Assembly: GCA_011176615.1 (NCBI GenBank)
Contig: DUEG01000014.1
Coordinates: forward strand, 1-45,642
Length of the DNA stretch: 45,642 nucleotides
Direction: 5' to 3'
DNA from: Anaerolineae bacterium
Lineage (GTDB): Bacteria > Chloroflexota > Anaerolineae > Anaerolineales > UBA11858
The translations under genes were made by a program, and so were the position numbers. Within the stretch, counting starts at the first letter, position 1. Each line of letters starts with the position of its first letter. The notes under the pieces were generated by a model. It saw only the letters and a program-made list of their open reading frames with translations, was not told where the DNA came from and made no database searches. Shown here one piece after another: positions 1 through 45,642 of the stretch.

Positions 1-1
1 T

Positions 2-775
2 CTAGGGTTTAACTCTAACAGCGAAGATCGCTTTGCATTTCTGATGAAATCCATCGAAACAATGATCACCGCTGGCTTGTTCCTTATCTTTGGCTCAATA
101 TTTGGGACGATCACATTTGGATTGTTCAATGCCCTTGGGATAGATTTACCGGAGATCATCAAACGTTTGATATTTGCCGGAGGATTTGGCTTGATCCCCG
201 TACTTGCTGTTGCTACCGCATATAATTCCAATGTTTCCCCATCTAAACAAGATTTTGAACGTGGCATGAGTCGGTTTATCTTTACCTTGACGAGGCTATT
301 GCTTCCTCTTACGCTGATTGTCTTGTTGGTTTATCTGTTTATCATCCCCTTTCGATTTATGGAGCCGTTCAAACAACGCGAAATCTTGATCGTTTATAAT
401 GTGATGCTTTTTGCGGTAATAGGTTTGCTTATTGGTGTAACTCCAATTCGGTTAGATGATCTTTCAATGAGAACTCGTAAAGCATTACGTATCGGGATTC
501 TTTTTGTCGCTGGTCTTGCGAGTTTGATAAGCGTTTATGCTTTATCTGCAATTCTTTATCGAACAATCCAAGGTCAAATAACGATTAATCGCCTGGCAGT
601 TATTGGCTGGAATAGTATCAATATCATTTTGTTAGGTCTATTACTATTTCGGGGGATTAAGTCTGGTAAAAGAGATTGGCATAAAGAATTACAGAAAGTG
701 TTTAGTTTTGGTACGAATATGTATATATTATGGGGAATATTTCTTGTTATTTTCATTCCTTTGCTATTTCGCTAA
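2..775 (+). CDS. Multi-span membrane protein, 5' end outside window (DUF4153-like?)
   Basis: The reading frame is open to the left edge of the window, so the ATG at 44 is probably internal and the true start lies upstream. The visible 257 or so residues contain about six to seven hydrophobic segments separated by short basic loops, with no soluble domain. The order of hydrophobic blocks, with a segment ending IIPF followed by a loop and then late segments around an NRLAV motif, recalls the C-terminal half of DUF4153 membrane proteins. That is a weak resemblance from memory, not a firm family call. It converges with the cyclase gene at 895-2619. No function can be assigned. Confidence 0.7.
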   Translation, partial: LGFNSNSEDRFAFLMKSIETMITAGLFLIFGSIFGTITFGLFNALGIDLPEIIKRLIFAGGFGLIPVLAVATAYNSNVSPSKQDFERGMSRFIFTLTRLLLPLTLIVLLVYLFIIPFRFMEPFKQREILIVYNVMLFAVIGLLIGVTPIRLDDLSMRTRKALRIGILFVAGLASLISVYALSAILYRTIQGQITINRLAVIGWNSINIILLGLLLFRGIKSGKRDWHKELQKVFSFGTNMYILWGIFLVIFIPLLFR

Positions 776-894
776 TTTAGAACTTAATCGGAAAGCGATA
801 AGCAGGTTATCTTAGGGGGTTATTTTTGATTCAAACTATAACTATTCCATATGACGAGAATTAGGAAATAGAATGATAAATAGTTAAGCAATCG
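776..894. other. Short convergent intergenic region
   Basis: This 119-base spacer lies between two convergent genes. It holds a weak 5-bp stem (gataa/ttatc, about 798-812) and an 8-bp inverted repeat (taactatt at 839-846, aatagtta at 879-886) with a 32-base loop. Either could help end transcription, but neither is a classical GC-rich hairpin followed by a T-run. Confidence 0.3.
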
Positions 895-2619
895 TCAAGG
901 TTGTTTTAAAGCGATGACTTTAAAGACTTTTATCGGATGGCTTTTACCTTTAGCAAATAGCGGTTCGATTGGTTCAGCAATTATCTGGCTTCTTACTTGT
1001 TGATATGCTTCTGCACTAATCAGTATTTGGTTATCGATTGCTTTTTCTTGAATCCTTTTTGCTATGTTAATACTGTCTCCAATGGCTGTATAATCAAGGC
1101 GCTTTTCAGTTCCAATAAGCCCCAGAATTGCTTCTCCAGAGTGGATACCAATACCGTAAGAAAGGCGAGCCGGTGCAGACAATTCTTTGTGCAAGAGCCT
1201 AACTTTTCTTTGGATGTCAAGAGCTGATTTTATTGCTCTAAGCGTGTGGTCTTTCTGAGGAATTGGTGCGTTAAACCAGGCAATAACGGCATCTCCCTGG
1301 AATTTGTCGATGGTTCCACCATAATCTAAGATCGCTTCAGCAGCAATGGATAAATATCGATTTAATATGGAAACGAGTTTTTCGGGTATTAATCCCTCAC
1401 TAAATTTCGTATATCCCCGAATATCTGCGAATAATGCGGTGATTAATTTTCGTTCTCCACCTAACCGAATTTTGTCTGGATCAAGTTGTCCGATCAAGGC
1501 TGGAGAGACCATGCGCTCGAATAATCGATATTGTGCCTCAAGTCGCCTGCGCTCAGTCATATCGTCCAATACAATAACTGTACCTTGTGATGTGCCACTT
1601 GCGTTAATTAATGGTGAAATGGAAAGTGATAGATGAACGTCTCCTCTTTCAGGAAACTTAGATTTGGTCTCAATGCCCGTTATTGGTTGATTTAATTGGT
1701 GGACATTATTAATCAATTCGTTTAAATTGTAGGATGAAAGCGAAATGCATTTTGTTATCTGTTTTCCTTGAATACTCTTTGGATTTACGTTTAGGATTGC
1801 CCCTGCGGCTTTATTACAAAAATTAATATTACCCATCTTGTCCGTTGTGATCACACCACTAGTGATAGAAGTAAAGACATCATTCATAAGATTCTTTAAC
1901 GCTGTAACTTCTGTTAAAGTTTTCTTGGTGGTATTGAATAAGCGGGCATTTTCAATCGCAATTGCCGCTTGGTTAGCAAATGCTGCGAGAATGTCCCTGC
2001 CGGATTTAGTAAAAACTCCGGATTTAAGTCGGTTGTCAGCGTAGATTACGCCGGTGATCTTGCCTTTTACGACTAAAGGAACGCAGAGTATAGAGCGCAA
2101 ATTGTGGGTTACGATAGAATCCCGTCTTCCAAAACGAGGGTCTTCCATAGCGTTGGTTGTCACAATTGGTTTGCTGGTTTCGATAACCTTGTTTACGATT
2201 GTTCTGCTAATAGCAAGGTCCGATTGTTCAATGGATTCTTGATCCCAATTCCGTGCCATACGGATTGATAAATTGCCTTTGTCATTTTTTAACATTAAGA
2301 AACAACGTTCTGCTCCTGTGAGCGCTATGATCGTGTCCATTACAATTCTCAGGACTTCGCTTATTTCAAGAGATGAGTTGATCACATGCCCAATGTCCGC
2401 TAAGGCGCGGAGGTCCTGATGTTCCATAGCATCTTTTTTGATGTCTAGTGACAGTTTTGCGAAATAATCGGAAAGTTGTAAGACCAAATATTGCGTTTTT
2501 TCATCCACATTTCTGTTGGGGATGGAAACCAGGTCCGTTAATTGATCAAGAATGTTCCTAATCAGATTTAGTTGTTGTCTAGAAGCCATCAATGGGTTAG
2601 ACTGTGGGTCATCGAACAT
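895..2619 (-). CDS. GAF-PAS-class III adenylate/guanylate cyclase
   Basis: A 574-residue soluble signalling protein predicted to make a cyclic nucleotide from ATP or GTP. A coiled N-terminal region is followed by a GAF domain (about 85-225), a PAS domain (about 244-355) and a class III cyclase catalytic domain (about 385-570). Both metal-binding aspartates are present, D399 in FADIRGYT and D443 in FQGDAV, and the transition-state Asn/Arg pair lies in the INIAKRI stretch near 517-523. The Lys in IDKFQGD favours ATP as substrate, which is inference. There is no membrane segment, so the protein should be cytosolic and sense through GAF and PAS. It is transcribed away from the nuo operon and shares a 437-base intergenic region with it. 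The domain assignment is secure; the ligand is unknown. Confidence 0.9.
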   Translation of the reverse strand: MFDDPQSNPLMASRQQLNLIRNILDQLTDLVSIPNRNVDEKTQYLVLQLSDYFAKLSLDIKKDAMEHQDLRALADIGHVINSSLEISEVLRIVMDTIIALTGAERCFLMLKNDKGNLSIRMARNWDQESIEQSDLAISRTIVNKVIETSKPIVTTNAMEDPRFGRRDSIVTHNLRSILCVPLVVKGKITGVIYADNRLKSGVFTKSGRDILAAFANQAAIAIENARLFNTTKKTLTEVTALKNLMNDVFTSITSGVITTDKMGNINFCNKAAGAILNVNPKSIQGKQITKCISLSSYNLNELINNVHQLNQPITGIETKSKFPERGDVHLSLSISPLINASGTSQGTVIVLDDMTERRRLEAQYRLFERMVSPALIGQLDPDKIRLGGERKLITALFADIRGYTKFSEGLIPEKLVSILNRYLSIAAEAILDYGGTIDKFQGDAVIAWFNAPIPQKDHTLRAIKSALDIQRKVRLLHKELSAPARLSYGIGIHSGEAILGLIGTEKRLDYTAIGDSINIAKRIQEKAIDNQILISAEAYQQVRSQIIAEPIEPLFAKGKSHPIKVFKVIALKQP

Positions 2620-2903
2620 AAAAAACCTCGTGAATTTAATTGGGCAAGTGATTTCTTAGTTAAGGAAAAGTAAGCAAAAGGAGGAATGTATTTCGTTGGT
2701 TAAATTTGTTTTGTTATAACACAATTTTGTTAAAGTGATTCGTTTTAGACATTATCTCTGCCGAAATAAATTATCTCTATCAGGGTTATAGAAAAGCGAA
2801 TCCCGGGAATTAAGACAAGAACACGCTGCGACTTTTTATGAAATTTGCTTTCTAAGTTGCTTGCGTTTAGATAAGGTTTATGAATTTTAATTGCGCCAAA
2901 AGT

Positions 2904-2931
2904 TTGAAATTACGTATATATATGGTAAAAT
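2904..2931 (+). promoter_or_regulatory. Predicted nuo operon promoter
   Basis: A -35 TTGAAA (2904-2909) and a -10 TAAAAT (2926-2931) are separated by 16 bases and followed by a T-rich stretch. Transcription starting near 2938 would give a leader of about 120 nt before nuoA. The match to the sigma-70 type consensus is seen directly; its use is inferred. Confidence 0.6.
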
Positions 2932-3004
2932 GTTTTTCGTCTTCCAAAAATATTTAGCATTATTGCTTTTAGAAGAACTTGCTGTTCCTATGAAAACTGT
3001 AAAC

Positions 3005-3029
3005 ACCCAAGATAAGTCGTATCTTGGGT
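3005..3029 (+). promoter_or_regulatory. Stem-loop in the nuoA leader
   Basis: A perfect 10-bp stem (3005-3014 with 3020-3029, core cccaagat/atcttggg) closes a 5-base loop. It sits about 14 bases upstream of the nuoA ribosome-binding site AAGGAG (3043-3048). No good T-run follows, so a role in leader stability or attenuation is more likely than termination. Confidence 0.5.
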
Positions 3030-3057
3030 TGTTTCACGGAAATAAGGAGTGTGAATT

Positions 3058-3414
3058 TTGGACAATAATTGGCTTTATATAGGATTGTTCTTTCTTGTTG
3101 CACCGTTGATACCTGCTTTAGCGATACTGGCTCCGTTGTTTCTCGCACCCAAAAAACCAAACAAAATAAAAAGCCAGATTTATGAATGTGGCATTGAGAC
3201 TTATGGGGAAACCTGGATTCAATTCAAGGTGCAGTATTATATTTTTGCACTTATATTTTTGGTCTTTGATATTGAAACAGTCTTTTTATACCCCTGGGCA
3301 GTGGCATACAATAGTTTGCCACTTTTTGCTGTATTTGAGGGTGTTTTGTTTATTATTATCCTTTTGGCTGGTCTGGTCTATGTATGGCGTAAAGGCGATC
3401 TGGAATGGGTATAA
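3058..3414 (+). CDS. nuoA: NADH-quinone oxidoreductase subunit A
   Basis: Small membrane subunit (118 residues, usual length) of complex I that sits next to the quinone entry site. Three hydrophobic segments are visible, with the family motifs YECG at about 41-44 and a VFDIET region before the third helix. The start is TTG at 3058, chosen because AAGGAG ends 9 bases upstream and the protein then begins in the usual place. It is the first gene of the nuoA-H-J-K-L-M-M'-N run. The genes that normally follow it (nuoB, C, D) are absent here. Confidence 0.95.
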   Translation: MDNNWLYIGLFFLVAPLIPALAILAPLFLAPKKPNKIKSQIYECGIETYGETWIQFKVQYYIFALIFLVFDIETVFLYPWAVAYNSLPLFAVFEGVLFIIILLAGLVYVWRKGDLEWV

Positions 3415-3484
3415 GATGCTGATAATAGTCTCGTTTTCAGAGTTATTTATTTAAACAGACATACCTTGATTGGGAGTTCTTTGA

Positions 3485-4699
3485 ATGAGTGATCCGATTA
3501 ATCTAATTGCAAACTGGTTACAGGGATTGTTACTTGGCTTGGGACTATCTGTTGGATTGACCAAGATTATCCTGTCTTTCGTTGGCGCGGTTGTTGTTGC
3601 GACGATTGGCATGCTCACGGTAATTTTCCTGATCTGGTTGGAGAGAAAAATTGCGGGGCGTATTCAAGATCGATTGGGACCTAATCGGGCTGGACCCTAT
3701 GGTTTACTACAACCATTCGCTGATGTGATCAAAATATTAACAAAAGAATATACAACCCCTGATGGCGCGGACGTTGTAGTCTATAACATTGCTCCAATTA
3801 TGGCTGTTGCGTCTGTATTATTGATTTGGGCTGTTATCCCATTTGCTTCAACAGTAGTAGGCACAAACCTGAATGTTGGTGTTTTATATATTATGGCTGT
3901 TGGAGCCTTTGGTTTACTCTCTATACTCATGGCGGGTTTGTCTTCAAATAATAAATTTGCACTTTTGGGTGCATTCAGATCGGTTGCGCAATTGATCTCG
4001 TATGAAATACCAATGGTTGTATCGCTTTTGATGCCCGTAATTTTCGCAAGATCTATGGGTTTAGTAGATATCGTGGAAGCGCAAATGCCTTGGTTTATCA
4101 TCTTATCTCCCTTGGCTGCTTTAATCTTTATAATAGCCTCAATGGCGGAAGTCAACAGGGCGCCTTTTGATCTTATGGAAGCCGAGTCCGAAATTGTTGC
4201 TGGTTTTCACATAGAATATTCAGGAATGAAATTTGGAATGTTTTATGTTGGAGAATTTTTGCATGTATTTACTGTCGGCGCATTAGTGGCTACACTGTTC
4301 TTGGGGGGTTGGCGTGGGCCATGGGCGGAACAATATCCAATTCTAGGGTTAATATATTTTTATATAAAGACATTTGTTGGATATTTTATAGTGGCTTGGG
4401 TAAGGTTGACAGTGCCAAGGATTAGGATTGATCAGATGTTGGATTTCAATTGGAAATTTTTAACACCCTTATCTTTGGTTTTATTAATAATTACCGCTGT
4501 TCTTGATAGGGTTTTGGTATTGGTGAATAGCGAGCGATGGGTTTACAGTTTAGTCATGTTCCTTGCAAATATTCTCATAATTTGGGCTACCGTTGAAGTA
4601 TTGAAAAAAACTACATCAAAACCAAAGCGCAAAGAGTTTCCAATGCGCCCTGTAGCAATGGCACCAGAAACATCAACATCAACTGAACCCTCTTCATAG
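3485..4699 (+). CDS. nuoH: NADH-quinone oxidoreductase subunit H
   Basis: Membrane subunit that forms the quinone chamber and the link between redox arm and proton arm. The conserved cytosolic loop around EVNRAPFDLMEAESE is intact, as is the N-terminal WLERKIAGRIQDRLGPNRAG motif (residues 51-70). At 404 residues it is longer than the E. coli protein of about 325, with an N-terminal hydrophobic extension of about 30 residues and a basic then Thr/Ser-rich C-terminal tail after residue 375. It is separated from nuoA by 70 bases and followed by nuoJ after 27. No nuoI lies between H and J, which is where it usually sits. Confidence 0.96.
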   Translation: MSDPINLIANWLQGLLLGLGLSVGLTKIILSFVGAVVVATIGMLTVIFLIWLERKIAGRIQDRLGPNRAGPYGLLQPFADVIKILTKEYTTPDGADVVVYNIAPIMAVASVLLIWAVIPFASTVVGTNLNVGVLYIMAVGAFGLLSILMAGLSSNNKFALLGAFRSVAQLISYEIPMVVSLLMPVIFARSMGLVDIVEAQMPWFIILSPLAALIFIIASMAEVNRAPFDLMEAESEIVAGFHIEYSGMKFGMFYVGEFLHVFTVGALVATLFLGGWRGPWAEQYPILGLIYFYIKTFVGYFIVAWVRLTVPRIRIDQMLDFNWKFLTPLSLVLLIITAVLDRVLVLVNSERWVYSLVMFLANILIIWATVEVLKKTTSKPKRKEFPMRPVAMAPETSTSTEPSS

Positions 4700-4726
4700 A
4701 TTTAATTCGTTGCTTGGAGTGGATTA

Positions 4727-5233
4727 ATGACCGGAATGGATAGTTTGTTCTTAATTTTTGCTGTGATTACGCTGATTTCTGCTTTTTTGGTGGTAACCAC
4801 GAAGAACTTATTTCATGCTGCCTTATGGCTGATCATGACATTGTTTGGAGTTGCAGCAATCTATGTGTTACTAAATGCTTTTTACTTGGCGGTAATACAA
4901 GTAATTGTTTATATTGGTGCAATTGCGATTTTGATGATCTTCGCGATTATGCTTACCCAAAGAGTTATGAATCCTTCTGGGAGGATATTTAATAAGAATT
5001 GGATAATCGCTGCTCTTTTAGGGGCTTTTATGTTTATTGGTCTGGTTATCATAAGTATGCAAACTGGTGCGAGCAAGACAACTTTGCCTCAGATCAGTGG
5101 TCAACTGGACACAGTATCTGAACTCGGTCAAGCACTGGTTTCTCCGAATGCTTATGTGATCCCGTTCGAGGTAGCGTCCGTGTTGCTTCTCGCAGCACTT
5201 ATAGGCGCTATCTTTGTCTCACGAAAGAGATGA
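4727..5233 (+). CDS. nuoJ: NADH-quinone oxidoreductase subunit J
   Basis: Membrane subunit of complex I (168 residues) with five hydrophobic segments. The third-helix region YIGAIAILMIFAIML matches the NuoJ helix with the pi-bulge that couples quinone reduction to the proton path. The start ATG at 4727 follows a weak GGAGTGG sequence. The stop at 5231-5233 is 13 bases before the nuoK start, so J and K are likely co-translated. Confidence 0.95.
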   Translation: MTGMDSLFLIFAVITLISAFLVVTTKNLFHAALWLIMTLFGVAAIYVLLNAFYLAVIQVIVYIGAIAILMIFAIMLTQRVMNPSGRIFNKNWIIAALLGAFMFIGLVIISMQTGASKTTLPQISGQLDTVSELGQALVSPNAYVIPFEVASVLLLAALIGAIFVSRKR

Positions 5234-5246
5234 ATTGGAGGAAAAA

Positions 5247-5555
5247 GTGATAACACTCAATTGGGTCCTAATTTTCTCAGCCGCCCTTTTTTCCATTGGG
5301 CTATTCGGTGTTCTCGCGCGGCGGAATGCGGTTGCTATATTAATGGGCATAGAACTTATGCTGAATGCAGTTAATGTTAATTTAGTTGGGTTCTGGCGTT
5401 TTTCAAATCCTGCGGTAATCACCGGTCAAGCGTTTGCTGTGATCGTCTTCGCGGTGGCTGCTGCAGAAGTCGCTGTTGGATTAGCACTTGTTATTTCGAT
5501 ATATCGTCGTCGAAAGACAATTGCGGCTGACGATATTGACCTTATGAAATGGTAA
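5247..5555 (+). CDS. nuoK: NADH-quinone oxidoreductase subunit K
   Basis: Small three-helix membrane subunit, 102 residues from the GTG at 5247. This start is preferred over the upstream in-frame ATG at 5214 because GGAGG sits at 5237-5241, the length then fits the family, and the upstream start would overlap nuoJ. Both proton-path glutamates are present: E36 in GIELMLN and E74 in AAAEVAVG. The next gene, nuoL, starts 10 bases after the stop. Confidence 0.95.
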   Translation: MITLNWVLIFSAALFSIGLFGVLARRNAVAILMGIELMLNAVNVNLVGFWRFSNPAVITGQAFAVIVFAVAAAEVAVGLALVISIYRRRKTIAADDIDLMKW

Positions 5556-5565
5556 CGGAGAAGTT

Positions 5566-7749
5566 ATGGGAATAAAGACGTTGATCTGGCTTTTACCCCT
5601 TCCGCCATTATTGGCATTTTTTATCATTGTCCTCTTCACAAATCGTAAAAAGGCTTTAAGTCATACGATTTCAGTTGGTGCTGCTTTTCTATCATGGCTT
5701 GGAAGTATGGTGGTTTTTTTCTTCGCTGTTCAGAAAGGTGCTCATCAGTTGGGAGAACATCCATTTGCATCTTCTATTAATTGGCTGCCTTTGGCGGATA
5801 AATGGTTAAAAATCGGTGTAATGGTAGATCCGTTAACGGCTGTCGGACTGTTCTTTGTGGCATGGACAGTTTTTATGATCTTTATTTACAGCATCGGATA
5901 TCAAAATTACGGACAACCAAAGGGCGATCACGATCAAAAAGGGTTGCCCCCACACGGTGCTACTGTCATTGACGAGCAAGGACACAAACACAAAGTCCCT
6001 TCCATTGAACCTATGTATTCCCGCTTTTTTGCATTTATTGGGCTGTTCGCTTTCGGGATGTATACACTGATTATTTCCGATAATATGCTGACGCTTTTCG
6101 TTGGATGGGAGATTATGGGGTTGTGTTCATACTTACTAATTGGTTTTTGGTATGCGAAACCCTCCGCGCGGGCTGCGATGATCAAAGCGTTCATCACCAC
6201 ACGTGTGGGCGATGTGTTCATGCTATTAGGAATTGGTGCTCTTTATGCCTTTACAAAGACATTGAACTTCAGAGAGATATTCTTTAATGAAGAATTGCTT
6301 CATAAAATGGCGACTACGCCTTCTGGCTTCTTTGGGCTCTCAGTTGCTGGGTTGATTGGTATCTTGTTATTTATTGGTACCGTAGGTAAATCCGCTCAAT
6401 TCCCATTGCACGTATGGCTACCAGACGCGATGGAAGGTCCAACGCCGGTTTCAGCGATGATCCATGCTGCAACCATGGTTTCTGCGGGCGTTTATATGGT
6501 CATTCGAATGTTCCCTTTGCTATCCGCAGGAGCACAGCATGGAGAGTTAACTTCGCCAATGATGGCAATGGCATTCATTGGCGCGTTCACTGCATTATTT
6601 GCTGCATCCATCGCCCTAGCGCAGAATGATATTAAGAGGGTTCTCGCGTTTTCCACAATATCACAATTGGGTTATATGATCGCTGCACTGGGAATTGGCG
6701 CCTATGTGGCTGCTATCTTCCATTTATTAACGCATGCGTTTTTCAAGGCTTTGCTCTTTTTAGGTTCTGGGTCGGTCATTCATGGCATGGAACATGGTAT
6801 CTATCATGTTGATGAGGATATAGACCCACAAAATATGTTCAATATGGGTGGTTTAAGGAAGAAAATGCCGATTACATTCTGGACCTTTTTAGCGGGTGGT
6901 CTGGCACTTTCCGGATTTCCAATTATCACAGCAGGTTTTTGGTCAAAAGATGAGATTTTAGCAGATGCATTCTCGAACGGTCACTGGATGGTATTTGGAA
7001 CGCTAGCCTTTGCTGCTCTACTTACAGCGTTTTATACAATGCGTCAAATCACTCTGACATTTTTAGGAAAACCAAAAACTAGAGCAGCAGGACATGCACA
7101 AGAAACACATTGGACGATGACTCTTCCATTAGTTGTCTTAGCGATCTTTGCGATTGGGTTCGGTTGGGTGGGTATCCCTGAACAATTCCCATTAATTGGG
7201 GGATTGATACCCAATTGGCTCCATGATTTCGTGATAACCACACTCCCGCACCATTTGGGTGAGGTTGGGTTTAACTGGGCTCCCTTACTAACATCCTTGG
7301 TAGTAGCCTTAGGTGGCTTGTTCTTGGGCTGGTATGTTTATAAGGATGTGCCTGCTGGCGCGGAAGACCCCTTAAAGAAGCCGATGGGATTTGTTTATAA
7401 AGTACTTCAGAACAAGTATTACTTCGATGAACTTTATGACATTATTTTTATAAAACCAGCCATTTGGTTCTCAGAGACGGTCTCTTATTTATGGATGGAT
7501 AGAAAAATTATTGATGGCATCTTGCATTTTATAGCGAGAATTGCTTTCCAATTAGGCACTATCTTTCGGGATTGGTTTGACGTTCCAGTGGTTAATGGAT
7601 TTGGGGATTTTGTAGGTGAAAGTACGAAAAAGATCGGGAAATCCCTGCGAGTGGTTCAAACTGGACGAGTGCAGCAATATATGTTGATTGCCCTTGTAAT
7701 CACGGTTGCAACACTTTTCTACTATCTATTTTCAGTTTTCACACCGTAA
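5566..7749 (+). CDS. nuoL: NADH-quinone oxidoreductase subunit L (extended form)
   Basis: Distal antiporter-like proton-pumping subunit of complex I. Key residues are present: E182 in TM5 (VGWEIMG), K275 in TM7 (GKSAQF), the HAATMV motif near 300 and FWSKDE in TM12. The protein is 727 residues against about 610-660 usually. One insertion is a hydrophilic His/Asp-rich loop at about 115-150. The other lies in the C-terminal lateral helix, where a 27-residue unit is repeated (W643-M-D and W670-F-D, each followed by a hydrophobic pair and D/N-G) before the terminal LRVVQTGRVQ motif and last transmembrane helix. This fits a NuoL that spans an extra NuoM. Confidence 0.96.
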   Translation: MGIKTLIWLLPLPPLLAFFIIVLFTNRKKALSHTISVGAAFLSWLGSMVVFFFAVQKGAHQLGEHPFASSINWLPLADKWLKIGVMVDPLTAVGLFFVAWTVFMIFIYSIGYQNYGQPKGDHDQKGLPPHGATVIDEQGHKHKVPSIEPMYSRFFAFIGLFAFGMYTLIISDNMLTLFVGWEIMGLCSYLLIGFWYAKPSARAAMIKAFITTRVGDVFMLLGIGALYAFTKTLNFREIFFNEELLHKMATTPSGFFGLSVAGLIGILLFIGTVGKSAQFPLHVWLPDAMEGPTPVSAMIHAATMVSAGVYMVIRMFPLLSAGAQHGELTSPMMAMAFIGAFTALFAASIALAQNDIKRVLAFSTISQLGYMIAALGIGAYVAAIFHLLTHAFFKALLFLGSGSVIHGMEHGIYHVDEDIDPQNMFNMGGLRKKMPITFWTFLAGGLALSGFPIITAGFWSKDEILADAFSNGHWMVFGTLAFAALLTAFYTMRQITLTFLGKPKTRAAGHAQETHWTMTLPLVVLAIFAIGFGWVGIPEQFPLIGGLIPNWLHDFVITTLPHHLGEVGFNWAPLLTSLVVALGGLFLGWYVYKDVPAGAEDPLKKPMGFVYKVLQNKYYFDELYDIIFIKPAIWFSETVSYLWMDRKIIDGILHFIARIAFQLGTIFRDWFDVPVVNGFGDFVGESTKKIGKSLRVVQTGRVQQYMLIALVITVATLFYYLFSVFTP

Positions 7750-7775
7750 AAACCGGAATATTTATCGAGGACTGT

Positions 7776-9335
7776 GTGGAGCGATTTATGAGTTTTCTTG
7801 ATAACAATTTACTGACATTGATTTTGTTTTTTCCAGTGGCATCTTCATTGGTCTTACTTTTTCTTCCCGGCAAAGAGAAAAAGTTAATTCGCTGGGTTGC
7901 CTTGTTGGCGAGCCTAGTTCCTCTTATTTTGTCTATTATTTTATGGCTGAACTTTAAAACGGGAATAAAAGGATTTCAATTCGAGGAACATTATGTCTGG
8001 TATAGCGCGATTAACTCGTCTTACCATCTTGGGATTGACGGGATTTCGCTTACGATGGTGTTATTGACTACGTTGCTTATACCAATTGCAATCTTGGCAT
8101 CCTTCAACATTGAGGAAAATGTCAAGGCTTATATGGTTCTGTTCCTACTATTGGAGACCGGATTGCTTGGTGTTTTCGTTTCCTTAGATTTACTTCTTTT
8201 CTTCGTTTTTTGGGAAATAGGTCTTGTCCCCATGTATTTCCTGATCAATCAATGGGGTTCAGAGAAAGGTGAACGTGAATTATGGGGTGGCATTAAGGTC
8301 AAGGCTAGAACTTATGCATCGTTTAAGTTCCTGATATACACCATGACGGGATCTTTGGGGCTTTTGCTTGCTATCCAGATGATTGGTGTTGTTTCTGGCA
8401 CTTTTGATTTACCGACGTTATTTGCAAGTTGGACGACATTGAACCAAAGTTTATTTGGTTTACCAATCGAAACTGTGAAAACAATCGCTTTTTGGGCATT
8501 TACAATCGCTTTTGCATTGAAAGTTCCTGTTTGGCCTTTTCATACGTGGCTTCCTGATGCCCACACAGAGGCGCCTACTGCAGGATCAATGATTTTGGCA
8601 GGTGTTCTGCTAAAACTTGGGGCATATGGATTTTTGCGGCTTGTTCTCCCACTATATCCGGTAGAATCCAAGCATTATGCAGGTGCGTTGGCTTTTCTTG
8701 CAACAATGTCCATCATCTTTGGGGCGTTTAGCGCTTTCGGACAGCGCGATTTCAAACGTCTCGTTGCATATTCTTCAGTGAACCACATGGGATTTGTCGT
8801 TTTAGGTATCGCAGCCGCGGCGCGGGTACAAGGGACTGAGAATGCTGTAATTGCTCTTAATGGTGCAGTATTACAAATGTTCAATCATGGTATATCTGCA
8901 GCAGGGATGTTCTTTTTGGTCGGTGTGATTTATTCCAGGACTCATACACGGAACCTGGATGATTATGGCGGTTTGTTTACCTTGGTTCCTGTTTATGGTG
9001 GCATATTAATCTTTACGTCTATGGGCGCCCTTGGATTACCTGGTTTGAATGGGTTTGTTTCCGAGTTTCTGGTTGTCAGAGGATCCTGGCCAATCTTCTC
9101 GGTTTATACAGCCTTTGCAATGGTTGGTTTGTTATTTACAGGTGCGTATGTTCTCAAAGGAATTAAACAAGTCCTGCATGGTCCTTTAAATGAAAAATGG
9201 ATTGGACATTTATCTGAAATAAGTGCACGGGAGGTAATCGTTATTGCACCTTTGATGGTGATCATGCTGTGGATTGGTGTTTGGCCGGCATGGATTTTAA
9301 ATGTTATCAATCGTGCTGTAGAGGTGTTATTCTAG
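7776..9335 (+). CDS. nuoM: NADH-quinone oxidoreductase subunit M (first copy)
   Basis: Antiporter-like proton-pumping subunit. Numbered from the GTG at 7776, the essential charges are intact: E147 in TM5 (FWEIGLVPMY), K249 in TM7 (ALKVPVWPFH), K280 in TM8 (GVLLKLG) and the TM12 Glu in GFVSEF. An insert of about 20 residues, rich in Lys, Arg and Gly, follows TM5 (about 161-180). The start could equally be the ATG at 7788, which has TGGAG 6 bases upstream and would give the more typical N-terminus; the difference is four residues. It is the fifth gene after nuoA and is followed by a second nuoM. Confidence 0.95.
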   Translation: MERFMSFLDNNLLTLILFFPVASSLVLLFLPGKEKKLIRWVALLASLVPLILSIILWLNFKTGIKGFQFEEHYVWYSAINSSYHLGIDGISLTMVLLTTLLIPIAILASFNIEENVKAYMVLFLLLETGLLGVFVSLDLLLFFVFWEIGLVPMYFLINQWGSEKGERELWGGIKVKARTYASFKFLIYTMTGSLGLLLAIQMIGVVSGTFDLPTLFASWTTLNQSLFGLPIETVKTIAFWAFTIAFALKVPVWPFHTWLPDAHTEAPTAGSMILAGVLLKLGAYGFLRLVLPLYPVESKHYAGALAFLATMSIIFGAFSAFGQRDFKRLVAYSSVNHMGFVVLGIAAAARVQGTENAVIALNGAVLQMFNHGISAAGMFFLVGVIYSRTHTRNLDDYGGLFTLVPVYGGILIFTSMGALGLPGLNGFVSEFLVVRGSWPIFSVYTAFAMVGLLFTGAYVLKGIKQVLHGPLNEKWIGHLSEISAREVIVIAPLMVIMLWIGVWPAWILNVINRAVEVLF

Positions 9336-9387
9336 GCAAATCGTTAAGGTAAAAATTCACAAGACCTTGACGAGTATGAGGTGAAAT

Positions 9388-10860
9388 ATGCAGTTTCCTG
9401 TCATCAGTGTTATCGTTTTTACACCAATAATTACTTCATTATTACTTTTAATAATGCCTGGAAATCGAAAAACAGAAATCCGCGTTACATCATTAGGAGC
9501 TGCAGCGCTGGATTTGTCTTTATCAATTTGGCTATATTTTTCCTATAATGTGTCTGCCGGTGGGTATCAATTTGTCGAACAGTATAACTGGCTACCTCAA
9601 TTTGGAATATCCTATCATGTAGGCGTGGATGGACTGAACACCCCCTTGGTCTTACTCACGGGTGTGGTTATGTTTACGGGTGTCCTGATTTCCTGGGGTG
9701 TAGACGATAGACCCCGAGAATTTTTTGCATTTCTGTTTATTTTGGCAACAGGTGTATTTGGCGTTTTTGTATCCTTAGATTTGTTCATGCTTTTCTTTTT
9801 CTATGAAATCGCTGTCTTTCCAATGTATCTGTTGATTTCGACTTGGGGTTGGAAAGTAACGCGTGAATACGCTGCAATGAAATTGACTTTGTACCTTTTC
9901 ATAGGCTCCGTTGTTGCTTTAATTGGCGCATTAGCAATGTATTTCAATTCTGGCTTGGGTTCATTTGACTTAATAACGCTGGAAACAGCCAACTTTTCCG
10001 TGGGATTTCAGCGGTTTTGGTTTCCGTTTGTTTTTATTGGATTCGCAGTGCTTGGTGGTCTTTTCCCTTTCCACAACTGGAGCCCTGACGGTCATGTGGC
10101 TGCACCAACAGCAGTGTCCATGTTTCACGCAGGTGTTTTGATGAAACTAGGCGCCTTTGCATCCTTGAGGATTGGTATCATGCTCCTGCCCGAGGGCGCA
10201 AAATTCTGGATGCCTACTATCATCTTGCTTACACTGGTGAATGTGGTCTATGGTGCTTTTATTGCAAGCGTTCAGACAGATTTTAAATATGTTGTCGGGT
10301 TCTCTTCGGTTTCCCATATGGGACTTGTGGCAATGGGATTTGCTACTTTGAATAGAGAAGGATTGATTGGATCGGGTGTCCAGATGTTCTCGCATGGTGT
10401 GATGACAGCACTTTTCTTTGCTGTTGTAGGAATGATCTACGATAGGGCGCATACCCGACAAATCCCTGAATTAGGAGGATTTGCCAAGAAAATGCCACTT
10501 GTAGCGGTAGCATTTATTGTTGGCGGTTTAGTATCGATGGGTATGCCAGGCTTTTCGGGATTTGTTGCGGAGTTCCCCATTTTTATGGGTGTCTGGGAAT
10601 TTAAACCATGGATTGCGATTGTAGGAGCCATTTCGATTGTGATAACGGCATCCTATATTATTCGAATTATTAGCAGCGTTTTCTTTGGGAAAATGCCAGA
10701 ATCTTATGCTGACCATATCACCGATGTGAAAGTATTGGATAAAGTGGCTCTGATATTTCTTTCTGTGCTTTTAATTGTTATAGGCGTTTTTCCTTCAATT
10801 ATGGTGCCAATGGTTGAATCGGGTGTTGAAAACATCTTGCGCCTATTAGGAGGTGCATAA
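9388..10860 (+). CDS. nuoM: NADH-quinone oxidoreductase subunit M, second copy (NuoM')
   Basis: A second full-length NuoM-type subunit (490 residues) with the family motifs GVDGLN, YEIAVFPMY (E140 in TM5), HAGVLMKLGA (K253 in TM8) and GFVAEF (TM12 Glu). The TM7 lysine is missing. The GFAVLGGLFPFH stretch has Leu at position 222 (codon 10051-10053), whereas the first NuoM, NuoL and NuoN of this operon all have Lys five residues before the PFH or PLH proline. It may be structurally incorporated but pump differently or not at all, which is inference. Its TAA abuts the GTG start of nuoN. RBS and ATG spacing at 9388 are normal (GAGGTGAAAT). Confidence 0.94.
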   Translation: MQFPVISVIVFTPIITSLLLLIMPGNRKTEIRVTSLGAAALDLSLSIWLYFSYNVSAGGYQFVEQYNWLPQFGISYHVGVDGLNTPLVLLTGVVMFTGVLISWGVDDRPREFFAFLFILATGVFGVFVSLDLFMLFFFYEIAVFPMYLLISTWGWKVTREYAAMKLTLYLFIGSVVALIGALAMYFNSGLGSFDLITLETANFSVGFQRFWFPFVFIGFAVLGGLFPFHNWSPDGHVAAPTAVSMFHAGVLMKLGAFASLRIGIMLLPEGAKFWMPTIILLTLVNVVYGAFIASVQTDFKYVVGFSSVSHMGLVAMGFATLNREGLIGSGVQMFSHGVMTALFFAVVGMIYDRAHTRQIPELGGFAKKMPLVAVAFIVGGLVSMGMPGFSGFVAEFPIFMGVWEFKPWIAIVGAISIVITASYIIRIISSVFFGKMPESYADHITDVKVLDKVALIFLSVLLIVIGVFPSIMVPMVESGVENILRLLGGA

Positions 10861-12312
10861 GTGTTCGGAAGCATTAATACATCTATGATCTTAGCAATCT
10901 TGCCTGAGATAATGCTGTTTATCCTAGCGGGTTTTGTATTTGTTTTCGACTTGGTGTGGGACGATAGCCAGCGCAGAAATCTAGGTTGGATATCAGCAGG
11001 TGGTTTTTCTCTCATTATCATGATTAGTTTGATGCTTGGTACACCGGGTAGTGATAGTGGATTGGTCTGGGGCGGCATGCTCCGCCATGATTGGCTAGGC
11101 TTTGCATTCAAGATGTTGTTCTTATTCGGGGCAACAATAACTGCATTGTTTGCTATGGATGTGGAAGATTTGGGCAAGAAAGGCGAATTTTATTTGCTTT
11201 TGATATTCTCCACATTAGGGATGACATTGATGGCGTCTTCAAGCAATTTAATTATGCTGTATCTATCTATCGAAGCGACATCACTGCCTCTTTATATTCT
11301 TGCGGGCTTTTTCAAAGACGATGATAAATCAACAGAAGCGGGATTTAAATATTTTCTGTTTGGAGCGATGGCTTCAGCCATTATGCTTTATGGGTTCAGC
11401 CTATTATACGGATTTAGCGGTACGACAGATTTAGATGCCATTGCTGGTGTGATAAAAGCAGGAGGCATGAATCCAGTTCTTCTTGTTGGTACTCTTTTAA
11501 TGATATTAGTGGGTTTTGGTTTCAAGATATCAGCAGTACCATTCCACTTTTGGGCTCCAGATGTGTATGAGGGCGCTCCAACAGTTGTTGCAGGATTTTT
11601 ATCCACCGCTTCAAAAGCTGCAGGCTTTACCGTCCTTATCCGAGTGCTTTTGACATCATATGCGCCAGCGAGCGATACTTGGATGATGGTTTTAGCAATT
11701 ATTTCTACACTCACAATGACATTGGGAAATACACTCGCACTTGCTCAAAAGAATATCAAACGCTTGTTAGCATATTCATCCATCGCACACGCTGGTTATA
11801 TACTGATTGGCGTTGTTGCTATCTCGGAACTGGGTATAACTGGTTCTATATTTTATATAATTGTCTATTTGATCACGAATCTCGCAGCCTTCGGGATTGT
11901 ATCTGTAGTCGGGCGAATTACGGGATCGGATGAGATTAGCGCTTATGATGGGTTAAGCCGTCGATCTCCTTGGTTGGGGTTAGCGATGCTTGTTGTGTTC
12001 TTATCACTTGCGGGAATGCCTCCGTTTGGAGGATTTATTGTTAAAGTTCTTGTGCTTGCATCTGCTGTAAAGGCGAAACTGTTTTGGCTGGCGTTTGTGG
12101 GTATTCTAAATTCAATTATTGGTTTGTACTACTATCTGATTGTGTTGAAACATGTATATTTGTATCGGTCAGAGAATGAGCAAGTAGAAATTCCTGTAAC
12201 AAGACCATATGCAATTGGGTTAATTGTATTAACGATTGGGATTATCTTACTTGGTGTAGTCATTTCTCCATGGTTTAATGTCTCGACAATAGCGGCAAAA
12301 GTTCTATTTTGA
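10861..12312 (+). CDS. nuoN: NADH-quinone oxidoreductase subunit N
   Basis: Antiporter-like subunit next to NuoK (483 residues). The TM5 Glu (YLSIEATSLPLY), TM7 Lys (GFGFKISAVPFHFW), TM8 Lys (STASKAAGF) and TM12 Lys (GGFIVKVLVL) are all present, so it should be pump-competent. The GTG start directly follows the stop of the second nuoM and has GGAGG about 8 bases upstream. It is the last nuo gene of the run; the ATP synthase genes follow after 89 bases with their own promoter. Confidence 0.96.
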   Translation: MFGSINTSMILAILPEIMLFILAGFVFVFDLVWDDSQRRNLGWISAGGFSLIIMISLMLGTPGSDSGLVWGGMLRHDWLGFAFKMLFLFGATITALFAMDVEDLGKKGEFYLLLIFSTLGMTLMASSSNLIMLYLSIEATSLPLYILAGFFKDDDKSTEAGFKYFLFGAMASAIMLYGFSLLYGFSGTTDLDAIAGVIKAGGMNPVLLVGTLLMILVGFGFKISAVPFHFWAPDVYEGAPTVVAGFLSTASKAAGFTVLIRVLLTSYAPASDTWMMVLAIISTLTMTLGNTLALAQKNIKRLLAYSSIAHAGYILIGVVAISELGITGSIFYIIVYLITNLAAFGIVSVVGRITGSDEISAYDGLSRRSPWLGLAMLVVFLSLAGMPPFGGFIVKVLVLASAVKAKLFWLAFVGILNSIIGLYYYLIVLKHVYLYRSENEQVEIPVTRPYAIGLIVLTIGIILLGVVISPWFNVSTIAAKVLF

Positions 12313-12362
12313 AACTGAGGATTATTGTGGATATTGATTTTGACTTTGATGCCCTGATTTTA

Positions 12363-12392
12363 TTGACGAGTGACAATACTGTATGATAAAAT
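12363..12392 (+). promoter_or_regulatory. Predicted promoter of the Fo operon
   Basis: A -35 TTGACG (12363-12368) and a -10 TAAAAT (12387-12392) are separated by 18 bases. A start 7-9 bases downstream falls at about 12399-12401, right at the ATG of the first gene (12402), which has no Shine-Dalgarno sequence. A leaderless or nearly leaderless message is therefore likely. Confidence 0.55.
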
Positions 12393-12401
12393 GCTCCAAC
12401 C

Positions 12402-12725
12402 ATGAGCCAGGAAAGACCTGAAAACGATCGGAAAAAACAAACGCTGAATTTAACAATTGCAGCAGTCGTTAGTCAGGTAGGCTGTATAACGCTCATTATA
12501 ATAATTGCAATGCTTATTGGTGGTCTCTGGTTAGATACTCAGTTTGCTACAAAACCATTATTTACTATTTTGTTAATGGTTATAAGTGTACCGATTACGC
12601 TTGTACTTATGGTTTTTGTAGTCCGAAAAGCAACTCAAAAAATGGATTTACCTAATCCAAAAAAAGTGGAAATGGACGACAATCCTGCGCAGGAGGACAA
12701 GACCCGTGGAACAGGAGCAAACTAA
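12402..12725 (+). CDS. AtpZ/AtpI-type small membrane protein
   Basis: A 107-residue protein with two hydrophobic segments (about 22-43 and 54-73) and a hydrophilic acidic tail, the usual plan of AtpI/AtpZ proteins encoded first in ATP synthase operons. In other bacteria these help c-ring assembly or Mg/Ca uptake. The GGLWLD motif between the helices supports the AtpZ branch. There is no ribosome-binding site before the ATG, and the likely transcription start lies within a few bases of it. Its last 20 bases overlap the start of atpB, so the two are translationally coupled. Confidence 0.8.
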   Translation: MSQERPENDRKKQTLNLTIAAVVSQVGCITLIIIIAMLIGGLWLDTQFATKPLFTILLMVISVPITLVLMVFVVRKATQKMDLPNPKKVEMDDNPAQEDKTRGTGAN

Positions 12726-13662
12726 GAAAAAATGGCGATGGGGCGTCAATCGATGGATTGTTCTGCTCTTAATCATTTCGAGTGTTTTCGCCGCTAAGTT
12801 ATATAAACCTGTATTGCCGCATATTCAATTGCCGGCTGAAGTAGTTGGTCATATTGGCGGTTTCGGTGTTACGAACACAATGATCGCAATGATAATTACA
12901 GATATTTTTATTCTATTAATGGCTTTCTTGGTTAGGGGCGCAACAAAAACAGGGAGCCTGATTCCAACGGGATTTTCCGGCGCGCTGGAGGCGTTTTTAG
13001 AAGCGCTCTATGGCTTAACCGAATCTACTGCTGGTAAATGGACGAAACAGATTTTCCCTTGGTTTGCATCGATAACACTTTTTGTATTAATCGCCAACTG
13101 GATGGAATTAATTCCTGGCACGGATAGCATTGGATTAATTGAACATGCTCATGGCGAAGGACACGCGATACAGAATATTGCGGGATTTGCTGCAACCTTG
13201 TTGCCAGAAAAGGGGGATTATGCATTAACCTCTTTTGTTCGTGTTTTATCAACAGACTTGAATTTTACGGTTGGGCTTGCCCTAATTTCTATGTTTATGG
13301 TTCAAGTGATGGGTTTGAAAGCGTTAGGCATTGGGTATTTATCGAAATTCTTTTACGTCAAGACAATATTTTCCAAGCCTATCTTTGGCGTTATTGATTT
13401 CGCGGTTGGAATATTGGAAATCGTTTCTGAGTTTTCAAAAATTCTCTCTTTCTCTTTCCGATTGTTTGGAAATATTTTTGCTGGATCGGTATTGTTGTTT
13501 GTGATTGGAACACTTATACCGGTTTTCGCTCAATCAATTTTCTTGATGTTGGAATTCTTTATTGGATTGATTCAAGCGCTGATTTTTGGTTTGTTAACCA
13601 TGGTATTCATGTCTCAGGCAGTCCATGGGCATGGCGATACTGAAGAAGAACACAAAAACTGA
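12706..13662 (+). CDS. atpB: ATP synthase Fo subunit a
   Basis: Membrane subunit forming the proton half-channels beside the c-ring. It has 318 residues with five to six membrane segments. The essential arginine is R252 in SFSFRLFGNIFAG, and a second conserved helix lies near the C-terminus. The GTG start at 12706 overlaps the upstream gene and has AGGAGG about 8 bases upstream (12691-12696). The N-terminus is Lys/Arg-rich before the first hydrophobic helix. The C-terminus ends in a His/Glu-rich tail. Confidence 0.95.
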   Translation: MEQEQTKKKWRWGVNRWIVLLLIISSVFAAKLYKPVLPHIQLPAEVVGHIGGFGVTNTMIAMIITDIFILLMAFLVRGATKTGSLIPTGFSGALEAFLEALYGLTESTAGKWTKQIFPWFASITLFVLIANWMELIPGTDSIGLIEHAHGEGHAIQNIAGFAATLLPEKGDYALTSFVRVLSTDLNFTVGLALISMFMVQVMGLKALGIGYLSKFFYVKTIFSKPIFGVIDFAVGILEIVSEFSKILSFSFRLFGNIFAGSVLLFVIGTLIPVFAQSIFLMLEFFIGLIQALIFGLLTMVFMSQAVHGHGDTEEEHKN

Positions 13663-13684
13663 TTTAATCATAGGTTATGATCTT

Positions 13685-13733
13685 CGGGTGGATTTTCCGC
13701 CCGGGTAAAAAATATTCGAGGCGGTTCCCCCGC
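13685..13733 (+). promoter_or_regulatory. Two small hairpins upstream of atpE
   Basis: A 7-bp stem with one G-U pair (13685-13691 with 13697-13703, 5-base loop) is followed by a 4-bp stem (13721-13724 with 13730-13733). They lie between atpB and the strong atpE ribosome-binding site GGAGG. A role in message processing or in raising expression of the c subunit is a guess. Confidence 0.35.
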
Positions 13734-13766
13734 ACAGATTGAACATAGTAGGAGGCTAAATTACAA

Positions 13767-13994
13767 ATGGAAGTTGCAGCAGCAAAACTTATCGGAGCGG
13801 GTCTGGCAATGATTGGCGCCATTGGTGCAGGCGCAGGTATCGGAATAGTAACTAGTGGTGCCGTCCAAGCGATGGGACGGAATCCAGACGTAACTGGTAC
13901 TATTCAAACAAATATGATTTTGGGGATTGCTTTCGCTGAAGCGGTGGCAATTTACTGTTTGGTCGTTGCACTCTTGATTTTGTTTGTTTTCTAA
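13767..13994 (+). CDS. atpE: ATP synthase Fo subunit c
   Basis: Rotor-ring subunit of 75 residues forming a two-helix hairpin. The glycine motif GAGAGIG (20-26), the polar loop GRNPDV (37-42) and the ion-carrying E58 in AFAEAVAIY are clear. Residues that form Na+ sites in sodium-driven rings (a TM1 Gln and Ser/Thr right after the Glu) are replaced by Ile25, Ala59 and Val60, so proton coupling is expected. The start ATG follows a good TAGGAGG at 13750-13756. Confidence 0.95.
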   Translation: MEVAAAKLIGAGLAMIGAIGAGAGIGIVTSGAVQAMGRNPDVTGTIQTNMILGIAFAEAVAIYCLVVALLILFVF

Positions 13995-14059
13995 ATCGAA
14001 TTTTGCCATTCTTGTGTATTAAAAGCCTGTGAATTTGGTAGGCTTGTAGGAGGTTTCTC

Positions 14060-14797
14060 TTGGAAAAACTGGGTCTGAATTTAGGATATTTGTTAGTTCA
14101 AATATTGAACTTCTTGATAATTTTTGTCGTACTAAGGGTATGGGTATACAAACCGGTATTAGGCTTGCTTGAAAAGAGGAAAGCAGCCATTGCACAGGGA
14201 CTTGAAGATGCTCGTGTAGCCGCAGAAGCGAGGGCAAATGCTGAAGAAGAAGCAAAAAAGATCCTTGCTGATGCCCAAGCAAAAGCCAATGAAACGGTTC
14301 GAGAATCTACTGAACGTGCTGACAAAATCAGAGAAGAAATTAAAAATGAGGCTGAAGCGGAAGCGATCAAAATTCGTGAAAGCGCTTTACAAGACGCGCA
14401 TCACGAACGGGATCGCATATTGACTGATATCCGTGGACAGATTGCTGCTTTATCGATGGCTGCAACACAAAAACTTATTGGTGCGGCATTGGATGAAAAG
14501 CGCCAGCGAGCATTGATTGATGAGTTTTTCTCAGGGGTGAAATCGGGGAAAGTTACACTCATAGACAATGTGGATTTATCAGGAGAGGCTGCTGAAGTAA
14601 CAAGTGCGTTACCATTAAGTCCTGAAGAACAGGCATTAGTAGAAAAGGACATCTTATCGGAAATTGGCGAACATGCGAGTGTAGATTTTCGCGTGGATCC
14701 GAATATTCTTGGTGGACTTGTAATTCGTGTTGGTGATAAAGTATTGGATGGTTCTGTTGCTGGGCAATTAGAGGAATTAAAACAGAATCTAGGGTAG
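14060..14797 (+). CDS. atpF: ATP synthase b subunit fused to delta C-terminal domain
   Basis: Peripheral stalk protein of 245 residues. Residues 1-30 are the membrane anchor of b, and about 31-165 are the Ala/Glu/Lys-rich coiled coil of b. Residues about 178-245 match the C-terminal domain of delta/OSCP, with a hinge TSALPLSPEE and the GGLVIRVGDKVLDGSV motif (218-233). The N-terminal six-helix domain of delta, which normally grips alpha, is absent. The start is TTG at 14060 with TAGGAGGT at 14047-14054. A 6-bp hairpin (14023-14028/14040-14045) precedes the RBS. No alpha, gamma, beta or epsilon gene follows; a terminator ends the operon at about 14926. Confidence 0.92.
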   Translation: MEKLGLNLGYLLVQILNFLIIFVVLRVWVYKPVLGLLEKRKAAIAQGLEDARVAAEARANAEEEAKKILADAQAKANETVRESTERADKIREEIKNEAEAEAIKIRESALQDAHHERDRILTDIRGQIAALSMAATQKLIGAALDEKRQRALIDEFFSGVKSGKVTLIDNVDLSGEAAEVTSALPLSPEEQALVEKDILSEIGEHASVDFRVDPNILGGLVIRVGDKVLDGSVAGQLEELKQNLG

Positions 14798-14832
14798 CGA
14801 GACACCACGGGTCTCTCTCTACATGGAGGAGC

Positions 14833-14878
14833 GAAGAAACCATACATGATTTGCTTGAATGCAAAGTATGGTTTCTTC
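14833..14878 (+). repeat. Long stem-loop downstream of the Fo operon
   Basis: A perfect 13-bp outer stem (14833-14845 with 14866-14878) encloses a 4-base bulge and a 5-bp inner stem (14850-14854 with 14861-14865) with a 6-base loop. No T-run follows it, and a separate classical terminator comes just after, so it looks like a 3' stabilising or processing element. Confidence 0.6.
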
Positions 14879-14888
14879 AGCGGATATT

Positions 14889-14926
14889 ACGCTCAAGGAT
14901 ATCGAAGGACCCTTGAGCGTTTTTAT
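14889..14926 (+). terminator. Rho-independent terminator of the Fo operon
   Basis: A 10-bp perfect stem (acgctcaagg at 14889-14898, ccttgagcgt at 14911-14920) is followed by a T-rich run from 14920. It separates the b-delta gene from murE and shows that the F1 genes do not continue from this operon. Confidence 0.85.
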
Positions 14927-14960
14927 TATCAAAATTAGACAATAGTATTTAAGGTGATAC

Positions 14961-16532
14961 GTGAGCACGAAGCGACTTAGTATTCTGACTGAAGCAATTG
15001 GTCATTCAATATCTACCATCGAAAGTTTTATCGAGATTTCAGGCGTCACCTTTGATTCCCGTAAAGTATCCCCCGGTTTTATTTTTGTTGCCTTAAAAGG
15101 ATTGAGTGTTGATGGACATCGTTTCATACCTCAAGCGATTCGTAATGGGGCATCTGCAATCGTGGGCAGTGAGCGGTTAAATATAACCCAAGTACCTTAC
15201 ATGCAGGTAAGCGACACTCGGGATGCGCTCGCAAAAATATCATCTGCTTTTTATGGTAACCCTGCGCGAAGATTAACAGTCATTGGTGTTACCGGGACTG
15301 ATGGGAAAACGACAACTTCGAACATGATTTACCGGATTATTAAAGCAGCGGGGATTGATGTGGGCATGATCAGTACTGTGAATGCTATGATCGGCGATAG
15401 AGTCTTAGATACGGGGTTTCATGTGACAACACCGGAAGCGCCAGATGTTCAGTATTATTTATCTGAGATGTTAAATGCTGGATTGACCCATGCTGTCCTG
15501 GAGGTAACATCCCATGGATTAGAACAGAAACGCGTTGGAGAATGTCAATTCGATATTGGAGTAATTACAAATATCCAACACGAACATCTCGACTACCACA
15601 AGACTTATCGAAATTACCAACAAGCAAAAGGGTTATTATTCCAATCATTAGCACAGACACAAGAGAAAACGCAGGGTAATTACCGACTTGCAGTGCTAAA
15701 TAAAGACGATCAATCATATTCTTTTTTGTCTGCGCTCTTGAAAGAAGATGAAGAAAGAGGTCGAGTAAGGATCTTCACATATGGATTGGATCCAAGTGCA
15801 GATGTTCAAGCAAAGCAAATTATTTTTAGTAAAACGGGCACTGATTTTCTCCTCGAGATTAACCAGAATGAAATGAAGGTGCATTTGAACTTGCTGGGAT
15901 CTTATAATGTTTCCAATGCGTTGGCAGCCATTACCGTTACTGTATTGGGTCTAGGTATCGAGTCAGAGATCGCAATTGATGCCATTGCCCGATTAAAAAG
16001 CATACCGGGGCGCATGGAGCAGATTAACCTGGGACAACCGTTTAATGTCATTGTAGACTTTGCACACACACCAAACGCGCTTAAACAAGCACTGATCTCA
16101 GTGCGCCAAATGACTCAGGGGCGCGTGATTGCCGTGTTTGGATCGGCTGGTTTGCGAGATCGGGAAAAACGTGGAATGATGGCGGAGGTATCCTCACAAT
16201 ATGCTGATGTCTCGATCTTTACTGCGGAAGACCCTAGAACGGAATCTTTGGATGATATTCTTGCTGAAATGGCAGATGCTGCACGAAGTAGGGGAGGAAA
16301 GGAAAGCAAAACATATTATCGTGTCCCTGATAGAGGAAACGCGATTCGATATGCCTTGAACTTGGCACGACCGCATGATTTGGTCATTGTCCTTGGAAAA
16401 GGGCACGAACAATCTATGTGTTTCGGAGAAAGGGAATATCCCTGGGATGATCGCACTGCAGTGCGCGCTGCATTGGCTGAGTTTATGGATGTCCCGGGAC
16501 CTGAAATGCCTTATTTACCAACAGCGGACTAA
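14961..16532 (+). CDS. murE: UDP-MurNAc-tripeptide synthetase (MurE)
   Basis: Cytosolic Mur ligase that adds the diamino acid at position 3 of the peptidoglycan stem peptide. It has 523 residues with a GTG start. The ATP loop TGTDGKTTT is at 111-119, the Mur signature HEHLDYH at 207-213 and the GKGHE motif near the C-terminus. The position-3 specificity motif, DNPR in meso-DAP enzymes, reads EDPR here (423-426), so meso-DAP is unlikely to be the substrate. L-ornithine, reported for Chloroflexus peptidoglycan, is a reasonable alternative. The gene stands alone between two terminators and is not part of a dcw cluster. Confidence 0.93.
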   Translation: MSTKRLSILTEAIGHSISTIESFIEISGVTFDSRKVSPGFIFVALKGLSVDGHRFIPQAIRNGASAIVGSERLNITQVPYMQVSDTRDALAKISSAFYGNPARRLTVIGVTGTDGKTTTSNMIYRIIKAAGIDVGMISTVNAMIGDRVLDTGFHVTTPEAPDVQYYLSEMLNAGLTHAVLEVTSHGLEQKRVGECQFDIGVITNIQHEHLDYHKTYRNYQQAKGLLFQSLAQTQEKTQGNYRLAVLNKDDQSYSFLSALLKEDEERGRVRIFTYGLDPSADVQAKQIIFSKTGTDFLLEINQNEMKVHLNLLGSYNVSNALAAITVTVLGLGIESEIAIDAIARLKSIPGRMEQINLGQPFNVIVDFAHTPNALKQALISVRQMTQGRVIAVFGSAGLRDREKRGMMAEVSSQYADVSIFTAEDPRTESLDDILAEMADAARSRGGKESKTYYRVPDRGNAIRYALNLARPHDLVIVLGKGHEQSMCFGEREYPWDDRTAVRAALAEFMDVPGPEMPYLPTAD

Positions 16533-16561
16533 AAATAACCTGTTCTTAATTGCTAATAAGT

Positions 16562-16594
16562 AAAAGGCAATCCATAATCACCGGATTGCCTTTT
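16562..16594. terminator. Bidirectional terminator between murE and the metallopeptidase gene
   Basis: A perfect 12-bp stem (aaaaggcaatcc at 16562-16573, ggattgcctttt at 16583-16594) gives a T-run on both strands. It lies between two convergent genes. Confidence 0.85.
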
Positions 16595-16614
16595 ATTGTT
16601 AGAAAGGATGTATT

Positions 16615-18627
16615 TTAAGGTATATCTAGCGTAATTTTGTACTTTGCCAGTTCGTTCGTAAATCTCGTTGTACCAATAACTGCGAGAACCACTGATTTGC
16701 CTTTTTCTGGAATATCGAGAGCAATAGATGCTAGGTTATTAACTCCCAAAGGTATGATCTCTACGACAGTCTCGCCACCTTGAGAAATCAAAGCCAATCG
16801 GAAGGTTTGTGGCAAGATATTATTAACTCTCACAAAACCAGATGCTTCCCAACCACCATCGTCCTCTTCAAAATCGGTAAAGTAGTTTATTTCAGGGATG
16901 GCAATATCATCCAGAAGCAACCCATCACCATGTAATGCTGCGTCAGTGATATATTCAAAACGGAGCAAAACGTCATTGCCAGCAAGTTCTGAAATATCCA
17001 CACTTTCCTGAATCCAAACATTACCTCTCGTTTTATTGGTATATCCCCATCCATAACTATTCCCGCTCGGGTTACGGTCTGTTCCGTTAGGAGTTTTTAA
17101 AATCTCCCAATGTATTCCATCGAGAGATGTTTCAAGATATGCATAGTCATACCCTTTTTCGATGTCATACCACGTCCAATAAGTAAGTGTAAGGGGAGCG
17201 TTAACATTAGTAAAATCAAATTCATGGGTCAAAGTCATATCTGAAGAATCACCTTCATTAGACCAGAAGAAGTAATCTCCCGAATATGCATCTACAGGGA
17301 CTAGGTTTGTTTTCACAGCACCCTCGAAATTAAGGGTATATTGTCCAGGGCAGAGGAAGCGGATATAGTCAACGCCATATTGATGTACATCAAATTCGTA
17401 CGGTCCTGGTTCGCAGTTCCGGATTACGTCCGTCTGTTTGGTTTTTGGAGGGCTCGAATAATTTTTGTATGCGTAATGACCGTCATCCAAATTTACGTCA
17501 TTGAGGAAGTTAGCGATTGACCAATCTAGGATGATATCATCAGCGGTAAGCGGTTGGTTTGTTGTTTCGTCGATAATATTCATTTCTTTAAGAACCAAAT
17601 CAATGCTCTCGAGACCGTTCTCGGGATGAGCCACCAATGCTTGTGTGGCTTCTTTACCAAAACGATCAAGAAAATATGTGGTGAACAAGAAAGATGCGCC
17701 ATAGTGTCTAAAATTCTCGTCCTCATCGCCAGACCAAGTATTAAGTTGGAGATCTGGGTCTTGAGCATATTGTTTGTCATTGTCTCCAGCGGGATATCCG
17801 TTTAGAAATTGTGCGAGTTCCGAGAATCCTTCGTTTAGCCAAGTAGTCTCGTTTTGGTCTAAATTCCAATGGATCATATGTTGGAATTCGTGAGCCAAGA
17901 CGCCATAGGTAAAAGGATCAGCCAGTTCAACATTATCGATGTTCATAACGAACATTTCGTGTCCATTGGATGTTTCCCTAACGGCAGGATTAATTTCGTC
18001 TGCTGAAGAGAAATACCCTGCGATGTAGAACCCCAACCGCCGTGCAAACAAAATATAAATATGCTGATCCCCGTCGATACCAGGAGTCCACTCTGAGCCA
18101 AAGAAGCGGCGGTCAGTGGGATATATTTTCTTTTCAAAGGTTTTGGCAAGTTTCTCCAGGTCTGCAATCTCAAATTGAGCATTATCATCAACCCAGAAAT
18201 ATGCATGGTCTGTTACATAATGCAGAGTAGCAGTGAGTTTATAGTTTTTATCCTGATAATCTGTAACATAGAAGTCTTGCTTATCCCCAACCTGGAAAGG
18301 TTCTTTTGGAGGTGTTATTTCAGGTATTTCTTCAACACCTAGAAAACGTTTTGCAAGTTCATTGGGATCATTTATCGGAACGTTAATGTTTTTGAGGCTA
18401 TTCAGAGTTTCTGTATCCACGAAAATTGGTGTGACTGTTGGAGTGGGCTCCGGCGTTGGAGTGGCAGTGGGTGGAATGGTCGGGGTTTTCGTGGGATTTT
18501 CTGTGAGTGCATTTGTCGTAGTTGCGGGAGGAGATGTAGATTCCTCTCTGGTTTGGGATGATTTACAACTTGACGTAATTAAAATGATGCTCATACCGAT
18601 AATCAAGGAAATGAAATACTTTTTCAC
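16615..18627 (-). CDS. Secreted lipoprotein metallopeptidase, immune inhibitor A-like
   Basis: A 670-residue exported protein. The N-terminal signal ends at a likely lipidated C21, followed by a low-complexity Thr/Pro linker (about 36-67). The peptidase region has the zinc motif HEFQH at 246-250 and, 15 residues on, an NEGFSE segment (265-270) that can supply the third ligand, in the manner of gluzincins. The later part (about 440-610) resembles the MAM-like domain of immune inhibitor A (M6) proteins: a WSNEGD start, a YDIEKGYDYAYLE strand pair and a DDI end. It is probably anchored outside the membrane and cleaves extracellular protein; the substrate is unknown. The gene appears to be transcribed alone. 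Confidence 0.85.
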   Translation of the reverse strand: MKKYFISLIIGMSIILITSSCKSSQTREESTSPPATTTNALTENPTKTPTIPPTATPTPEPTPTVTPIFVDTETLNSLKNINVPINDPNELAKRFLGVEEIPEITPPKEPFQVGDKQDFYVTDYQDKNYKLTATLHYVTDHAYFWVDDNAQFEIADLEKLAKTFEKKIYPTDRRFFGSEWTPGIDGDQHIYILFARRLGFYIAGYFSSADEINPAVRETSNGHEMFVMNIDNVELADPFTYGVLAHEFQHMIHWNLDQNETTWLNEGFSELAQFLNGYPAGDNDKQYAQDPDLQLNTWSGDEDENFRHYGASFLFTTYFLDRFGKEATQALVAHPENGLESIDLVLKEMNIIDETTNQPLTADDIILDWSIANFLNDVNLDDGHYAYKNYSSPPKTKQTDVIRNCEPGPYEFDVHQYGVDYIRFLCPGQYTLNFEGAVKTNLVPVDAYSGDYFFWSNEGDSSDMTLTHEFDFTNVNAPLTLTYWTWYDIEKGYDYAYLETSLDGIHWEILKTPNGTDRNPSGNSYGWGYTNKTRGNVWIQESVDISELAGNDVLLRFEYITDAALHGDGLLLDDIAIPEINYFTDFEEDDGGWEASGFVRVNNILPQTFRLALISQGGETVVEIIPLGVNNLASIALDIPEKGKSVVLAVIGTTRFTNELAKYKITLDIP

Positions 18628-18734
18628 GGTCTTCCTCCAGACGTTGGAATATGTAATATTTTATCTTATATTCTTATGTGCAAATATGCTTTAGAATTGA
18701 AAAAGATTCTGCTTTGAAGTGTTTATTTAACCAA

Positions 18735-20402
18735 TTATTTGAATAGGATTCGAACAAATGTTAATCCTGTGAGAACAAAGAAGATTGTACTGATAAGCAT
18801 TTCACCGGATAGAAAAAAGGTGATTCCTCCAATAAGCAGACCAAAAAATACGATGCTGAACGCAATGCGACTATTTGAAGCGATAATCTTATTGAACTTT
18901 GTGTTTAAATCTTTAACTTGAATTTCGAGTTGTCCCCTTTCTATTTTTTGTAATGCACGATCTAGACGCAATGGGAGTGAAAGAAGCGTTTGTCCATAAT
19001 TTTCTGCTTCTTTGAGCCAATATTCCCAATTTTTCCCTGCTTCTTCCGTAATCAATTTATTGGCAAAAGGGTTTAACCCAAGCCAAACATTAAATTCGGG
19101 ATCTAATCCTGTGCACATCCCTGACAGAATTGCCACGCATCGAACGAGAAAAAGGATATCTCGGGGAATCTGGAATGGCAAATCGTATAGTACCTCGCGA
19201 AATTCTTTCCCAAACTCGTGCATTTCCTTAAAACTGATTTGCTGTAATTCCCCCATGCTTTTTCCCCAAAATTTATCAAAGATTTTCGATTCGATTTCTT
19301 CGATTAACTTGATATCTGCACTAGGGAGGAGAACGCCAAGAAGTTGATAAGCCTTGATCATTCGTGATGCATCCTTGGTGCCAATGCCGATTGCTATTTC
19401 CCTTAATCCGGCTTTGATATTATCCGGTACTCGACCTACCATGCCGAAATCAATGAATGTGAGTTGCCAATGGTTGTTCTCCTCGTTTGATTCATGGGGG
19501 CGACATCGTTGAGGCGCAACAAATAAATTGCCTGGATGCGGATCAGCATGGAAGAAGCCATCATCGAAGATTTGCTGCAGATAGGTATTATATAAGCGAT
19601 TAGCAACTTCCTTTCTATCGATACCCGCAGCGGTTATTTTTTCATAATCCGTGATTTTGATTGCTGAAACATCTTCAAGGGTAAGGACGCGTTTTGTCGT
19701 GTGAGACCAGACGATCCTTGGTACACAAATGTCTGGATCGTCCTTGAAATTTTCAGCAAAGGTCTCAGCATTCTTTCCTTCTGACAAGTAATCCATTTCC
19801 TCATAAGTGGTCTTGCTGAATTCAGCAATCAAAGCGGGGACATCTGCTCTTCTGAAGATTGGGGGGTAGCGCATTAGCCATTTCCCCACAGTGGTTAGGG
19901 CTTGAAGATCAACATCAATGATTTCTTCGATATTTGGGCGAAGGACTTTTATGACCACATCTGAAAAACCGTTCAATTCTGCATCTTTTTCAACTAATTT
20001 TGCGCGGTGTGTCTGCCCTAATGACGCAGCAGCGAGGGTTTGTTCCTCAACATGAGAAAAAACGCTTTTAAGAGGTTTTTGATATTCTGTTTCAGCAACT
20101 TTTTGGATGTCACTAAATTTCTCCGGAGGCACTTCATCTTGGAGCCCAGAAAGTTCATTGGTGATTTCAGGCGGGAGGACATCTGCTCGAGTTGAAAGGA
20201 ATTGTCCTGCTTTGATTAGTACACCTCCCATGTTGACTGCAAGTTTCCTGAACTGCATTGCAACTCTTCGGAGTCTTCTGGACCTAGTCCGCTGGGAAAA
20301 TCTACGCAAGCCGAGATGAGGCAGTAATAGATCCATGAATATGAATTTAAGGATTGTACGACCGAAAAAGAATGTAATCCGTCGATATCTATAGCGGAAC
20401 AT
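18735..20402 (-). CDS. AarF/UbiB/ABC1-family kinase-like protein
   Basis: A 555-residue member of the ABC1 atypical kinase family. Diagnostic motifs are KAGQ (64-67), the Ala-rich loop AAASLGQ (124-130) that replaces the glycine loop, the ATP lysine K152, HADPHPGNLF and the metal-binding DFGMVGR. Two hydrophobic C-terminal helices suggest membrane anchoring. UbiB/COQ8 proteins support quinone or isoprenoid lipid metabolism. With no ubiquinone genes nearby, a menaquinone or lipid role is inferred only. It is transcribed opposite to the flanking ABC exporter genes. Confidence 0.9.
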   Translation of the reverse strand: MFRYRYRRITFFFGRTILKFIFMDLLLPHLGLRRFSQRTRSRRLRRVAMQFRKLAVNMGGVLIKAGQFLSTRADVLPPEITNELSGLQDEVPPEKFSDIQKVAETEYQKPLKSVFSHVEEQTLAAASLGQTHRAKLVEKDAELNGFSDVVIKVLRPNIEEIIDVDLQALTTVGKWLMRYPPIFRRADVPALIAEFSKTTYEEMDYLSEGKNAETFAENFKDDPDICVPRIVWSHTTKRVLTLEDVSAIKITDYEKITAAGIDRKEVANRLYNTYLQQIFDDGFFHADPHPGNLFVAPQRCRPHESNEENNHWQLTFIDFGMVGRVPDNIKAGLREIAIGIGTKDASRMIKAYQLLGVLLPSADIKLIEEIESKIFDKFWGKSMGELQQISFKEMHEFGKEFREVLYDLPFQIPRDILFLVRCVAILSGMCTGLDPEFNVWLGLNPFANKLITEEAGKNWEYWLKEAENYGQTLLSLPLRLDRALQKIERGQLEIQVKDLNTKFNKIIASNSRIAFSIVFFGLLIGGITFFLSGEMLISTIFFVLTGLTFVRILFK

Positions 20403-20690
20403 CGTTTACTCTGAGATTATAGTTTCGTGGAATATGATTCATAATTTTGTCTTGTGTTTTGTATTGTACCTTGAAATCCTAGGATGTTCTTGGAAATAGT
20501 GGAAGCAATTAAAGGGTTCTTCATCCATGGAACAAACTTATTAATATTACTTTGAGCCCGCGCTGGTAAATGGTTCATTTAAGTGTAATTGGGGGCAGGT
20601 TAGTATTAAGTGAACAACCATCAATATTGACATAACAAGGTTCTAATTTATACTTATCGAGGGCTTTACATATAAGTTTCGAAGGAGAAT
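20403..20690. promoter_or_regulatory. Divergent region upstream of the ABC exporter pair, with promoter
   Basis: A strong promoter toward the ABC genes is visible: -35 TTGACA (20627-20632), 16-base spacer, -10 TATACT (20649-20654). A GAAGGAG ribosome-binding site follows just before the ATG at 20691. The remaining 220 bases carry no gene and no clear repeat. Confidence 0.65.
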
Positions 20691-22457
20691 ATGTCAACAA
20701 ATCCAGCCTCATCAGAATTCACAATTGAAAAGAAGCATCATACAAATCGTAAAGGACCGGTGCGATGGATAGCATCGCACGCGTTGCATTATTGGTACCT
20801 CGGGTTGGTTATGATGGGGGGAGCAATTGGAAACGCAGTTTTAGCCGCTGCGGTACCTGTATTGATAGGTCGGGCTTTGAATGTTGTCCAAAATCCTTCG
20901 GCTGATTCGACACCACTTTTGAACATTGCATTGTTGATTATAGGCTCCCAAATTATCAGGGCTGTTCTTCAGTTGGCACGAAACTTTGGCGCAGAATTGG
21001 GGGCACAACACATTGAACGCGATATTAGGGACGAACTCTATCTGAACTTGCTTGGGAAAAGTATGACCTTTCATAGTTTGCATCCCATCGGTGATACGAT
21101 GGCGCGTGCGACGAATGATGTGAGGGAGATAAACTTTTTATTTAGCCCAGGGATGAATCTTGTCATTGGTTCGGTATATTTTATTATTGTGCCATTGTTT
21201 GTCGCCCCAACTTATCATCCCTCTTTAATCCTTACACCCCTGGTATTTACAGTACTGTATTTCCTTGCTTTATGGCAGTATTTACATGAACTAAATCCGA
21301 TCACAACCATGATTCGCGACGCGTTTGGAGTGATGAATACGCGCCTTGCAGAAGCAATCGATGGAATTGAAACTGTAAAAAGCATGGCACAAGAAGCAGG
21401 CGAAATAAAATTATTTCGTAATAATGCTCAGAGATTCCGTGATTGGTTTGTAGCACAAGGTGATGTAGAAGCAAGATTCCTTCCTTACTTATTGCTTATG
21501 ATTGTACAAGCTGCTGGCTTGTTGCATGCTTCTTTATTATTAAAAAAGGGGTTGCTATCGGTAGGGGATGTTGTGGCGTATTTCGGATTATTATTGATGC
21601 TTGGGTTTCCTACTTTCACTTCTTTATTTGCATATTCTCAGATTTCTCTTGGTGTTGCAAGCGCAAAGCGGATTTTAGAAATTCTTAATAAGGAAACTGA
21701 ACTTGATCAGAATCTACAAGGTTTTCAGAGTGAAATAAAAGGGGCAGTTGAATTTCGGAATGTTTTTTTTGCCTATCGAGATTCTAGTGAGCCTGCGCTT
21801 GTAGATATTTCCTTTCAAGTGAAACCAGGTCAGACCGTTGCAATTGTCGGGCAGACAGGTACAGGCAAAACGACATTAGTCAAGTTGATCAACCGGACAT
21901 ATGACGTATCGCAAGGTTCTGTTCTTGTGGATGGTGTTGATGTTCGAAATTGGAATATGGAGAACCTTAGGAAACAAACTTCGATTATTGAGCAAGACAT
22001 ATTCTTGTTTTCAAGATCCATTGCTGAGAATATCAAGTTTGGTAAACCAAATGCTACTCAAGACGAAGTTGAAAGCGCAGCAAAGGCTGCTCAAGCCCAT
22101 GATTTTATCCTGAATTTCAAGGATGGTTATCAGACAATTATCGGCGAACGTGGTGTTACGCTTTCGGGAGGGCAACGCCAACGATTGGCACTTGCAAGAG
22201 CATTTTTAACTGACCCCAAAATCCTGGTTTTGGATGATTCAACTAGTGCCATTGATAGTGCAACAGAAGATCATATTCAGCGAGCAATCTATGAAGCATC
22301 AAAAGGGCGAACGACATTTCTAATCACCCATCGTTTATCACAAATTCGTTGGGCAGATATCATCATCGTCCTTAGAAAAGGCAGAATCGATGCCATTGGA
22401 AATCATCAATCCCTAATGAAAACATCTGAACCATATCGGGAAATCTTTAGTGAGTGA
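20691..22457 (+). CDS. ABC exporter half-transporter, degenerate-site subunit
   Basis: A type IV ABC exporter half (588 residues): six membrane helices to about residue 330, then an ATPase domain. Walker A is GQTGTGKTT, the signature is the consensus LSGGQRQ, and the switch His lies in ITHRLS. Walker B ends in DD instead of DE, with D516 (22236-22238) at the catalytic glutamate position. This is typical of the subunit that forms the degenerate ATP site in heterodimeric exporters such as TM287/288. The partner gene starts 3 bases after the stop. The substrate is unknown; lipids, peptides and drugs are all possible. Confidence 0.92.
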   Translation: MSTNPASSEFTIEKKHHTNRKGPVRWIASHALHYWYLGLVMMGGAIGNAVLAAAVPVLIGRALNVVQNPSADSTPLLNIALLIIGSQIIRAVLQLARNFGAELGAQHIERDIRDELYLNLLGKSMTFHSLHPIGDTMARATNDVREINFLFSPGMNLVIGSVYFIIVPLFVAPTYHPSLILTPLVFTVLYFLALWQYLHELNPITTMIRDAFGVMNTRLAEAIDGIETVKSMAQEAGEIKLFRNNAQRFRDWFVAQGDVEARFLPYLLLMIVQAAGLLHASLLLKKGLLSVGDVVAYFGLLLMLGFPTFTSLFAYSQISLGVASAKRILEILNKETELDQNLQGFQSEIKGAVEFRNVFFAYRDSSEPALVDISFQVKPGQTVAIVGQTGTGKTTLVKLINRTYDVSQGSVLVDGVDVRNWNMENLRKQTSIIEQDIFLFSRSIAENIKFGKPNATQDEVESAAKAAQAHDFILNFKDGYQTIIGERGVTLSGGQRQRLALARAFLTDPKILVLDDSTSAIDSATEDHIQRAIYEASKGRTTFLITHRLSQIRWADIIIVLRKGRIDAIGNHQSLMKTSEPYREIFSE

Positions 22458-22460
22458 ATT

Positions 22461-24266
22461 ATGGGATTCTTTTCAAGTTTAGGGACAGAATCATATGATC
22501 GGCAGTACACTGATCGCCAATTAATCCAAAGAATTGTGAGTTATTTTCGCATTTATTGGAAACGGTTACTATGGATTGCGCTGTTACTGTTGCTCATTGC
22601 TATAGCAGGCGCGCTTCTGCCAGTTATTGTGTCAAGAGGCGTAGATACACTTGCGGGAAACCCAAGTAATCAAAATATATTGCAGTTAGCAGGGTTGGTT
22701 CTGGTTGCTGGCGTTTTTCAGTGGTTTGCGAACTGGATAAGACGAAGGCTCACTGTCCGAACAGTTGGTGATGTTGTCCTTAAACTTCGGACTGATGCAT
22801 TCCAAGCAGCAGTTAATCATGATCTTTCATTCTATGATGAATTTTCATCTGGAAGAGTTGTTTCCCGAATCACTTCCGATACACGAGAATTCGGACAACT
22901 GATTCTATTGGTAACAGATTTGTTCTCACAGATTGCGCAAGCGATTATTTTGGGCGTATTTCTATTTAGGATTCAACTGAAGTTGTCTTTATACCTTTTT
23001 TCGTTTTTACCTATCCTTTTTGTTGTGTCTCTGAGTTTTAGAAAGTTGGCTAGGGAAGTAACAAGACGTGGAATGAGAGCGATGGCGAATGTTAATGCGG
23101 CGATCAAAGAGACGATTAGTGGCATATCGATTGCAAAAAATTTTAGGCAGGAGCGTACGATTTATGATGAGTTTTATGATGCAAACCAAATGTCGTATAA
23201 GGTTAATGTAAAACGTGGCTTTGTATTGTCTTTGATTTTCCCAGTGCTTAATGGGTTAGAGGGAATTGGGGTTGCAATTCTCGCCTATGTGGGCGGTTTA
23301 CAAGTAGTCCAAGGAGCGATTTCGATTGGCGATTGGTACCTTTTCTTGATTAGTTTAGATAGATTTTTCTTCCCAGTTTTGAATCTCTCGGCTTTTTGGG
23401 CGCAGGTACAATCCGGTTTGTCGGCATCTGAAAGAATTTTCGCGCTGATTGATACAGAGACCCCCGTTAAACAAATTGCACATAATCCCGTTACAAGGTT
23501 AATGGGTGATATACGATTTGAGCATTTATATTTTCGTTATACAGAACAGGAAGAAGTTTTCCGTGATTTCAACTTGCATATTCATCCCGGGGAAAACTTG
23601 GCAATTGTTGGACGGACAGGTGCAGGAAAATCATCCCTCGGCAAACTCCTTGCAAGATTTTATGAATTTCAGAAAGGGAATATTTTTGTGGATGGAGTCG
23701 ATATTAGAACTTTCGATCTTACTCAATATCGAAAATATCTTGGGATTGTGACCCAAACCCCATTCTTGTTTTCAGGGACGATACTTGAGAATATAACTTA
23801 TACCTGTTCAAATATTTCGAAAAAAGATATTGAGCGTTTAGCCATGCGAATCGGTAATGGGGCATGGTTAGAGTCTCTTCCCAATGGTTTGGATTCATCG
23901 ACTGGAGAGCGAGGCGCACATCTTTCAATGGGGCAACGCCAACTGGTTTCTTTACTGCGAGTATTGGCACAAGAACCTGCAATATTCATATTGGATGAGG
24001 CCACGGCAAGTATTGATCCCTTTACGGAGAAGCAAATTCAGCAAGCGTTGAAAATGATTTTGGCAAAAACCACCAGCATTCTGATTGCACATAGGCTATC
24101 CACAGTTAAGGCTGCCGATCGAATTATCGTCATGGAGCAGGGGGAAATTATTGAAGAGGGGACTCATCATTCTTTGTTAGCACAGAATGGGCAATATGCA
24201 AATTTATATAACACTTATTTCCGCCATCAAAGCCTTGAATATATCAATCAGCCAAGAAATACCTAA
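22461..24266 (+). CDS. ABC exporter half-transporter, partner subunit
   Basis: The second half of the exporter (601 residues): membrane domain to about 340, then an ATPase with Walker A GRTGAGKSS, a consensus Walker B ending DE (ILDEATASID) and the switch His in IAHRLS. Its signature motif is LSMGQ, with Met490 (23928-23930) in place of Gly. In a heterodimer this signature faces the ATP site built from the first subunit's Walker motifs, which itself lacks the catalytic Glu. One degenerate and one active site are therefore predicted. It forms a two-gene operon with the upstream partner. Confidence 0.93.
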   Translation: MGFFSSLGTESYDRQYTDRQLIQRIVSYFRIYWKRLLWIALLLLLIAIAGALLPVIVSRGVDTLAGNPSNQNILQLAGLVLVAGVFQWFANWIRRRLTVRTVGDVVLKLRTDAFQAAVNHDLSFYDEFSSGRVVSRITSDTREFGQLILLVTDLFSQIAQAIILGVFLFRIQLKLSLYLFSFLPILFVVSLSFRKLAREVTRRGMRAMANVNAAIKETISGISIAKNFRQERTIYDEFYDANQMSYKVNVKRGFVLSLIFPVLNGLEGIGVAILAYVGGLQVVQGAISIGDWYLFLISLDRFFFPVLNLSAFWAQVQSGLSASERIFALIDTETPVKQIAHNPVTRLMGDIRFEHLYFRYTEQEEVFRDFNLHIHPGENLAIVGRTGAGKSSLGKLLARFYEFQKGNIFVDGVDIRTFDLTQYRKYLGIVTQTPFLFSGTILENITYTCSNISKKDIERLAMRIGNGAWLESLPNGLDSSTGERGAHLSMGQRQLVSLLRVLAQEPAIFILDEATASIDPFTEKQIQQALKMILAKTTSILIAHRLSTVKAADRIIVMEQGEIIEEGTHHSLLAQNGQYANLYNTYFRHQSLEYINQPRNT

Positions 24267-24298
24267 AAAAAATTAAGTGATGCGGATTTTGATAAATA

Positions 24299-25150
24299 TC
24301 AAGTGTGATGGAAAGCCGAATTCCATTGTTGTGTAATCGTTTTCCATTCTGCGATTGAGAGTGTTTCTGCACGGCGACGTGGATCTATGCCCAGATTAGA
24401 CAAGAGAGAACGGATTTCGTTTTTGTTTGTCCCCATTCCAGATGAAAGGGAATTTGCTAGTGTTTTTCTCTTTTTCCCAAACCCACTTCTTGCTAGGTCG
24501 AAAAACAAATCCATTAATTCTACTTCTATTAGTGGATTTTCAAATAGATCAATCCGAATGACCGCTGAATCGACCTTTGGTCTTGGATAGAATGCGCCAG
24601 GTTTTATTTTTTGAATAAGTGTGGGGGTACCATAAATCTGAACGCTTAAGGCAAGCAGGCTCATTTTATTGGAACTTGCGCATAGCCTTTTAGCAACCTC
24701 GTATTGGATAGTAAGAATGATTCGCTTAGGTTTCTTCTCGGCTTCCAATAGGTGACGGATAAGCGCTGATGTGATGTAATATGGGATATTTGCTACAACT
24801 ACGTAATCCTCTGTCCTAATTATTTCCTCAGGGTAAATTTTTAGGATGTTTCCATGGATGATATTGCAGTTGTTATAGGGAGAAAGTATATCCTGAAGGA
24901 TTGGAATGAAGCGCTCATCAATTTCGATTGTCGTAACATGACTTGCTTGTTTACACAAAAGACGAGTTAAACTACCCAGTCCCGCGCCGATCTCTAATAC
25001 ATTGTCTTTCGGAGTTATCTCTGCTATATCAATAATACGCTTTAAAATATTCTCATCGGTTAAGAAATTCTGCCCGAGATTTTTACGTGGGGTTAATTTG
25101 AATTGTTTAACAATTCTTGGAATGTGCAGCGCTGCATTTTCATTCTTCAT
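24299..25150 (-). CDS. rsmA: 16S rRNA dimethyladenosine transferase
   Basis: RsmA/KsgA, which dimethylates two adjacent adenines near the 3' end of 16S rRNA during small-subunit maturation. It has 283 residues, a normal length. An N-terminal KNLGQNFL motif (23-30) is followed by the SAM-binding LEIGAGLGSLT (52-62), the catalytic NIPYYI (121-126) and the RPKVDSAVIR signature. It lies 16 bases downstream of the LCP gene on the same strand, so the two are probably co-transcribed. It converges with the ABC exporter genes. Confidence 0.97.
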   Translation of the reverse strand: MKNENAALHIPRIVKQFKLTPRKNLGQNFLTDENILKRIIDIAEITPKDNVLEIGAGLGSLTRLLCKQASHVTTIEIDERFIPILQDILSPYNNCNIIHGNILKIYPEEIIRTEDYVVVANIPYYITSALIRHLLEAEKKPKRIILTIQYEVAKRLCASSNKMSLLALSVQIYGTPTLIQKIKPGAFYPRPKVDSAVIRIDLFENPLIEVELMDLFFDLARSGFGKKRKTLANSLSSGMGTNKNEIRSLLSNLGIDPRRRAETLSIAEWKTITQQWNSAFHHT

Positions 25151-25166
25151 ACGAAACTAACTTGAA

Positions 25167-26372
25167 CTATGGGCAGGAAGGCTCTTTAGGTTGATCTGGC
25201 CAAGTGCCCGCTTGAAATTGAGTGATTAAATCTCTGATAATATTGTAATCCGCTTCCCAGATAAAGGTTGTGTTTTGACGATGCTCATCATATGCTCTAC
25301 CAGGTTTTAAAATCTCTTTAGGAATGCTTGTGAATATGATGTTTTCTCTACTTAGTTTGGGTAGTAAGCAAGCAAGTTCGCTAATTTGTGCTGGGCTTAG
25401 ATCGGTAATTAGCGAATCCTGAAAAGAAGCAATAAGTTTTGGAATACGGGGAAATACGCTAGGACTATTTAATTTATCTTTTAGAGCACAGAGAACCATA
25501 GTTTGTCGATCCATGCGGTCGAATACAGTATCCACTTTACGTATGCGTGAGAATCTTAAGGCTTGGTCACCGTTGAAATGGTGATGACCTGCTGGGAAGA
25601 AACCCATATCTTCGGTTTTATCATCTACAGGACGTCCATCAACATCATAAGGAAGATAAAGGTCTATTCCACCAAGTGCATTGACCATTTTTTCGAAGGT
25701 CAACATATTCACAGTTCCATAATGATCTACATGAACACCAAAGTTAAGCGCTAGTGTGCGCGCCATTAAACCCGGTGCTCCTCCTGGGCCATGATAATAT
25801 CCCATGCCTTCAGTGCCATAAAAATACGATTGGTTCAATTTGCCTTCAGTAATGCCGTAATTATCGGCTATCTCTGGGATTTCCACCCATAGGTCGCGAG
25901 GCATTGATAGGACAGTTACTTTTGGTGTAACAAAGTCAACCCTCACAAGTCGAATTACGTCCGCTAATCCATAAAGGTAATTGTCGGCTCTGGTATCAAT
26001 GCCGAGCGCTAAAACCATCATCGTTTCAGGGCCACCACAATATGGAGATGGTGTTTCTGTCGCGTCAATGGGATTTTTGATAATTTCGGGCGTTGACTTG
26101 ATATCTGTTTCTTGTTCAGTACTTGTATCTGTGATTAATTCTTTTTGATCTGAATTTTTCGCTGAAATGTCGGTTGGTTTTGCATTATTCGTCGTTTGAG
26201 ATTGGGTAGAAATCAGGTTAGGATTTGCGGTAAAGGTGGGTAAATCCAAACCTGGAGCGAGTGGTTTGTTCCAATTCTTAAATAATGGCAGTACCCAGAC
26301 AATCGCAAATCCTAACAGAGCAATTATTATAATGAAGAGAATAGTACGGTAGATAATTTTTTTGTTTTTCAT
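25167..26372 (-). CDS. LytR-CpsA-Psr (LCP) family glycopolymer transferase
   Basis: LCP proteins transfer polyprenyl-linked glycopolymers onto peptidoglycan on the outer face of the membrane. This one has 401 residues with one N-terminal membrane helix (about 8-29), a Thr/Ser/Asn-rich spacer (about 40-112) and an LCP domain (about 118-330). Conserved polar residues of the lipid-phosphate pocket are visible: D126 and R128 in GIDTR, D138, R141, R144, and R159-D160 in MPRDLWV. It is encoded next to a sugar-phosphate transferase and a flippase, which suits a role in attaching the same polymer. A perfect DnaA-box sequence lies just upstream at 26377-26385. Confidence 0.92.
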   Translation of the reverse strand: MKNKKIIYRTILFIIIIALLGFAIVWVLPLFKNWNKPLAPGLDLPTFTANPNLISTQSQTTNNAKPTDISAKNSDQKELITDTSTEQETDIKSTPEIIKNPIDATETPSPYCGGPETMMVLALGIDTRADNYLYGLADVIRLVRVDFVTPKVTVLSMPRDLWVEIPEIADNYGITEGKLNQSYFYGTEGMGYYHGPGGAPGLMARTLALNFGVHVDHYGTVNMLTFEKMVNALGGIDLYLPYDVDGRPVDDKTEDMGFFPAGHHHFNGDQALRFSRIRKVDTVFDRMDRQTMVLCALKDKLNSPSVFPRIPKLIASFQDSLITDLSPAQISELACLLPKLSRENIIFTSIPKEILKPGRAYDEHRQNTTFIWEADYNIIRDLITQFQAGTWPDQPKEPSCP

Positions 26373-26611
26373 TTAGTTATCCACAATCAAAAATGCGTGA
26401 GGATTATATCATTCATTATTGATGTTCGTTCAAAGTAATCTGGCGGAATCTACCCCTTCCTGGGTATAATACCTAAACATCTGACTATATGGGAAAAGTG
26501 CGGACATTGGAGAAGTATAAAGAGTGGGGTATTAGTAAATATCTATAAGGTTATTGACTTACCTGTCTGTTTTCCCTTTGTTGTGCGCTTTATAATCCAA
26601 AGAGGAGAAGT

Positions 26612-27601
26612 TTGTTCAATGATTACCACAGGATGCAATCAATGAGGATAGCCATATATGGAGGTGAAATTTGTTTCTTTTTCCTTTATACGCTTGTGTT
26701 GTTTTCTGTGGGATATGATAGGGAAAAGAATAGTTTTTGGAACATAAGATTTGCATATCTAATCCCTTCGTTTACTGTAATTATTGCTCCTTTGGTATTT
26801 AACGAACTTTTTTTTAGAAATTGGTCATGGATTATCTTTTCTTTCAGTGGTTGTTTCTTAGGGTTGATTGTTGGTACTTGGAGAAAGTTTGGATTATTCG
26901 AAGATAATTTTCCTCCCTCTAAAGAAATACAATCAAATGTATATGCAGCACATCAGAAGTTGTTGTCAGAAGGTTTGCATCAACATGCCATTCAGGGGCT
27001 TTTCAATAGGATTGGCGCGCTGTTGGGCTTGATTGCAACTTCTCCACTAATTATTATTGTTATTAATATTATTTGGCTTGAAAATCCTGGACCGTTATTT
27101 TTTGTCAAGAACTCAGTTGGTAAAGGGGGGAGAAATTTCAAGCAACTAAAATTCCGAACAATGATTCGCGACGCGGAGGAGAAGACAGGCCCTATATTGG
27201 CTGAGGTTAATGATCACCGCACCTTGAAAATTGGCAAATTCTTGAGAAAAACCGCCTTTGATGAAATTCCTCAATTGATCAATATTCTTTTAGGTGATAT
27301 GGCTTTTGTGGGTCCGCGACCACAAAGGACCGTATTAGTTGAGGAGTATTTAAAAACGCTCCCAGAATTTGCAGAAAGGCATGTGGTTTTACCAGGTTTA
27401 GCAGGATTGGCGCAAATTGCCGGAAGTTACTACATAACCCCTCGGCAGAAATTGCGTTATGACAGAATATATGTAAAACACGCATCTTTAGGGTTTGATT
27501 TAAAATTGATTACGCTGGCTGTCATTTTAGTTCTTTGGCTACGCTGGAAACCAGATTGGAATGGAAGGATGCCCCGCAATTGGTTGCGGATTTGCTCATG
27601 A
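26612..27601 (+). CDS. Polyprenyl-phosphate sugar-1-phosphate transferase
   Basis: Bacterial sugar transferase (WcaJ/ExoY/EpsL type, 329 residues) that starts glycopolymer assembly by moving a sugar-1-phosphate to undecaprenyl phosphate. About three N-terminal helices precede the conserved core: the membrane hairpin (135-155), KFRTM (180-184), DEIPQL (217-222), GPRP (234-237) and PGLAGLAQI. The N-terminal part is shorter than in WcaJ proteins of about 460 residues. The TTG at 26612 is used because GAGGAG sits 4-5 bases upstream and a TATAAT lies at about 26590; ATG codons at 26633 and 26642 lack an RBS. Confidence 0.92.
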   Translation: MFNDYHRMQSMRIAIYGGEICFFFLYTLVLFSVGYDREKNSFWNIRFAYLIPSFTVIIAPLVFNELFFRNWSWIIFSFSGCFLGLIVGTWRKFGLFEDNFPPSKEIQSNVYAAHQKLLSEGLHQHAIQGLFNRIGALLGLIATSPLIIIVINIIWLENPGPLFFVKNSVGKGGRNFKQLKFRTMIRDAEEKTGPILAEVNDHRTLKIGKFLRKTAFDEIPQLINILLGDMAFVGPRPQRTVLVEEYLKTLPEFAERHVVLPGLAGLAQIAGSYYITPRQKLRYDRIYVKHASLGFDLKLITLAVILVLWLRWKPDWNGRMPRNWLRICS

Positions 27602-27703
27602 CAATAAAATTCTCTGTGCTTCCAGGATCAAGAACGAGACGACAATTATTGTGATTCGATGTGCACTCAAACAAAAACTATTTAATTTAATGGGGAATCA
27701 GAG

Positions 27704-29041
27704 TTACGATGTTGTGCTGTGATTATTTGAGAACCATATTCTCCAAAGGATTACACTTACAATAAGTGCATTCAACGCTTGCCCTCCTATTGCCCCGTAG
27801 ACTCCCCATTGTTTGATGCTAATGATTCCGATTGTAAACATACTGAAAATAGCAACGAGATTTGCAAAGAAGATTGGCTTTGTAATCTGAATTGCTTTAA
27901 AGATGGCTTGCAGGGGCCAGTAAAGGAACCACAACCCATAGAAAATAGCCATTAATATCATGCCATTACTGTAATCCACATAAGTTTCGTTGTATAACAG
28001 TCTTAACAAGGTAGTCGGATAAAGACATGTTAAAATAAGTAATCCAATGATAGGAATACCCGCAACCAAGTATACGATTCTCATTAATCTCCAGGTGCCT
28101 CTTCGTCCATTGGTTTGATATATTTGGGCTGCTCGTGGGGTGATAAATGTGTCAATTGCTCGTAAAAGGACATGAATTGGTGCTACGAGATTCTGGAGAG
28201 CCCGGTAGGCGCCCGCTGCAGCAAAACTGATTAATCCTGCTGCAAGTAATGGATATACTTCTGCCGCGACCCAATTTGCTGTTGAAGAACCTAAAATCCA
28301 GCGACCATACCCCCAATTTTTGCGTATAGTTTTTCTCAGAGGATAAAAGTTTAATGTCCAATACTTCCTTGTTTGGATTATTCCAAATATAAAGCCAGCC
28401 GATGCTCCCCATGCTATTGCAATCAGTCCTGCTTTTCCGGACAATAATCCGATTTTTCCCCAATAGAACAGGATACCCAAACGAATGGCATTAGTTACAA
28501 ACGTGTTTAACATAGCATGTTTAACCATGCGCCTCACATAGAACAATCTCCGAATGAATTCCTGCATTTGCCAACCAAGGAAGGGGAGCCATAAAGCAAA
28601 CAATGTGGGACCTGCTGTGTCATTTCCTAATTTAGTAAGAATGATTCCGCCGACGGCAGCGATAATTGCGTTATTGATAGCGAGAATGCCTTGCAATAAT
28701 CCGCTTGAGGAGACGTATTCTTTGAACTCGGGGAATGGCATAATAGAGCCGAAAGCATTCATGGGCTGGACAATAAGACCGTCTTGGATTGCCCGAATCA
28801 AGTGTAATAACAGAAAACCCACGGCATAAATACCAAATTGTGTTGGATCAACATTTCTTGCTAAGAAAACTGCAGCAATGAAATTGCTGATAGAGATAAA
28901 CCCCTGATCTATCGCAGCCCAATATCCGCTTCTGGCTGTTTGTCCTGTGATGATCATGTAGAAAGGAATCAGAGGCGCGGGTACTTTGGTACTTACCTTT
29001 TCAATCTGGTTGTCTATGATGGAATGTAATAATGAACGCAT
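27704..29041 (-). CDS. Wzx-like polysaccharide flippase (MOP superfamily)
   Basis: A 445-residue integral membrane protein with about 12 hydrophobic segments and few loops, the plan of Wzx/MATE-type lipid-linked oligosaccharide flippases. A basic loop after the first helix and repeated Arg/Lys-rich cytosolic turns are visible. It lies next to the sugar transferase (convergent) and directly after the DUF348/G5/3D gene, with 1 base between them. It probably flips the lipid-linked unit started by the sugar transferase. Confidence 0.82.
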   Translation of the reverse strand: MRSLLHSIIDNQIEKVSTKVPAPLIPFYMIITGQTARSGYWAAIDQGFISISNFIAAVFLARNVDPTQFGIYAVGFLLLHLIRAIQDGLIVQPMNAFGSIMPFPEFKEYVSSSGLLQGILAINNAIIAAVGGIILTKLGNDTAGPTLFALWLPFLGWQMQEFIRRLFYVRRMVKHAMLNTFVTNAIRLGILFYWGKIGLLSGKAGLIAIAWGASAGFIFGIIQTRKYWTLNFYPLRKTIRKNWGYGRWILGSSTANWVAAEVYPLLAAGLISFAAAGAYRALQNLVAPIHVLLRAIDTFITPRAAQIYQTNGRRGTWRLMRIVYLVAGIPIIGLLILTCLYPTTLLRLLYNETYVDYSNGMILMAIFYGLWFLYWPLQAIFKAIQITKPIFFANLVAIFSMFTIGIISIKQWGVYGAIGGQALNALIVSVILWRIWFSNNHSTTS

Positions 29042-29042
29042 C

Positions 29043-30449
29043 TCAATCTAATATCCACATGATGGACTGTGGTGGAGGTGGGGGAGCCAAGAAATAAATA
29101 GTAACATTTTGCCCCCAACCGACCCAATCGTCATCGCTATAACCCAAGTCCACCCAATTCCGATCGGGTAACCCGGCTCCTACATCCTCGATCGTGGCAA
29201 ATCCATATCCCGGGATATAAACGCTCATTCCTTTCATATACCGATACCAAGAAAGCGTAACGGCGATGACGCCTTTTTGGACCGGTTTCCCGCTTGAAGT
29301 ATTTGGATAGCATTTATTTGGAATTCCTGATCTACAAGGTGAATAGGAGGATGCATATGCTTCAATCATGCGCCAATATCTTATTGGACCATCCGGTGTA
29401 TTAACAGTTTGTATATTGATTTTTGTTCCATATCCAATAATACGTGTTTCTGGTTCCTTGGCTGTCCATTCGGCATCAAGCACTCTATCGACAATTTCAC
29501 CATCTAAATAGGTAATCCGAATACGTTTGACTGACAAACCATACGCGCCTGGTTGAATAACTATTTGCTTGTCTATCTCGATGTCTGAGGCAGGTTGATA
29601 TTGGATAGGAAAAGGTTTGGCTTCTTGTTCGAGAATGATTTCCTCGTCTACTCGATGTATCTGTATTTTTCCGTCAGAGGGCAGAGGATTGTTCTCTGGT
29701 GGATTACTGAAATCTAATCCTTCCAGTGTTAGACCAGCCTCTGCCAATACTTCCCCAACCGTTTTGGCGGTTGTTCTTACCTTATGTATTTGGTCCTTAT
29801 AAACAATTTGTATTTCCTTTGATCGACTGATGTTTACTTCGAGGTTCCCTCCTTGAAGATGTGACCTTAAATTTGGTTGGATTTGATCACTAGGGAGGAT
29901 TTCTATTCCTTTTTGTTTCAATGCGTTCCCTAAATTATTCTCGTTCGTCACGAAAGAGTATGAGGTATTCCCTTCTGTAATAATTAATTCTGTGGATGGC
30001 GATATTACTAAACGCTGCGGTTCATCTTTGTATTCTAAAACATGATCGGGATTAATGATTTCGTCATCGAGTGAAACAATGTCTGCTGGAAAAAGTCGCA
30101 TTCCGCATTCAGAAAGGATGTTTCCGGCAATTTGGTTGTAGGTTAGAATTGAGCATTGTTGTTCGCCTCTTTTAGTGACGACAGGGATAGGACTTTGAAT
30201 TTCAATAACCTTGTCAGTCCATAACCATGTTTTCAAAGGCGGTGAGATTTTGTCTGTTGTGTGTAACGGTATGTTTTTCTCTTTAATCACACCTGCTACA
30301 CTGATAGCAAAGGTGTTAATCTGAGATGTTTTATTATTTATGCGCAAAGTTATTTTCTTGTTTAGGGATAAAACAATTAAAAATACCCCTAAAATGACCA
30401 ATAAAACGGCGATTCTGCGAATTACGTGAGTGTTCGTGGAAATATGCAT
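29043..30449 (-). CDS. DUF348x3-G5-3D cell-wall protein (RpfB/YabE-like without lysozyme domain)
   Basis: A 468-residue exported, membrane-anchored protein with one N-terminal helix (about 12-29). Three DUF348 (ubiquitin-like) repeats lie at about 30-75, 145-195 and 200-250, then a G5-like region to about 345 and a C-terminal 3D domain (about 360-460) with its aspartate-rich motif DVGAGLPDRNWVDLG. In Firmicutes, YabE/YocH-type proteins use the 3D domain as a lytic transglycosylase-like wall hydrolase. The G5 and DUF348 parts suggest binding to wall glycans. No SLT or resuscitation-factor domain is present. No Shine-Dalgarno precedes the ATG, which lies only 25 bases after the SRP RNA. Confidence 0.87.
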   Translation of the reverse strand: MHISTNTHVIRRIAVLLVILGVFLIVLSLNKKITLRINNKTSQINTFAISVAGVIKEKNIPLHTTDKISPPLKTWLWTDKVIEIQSPIPVVTKRGEQQCSILTYNQIAGNILSECGMRLFPADIVSLDDEIINPDHVLEYKDEPQRLVISPSTELIITEGNTSYSFVTNENNLGNALKQKGIEILPSDQIQPNLRSHLQGGNLEVNISRSKEIQIVYKDQIHKVRTTAKTVGEVLAEAGLTLEGLDFSNPPENNPLPSDGKIQIHRVDEEIILEQEAKPFPIQYQPASDIEIDKQIVIQPGAYGLSVKRIRITYLDGEIVDRVLDAEWTAKEPETRIIGYGTKINIQTVNTPDGPIRYWRMIEAYASSYSPCRSGIPNKCYPNTSSGKPVQKGVIAVTLSWYRYMKGMSVYIPGYGFATIEDVGAGLPDRNWVDLGYSDDDWVGWGQNVTIYFLAPPPPPQSIMWILD

Positions 30450-30474
30450 GGGGAAGGTTTATTTTAGAAGGAGT

Positions 30475-30587
30475 GAGCCGTTAGATAGGCATCCCAGCGA
30501 CACCCAGAAAATCCTCCTTAGTGCTGCTTCCTCTCGGACCTGACACAATTCGAAGGTTTCCGCCGCGCTGGACCCACCCGACGGCTC
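30475..30587 (-). ncRNA. ffs: Signal recognition particle RNA (4.5S type)
   Basis: The RNA that, with Ffh, targets signal-peptide-bearing ribosomes to the membrane. The minus strand carries the conserved domain IV core, GTCAGGTCC then the tetraloop GAGA then GGAAGCAGC, around 30522-30545. The ends pair as GAGCCGT (30587-30581) with ACGGCTC (30481-30475), giving a small bacterial SRP RNA of about 113 nt without an Alu domain. A consensus promoter ends 8 bases before the predicted 5' end. The GAGA loop in place of GGAA keeps the GNRA form. Confidence 0.93.
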
Positions 30588-30594
30588 GGAATAA

Positions 30595-30623
30595 AGCATA
30601 CCTCAGGGTTTATTCATTGTCAA
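30595..30623 (-). promoter_or_regulatory. Promoter of the SRP RNA gene
   Basis: On the minus strand, -35 TTGACA (30618-30623), 17-base spacer and -10 TATGCT (30595-30600) precede the G at 30587 by 7-8 bases. The -35 box overlaps the 3' end of the small ORF at 30610-30831. Confidence 0.8.
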
Positions 30624-30831
30624 CATTACGATGGGTAGGATTCTTCCCACGCAATAAAACACCACTTAGAATAATAATAATAATGATTGTGGCACCGATG
30701 ATTAAACCTTCGCATCTTCCCGGAAAATCCTCGGGTTTTGGATAAGGTGTCTGGCTTAGACTTGCGAAGAATTGTGTGATGAATTTTTGCAATGGTGGAT
30801 TATTTATGATGAATTCTATATGAAATAACAT
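30610..30831 (-). CDS. Small single-span membrane protein, hypothetical
   Basis: A 73-residue frame with a polar N-terminal half, one strongly hydrophobic Ile-rich helix (about 42-60) and a short basic tail. It precedes the SRP RNA on the same strand and its end overlaps that gene's promoter. The ATG has only a purine-rich AAATGGAAAAAA upstream, not a clear RBS. No family is recognised. It may be real because of the helix and flanking charges, but chance cannot be excluded. Confidence 0.4.
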   Translation of the reverse strand: MLFHIEFIINNPPLQKFITQFFASLSQTPYPKPEDFPGRCEGLIIGATIIIIIILSGVLLRGKNPTHRNVDNE

Positions 30832-30953
30832 TTTTTTCCATTTAATAATTCTGGCTAAGTTGTTTCTTGAATGCTATTTTATCCTAAAATCCGTAAATTT
30901 GCTTTAGACTTGATATGTAGACTAGAGAGTATTTAGCAAAATCAGAATAAACG

Positions 30954-30981
30954 AAAATCTCCCCGTTTTTGGGGAGATTTT
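30954..30981 (-). terminator. Rho-independent terminator after tRNA-Ser
   Basis: An 11-bp perfect stem (30954-30964 with 30971-30981, core aaaatctcccc/ggggagatttt) with a 6-base loop lies 5 bases past the tRNA 3' end. The A/T-rich flank gives a U-run in the tRNA's direction. Confidence 0.85.
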
Positions 30982-30985
30982 AAGG

Positions 30986-31072
30986 CGGAGAGGGTGGGAT
31001 TCGAACCCACGATACCTTGCGGTATACGCGCTCTCCAGGCGCGCGCACTAGGCCAGACTATGCGACCTCTCC
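30986..31072 (-). tRNA. tRNA-Ser(GGA)
   Basis: An 87-nt type II tRNA. The acceptor stem GGAGAGG pairs with CCTCTCC, discriminator G. The anticodon loop reads CTGGAGA, giving anticodon GGA (codons UCC and UCU). A long variable arm (ACCGCAAGGT) and the T loop GGTTCGAATCC are present. The CCA end is not encoded. A terminator follows directly, so it is a single-gene unit. Confidence 0.96.
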
Positions 31073-31112
31073 ACGAAATATGGAGCGGGCGAGATTATAC
31101 CATAAGAATTAT

Positions 31113-32438
31113 TTACTTCGGAAATATTTGCCCAAATATCTCGGGAGCAAATTTGTCGACTGCCTCTGATGATAAAGCATTTGATTTACAAATTGACGCA
31201 TATAAATCAGCACTTGGGCGTTTTCGTCGAATCTGTGTCTTGGGTTCTAATGCCCATAACCCAAATCGTTGTGTCCAACCTCTTTCCCATTCGAAATTGT
31301 CGACTAAAGTCCAATGGTAGTATCCTTTGATTGGCCAACTGAAATTGACTGCCTTCCACATTTGGTGAATGTGTTCAATAATGTATCTGGGTCTAAGTTT
31401 GTCTTGAGCATCCTCAATGCCGTTTTCTGTGACATATATCGGGATATGATACTTAAGCGCCCATTTAAAGGATTCAAAAAAACCGAGAGGCTCATTAGCA
31501 ATAAATTCGTTTTCACTAAGTTCAGCATCCGGGTTGCTGGACCGATTAGCAAAAAATCCTCCGAAGTTAAATGGAGAGAATTTAACGAGGTCTCTTGAAT
31601 AATAATTAATTCCAAGATAATCTTGTGTACCTTTTGCCTTTGAGACTTTTTTGCTTAACATTAGGTACTTGAGGTAACCATTTAATGGGGGATCGGCAAA
31701 CATATTATTGTAGTTACGGGATTGAAAATTCGCGATCCATTTATCTAAAGGCATCCATTTTCTGGCGGGTACGAAACTGCGATAATTTATCGCCATTCCA
31801 ACGCTTGCTTTTGATTGCACGTTGTGAATGGTCTCATATGCTGCAGCGTGCGCTGAGACCATATTGATGATTACTTTGTAGGCTCTAAAGGGATCTTTAA
31901 CGCCAGGTGGAAATATGCCCATTAGATAACCCATGGCAGTATAAACATTGGGCTCATTAATCGTAACCCACAGATCAACATATTCTTTTAATGCTTCAAC
32001 GACTTTTTCTGTAAATATTGTGAACTTGTTAATCACATCAGGATTTTCCCACCCTCCCATCTCAACAAGCCATAATGGGTCGGTGAAATGGTGGAGGGTT
32101 ACCATGGGAATCATTCCACGTTTGCGCAATCCCCTTGCCATTTCTCGGTATATTTCAATGGCATTTTCGTCCCAAACATCGGGTGTTGGTTGTATACGGC
32201 TCCATTCAATAGAGAAGCGATGAGTGTTTTGTGAAGTTTCAGCAGCCCGGTCGAAGTCCTCCCGCCAACGTCCGCTTCCCCAATCGCAAGCCATTCCGCA
32301 TTTCTGATTATTGATAATATGACCCTGTTGTTCCCACTGAAACCAGTTCGTATTTTGGTTGTTCCCCTCAACTTGATATGCTGCCGTGGCGGTGCCCCAT
32401 AAAAAACCTTTTGGAAAATTGAAAACTGCTGAGATCAT
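31113..32438 (-). CDS. Glycoside hydrolase family 1 beta-glucosidase/beta-glycosidase
   Basis: A cytosolic GH1 retaining beta-glycosidase (441 residues, normal length, no signal peptide). The N-terminal signature FLWGTATAAYQVEG is at 12-25, the acid/base is E162 in TINEPN and the nucleophile is E338 in VTENG. The aglycone-side DNFEWERG motif is near the C-terminus. Its sugar specificity (glucose, galactose, fucose) cannot be read safely. It is transcribed divergently from folK across a 116-base region that carries a 9-bp inverted repeat. No sugar transporter or regulator gene is adjacent. Confidence 0.95.
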   Translation of the reverse strand: MISAVFNFPKGFLWGTATAAYQVEGNNQNTNWFQWEQQGHIINNQKCGMACDWGSGRWREDFDRAAETSQNTHRFSIEWSRIQPTPDVWDENAIEIYREMARGLRKRGMIPMVTLHHFTDPLWLVEMGGWENPDVINKFTIFTEKVVEALKEYVDLWVTINEPNVYTAMGYLMGIFPPGVKDPFRAYKVIINMVSAHAAAYETIHNVQSKASVGMAINYRSFVPARKWMPLDKWIANFQSRNYNNMFADPPLNGYLKYLMLSKKVSKAKGTQDYLGINYYSRDLVKFSPFNFGGFFANRSSNPDAELSENEFIANEPLGFFESFKWALKYHIPIYVTENGIEDAQDKLRPRYIIEHIHQMWKAVNFSWPIKGYYHWTLVDNFEWERGWTQRFGLWALEPKTQIRRKRPSADLYASICKSNALSSEAVDKFAPEIFGQIFPK

Positions 32439-32482
32439 GTGTTTTGTCCGTATGAATTCATTTGAATTGTCAATATTGAATC

Positions 32483-32507
32483 TATTTTAGTATTCTTGAC
32501 TAAAATA
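32483..32507. promoter_or_regulatory. Inverted repeat in the GH1-folK divergent region (possible operator)
   Basis: A perfect 9-bp inverted repeat, tattttagt (32483-32491) and actaaaata (32499-32507), is spaced by 7 bases. It overlaps a possible -35 TTGACT (32497-32502) toward folK. The size suits a dimeric regulator site, but the regulator is unknown. Confidence 0.4.
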
Positions 32508-32554
32508 ATCAACACCTTGTAGATACTCAATCGATTTTATGATATGCTAGGGAC

Positions 32555-33037
32555 ATGTCTATTTACGTTGGGTTAGGTACAAACATGGGTAATCGCGAGG
32601 AGAACCTCACGGCAGCATTGGATATTCTTGAACGAAATTCTATTTTAAAGAAAAAATCCTCAATCTATGAAACAGACCCATGGGGATATGAAGAACAACC
32701 GGCTTTCTTAAATCAGGTTGTGGAAATTGAGGTTAATCTTGAGCCACTTGATTTGCTTATGTTTTTAAAGTCGATTGAGGCGTTACTTGGTAGGAAGCCA
32801 ACATTCCGAAATGGCCCACGCACAATCGATTTGGATATCCTTTTCTACGATGATAGAATCATTGTAGAAGACCAAATTGTCATTCCACATCTCTTTATCG
32901 AAGAGAGAGCATTCGTTCTTGTACCAATGGCAGAAATTGCCCCTGGCTATAAGCATCCCATATTAGGGTTGACAATCGCGGAATTGTTGAAACAAGTTGA
33001 TAGCTCGAGTGTTCATTTATACAATCCACGATTATAA
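32555..33037 (+). CDS. folK: Dihydropterin pyrophosphokinase (HPPK)
   Basis: Catalyses pyrophosphate transfer from ATP to 6-hydroxymethyl-dihydropterin in folate synthesis. It has 160 residues, the family's usual size. It begins with YVGLGTNMGNRE and has the signature GPRTIDLDILFYDD with its Mg-binding aspartates. The ATG has no clear Shine-Dalgarno and lies about 12 bases after a TATGAT box, so a leaderless start is possible. It is followed after 23 bases by the NuoL-like gene on the same strand, with no other folate genes nearby. Confidence 0.95.
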   Translation: MSIYVGLGTNMGNREENLTAALDILERNSILKKKSSIYETDPWGYEEQPAFLNQVVEIEVNLEPLDLLMFLKSIEALLGRKPTFRNGPRTIDLDILFYDDRIIVEDQIVIPHLFIEERAFVLVPMAEIAPGYKHPILGLTIAELLKQVDSSSVHLYNPRL

Positions 33038-33060
33038 GCAAGTCTGTTGGAGCCAAAAAA

Positions 33061-34644
33061 GTGTATGGGATAATATTCCCAATTATCTTCTATTTTTTAT
33101 CGGCAATATTAGTTGCAATATTACCGCGCTATATCAAAAGACCAGCAAGCGTATGGTTTATTGGGGCTACTGGCGCAATTGTCTCTTGGTTGATTACGCT
33201 TGGATTAGGAATTCATCAATCTGCTAATTGGATAATTTCTTTTGGGAATGTTTCCCAATTCTTGGGGAAAGAATTTGCGTTTATTTTTTTGGTTGATAAC
33301 ATTTCATGGGGATATTTGGTTTCAATCACAACGTTGATATTAGCAGTTCTTTTGACTGAATCATCCTATCATGGCACAATTGTTTCTAATGGATGGGCTT
33401 ATACGCTGGGACTAGGTGGTGTTGGCGTGTTTGCTGTAACTTCAGGGAATTTATTAACTTTCTCTTATACCTGGACATTGCTCAGCGTCATTATATTAGT
33501 AATCCTGATAACAACCGCAGGCTCCCAAAGAATTAGAAAAACAGCCATTATTAATTTTGTCATCCAAATGCTTGGAATTTCTTTATTAATTTTAGGAATG
33601 ATGAGTCTTGGTGATCGTGTCTCCCTGGATGCTTTTATGGAGGTTCCACAAAATATCGCAATTTTATTTATCCTGGCAGCTGGCGCTCTTTTAGGAGTGA
33701 TCTTGCCAGATGACCAACTTTTTATCGAAAGAAATATGAAAAGAGGGTTTGGCACAGTATTACGTTTGATTCCTGTTACCAGTAGTCTCGTGTTTATTTC
33801 TAGGTTACAGTTTTCTCCTTCCAATGATATGAAGGTCATGTTATTGATATTAGTTATCTTCATAATAGCGATATATGGATCATTTCATTGGATTCTTGAA
33901 AGAAATTTGTTTGATGGAAGACTTGCTTGGATTATGGTTGGAGCATCATTAACCCTGATTACTAAATTATTTGGCTTAAATAACCTCACTATCTTGCTTG
34001 GACAGGCGATCATATTTAGTAGTGCATTAATATTTCTTACGAAAATAACATCCCCTCTAATTTATAAGATTACTCGGATGGGATTGGTTGTAATATTAGG
34101 ATTCCCTCTGGTAATCGGAAATGGATTCGTTCTAACGGTGTTGAATCAACCAGAATTCCCATTGTTTTATAAAATCCTCTTGATCACACTATTTAATCTC
34201 TTGTTTAGTTTGCAAATATTTGGGTATTTTATGCATTCTTACCATATCAATAAGAATTATGGAGAAATAAAACCTTATGGCAATCTTTTGAGTGTTATTG
34301 GATTAATATTGATTCTATTAGTTCAACTCCTTACGATCATATTGGGTTTTGTAAATGGTCAATTCGTTTTTTTAAGATGGTGGGTTGGGATGGTGCCACT
34401 TGCTATTAGTATAGGCTTTTATTATTTTTATTTACACAATGTTGAGAAGAAGCCTTCAGGGAGATATTTGGGTTATGTCGATAAGGTTTTTTCTTTAGAT
34501 TGGATTTACCAAATAATTTTAAGGACCTATAAATTTCTAGGAGGAATAATTCATCAGGCAACGATGGTAATTGAGGGGGATGCAGGCTTTTTATGGGCGG
34601 TGTTAATTGCGGCACTTTTAATTGCGATTTTTTCCAAAGGATAA
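33061..34644 (+). CDS. NuoL/HyfB-like membrane protein lacking proton-path residues
   Basis: A 527-residue membrane protein with about 14-15 hydrophobic segments and a C-terminal amphipathic stretch (DKVFSLDWIYQ) plus last helix, as in NuoL/HyfB subunits. Aligned by eye to NuoL, the TM5 Glu position is Thr139 (TFSYTWTLL), the TM7 Lys region (about 205-217) has no Lys, and the HAATMV motif is replaced by IPVTSSLVF. The charges that carry protons are gone although the frame is intact. GTG start at 33061, GGAG about 8 bases upstream. It heads a coupled trio with the next two genes. Pumping is unlikely; function unknown. Confidence 0.75.
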   Translation: MYGIIFPIIFYFLSAILVAILPRYIKRPASVWFIGATGAIVSWLITLGLGIHQSANWIISFGNVSQFLGKEFAFIFLVDNISWGYLVSITTLILAVLLTESSYHGTIVSNGWAYTLGLGGVGVFAVTSGNLLTFSYTWTLLSVIILVILITTAGSQRIRKTAIINFVIQMLGISLLILGMMSLGDRVSLDAFMEVPQNIAILFILAAGALLGVILPDDQLFIERNMKRGFGTVLRLIPVTSSLVFISRLQFSPSNDMKVMLLILVIFIIAIYGSFHWILERNLFDGRLAWIMVGASLTLITKLFGLNNLTILLGQAIIFSSALIFLTKITSPLIYKITRMGLVVILGFPLVIGNGFVLTVLNQPEFPLFYKILLITLFNLLFSLQIFGYFMHSYHINKNYGEIKPYGNLLSVIGLILILLVQLLTIILGFVNGQFVFLRWWVGMVPLAISIGFYYFYLHNVEKKPSGRYLGYVDKVFSLDWIYQIILRTYKFLGGIIHQATMVIEGDAGFLWAVLIAALLIAIFSKG

Positions 34645-34647
34645 TTG

Positions 34648-35247
34648 ATGAATCAATTAACAATTTTGCTTCGGTCAACAATATTCGTTATTGGAGTTAC
34701 CAGTATCCTATTGGCAGCATTGAATGACTTAAGGTTAAAAATAATTATCTTAAGTATTCAATATGTCGGCGTATTTATTCTTGTCGCGCAATCGTGGCCA
34801 GTTAATCTGGCTCTGGTTAAGGTTGTCGCGGGATGGATGACTTGTGCAGTACTTGGAATTACTGTGAAAAAAAACAGATATAGGGAAAAGCGGGTAACCC
34901 GAGAAAATATTTCGGGCATTATATTCCGTTTTCTTGGAACTGTATTAATTGTCCTTACGATAATTGCAGTAACCCCAACACTCAGTAAATGGTTTATTGC
35001 TGTGAATACCGAACAATTATTTGGCGGAAGTTTACTAATTGGCATTGGTTTACTAATCATTGGGATGTATTCATCTTCAATGGATGTCTTTATTGGATTG
35101 CTCACTTTGCTTTCTGGATTTGAGATACTTTATTCAGCAATGGAAATATCAGTTCTTGTAGCGGGGTTATTAGCAGCGATTACGCTTGGAATTGCTCTGG
35201 TTGGGGCTTATTTGTATATTTTGGAAGCAACAGGTGATGCAGCATGA
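34648..35247 (+). CDS. HyfE/NuoK-like membrane protein
   Basis: A 199-residue protein with about six membrane helices. The C-terminal third resembles NuoK: the GFEILYSAMEISVLV stretch lines up with NuoK's GIELMLNAVNVNLV and keeps the glutamate as E159. The second NuoK glutamate is not conserved. Two-part organisation and size recall HyfE of hydrogenase-4-type complexes. The ATG at 34648 follows the upstream stop by 3 bases with AAGG at a good distance; a TTG one codon earlier is possible. It overlaps the next gene by 4 bases (ATGA). Confidence 0.65.
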   Translation: MNQLTILLRSTIFVIGVTSILLAALNDLRLKIIILSIQYVGVFILVAQSWPVNLALVKVVAGWMTCAVLGITVKKNRYREKRVTRENISGIIFRFLGTVLIVLTIIAVTPTLSKWFIAVNTEQLFGGSLLIGIGLLIIGMYSSSMDVFIGLLTLLSGFEILYSAMEISVLVAGLLAAITLGIALVGAYLYILEATGDAA

Positions 35248-36626
35248 GTTCAGCGCACATTTGGATTTTTACGCCTCTTGTTATCGCTGTAATCCTATTA
35301 TTATTGAGGAGATATATAAAGTTAAGTAACCTAATAAGTATCATAACTGCATTTATATTGGCTGCTCTTGCATGGTTGCTTCCAATCGGACAAGGATTCA
35401 CATTATTTGGTAAAAATATTCTGATACCTGGCGAATTTTTTGTTGTGGGCAGAAAGTTCGTCATTGATCCGCAGAATCTGTCGTTAATTGGTTTGGTTTA
35501 TCTGGCATTGGCTTTTTGGTATGGCGCTACATTGTTTTTTGAGATTGATGAACTATTTTATCCTCTTAGTCTCACGATTGTAGCGATGGATGTATCTGCC
35601 ATCTCTGTGAAGCCATTCTTATACGCTGCATTAGCCTTTGGGATTGTAGGGTTGTTGAGCATTTTCTTGTTGGATCAGTCAAAATATTCAGTTCGCCAAG
35701 GAAGTATAAGATTACTAACTTATCAAATCATAGGGATGGCATTTTTGTTACTGGCTGGTAGGGAATTGGATTTATTTAATCCCCGCGAATTTGATATTAA
35801 CGAAGCCGCGCTGGCACTTGTTTTCATCAGCGGTGGGATAATATTTTTACTTGGAATTTTCCCATTTCACTCATGGATTCCGATGATCGCAAAAAATACA
35901 AATCCTTATATCGCTGGTTTCGTTTTTTCAACATTACCTGGATTTATGTCTTTATATATTCTGAATTTTATACTTGAGTTTGAGTGGTTACGGGAAATTG
36001 CCTTGTTTTTCGATCTTCTTCGTATTGGAGGAATCGTTATGCTCCTTTTTGGGGGAATTTGGGCCGCGTTTCAAGACGATCTTCGTCAATTAATGGGATA
36101 TGCAGTACTTATAGAGATTGGTCGTTCGTTAATTGCATTATCGACCCAAATAGAGCCGACACGCTATTATGCTTTTTATATTCCAAGGTTGATTGGTTTT
36201 GGAGTATGGACATTGGCTTTGTACATGTTGTGCAAAAGGAAAGGAAGCTGCGATTTGTTATGTATACAAGGATTGGCAATAAAATTTCCACTACTGTCAT
36301 TAACATTATTGATTGCGATTTTCTCAATCGCTGGTGTACCTTTGCTTGCGGAATTCCCCATTATCTTATCGCTTTCTGATTTATTTAATGAATCTCACAG
36401 TATTATTACAATATCGTTGCTAGTGTCTAGCGGTGGTGTTTTACTGGCTGGTTTGCGTATATTGAACACAATGGTTGATTTCGAAAAGAGCGATGTTAAC
36501 GAAGAACAGGGGAGTAAGCAACTTGGATTAAATATCCTATTATTGTTAGGTTCATTTGCATTATTGGTGATGGGGATTGCACCACAATGGATTTATTCGA
36601 TGTTTGAGAGATTTCTATCCTTATGA
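35244..36626 (+). CDS. NuoN/HyfF-like membrane protein lacking proton-path residues
   Basis: A 460-residue protein with about 13-14 membrane helices. The fold signature of antiporter-like subunits is visible as IFPFHSWIPM (205-214), aligning with NuoN's PFHFWAPD. The TM7 Lys is Leu202, the TM8 Lys falls on Pro232 in STLPGF, the TM5 Glu position is non-polar near 130-133, and the TM12 Lys falls in the non-polar AEFPIILSL segment. It starts by a 4-base overlap with the upstream gene. It completes the folK-linked trio. The family call rests on motif spacing and is moderately sure; loss of the charges is read directly. Confidence 0.7.
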   Translation: MSSAHIWIFTPLVIAVILLLLRRYIKLSNLISIITAFILAALAWLLPIGQGFTLFGKNILIPGEFFVVGRKFVIDPQNLSLIGLVYLALAFWYGATLFFEIDELFYPLSLTIVAMDVSAISVKPFLYAALAFGIVGLLSIFLLDQSKYSVRQGSIRLLTYQIIGMAFLLLAGRELDLFNPREFDINEAALALVFISGGIIFLLGIFPFHSWIPMIAKNTNPYIAGFVFSTLPGFMSLYILNFILEFEWLREIALFFDLLRIGGIVMLLFGGIWAAFQDDLRQLMGYAVLIEIGRSLIALSTQIEPTRYYAFYIPRLIGFGVWTLALYMLCKRKGSCDLLCIQGLAIKFPLLSLTLLIAIFSIAGVPLLAEFPIILSLSDLFNESHSIITISLLVSSGGVLLAGLRILNTMVDFEKSDVNEEQGSKQLGLNILLLLGSFALLVMGIAPQWIYSMFERFLSL

Positions 36627-36653
36627 TTTTGGAAGATAAATTTGAACCCGTGC

Positions 36654-36659
36654 TATAAT
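36654..36659 (+). promoter_or_regulatory. Extended -10 promoter of the coiled-coil gene
   Basis: TGCTATAAT (36651-36659) is a consensus extended -10 element, with a poor -35 upstream. It lies 47 bases before the ATG at 36706, so the coiled-coil gene can be expressed apart from the upstream trio. Confidence 0.5.
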
Positions 36660-36705
36660 TTAGTGGGGTTGGGGGCAAGAGTTTAATCATCATGGAGAGA
36701 TTAAT

Positions 36706-37869
36706 ATGAAAGAAGAACAAATAATCAAGAAACTGGAATGGCTTGATGACGAGCGCCGAAAAGATAAAAATGACATCACATCGCTGATGGAAAAGGTCAT
36801 TTCTCTTGAAGGACAATTGAAGGCAGTTGTTCAACAAAATCAAGAACTTATCGGTGAGATTTCAAAAATTAAATCAGGTATTGGTAGAGTAGATAGCCTC
36901 GAAAACGATATTTCCAGACAACGGATTGAGTTAACCCGCAAGATAGAATCTCTTGGAAAACAGCATGAAAAACAGCGGAAAGAGGCGATAAATGTTTTAA
37001 GTACCGAAATAAGGAATGTGGATAGGAATGTTGAGGAAGTTCGAAAAGAAATGACTCAATTTGTTGAAATAAAACGCGAACTTATCAATCGTAAAGATGG
37101 CGAGCAAAGGTTGACAAAATTGATAGCGGAATTGGGGACCGACGTTGAAGAGGTCAAAAGGAACGAGGAAGGGTTAAACAGAATATATCGCGTGATTGAA
37201 GATGGTCATAGACAAGAAATTAAAAGGATCACAGATCTCCAAGGGGAAGTTATTGCTCTCAGAAAAGGGGCTGATGAACATAGAAGTCGGCTTGATCTGC
37301 TAGATATCAATAATAAGAAAATTGAAACACGCTTGAATGAATTGATTGTGACTGAAAATGAAATGAAGACTGAGCAATCTGCATTTATGGAGAAGCAGGC
37401 ACTTGCTGAGGTTGAACGTGAACGTCTTTGGAAAGATTGGCAGACTCGTTTTGAGGCGATCGAAAAACAATCTATTGATATTGAGGAACAAATTACAGCG
37501 TTGGATACTACACGCCTCGTAATTGGACGAACGCAAGCGTCCGTTGAGAAATTATCCCAAAAAATTGAGCGAAGGTTAAACGAAGTCTTGGAAGTTCAGC
37601 GTTTAGGAGAGGACAGGTTTAGACAAGAATGGGCTACTTTTAAAGCAGACGACCAGAAACGATGGACAAATTATTTGCTTTCTCAGGATGAGCAAAGGGG
37701 AGAACTTGCCAGACATTTTGAGTTGTTGACTGAAAGGGTAACCTTGATAGAAGACCAAGTACAAGAATTGCAAGATGAGATTTCACATTCGTTGGAACAA
37801 ACTCAGAAGAGACTACAAAGCATATTTGCACTTATTCACGAATGGGTGACAGCATTTGAGAAACCTTGA
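36706..37869 (+). CDS. Long coiled-coil protein of unknown function
   Basis: A 387-residue, highly charged protein rich in Glu, Lys, Arg and Gln, with heptad-like spacing of Leu/Ile almost from end to end. There is no signal peptide and no membrane helix, so it should be cytosolic. The start ATG is preceded by GGAGAG. A slightly more aromatic segment (about 305-330, with WATF, RWTNYLL) breaks the coil before a last helical stretch. It resembles SMC- or septum-associated scaffolds in composition only; no family is recognised. It follows the NuoN-like gene by 79 bases and has its own promoter. Confidence 0.8.
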   Translation: MKEEQIIKKLEWLDDERRKDKNDITSLMEKVISLEGQLKAVVQQNQELIGEISKIKSGIGRVDSLENDISRQRIELTRKIESLGKQHEKQRKEAINVLSTEIRNVDRNVEEVRKEMTQFVEIKRELINRKDGEQRLTKLIAELGTDVEEVKRNEEGLNRIYRVIEDGHRQEIKRITDLQGEVIALRKGADEHRSRLDLLDINNKKIETRLNELIVTENEMKTEQSAFMEKQALAEVERERLWKDWQTRFEAIEKQSIDIEEQITALDTTRLVIGRTQASVEKLSQKIERRLNEVLEVQRLGEDRFRQEWATFKADDQKRWTNYLLSQDEQRGELARHFELLTERVTLIEDQVQELQDEISHSLEQTQKRLQSIFALIHEWVTAFEKP

Positions 37870-38181
37870 TCTTTTAATGCGATGGTTTTTGTTTGTACAA
37901 TATAGGGATTGGTGTTGACTTTGTAACCAGATGGATTTGATCGAGGATCGGAATTGGTTCGATCTCCTTAGGGATTAGATACTTAAGACTATATCAGGAA
38001 CAGGTTAATTAGGACTCTATCGCATGAGACAGAGCAAAACACAACAAAATACTAAGTTCAAAATACTGAGTATTGGACAAACAAGTGGATAGAATTTTGT
38101 CCTAACAGAGGAAAAGATTAGACTTTGGGCGGTCAGTATAATTAGTCAATTATGGCTTTAAGATACCCGATGTCAAAATAA
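37870..38181. other. Convergent intergenic region without a gene
   Basis: About 310 bases between convergent genes. I see no credible frame, RNA or strong terminator. A 6-bp gatcga/tcgatc inverted repeat near 37940-37965 is the only structure noticed. Confidence 0.4.
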
Positions 38182-39822
38182 TTACGATAGGAACGCAGAG
38201 GAAAAATATTCCTGCCCAATTTTATCGTTTGTTTGAAAAACCCATTCGCCATTGACCATTGTTGCGATACAGTTAAGTTCGAGTAAGGATCTAGGTGGGA
38301 GATTAAAAATATCACGATCGAGAACAACAAGGTCCGCGAAGTAACCTGGCGCTAGTTTGCCCAGGTGATTTTCCGTACTTGAAGCATAAGCACATCCTTG
38401 CGTATAGGCGTGTATTGCTTCGTGGAGACTAATTCTTTGCTCGGGTGTCCAATTTTCAGAAGGTTCACTTTCGTCTGGTCGTTTACGGGTAATTGCAGCG
38501 TAAATCCCTTTAAATGGATTTGGGGTTTCAACTGGGGCATCAGAGCCAAAAGCCAAAGTCACAAATCCTTTCCCCCGGTCAAGTACGGTCTTCCAAGCGT
38601 AAGCGTATTTCGTGCGCTCACCCCAAAATTTTATAGCCATGGTTTTATCTGATGCGGCGTGGATTGGTTGCATTGAGGCAATAAAGGGCAAAGATGAAAA
38701 CATTTGAATATCGTCCGGATGGATTAACTGGAGGTGTTCAATTCTGTGGCGTTGATTTTTCAAATCATGATCATTTTCATATTCTATGAGCATTCGGATT
38801 CCGATGAGAACTTCGTGAACCGCTCGATCCCCGATGGCATGAATCGCCAATGGCAGACTGTTCTGGGTTGCTTTTTTCCCGATTTCAACTATTTCCTTAG
38901 CGTTTAAAAATAACATGCCTCGATTCTTTGGTTGTCCTTTGTAGGGAGAAATCATTGCTGCAGTTTGAGGCCCTAGCGCCCCATCTGAGAATAATTTGAT
39001 GGCGCCGATCTTTAAATAGTCGTTCCCGAATCCGTTTTGTAAGCCTATGGCGATCGCGTCATCCAAGTAATCAAGCGGGAGGTTTTTTGTTATTCTTAGT
39101 TTCAAATCGCCGGTTTTATCAAGATTCTGGAATGCTTGAAATGCATCCCTTTTATCAAAATCATGAACGCCAGTAATCCCATAAGAGAGCAAATTGTCTT
39201 GGGCAACTTTCACCGCTGTAGTAATTTCTGATATCGATGGCACAGGTATCATGTTTTGAACTATTGATACCGCCGATTCATAAAGAATGCCTGTAGGTTC
39301 TTCATTTTTATCCCGTGCAATGATCCCCCCTCGAGGATTCTTTTTATGTTTTGTTATCCCTGAGATTTTAAGCGCTTTAGAGTTACACCAGGCAGCATGG
39401 AGCGATTTTGCAGTCAGAAGAACTGGATGATGCTGAGTATATTGGTCTAACAATTTGGCATTGCCAATACCTTCTTGCCACTCATTATGGTTCCAGCCGT
39501 GTCCTAATATCCATTGATTTTCAGGAAGTGTTCTTGCTTTCTCTGCAACTCTTTGGATACAATCTTCTCGTGTTTTCGTATCACAATCAACTTTTTCGAG
39601 ATTTAAGGCATATTGTTTTAAATGGATGTGCCCGTCGATTAACCCTGGAATAATTGTTGAGCCTTGGAGGTTTATTTGCTCTGTTTTGGGGTTCTCAAAC
39701 GAATTAGCATCGTTGCCTAACGCAACAATTTTGCCGTTTTCGATAAATAATGCTGTCGCGTAAGGCTGAGTATTGTCAAACGTATATACTTTGCAGTTGG
39801 TAAGGATTTTCGCGCTCATCAA
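38182..39822 (-). CDS. YtcJ-like metal-dependent amidohydrolase
   Basis: A member of the amidohydrolase-3/YtcJ group (546 residues, usual length). The metal-binding HxH is at 65-67 in GLIDGHIHL. A later FSDGALGP motif, the HAIGDRA motif and a GSDAPVE aspartate are all present, as is the C-terminal PGYFADLVVLDRD that closes the small beta domain. It hydrolyses an amide or related bond; the substrate cannot be read. Its ATG overlaps the end of parB by 4 bases, so it belongs to the parAB transcript, though no functional link is known. Confidence 0.9.
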   Translation of the reverse strand: MMSAKILTNCKVYTFDNTQPYATALFIENGKIVALGNDANSFENPKTEQINLQGSTIIPGLIDGHIHLKQYALNLEKVDCDTKTREDCIQRVAEKARTLPENQWILGHGWNHNEWQEGIGNAKLLDQYTQHHPVLLTAKSLHAAWCNSKALKISGITKHKKNPRGGIIARDKNEEPTGILYESAVSIVQNMIPVPSISEITTAVKVAQDNLLSYGITGVHDFDKRDAFQAFQNLDKTGDLKLRITKNLPLDYLDDAIAIGLQNGFGNDYLKIGAIKLFSDGALGPQTAAMISPYKGQPKNRGMLFLNAKEIVEIGKKATQNSLPLAIHAIGDRAVHEVLIGIRMLIEYENDHDLKNQRHRIEHLQLIHPDDIQMFSSLPFIASMQPIHAASDKTMAIKFWGERTKYAYAWKTVLDRGKGFVTLAFGSDAPVETPNPFKGIYAAITRKRPDESEPSENWTPEQRISLHEAIHAYTQGCAYASSTENHLGKLAPGYFADLVVLDRDIFNLPPRSLLELNCIATMVNGEWVFQTNDKIGQEYFSSAFLS

Positions 39823-40679
39823 TCCTTCATTATCTGCCTTAATAGGTGCTCGAATTCTTCATCAGAGTAATAATGCAGTGTAATCGTTCCTCCTCTGGCT
39901 CCGTGCGTTATTCGGACTTTTGTTCCAAGCCGAGAACGAAGTTGTTCTTCAATAGCAAGCAATTCTGGGGATAGATTACTCTTCCGCTTTTTAGGGGGTT
40001 TCACTCCAACTAATTTCTTTACAAGTTCTTCTGTCTGACGAACGTTTAGTCCTCGGTCTATGATTGCCTTTAATGCTGCAACTTGGGCTTGAGCCGATGG
40101 AAGACTGAGTAATACCCTTGCGTGTCCCTCACTTATTAATCCATTTGATAAAGCATCTTGAATTTTCGCTGGGAGGTTCAATAAACGTAGAGTATTGGTC
40201 ACTGCAACACGGCTTATTCCAACGCGGGTACCGATTTGTTCATGTGTAAGATTAAATTCATCCGATAACTGTTTGTATGCTTCCGCTTTTTCGAGTGGGC
40301 TTAAATCTGCTCTCTGTACATTCTCGATTAATGCAATTTCCAGCCTCTCTTGTTCGGATACTTCTCGGACGATAACGGGAACTCGGGATAATTTTGCTAT
40401 CTTCGCAGCTTGTAACCTTCGTTCCCCGGCTATCAATGTAAAACCTTTGTTCTTGGCATCTTCGGTGACAATCAGCGGTTGTAGCACACCATGTTCCATG
40501 ATTGATTGAGCAAGTTCTTGCAATTCAAATTCATGAAAGTCAATCCGTGGTTGATGCGGGTTGGGAATGATCGCTTCAATTGGAACAGTCCGCACTCCTT
40601 GTTCATGGATAGTATCGCTGTGAGTTGAGGGGATTAATGCCTCAAGCCCTTTTCCTAAACCACTTCTTCGTTTTGCCAT
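39819..40679 (-). CDS. parB: Chromosome-partitioning protein ParB
   Basis: CTP-dependent DNA clamp that loads at parS sites near the origin. The start at 40679 gives 286 residues beginning MAKRRSGLGKGLEALIP, the family's standard N-terminus. Upstream in-frame ATGs at 40691 and 40724 would overlap parA. The CTPase/arginine motif GERRLQAA, the helix-turn-helix (THEQIGTRVGISRVAV) and a C-terminal dimerisation region (about 235-286) are visible. It follows parA, is coupled to it by a few bases and precedes the amidohydrolase. A chromosomal rather than plasmid type is supported by the neighbouring yidC/jag genes. Confidence 0.95.
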   Translation of the reverse strand: MAKRRSGLGKGLEALIPSTHSDTIHEQGVRTVPIEAIIPNPHQPRIDFHEFELQELAQSIMEHGVLQPLIVTEDAKNKGFTLIAGERRLQAAKIAKLSRVPVIVREVSEQERLEIALIENVQRADLSPLEKAEAYKQLSDEFNLTHEQIGTRVGISRVAVTNTLRLLNLPAKIQDALSNGLISEGHARVLLSLPSAQAQVAALKAIIDRGLNVRQTEELVKKLVGVKPPKKRKSNLSPELLAIEEQLRSRLGTKVRITHGARGGTITLHYYSDEEFEHLLRQIMKD

Positions 40680-40683
40680 ATAT

Positions 40684-41484
40684 TTATCCATCCCCAATTG
40701 TTGATTTTGGGATAGCGAATCCATCGCTTTTTAAAATTTCAATTGCTAACGATTGATATGCTTGAGCCCCACTTGATTTTGGGTCGTATTCTGATATTGG
40801 TAAACCATAGGAGGGCGCTTCTGCAAGTCTTATACTCCTTGGTATGATCGAATTGAAGACCTTTTCTTGGAAATGTTGTTTTACTTCCTCAACAACATCA
40901 TTGGATAAATTTGTGCGCGTATCAAACATTGTCAAAATGACTCCCCGGATGATTAAATCCTTGTAGAGAGCAGATTGTACTCGACTGATTGTTTGGGTTA
41001 GTTGTCCGAGTCCTTCAAGAGCAAGATATTCGCACTGCACAGGTATAAGCACACCATCTTTCGCTGCTACTAGACCATTAAGTGTTAATAAGCCTAAAGA
41101 TGGGGGACAGTCAATTAATATATAGTCGTAGCGTTCTATTAGGTTTTGAATTGCGGTTTTCAACCTTGTTTCACGAGCCAATTCGTTAACTAATTCTACC
41201 TCTGCGCCAGCAAGGGCAAGAGATGATGGGAGGATTGATATTTTGAAACGCGGGTTATGAAGGATGTATTGAGTGAAATTTGAGGAACCACTTAATGCTT
41301 CATATGTTCCTCCTCTGATACGGCTTTTATCGATTCCAAGTGACGAAGTAGCATTGGCTTGTGGGTCGAGGTCTATCAACAAAACCCGCTTGCCATAATA
41401 AGCAAGGTATGAACCAAGGTTGATAACTGTAGTCGTTTTGCCAACACCCCCTTTCTGATTCGCTAACGTATATACTAAACCCAT
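40684..41484 (-). CDS. parA: Chromosome-partitioning ATPase ParA/Soj
   Basis: ATPase that binds DNA when ATP-bound and moves ParB-parS complexes. It has 266 residues, the short chromosomal Soj type without an N-terminal HTH. The deviant Walker A KGGVGKTTT is at 11-19, LLIDLDPQANAT follows, and the Walker B-like ILIDCPPSLG comes later. It lies 5 bases after the PfkB kinase gene and directly before parB, so all three are probably one transcript. Confidence 0.96.
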   Translation of the reverse strand: MGLVYTLANQKGGVGKTTTVINLGSYLAYYGKRVLLIDLDPQANATSSLGIDKSRIRGGTYEALSGSSNFTQYILHNPRFKISILPSSLALAGAEVELVNELARETRLKTAIQNLIERYDYILIDCPPSLGLLTLNGLVAAKDGVLIPVQCEYLALEGLGQLTQTISRVQSALYKDLIIRGVILTMFDTRTNLSNDVVEEVKQHFQEKVFNSIIPRSIRLAEAPSYGLPISEYDPKSSGAQAYQSLAIEILKSDGFAIPKSTIGDG

Positions 41485-41489
41485 GGTAA

Positions 41490-42338
41490 TTAAATCGCCT
41501 CCATCGGAGCAGCGTGGACTTCTTCGCTTGTGGGAACACTTGAGAGACCGCCTCTAGTGACTGATATTGTGGCAATTCTGTTAGCGAACTTGGCTGCACC
41601 CCAAGGATCTTTATTATGGAAATAATGATAAAAAAAGGCAGTCGCAAAAATATCCCCCGCGCCAGTTGCGTCCACTTCGGGAACTCTTTGCGTTTGTACT
41701 CTTCTAATCTCCCCGTTCCAATAAACGACAGCTCCATCAGCCGCTTCGGTGACGACGAGAACTTTGCTTGACATTGCAAATTCCTCAATTCTTTGATTGT
41801 CGCAATTGATATCCTCGTTGCTTATCACGGCAGCATTTGCATGATCAAGAACAAAGCGCGACTCCAGCCACTCCCCAGGGTGTATCATTCCGTCTTTATA
41901 AAACTCGCGCAACCATCCCTGTGGTGTAACTCCTACGAAAGAATTATGAAAACTGCGTATGATACTAGGATCTACTTCTTGGGCAATTGGGCAGAGATGA
42001 ACAATTGGTGTTTTTAACCACGTTTCTGGAATAATATTCTGCCGTAATATTGGTGCTCTGTGATAAATATATTGAATCCTTCCGTTTGATGTGGGAACGT
42101 TTTCGTAAGTTGTTGATCTTTCTGTTGGATAATTAATGATTTGGATACCTTCTAGAATATCTAGCGGTAGTTCGTAACCCCATGATGTGACTATTCCAAC
42201 TTGAAGCCCCAGCGCTTTGGCGGTGAGTGCGGAATATGCCGCTGTACCACCTAGTCTTTTCCCTTCTGGAGTGATATCTAGAGATAAATGACCAATGACC
42301 AGGTAATCAATGGATTCTGGATAGTTTCGGATTAACAT
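41490..42338 (-). CDS. PfkB-family carbohydrate kinase
   Basis: A ribokinase-like sugar or nucleoside kinase of 282 residues, slightly short for the family. The glycine motif LGGTAAYSA (29-37), the P-site VDATGAGDIF (222-231) with catalytic base D229, and an N-terminal YLVIGHLSLDI are present. The substrate cannot be read. It is the first gene of the unit kinase-parA-parB-amidohydrolase, and a terminator separates it from jag. Its presence at the par locus is unusual, but no functional link is shown. Confidence 0.88.
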   Translation of the reverse strand: MLIRNYPESIDYLVIGHLSLDITPEGKRLGGTAAYSALTAKALGLQVGIVTSWGYELPLDILEGIQIINYPTERSTTYENVPTSNGRIQYIYHRAPILRQNIIPETWLKTPIVHLCPIAQEVDPSIIRSFHNSFVGVTPQGWLREFYKDGMIHPGEWLESRFVLDHANAAVISNEDINCDNQRIEEFAMSSKVLVVTEAADGAVVYWNGEIRRVQTQRVPEVDATGAGDIFATAFFYHYFHNKDPWGAAKFANRIATISVTRGGLSSVPTSEEVHAAPMEAI

Positions 42339-42354
42339 GAGAGAATTATACCCG

Positions 42355-42392
42355 AAAGAAAATTGCCTCCGGCGTTGATTTTGGAGGCAATT
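42355..42392 (-). terminator. Rho-independent terminator after jag
   Basis: A 10-bp perfect stem (aattgcctcc at 42361-42370, ggaggcaatt at 42383-42392) is followed on the minus strand by TTCTTTC. It separates the rnpA-yidD-yidC-jag unit from the kinase-par unit. Confidence 0.75.
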
Positions 42393-42407
42393 AGTTTTTA
42401 TTCATTA

Positions 42408-43187
42408 CTATTTGGGATAGATAACTACTTTACGATGCGAACCTTCTCCCGTGCTTTCTGTATACACTTTCGGATGATCTTTTAATGCGATATGAATTAT
42501 TCTTCGTTCGTTTGGAGGCATTGGTTCAAGTGCAAGGGAGCGACCTCTCTCGATAACTTCTTCTGCCATACGAGCAGCAATTTTTTGCAACTGTTGCTCT
42601 TTCCTAGTGCGGTATCCTTCAACATCTACAATTAAGTAGATTGCTTTGCCAATTTCTCTACTGATGATCAATCTGGCGATGTATTGTATAGCATTAAGGG
42701 TTTCTGCGTTTTTTCCTATTAAGATGCTTAGGTCGTTGCCATTTATATCAACAAGCAGGGGTTTGGTTCCGCTTTTGTCATCCATTTCTCCAAAGTGAAC
42801 GGAAACTTCAGCATTGACATTCATTTTTTGGAGTAACTCGTCAATAGTTTCTTTTGCAACTAAGAGCACCTTATTTTCGCTTGATGTTTGTATATCAGGC
42901 GAGGTTGCTGTCGGAGTTTTATCCTCTACTTCTGCATTGGATTCCTTCTCGGAATGGGAATCGGTCTTCTCTTTTGTAGTTGCTTGCTCAATTAAAGGTC
43001 CGGTTTCTTTTATCCTCAGGCGTATACGAGCCTGACGAGAACGTAACCCAAATAAGCCTTTACTACCCTCATCTAAAATTTCTACATCAACAGACTCTCT
43101 GGGCAAGCCTAAGTTCTGTAACCCTTTTTCAATGGCCTCTTCGATGGTTGGTGCAATTATTTCTAAAGTAGCAGTTTTTTCTGTCAT
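42408..43187 (-). CDS. jag: Jag/KhpB RNA-binding protein
   Basis: A 259-residue RNA-binding protein that in other bacteria pairs with KhpA and affects cell elongation. It has an N-terminal Jag domain (about 5-52, with EILDEGSKGLFGL), an acidic linker (about 60-110), a KH domain (about 115-190, IGKNAETLNAIQ as GXXG-type loop) and a C-terminal R3H domain (about 195-257) with the motif RRIIHIAL. It lies next to yidC, its usual partner. The order yidD-yidC-jag is standard near bacterial origins. Confidence 0.95.
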   Translation of the reverse strand: MTEKTATLEIIAPTIEEAIEKGLQNLGLPRESVDVEILDEGSKGLFGLRSRQARIRLRIKETGPLIEQATTKEKTDSHSEKESNAEVEDKTPTATSPDIQTSSENKVLLVAKETIDELLQKMNVNAEVSVHFGEMDDKSGTKPLLVDINGNDLSILIGKNAETLNAIQYIARLIISREIGKAIYLIVDVEGYRTRKEQQLQKIAARMAEEVIERGRSLALEPMPPNERRIIHIALKDHPKVYTESTGEGSHRKVVIYPK

Positions 43188-43260
43188 AGAATTTATTACC
43201 CGTTTATCTCAAATTATGAGGCAATTTAATAAGTTGCATGAAATATGAAATGTCGATTTG

Positions 43261-44010
43261 TTATACCTTTAGATTTTTCGGAAGAAGATTTTTCCAATCA
43301 ACTTTACCCATCAAAGCATATTGAAGTATCGTTGCGAGGTTGCTAATAACAAAGTAGAGCGCTAACCCAGACGAGAAACTATAAGCAAGCCAACCCATAA
43401 ATACTGGCATATATAGATTCATCGCCTTGGACATAGCTGCGCCTTGGTCATTAGCGTTGGGAGTGGTTGGAGTGATCAATTTTGATTGGACATATGTAGT
43501 AATCACAACGATGATTGCTAATACTGGAATTCCAAACCCAAAAGCCATTAATCTTTCCGGTTGGCTCAGATCCATCCAAAGAAAATGGTTGTTGATTGGA
43601 ATTAAGTCCGCACTATTGGAGAGATGGTGAGAGAGGTTAAATAATTGTAGGGGTGTAACTGCAAGAGAACGAATGATCGCTTGATAGAGCCCGATAATAA
43701 TTGGAAACTGGATTATCGTTGGCAAACAGGAACCGAATGGGCTTACACCGGCTTCCTTGTATAACTTCATTTGTTCTTGAGCAAACTTCTCTTTATCATC
43801 TTTATATTTTTTTTGAATTTCTTTCCATTTTTTGGATTGTTGTAAATCTTGTAATGCCCTTGAACTTTTTACCTGTTGGGCATTTAATGGGTAAATAATT
43901 AACCGTATTAAAATAGTAAACAGAATGATGGCGAGTCCAAAATCCTGCCCTACAAATCGGTAAATATACAAAAGGCTATTTACCATCAAACTAATAAAAG
44001 AATCCCACAT
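43261..44010 (-). CDS. yidC: Membrane protein insertase YidC (short form)
   Basis: Inserts membrane proteins alone or with SecYEG. It has 249 residues, shorter than most Gram-positive YidC/SpoIIIJ, with no large periplasmic domain and no lipobox. The conserved TM1 arginine is in LIRLIIYPLN, followed by the two-helix cytosolic hairpin and the remaining membrane helices. The C-terminus is short. It is flanked by jag downstream and by an inserted PQQ lipoprotein upstream, where yidD would normally be adjacent. Confidence 0.94.
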   Translation of the reverse strand: MWDSFISLMVNSLLYIYRFVGQDFGLAIILFTILIRLIIYPLNAQQVKSSRALQDLQQSKKWKEIQKKYKDDKEKFAQEQMKLYKEAGVSPFGSCLPTIIQFPIIIGLYQAIIRSLAVTPLQLFNLSHHLSNSADLIPINNHFLWMDLSQPERLMAFGFGIPVLAIIVVITTYVQSKLITPTTPNANDQGAAMSKAMNLYMPVFMGWLAYSFSSGLALYFVISNLATILQYALMGKVDWKNLLPKNLKV

Positions 44011-44041
44011 AAGTCAATATCCAGTTCTTATAATATAAATT

Positions 44042-45124
44042 TTATTTTTTCTCTTCTGGTGTAAAAATCCAGCGTTGATTGCCATTTTCATCGTAAGCCA
44101 TTAAAAGCGCATCGCTTTTATTATTGGCGACCAGAATTGTACCATTTGAATAAATTGGTCCTGCATATAGATCTCCATCTATTTGCTGGCTCCATTTAAT
44201 GGCACCTTCATCGTTGACGCTCACAATTTTACCGTCAACGGTTGTGAAGATAATTTGTCCATTAAGTACTAGAGGTTCGCCTACGATTGCTTCTCCAGGT
44301 TGTATCTGCCAAATTTGCGATCCGGATTTTCTATCGATTGAGTAAAAATTACCGCTTAAGTCACCGAAATAAATTCTATCACCTTCGATTGTGGGTCCAG
44401 ACCAGATCCAATTACTTGTTCCAAATTTCCACATGGTTTGTTTGTTGGAAACATCAATAGCATACATTTCTTTGCCATAAGTGCCAACATATAAGATCTT
44501 TTCGTCGCTGATTGCAGGTTTACCTACTATCGCGCCTCCCAAATCATCGCTTTTCCAAATTAAATCACCTGAATTTGTATCAATGATGTACAAGTGGTGA
44601 TCCATCGATGGAACATAAATGCAGTCACAATTTTCATCACTGATGGGAGATGACCAGATTGGTTTTGTTGTTTCAAAGGGAGGCCAAAGTTCCTTCCCGT
44701 CTAGGGAAAGCGCGTAAAGGAAATTGTCTGAGGAAGGCGCAAAAATACCTTTTTCTGTAATTAATGCGCTCCCGATATATCTGCCCTCGCTTTTTTCAAA
44801 AGTCCAATTTTTAACCCCTGTCTGCGGGTCCAAACTATACAAGACGCCATTGTAACCACCGATTATTAATTGACCATCGTCAGAAATCGTTGGCGCAGCA
44901 TAAAATGTGATTTTCGAATCAGGTTGTGTTGGAAATCGCCATGCCTCTGTTCCCGTGTCCAAATTAACAGCATATACATGGTTATTAAAGGATAAATATG
45001 CTTTGGTATCGTCAGCAGACAAACTTGGCCATCCTGACGCAGTCATTGTACGTCCCGAGCAGGCTCCTAAAATAAGGGGGAAAGCGGATAGGAATAAAAT
45101 AATTATATATTTCTTTAGTTTCAT
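44042..45124 (-). CDS. PQQ-repeat beta-propeller lipoprotein (BamB-like fold)
   Basis: A 360-residue exported lipoprotein with a perfect lipobox LGAC (C22), followed by about eight PQQ-type propeller repeats, each ending in a W-x-F/I-like strand (for example GTEAWRF, GVKNWTF, GDLIWKS, GSQIWQI, GNQRWIF). The fold resembles BamB of the Gram-negative Bam complex and PQQ dehydrogenases, but the catalytic residues of the enzymes are absent, so a binding or scaffolding role is likely. Its place between yidD and yidC is unusual and suggests a role in membrane or envelope protein assembly. That link is inference. Confidence 0.85.
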   Translation of the reverse strand: MKLKKYIIILFLSAFPLILGACSGRTMTASGWPSLSADDTKAYLSFNNHVYAVNLDTGTEAWRFPTQPDSKITFYAAPTISDDGQLIIGGYNGVLYSLDPQTGVKNWTFEKSEGRYIGSALITEKGIFAPSSDNFLYALSLDGKELWPPFETTKPIWSSPISDENCDCIYVPSMDHHLYIIDTNSGDLIWKSDDLGGAIVGKPAISDEKILYVGTYGKEMYAIDVSNKQTMWKFGTSNWIWSGPTIEGDRIYFGDLSGNFYSIDRKSGSQIWQIQPGEAIVGEPLVLNGQIIFTTVDGKIVSVNDEGAIKWSQQIDGDLYAGPIYSNGTILVANNKSDALLMAYDENGNQRWIFTPEEKK

Positions 45125-45153
45125 AGTAGTAAGGTTTTTTCTAGTATTTTTAT

Positions 45154-45495
45154 TTATGGGACAGGATCAAATCCCCCAGGGTTGAAGGGATTACAACGTA
45201 AAACACGCCAAGCAGCCATCAATCCACCTTTAAGCACACCATATTTATAAATGGCTTCATATCCGTAGTGGGAACAAGTGGGGTAGAAGCGGCATGTATT
45301 TCCCGGTAAGGCTTTGGATATGGTGAGTTGGTAAAGACGGATTATTGCAAGAAGAATTAACCTTGGTACGTTTACGATTTTAAATGGGATATCACGAAGG
45401 CGAAGTTGCTCACCATGTTTATGTGGTTCAGCAAGGTTTGAAAGATGCAGATCGGGTAATTTATGGGTATCAGTATTAATCGACATTATTTTCAT
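45154..45495 (-). CDS. yidD: Membrane protein insertion efficiency factor YidD
   Basis: A small protein (113 residues from 45495) that supports YidC/Sec insertion. The core [26 protein letters not shown] with its three cysteines is in the normal place, and the C-terminal [13 protein letters not shown] is standard. The first 40 or so residues are an N-terminal extension that overlaps the end of rnpA. Starts at 45495 and 45486 (MSINT) are both possible. It is encoded directly after rnpA, as usual. Confidence 0.93.
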
Positions 45496-45642
45496 TTACC
45501 AGTTGTGATTTCAATAATATAGAATGGACTGAAGACATAATATCCTTGAAATTCGCGTCCAGAAGTGGCTTTCTTGCGATCAGGACAATATCCCAACCTA
45601 TTTTTAATTTTGGCACTATCATTTTCATGGTCGCACGCATAC
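45476..45642 (-). CDS. rnpA: Ribonuclease P protein component, C-terminal part
   Basis: The frame is open at the right edge and ends at TAA (45476-45478), giving the last 54 residues. The stretch [25 protein letters not shown] matches the C-terminal beta strand and helix of RnpA, which assists the RNase P RNA in tRNA 5' processing. It overlaps the start of yidD by about 20 bases. rpmH and the 5' part of rnpA lie outside the window. Confidence 0.85.

What the first reader, a model, noticed from the sequence alone, without database searches (positions are those of the whole stretch)
9388..10860. Second NuoM lacks the essential TM7 lysine
In NuoL, NuoM and NuoN of this operon a Lys lies exactly five residues before the Pro of the PFH/PLH motif. 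In the second NuoM that position is Leu222 (codon CTT at 10051-10053). TM5 Glu140, TM8 Lys253 and the TM12 Glu are kept. In E. coli NuoM the TM7 Lys is required for activity. This copy may therefore be a spacer with an altered stoichiometry rather than a fourth pump.
Basis: partly seen in the sequence, partly recalled or inferred. Interest (0 to 1): 0.62.

Follow-up and report, generated by a model that had tools for sequence, protein, structure and literature searches.

The report
NuoM without its key lysine
One of the two NuoM subunits of this bacterium's respiratory complex I has lost a lysine thought essential for proton pumping, but the loss is fixed in a whole family of NuoM proteins that carry a histidine on the next helix instead, so it is more likely a rewired pump than a dead spacer.

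Summary
In the second NuoM (9388-10860) the TM7 lysine column holds Leu222 (codon CTT). It is neither an error nor a strain quirk. Among 284 distinct NuoM proteins read, 154 have Lys and 130 have Leu, the Leu being written with all six codons. In every operon holding both, the Lys copy lies next to nuoL and the Leu copy next to nuoN. The Leu proteins form one clade (support 100). It also holds the only NuoM of some complexes: 2 of 151 sampled Chloroflexota genomes and all 3 Bacteroidota records read. The spacer reading is therefore disfavoured, not excluded.

Leu proteins have a histidine on TM8 (His247; 129 of 130 against 0 of 154), aligned with the "histidine switch" of NuoL, and Ser instead of the TM7 gate leucine (129 of 130). 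All other axis residues are kept. M2 is not a copy of M1: they come from different NuoM lineages, and NuoL follows M1's lineage.

Best reading: a complex I with four antiporter-like subunits (2M, already known) whose M2 transmits, and probably pumps, through a Glu-His rather than a Glu-Lys pair. The function is untested.

The parts
9388..10860 (+). nuoM2, 490 aa: Leu-type NuoM (second NuoM of a 2M complex I)
   Evidence: ORF; TIGR01972 455 bits against a cut-off of 263.8; NuoM fold, best Z 51.5 over 482 residues
10051..10053 (+). Leu222, in place of the TM7 Lys (E. coli NuoM K234)
   Evidence: Leu in 130 of 130 Leu-type, Lys in 154 of 154 other NuoM
10081..10083 (+). Ser232, in place of the TM7 gate Leu (P. 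denitrificans L242, E. coli L244)
   Evidence: Ser in 129 of 130 Leu-type; Leu in 150 and Gln in 4 of 154 Lys-type
10126..10128 (+). His247 on TM8, gained; aligns with NuoL His254 / MrpA His248 (His switch); E. coli NuoM L259
   Evidence: His in 129 of 130 Leu-type and 0 of 154 Lys-type; alignment with this operon's NuoL
9805..9807 (+). Glu140, TM5 Glu, kept
   Evidence: 130 of 130 Leu-type
10144..10146 (+). Lys253, TM8 Lys, kept
   Evidence: 128 of 130 at this column; the other 2 have a Lys one residue earlier
10315..10317 (+). His310 (E. coli H322), kept
   Evidence: 130 of 130
10393..10395 (+). His336 (E. coli H348), kept
   Evidence: 128 of 130
10570..10572 (+). Glu395, TM12 terminal Glu (E. 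coli E407), kept
   Evidence: 130 of 130
7776..9335 (+). nuoM1, Lys-type NuoM, next to nuoL
   Evidence: Lys at the TM7 column; different NuoM lineage from nuoM2
5566..7749 (+). nuoL, 727 aa, with a lateral helix one 26-residue unit longer than usual
   Evidence: helix distance 78 against 46-51 in canonical complexes
10861..12312 (+). nuoN
   Evidence: all four axis residues kept
3058..5555 (+). nuoA, nuoH, nuoJ, nuoK of the same operon

Best explanation
The operon encodes a known kind of enlarged complex I, the 2M type with four antiporter-like subunits in gene order L-M1-M2-N. Its M2 belongs to a distinct and wide class of NuoM ('Leu-type'). In this class the TM5-Glu/TM7-Lys ion pair was given up: TM7 Lys became Leu, the TM7 gate Leu became Ser, and TM8 gained a His where NuoL, ND5 and MrpA have their mobile 'histidine switch', six residues before the TM8 Lys as in MrpA. 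I propose that Glu140 now works with His247: on its turn in the wave of charge changes the protonated imidazole, not a Lys, balances and then releases Glu140. The proton path then continues as usual over Lys253, His310/His336 and Glu395. M2 thus transmits the coupling signal and probably still moves a proton. Shown here: the substitutions, their strict association, the single origin of the class, its use as the only NuoM in other complexes, and the longer NuoL lateral helix. Inferred: the Glu140-His247 contact, transmission, proton movement, and M2's place next to NuoN (from gene order and trees).
For: TM7 Leu and TM8 His go together: 129 of 130 Leu-type have the His, 0 of 154 Lys-type do. Glu140, Lys165, His310 and Glu395 are invariant in 130 of 130 Leu-type; His336 and Lys253 in 128 of 130. 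One clade, support 100, one change of the TM7 residue. Sole NuoM between L and N in L132, L148, L186, L187, L189. In every locus holding a Lys-type and a Leu-type NuoM, the order is Lys then Leu, then nuoN wherever nuoN is held. M2 evolves as slowly as M1 (median dN 0.194 of 105 pairs against 0.207 of 97). His254 of NuoL and His248 of MrpA sit at a junction leading to the Lys-Glu pair, and MrpA has Lys254 six residues on (PMC13358369, PMC9568556, passages). NuoM fold intact.
Against: No structure or assay of any Leu-type NuoM was found. All Leu-type proteins share one origin, so about fifty other positions also distinguish them, and the His-Leu link is one historical event plus one reversal, not many independent ones. 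L126 has Leu222 without His247 (Leu there; it has Glu at 250), so the His is not strictly needed. The partner that NuoL's His uses on TM5 (Ser150 in E. coli) is Met146 here. E. coli FHL HycC has the same Lys-to-Leu change with the TM5 Glu kept, no clear path to the P side was seen in it, and its E135A and K239A mutants lost no significant H2 production (PMC9474812, passages). In P. denitrificans ND4 the TM7 Lys is essential and L242A nearly abolishes catalysis (PMC9802314). The model's confidence is low at residues 140-165 and 220-260, so the contact is not modelled.
Confidence: 0.55

Rival explanations
1. Spacer or relay: M2 lengthens the membrane arm and passes the electrostatic signal on, but moves no proton itself.
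For: The TM7 Lys and the gate Leu, both essential in ND4 of P. denitrificans (PMC9802314), are both changed. HycC of FHL, with the same Lys-to-Leu change, tolerates loss of its TM5 Glu and TM8 Lys (PMC9474812).
Against: A spacer would not need Glu140, Lys253, His310, His336 and Glu395 all strictly kept. As the sole NuoM in 5 of the loci read a spacer would leave only two pumps. A real ex-antiporter relative in this same window (35244-36626) has no Lys in the TM7 motif and no Glu where the TM5 Glu would lie (read by eye). ND4 mutants never pumped less per electron: they slowed or died (PMC9802314).
Confidence: 0.22
2. Changed ion: with no Lys beside it, the TM5 Glu (with Ser232 nearby) binds Na+ or K+, and M2 exchanges a cation for protons.
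For: Mrp antiporters of the same superfamily are proposed to bind Na+ near acidic residues, the TM5 Glu of MrpD (Glu137) being named as one option (PMC9568556). Removing a fixed positive charge makes cation binding at Glu140 easier (inference).
Against: No cation site was tested. His247 can supply the missing positive charge. Nothing links the class to sodium-rich places in these data.
Confidence: 0.1
3. Different partner: Glu140 of M2 pairs with a Lys of the neighbouring subunit, for example the TM12 Lys of NuoN, across the subunit boundary.
For: NuoN keeps its TM12 Lys (109 of 112 distinct NuoN of 2M loci, the other 3 gapped) and its own Glu-Lys pair. M2 lies next to nuoN in gene order.
Against: The same NuoN Lys is present beside Lys-type NuoM too (31 of 31), so it explains nothing specific, and no extra Lys appears at the NuoN columns checked.
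Confidence: 0.1
4. Sequencing error, frameshift or strain-specific decay.
For: None found.
Against: Leu in all 130 distinct Leu-type proteins, with six different codons; one uninterrupted ORF.
Confidence: 0.01

Closest known systems
2M complex I (Chadwick et al. 2018, ISME J; not held, known here through passages of PMC7117926, PMC9040806 and PMC8004040)
   Same: Extra nuoM between nuoM1 and nuoN; longer NuoL lateral helix; described in Chloroflexi including Anaerolinea and Chloroflexus aggregans.
   Different: The passages read treat the extra NuoM as an added pump and do not mention the TM7 Lys loss, the TM8 His gain or the Leu-type class. Whether the 2018 paper does could not be checked.
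Canonical NuoM / Nqo13 / ND4
   Same: Fold, TM5 Glu, TM8 Lys, two axis His, TM12 Glu.
   Different: No TM7 Lys, Ser for the gate Leu, extra TM8 His.
NuoL / ND5 / MrpA histidine switch (PMC13358369, PMC9568556)
   Same: His at the same TM8 column, 25 residues after the TM7 Lys column; as in MrpA a Lys follows six residues later; Ser307 lies where the His has a Thr partner.
   Different: NuoL and MrpA keep the TM7 Lys; the TM5 Ser partner is Met146 here; the sequence is NuoM otherwise.
HycC of E. coli formate hydrogenlyase (PMC9474812)
   Same: TM7 Lys replaced by Leu208, TM5 Glu135 kept, TM8 Lys239 kept.
   Different: A hydrogenase subunit with a Lys on TM11 (Lys336) and, per PMC13358369, Ser234 in place of the switch His; not complex I.

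Membership tests
NuoM subunit family (TIGR01972) | Score above the family cut-off | tested here: met
   455.1 bits against 263.8
NuoM subunit family (TIGR01972) | NuoM/ND4 fold | tested here: met
   Z 51.5, 1.8 A over 482 residues to mycobacterial NuoM; E. coli NuoM Z 49.1
NuoM subunit family (TIGR01972) | TM12 Glu (NuoL and NuoN have Lys) | tested here: met
   Glu395, 130 of 130 Leu-type
Canonical Lys-type proton-pumping antiporter-like subunit | TM5 Glu with TM7 Lys | tested here: not met
   Glu140 present, Leu222 in place of Lys
Canonical Lys-type proton-pumping antiporter-like subunit | TM8 Lys | tested here: met
   Lys253
Canonical Lys-type proton-pumping antiporter-like subunit | Moves protons | not testable with these tools
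   needs a biochemical assay
2M complex I | Two nuoM genes between nuoL and nuoN | tested here: met
   window order L-M1-M2-N; L-MK-ML-N in 76 loci
2M complex I | Longer lateral helix in NuoL | tested here: met
   78 residues between two fixed motifs against 46-51 in E. coli, Shinella and the two Leu-only Chloroflexota; but some single-NuoM operons also have long helices (L161, L172-L174, L176, L177)
2M complex I | nuoBCDI away from the operon with fused nuoCD (Chloroflexi, PMC7117926) | tested here: inconclusive
   no nuoB, C, D or I found beside nuoAHJKLMMN in this stretch; two NuoD places elsewhere in the genome, one in a 582-aa frame on contig 114, not tied to this complex
NuoL/MrpA-type histidine switch | His at the TM8 column | tested here: met
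   His247
NuoL/MrpA-type histidine switch | Ser on TM5 and Thr on TM10 as His partners, TM7 Lys | tested here: not met
   Met146, Ser307 and Leu222 at these columns
2M complex I of Nitrospirota | Leu at the TM7 column of its extra NuoM | not tested
   no Nitrospirota sequence could be reached with these tools

The most novel reading that the evidence does not exclude
Leu-type NuoM is a second working class of complex I pump module that couples without the Glu-Lys ion pair held to be universal and essential, using a Glu-His pair instead. The Chloroflexota 2M enzyme is then a chimera: a distal NuoL-M1(Lys) end from one complex I lineage joined to an M2(Leu)-NuoN middle from another, rather than the product of a tandem nuoM duplication.
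Probability: 0.4. Interest if true: 0.8.

Novelty: new variant of a known kind. Interest (0 to 1): 0.6.

Why it matters
Models of complex I give the TM5-Glu/TM7-Lys pair the role of the switch in every antiporter-like subunit, and laboratory mutants without the Lys are dead. A fixed natural class without it, used as the only NuoM in some bacteria, is a ready test of which parts of the mechanism are required. It also bears on how many protons 2M complexes pump per electron pair, which sets the energy budget assumed for these Chloroflexota, and it suggests a three-residue exchange that could be built and assayed in E. coli.

Tried and rejected
1) Both NuoM of family f16 lacking Lys: a first reading (tabulated again) showed Ala in M1 of L145 and L146. 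This was a pairwise alignment shift; the motif reads ALKIPIWPLH, with Lys. Retracted and recounted.

2) Spacer marked by relaxed constraint: M1 and M2 have the same median dN; dS is saturated, so no dN/dS could be given (0 usable pairs).

3) M2 as a recent tandem copy of M1: rejected (AU p = 1.3e-6; the group was named after the tree was seen, which weakens the test).

4) Compensation by a new Lys in NuoN or NuoL: none seen at the axis columns checked.

5) The lateral helix as proof of subunit number: not reliable. Single-NuoM operons L161 (80) and L172, L174, L176, L177 (103) and L173 (129) have long helices too. NuoL proteins lacking one of the two motifs, the Bacteroidota ones among them, were not measured.

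6) Structure: AlphaFold gave mean pLDDT 83 but under 50 at 230-244, and no coordinates could be read, so no Glu140-His247 distance is claimed. The second prediction job was not used.

7) Data handling: ORF labels in the scripts carried wrong coordinates (a counter was not advanced), so two equal-length ORFs could have shared a name. TM7/TM8 counts were redone with right labels and gene order. The residue frequencies quoted (130 Leu-type, 159 Lys-type, 2 gapped rows) were not redone. One fragment (L027) was dropped from 285, leaving 284.

A viral-contig scan found nothing.

9) Literature on the Lys loss: full-text searches showed no paper on Leu at this position in NuoM (titles and abstract starts; passages of those opened). 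Only HycC was found. The most relevant paper (Chadwick 2018) is not held.

Full report
What is there. The window carries nuoA, H, J, K, L, M1, M2, N, followed by ATP synthase genes. NuoM2 (9388-10860, 490 aa) is a clear NuoM (TIGR01972, 455 bits) with the NuoM fold (Z 51.5 over 482 residues). Aligned with its three operon relatives, Leu222 stands in the TM7 Lys column; TM5 Glu140, TM8 Lys253 and TM12 Glu395 are kept. The codon is CTT at 10051-10053. The genome (2.1 Mb in 168 contigs, 83% complete) also holds a second complex I on contig 7 with a single Lys-type NuoM.

Is it real and general? A scan of genome contigs gave 80 loci, all with Chloroflexota names, mostly Anaerolineales. A search of 61 relatives gave matches in 58. 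All 113 NuoM2-like ORFs held at that point have Leu. I then sampled 151 Chloroflexota genomes at E below 1e-98: 69 matched. Of these, 33 have a Leu-type NuoM, 31 of them beside a Lys-type NuoM and 2 (G170, G194) without one in that operon. Of the other 36 matching genomes I read 22 and all have Lys; 14 were not read, and 82 genomes had no match at that threshold. Across all loci read, 284 distinct NuoM proteins split into 154 with Lys and 130 with Leu at the TM7 column (one fragment dropped from 285). All six Leu codons occur, so the residue is under selection.

The rule of order. In every locus with both types the order is Lys-type, Leu-type, then nuoN wherever nuoN is held: L-MK-ML-N in 76 loci, MK-ML-N in 57, and cut versions of these; none has the reverse order (some loci overlap, for example several cover the window). 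PMC8004040 describes the same arrangement in Chloroflexus aggregans, with the extra nuoM between nuoM1 and nuoN.

Linked changes. Comparing Leu-type with Lys-type proteins, about fifty positions differ characteristically, as expected of one old clade. Two of them stand out next to the lost Lys. First, TM8 position 247 is His in 129 of 130 Leu-type and in 0 of 154 Lys-type (Leu 149, Val 5). It aligns with the TM8 His of NuoL in this operon, that is E. coli NuoL His254 and MrpA His248, the 'histidine switch' (PMC13358369, PMC9568556, passages). MrpA has this His and a Lys six residues on (His248, Lys254), as here (His247, Lys253); PMC9568556 states that MrpD has no such His. Second, the Leu of the H-x-W-L motif is Ser in 129 of 130; in P. 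denitrificans ND4 the matching L242A nearly abolished catalysis (PMC9802314). The one protein without the His (L126) also has Ala at the gate position and Glu at 250. Two proteins (f16) have the TM8 Lys one residue earlier.

A sole NuoM elsewhere. In G170 (L132) and G194 (L148) the Leu-type protein is the only NuoM between nuoL and nuoN (nuoL of L132 is cut by the locus start); both genomes also hold a second operon with a Lys-type NuoM (L159, L164). In the three Bacteroidota records found in the plasmid collection (Prevotella, Phocaeicola, Bacteroides; possibly chromosomal pieces labelled plasmid) the only NuoM of the operon is Leu-type, with the His and the Ser. B. fragilis NUO is described as lacking nuoEFG; no NADH activity or mouse colonisation defect could be shown for it (PMC7002350, passages), so this use as sole NuoM is not yet proof of pumping.

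Origins. In a tree of 89 NuoM the 31 Leu-type rows are one side of a branch with support 100, and the TM7 residue changes once. Their nearest relatives are single, Lys-type NuoM of other Chloroflexota. M1 of the same operons lies in a different part of the tree, with E. coli NuoM and the window genome's own second complex (supports 99 and 99). Holding M1 and M2 of 2M operons together is rejected (AU p 1.3e-6). NuoL of 2M operons falls on M1's side (support 97); NuoN falls, more weakly (92 and 86), on M2's side. The simplest account is a fusion of two complex I lineages, an L-M1 end added to an M2-N middle. Roots are midpoints and the trees are quick ones, so this is a lead.

The NuoL lateral helix. 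Between two fixed motifs it measures 46 in E. coli, 49-51 in six single-NuoM complexes including both Leu-only Chloroflexota, and 77-85 in 47 of 48 2M NuoL measured, the other being 102. The window's is 78. That fits an arm one subunit longer. However, some single-NuoM operons have long helices too, so helix length does not prove subunit number.

Mechanism. Shown: residues, association, clade, order, helix length, equal constraint on M1 and M2. Inferred: His247 takes over the charge-balancing role of the TM7 Lys for Glu140, so M2 still transmits and probably moves a proton. The spacer reading (0.22), a changed ion (0.1) and a Lys from a neighbour (0.1) remain. FHL HycC, with the same Lys-to-Leu change (PMC9474812), is the best support for a non-pumping reading and is told as such.

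Novelty. 2M complex I in Chloroflexi is known. A NuoM class defined by TM7 Leu, TM8 His and TM7 Ser, shared with Bacteroidota and used alone there, was not found in my searches, but the paper most likely to mention it (Chadwick 2018) could not be read. I call it a new variant of a known kind.

Noticed in passing
L172-L177 and L166 (family f1, genus g3): The NuoL lateral helix comes in steps of about 26 residues (about 51, 78, 103, 129), with self-similarity peaking at lag 26. G005 (L173) has the 129 form and G008, G012, G016 the 103 form, although each operon holds only one nuoM; no further nuoM-like gene next to them was found. This could mean several copies of one NuoM per complex, or a lost M2.
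   Followed up: partly
35244-36626: A 460-aa protein weakly matching PF00361 (48 bits) with no Lys in its PFH motif and no evident TM5 Glu: a degenerate antiporter-like membrane protein, between frames of 527 and 200 aa without Pfam match and a coiled-coil protein. Weak PF00361 matches in frames of similar length (462-483 aa) occur in four g3 genomes.
   Followed up: partly
L145 and L146 (family f16): In these M2 proteins the TM8 Lys has moved by one residue (VLKATG for VLMKLG) and the TM7 His (H236) is Tyr.
   Followed up: no
G000 contigs 46, 7, 112 and 114: The genome has two sets of NuoL/M/N genes and two NuoD places, but only one NuoF-type protein (contig 112), so the 2M complex may lack an NADH module or share one (the genome is 83% complete).
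   Followed up: no
L126 (G032): The only Leu-type NuoM without the TM8 His; it has Ala at the gate position and Glu three residues before the TM8 Lys.
   Followed up: no

Follow-up and report, generated by a model that had tools for sequence, protein, structure and literature searches.

A candidate three-subunit membrane complex with a NuoL/NuoN-like core and a redrawn charge axis in Anaerolineae

Three coupled membrane genes

In this study, we sought to explain a trio of membrane genes in a 45,642-nucleotide stretch of Anaerolineae DNA (the window), which had been singled out for resembling antiporter-like subunits of complex I that have lost their charges. Gene A (33061..34644, forward strand, GTG start) encodes a protein of 527 aa with the NuoL/ND5 fold; gene B (34645..35247, forward strand) encodes a seven-helix protein of 199-200 aa with a NuoJ/MbhD-like N-terminal half and a C-terminal half that is possibly NuoK-like; and gene C (35244..36626, forward strand) encodes a NuoN/MrpD-like protein of 460 aa. 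The preliminary description of an intact, coupled trio was accurate: in the window's ORF list all three frames are intact and run in one direction, B starts at TTG 34645 or ATG 34648, leaving 0-3 bases between A and B, and B shares its last 4 bases with C. Upstream of A lies a folK-like gene (32555..33037, forward strand), which adjoins the trio in 8 sampled loci and is probably an incidental neighbour. Downstream lies gene D (36706..37869, forward strand), encoding a coiled-coil protein that usually stands 3' of the trio in Anaerolineales.

The identity of A emerges from family profiles and structure. Neither Pfam nor NCBIfam gave a match for A, and a profile search against PDB sequences gave none either, so fold comparison was used instead. 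The A family profile aligns with NuoL at E=6e-10, and the AlphaFold model (pLDDT 83) has NuoL/ND5 as its best Foldseek match (E=3.6e-11, TM 0.72). Similarity to the Hyf profile is weak (E=0.0016), and at a threshold of E 1e-15 the A profile matched none of the canonical NuoL/M/N or Hyf controls. C belongs to the Proton_antipo_M proteins (Pfam PF00361, 1e-12) and matches the NuoN profile at E=6e-25; its family profile also picks up antiporter-like PDB chains, MBS and NuoN among them. The B model (pLDDT 92.8) has seven helices, the first three of which match the NuoJ profile (E=2.6e-7); weak PDB matches to MbhD and NdhG are in line with a NuoJ-like first half. The NuoK-like end of B is recognizable at the level of a GFExxY motif, without statistical significance, and B gave no significant match in Foldseek or against the one E. 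coli HyfE sequence used. Searches of Pfam and NCBIfam with all A and B members led to no consistent family. The original assignment of the three proteins to NuoL, HyfE/NuoK and NuoN can thus be kept for A and C, while B is better described as NuoJ-like in its first half.

Homology and gene order together show that A-B-C, as a predicted membrane assembly, matches the NuoL - NuoJ/K - NuoN core of complex I, group-4 hydrogenases and Mrp antiporters. Each of these relatives also differs from the trio. The folds of A and C and the N-terminal half of B recall NuoL, NuoN and NuoJ of the complex I membrane arm (NuoJ, K, L, N), but no NuoM, NuoH, NuoA or peripheral arm adjoins the trio, and residues of the proton wire are lost. 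Hydrogenase-4 (HyfB, HyfE, HyfF) belongs to the same superfamily and likewise has two large and one small membrane protein, yet no hydrogenase genes lie by the trio, the A-Hyf similarity is weak and that of B to HyfE is not significant. The MrpA-MrpC-MrpD core has NuoL-like, J/K-like and NuoN-like parts in the same order and, like the trio, lacks redox subunits. A and C fit the Mrp subunit set, while B has a NuoJ-like half and a second half that is possibly NuoK-like, at motif level only. Unlike in Mrp, however, the J-like part is fused to the small subunit B rather than to MrpA, the lysine is changed to Arg (A) or lost (C), and MrpE, MrpF and MrpG are not among the recurrent neighbours.

The window also contains a nuo cluster, NuoJ-K-L-M-M-N, about 21 kb from the trio; the earlier remark that no peripheral-arm gene is present is therefore correct for the immediate neighbourhood and does not extend to the window. 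This cluster (4727-12312) comprises NuoJ, NuoK, a 727-aa NuoL, two NuoM and one NuoN, an L-M-M-N arm with one antiporter-like subunit extra. A second L-M-N set of the same genome lies on contig C7.

Charge sites in the window copy and in the family

In profile alignments (hhalign), T139 of A aligns with NuoL E144, and L210 with K229. The codons from T139, the TM5 Glu site, to S142, the site of a TM5 Asp in the family, span 33475..33486, and that of L210, at the TM7 Lys site where nearly all relatives have Arg, is 33688..33690 (both forward strand). The window A thus has neither the family's Asp nor its Arg. L202, P232 and I374 of C align with NuoN K217, K247 and K395, and G133 falls at NuoN E133 in the joint alignment, so that the TM5, TM7, TM8 and TM12 charge sites of the window C read G133, L202, P232 and I374. 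B, by comparison, keeps K59, E160 and E167. The large subunits A and C share fold and profile similarity with the antiporter-like superfamily, and in the window neither has its TM5 Glu and TM7 Lys. Alignment by eye had given the same picture, with Thr139 and no TM7 Lys in A, and Leu202, Pro232 and non-polar TM5 and TM12 residues in C; proper alignment did not restore Glu and Lys to these sites. The absence of HAATMV was likewise borne out, since this motif and the TM11 His/Lys of NuoL are missing from A in the members displayed.

What does not carry over to the family is the proposed loss of every pumping charge, since most A proteins have an Asp/Arg pair and most C proteins a TM5 Glu and a TM12 Arg/Lys. 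Of 183 scorable distinct A proteins, 171 combine an acid at residue 142, three positions beyond the TM5 Glu site, with Arg at 210, the TM7 Lys site; column 142 holds D in 174 and E in 6, and column 210 holds Arg in 176. Both residues are lost in three proteins (the window's, L382 and L385), the acid alone in two and the Arg alone in seven, a joint loss with a Fisher p of 0.001, uncorrected for shared ancestry. Site 139 is Ala, Thr, Gly or Ser in most members. The TM8/TM11 residues of the canonical wire are missing from A throughout the sampled members, and, among the members displayed, a TM12 Arg is retained only in some outside Anaerolineales. In C, TM5 Glu is present in 107/146 and TM12 Arg/Lys in 116/146, TM12 being His or Arg in other class members; TM7 is Leu in 128/146 and Lys in none, and TM8 is mostly Pro or Gln. 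The charges of B are kept in 88-96% of members (K59 in 133/145, E160 in 128/145, E167 in 139/145). As read from these alignments, complete charge loss is a trait of this genome and, in part, of its family; the charge axis is redrawn family-wide and bleached further here.

A genus of the window's own family (g189; L057, L059, L087, L347, L348, L350 and L351) has kept the TM5 acid of A and replaced the TM7 Arg with His, Gly or Ser, and by sequence its A is an intermediate towards the window state. This further loss of Arg210 within the family could point to decay, in which the trio, functional in the family at large, would be on its way out of this lineage as selection relaxes, the more so as no other member has lost as many near-invariant A residues as the window's (5 of 10). 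We consider decay quite unlikely. The frames are intact, B has lost 0 of 12 near-invariant residues and C 1 of 25, and the window branch lengths of 1.87 for A and 1.24 for C fit the whole-tree lengths of 29.1 and 20.1; measured against C, the window's A does not sit on an exceptionally long branch.

Mutants of relatives give these substitutions meaning. In isolated complex I modules, proton conduction is blocked when Nqo13 loses its middle Lys or Nqo12 its terminal one, and runs faster when the ion-pair Glu is loosened (PMC11496545). Similarly, E133A and K217R of E. coli NuoN are mild, while K247A and K395A are severe (PMC13073174). In a growth model based on Mrp deletion, NuoL K229A had little effect, and the same holds for MrpA E113Q and K196A in sodium extrusion (PMC4938563), which makes the charges at these sites an imperfect guide to function. 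By these rules it is the middle and terminal residues, not the TM5/TM7 pair emphasized at first, through which the canonical wire of the trio would be broken family-wide, with Arg or His standing in for central lysines where these are not simply absent. We conclude that the wire is very probably broken and that proton pumping of the complex I type by the trio is unlikely, judging from the mutants of its relatives. Loss of canonical pumping with retention of the fold, first proposed for the window copy, accordingly describes the family as well, given that no sampled member has a Lys at TM7 of C or the TM8/TM11 wire residues in A.

Distribution, selection and gene neighbours

The trio is far from being confined to this genome. 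C is present in 93 of 101 Anaerolineales genomes (67 of the 69 good ones), and A in 35 of 36 Anaerolineales genomes of a phylum sample and, with a broader profile, in 237 of 396 Anaerolineae genomes. Outside Anaerolineales, 15 of the 18 loci read, from ten families, have A, B and C adjacent in the same order. Pairs from lineages other than the window's give dN/dS of about 0.09-0.29 for A, 0.11-0.20 for B and 0.11-0.34 for C. These surveys show the trio, by homology and gene order, to be widespread and old in the class, and indicate that it is under purifying selection, as measured in those other lineages; conservation of this kind, order- and class-wide and with dN/dS of about 0.1-0.3, is what had been anticipated. 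Six A homologues of families f7 and f14 (L195, L197, L199, L200, L393 and L394) stand alone, with no B or C alongside, and keep the Asp/Arg pair wherever it is readable.

A Proton_antipo_M protein is part of complex I, of Mrp and of group-4 hydrogenases alike. Four genomes, 95-99% complete, carry A and C and have no Proton_antipo_M protein other than the trio's C: G253, a single contig that is 99% complete, G358, G365 and G379, in the last of which C itself falls below the model threshold. Since no other such protein is there, the trio would not be a helper of complex I, Mrp or a group-4 hydrogenase in these four genomes, and, by this measure, it can apparently stand alone. That the trio supplies accessory or alternative subunits of complex I is suggested by the homology to NuoL and NuoN and by the two nuo clusters of the window genome; as a general role it is refuted by these genomes, in which the trio is present and complex I is not detectable, and as an explanation it is highly improbable.

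Among the neighbours, D lies on the same strand 3' of the trio in 43 of 43 located Anaerolineales cases. D is about 40% identical across Anaerolineales, with invariant E296, R299, W309, F312, W320 and E329, and it is found class-wide also without the trio. A gene for a SelB-like translation factor then follows D in 37 of 60 Anaerolineales loci (e.g. L072:2901-4799) and is absent from that place in the window. The position of D raises the possibility that the trio drives or gates the chemistry of a cytoplasmic partner to which it is coupled, in the way that DabB is to DabA, D being one candidate. DAB and DAB2 (DabA-DabB) offer a precedent, since there a NuoL-like subunit is used outside redox enzymes (PMC13144422). 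However, D occurs without the trio in G299, on another contig in G271, G148 and G289, and at a distance from A in other families; D was rejected as an obligate partner on the grounds of its presence without the trio and its lack of linkage elsewhere. No other partner recurs beside the trio, and no DabA-type Pfam match was found among its neighbours in the window or among recurrent neighbours. DabB2, moreover, retains most NuoL wire residues, and the trio consists of three membrane proteins. Coupling to a partner is, on balance, unlikely. DabA, hydrogenases and the small Mrp subunits are all missing from the annotated recurrent neighbours, and a search of open-licence papers yielded no description of an orphan L/N-type set in Anaerolineae.

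A possible ion conduit with an altered path

The best explanation, to which we assign a probability of roughly 0.4, is that the trio stands alone as a non-redox, Mrp-like ion conduit whose path has been altered. For the majority of members we picture A-B-C as a minimal secondary conduit or exchanger of ions, which would draw on gradients already in place instead of on a redox or hydrogenase partner. The path would follow a redrawn line of buried charge, formed by the Asp/Arg pair of A (TM5-TM7), the Lys and two Glu of B, and the TM5 Glu and TM12 Arg of C, and the ion pair of A might serve as a gate or lock. In this genome, where the pair of A and the charges of C are gone and B is intact, the remaining path would run along B and its interfaces, and the window copy may keep only part of the conduit function.

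A conduit is favoured by the Asp/Arg pair of A, present in 171 of 183 proteins and lost from both ends together in three, which with the conserved charges of B argues against a bare scaffold. Against a conduit, it is difficult to see how protons or cations would pass through A and C, given an Arg and hydrophobic TM7/TM8 sites; MrpE/F/G and other partners are lacking among the neighbours; and the window copy has persisted with most of the charges gone. The same features could be read as those of a non-transporting membrane scaffold, sensor or assembly platform, whose fold is kept for contacts with proteins or lipids and whose buried charges are structural. A has none of the middle and terminal wire residues, the TM7 Lys is absent from every C, the window and its family relatives tolerate the loss of remaining charges, and DabB2 is an example of a NuoL-like subunit serving a non-pumping complex (PMC13144422). 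A scaffold would nonetheless need less charge than A and B conserve, and we regard it as somewhat unlikely. The broader proposal, of a candidate three-subunit complex that is widespread in Anaerolineae, has no redox or Mrp partners, has exchanged its lysine relay for an Asp/Arg axis and serves a previously undescribed function other than proton pumping, has in our judgement an even chance of being correct.

Complex I research places the central lysines, together with the pair of TM5 Glu and TM7 Lys, at the centre of the antiporter-like subunits. A natural, class-wide trio that keeps the folds, replaces Lys with Arg and has no redox partner offers a ready way to find out which charges transport requires. 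Altogether, the trio points to a further use of an ancient membrane core in very abundant anaerobes, where it probably does a job that nobody has described.
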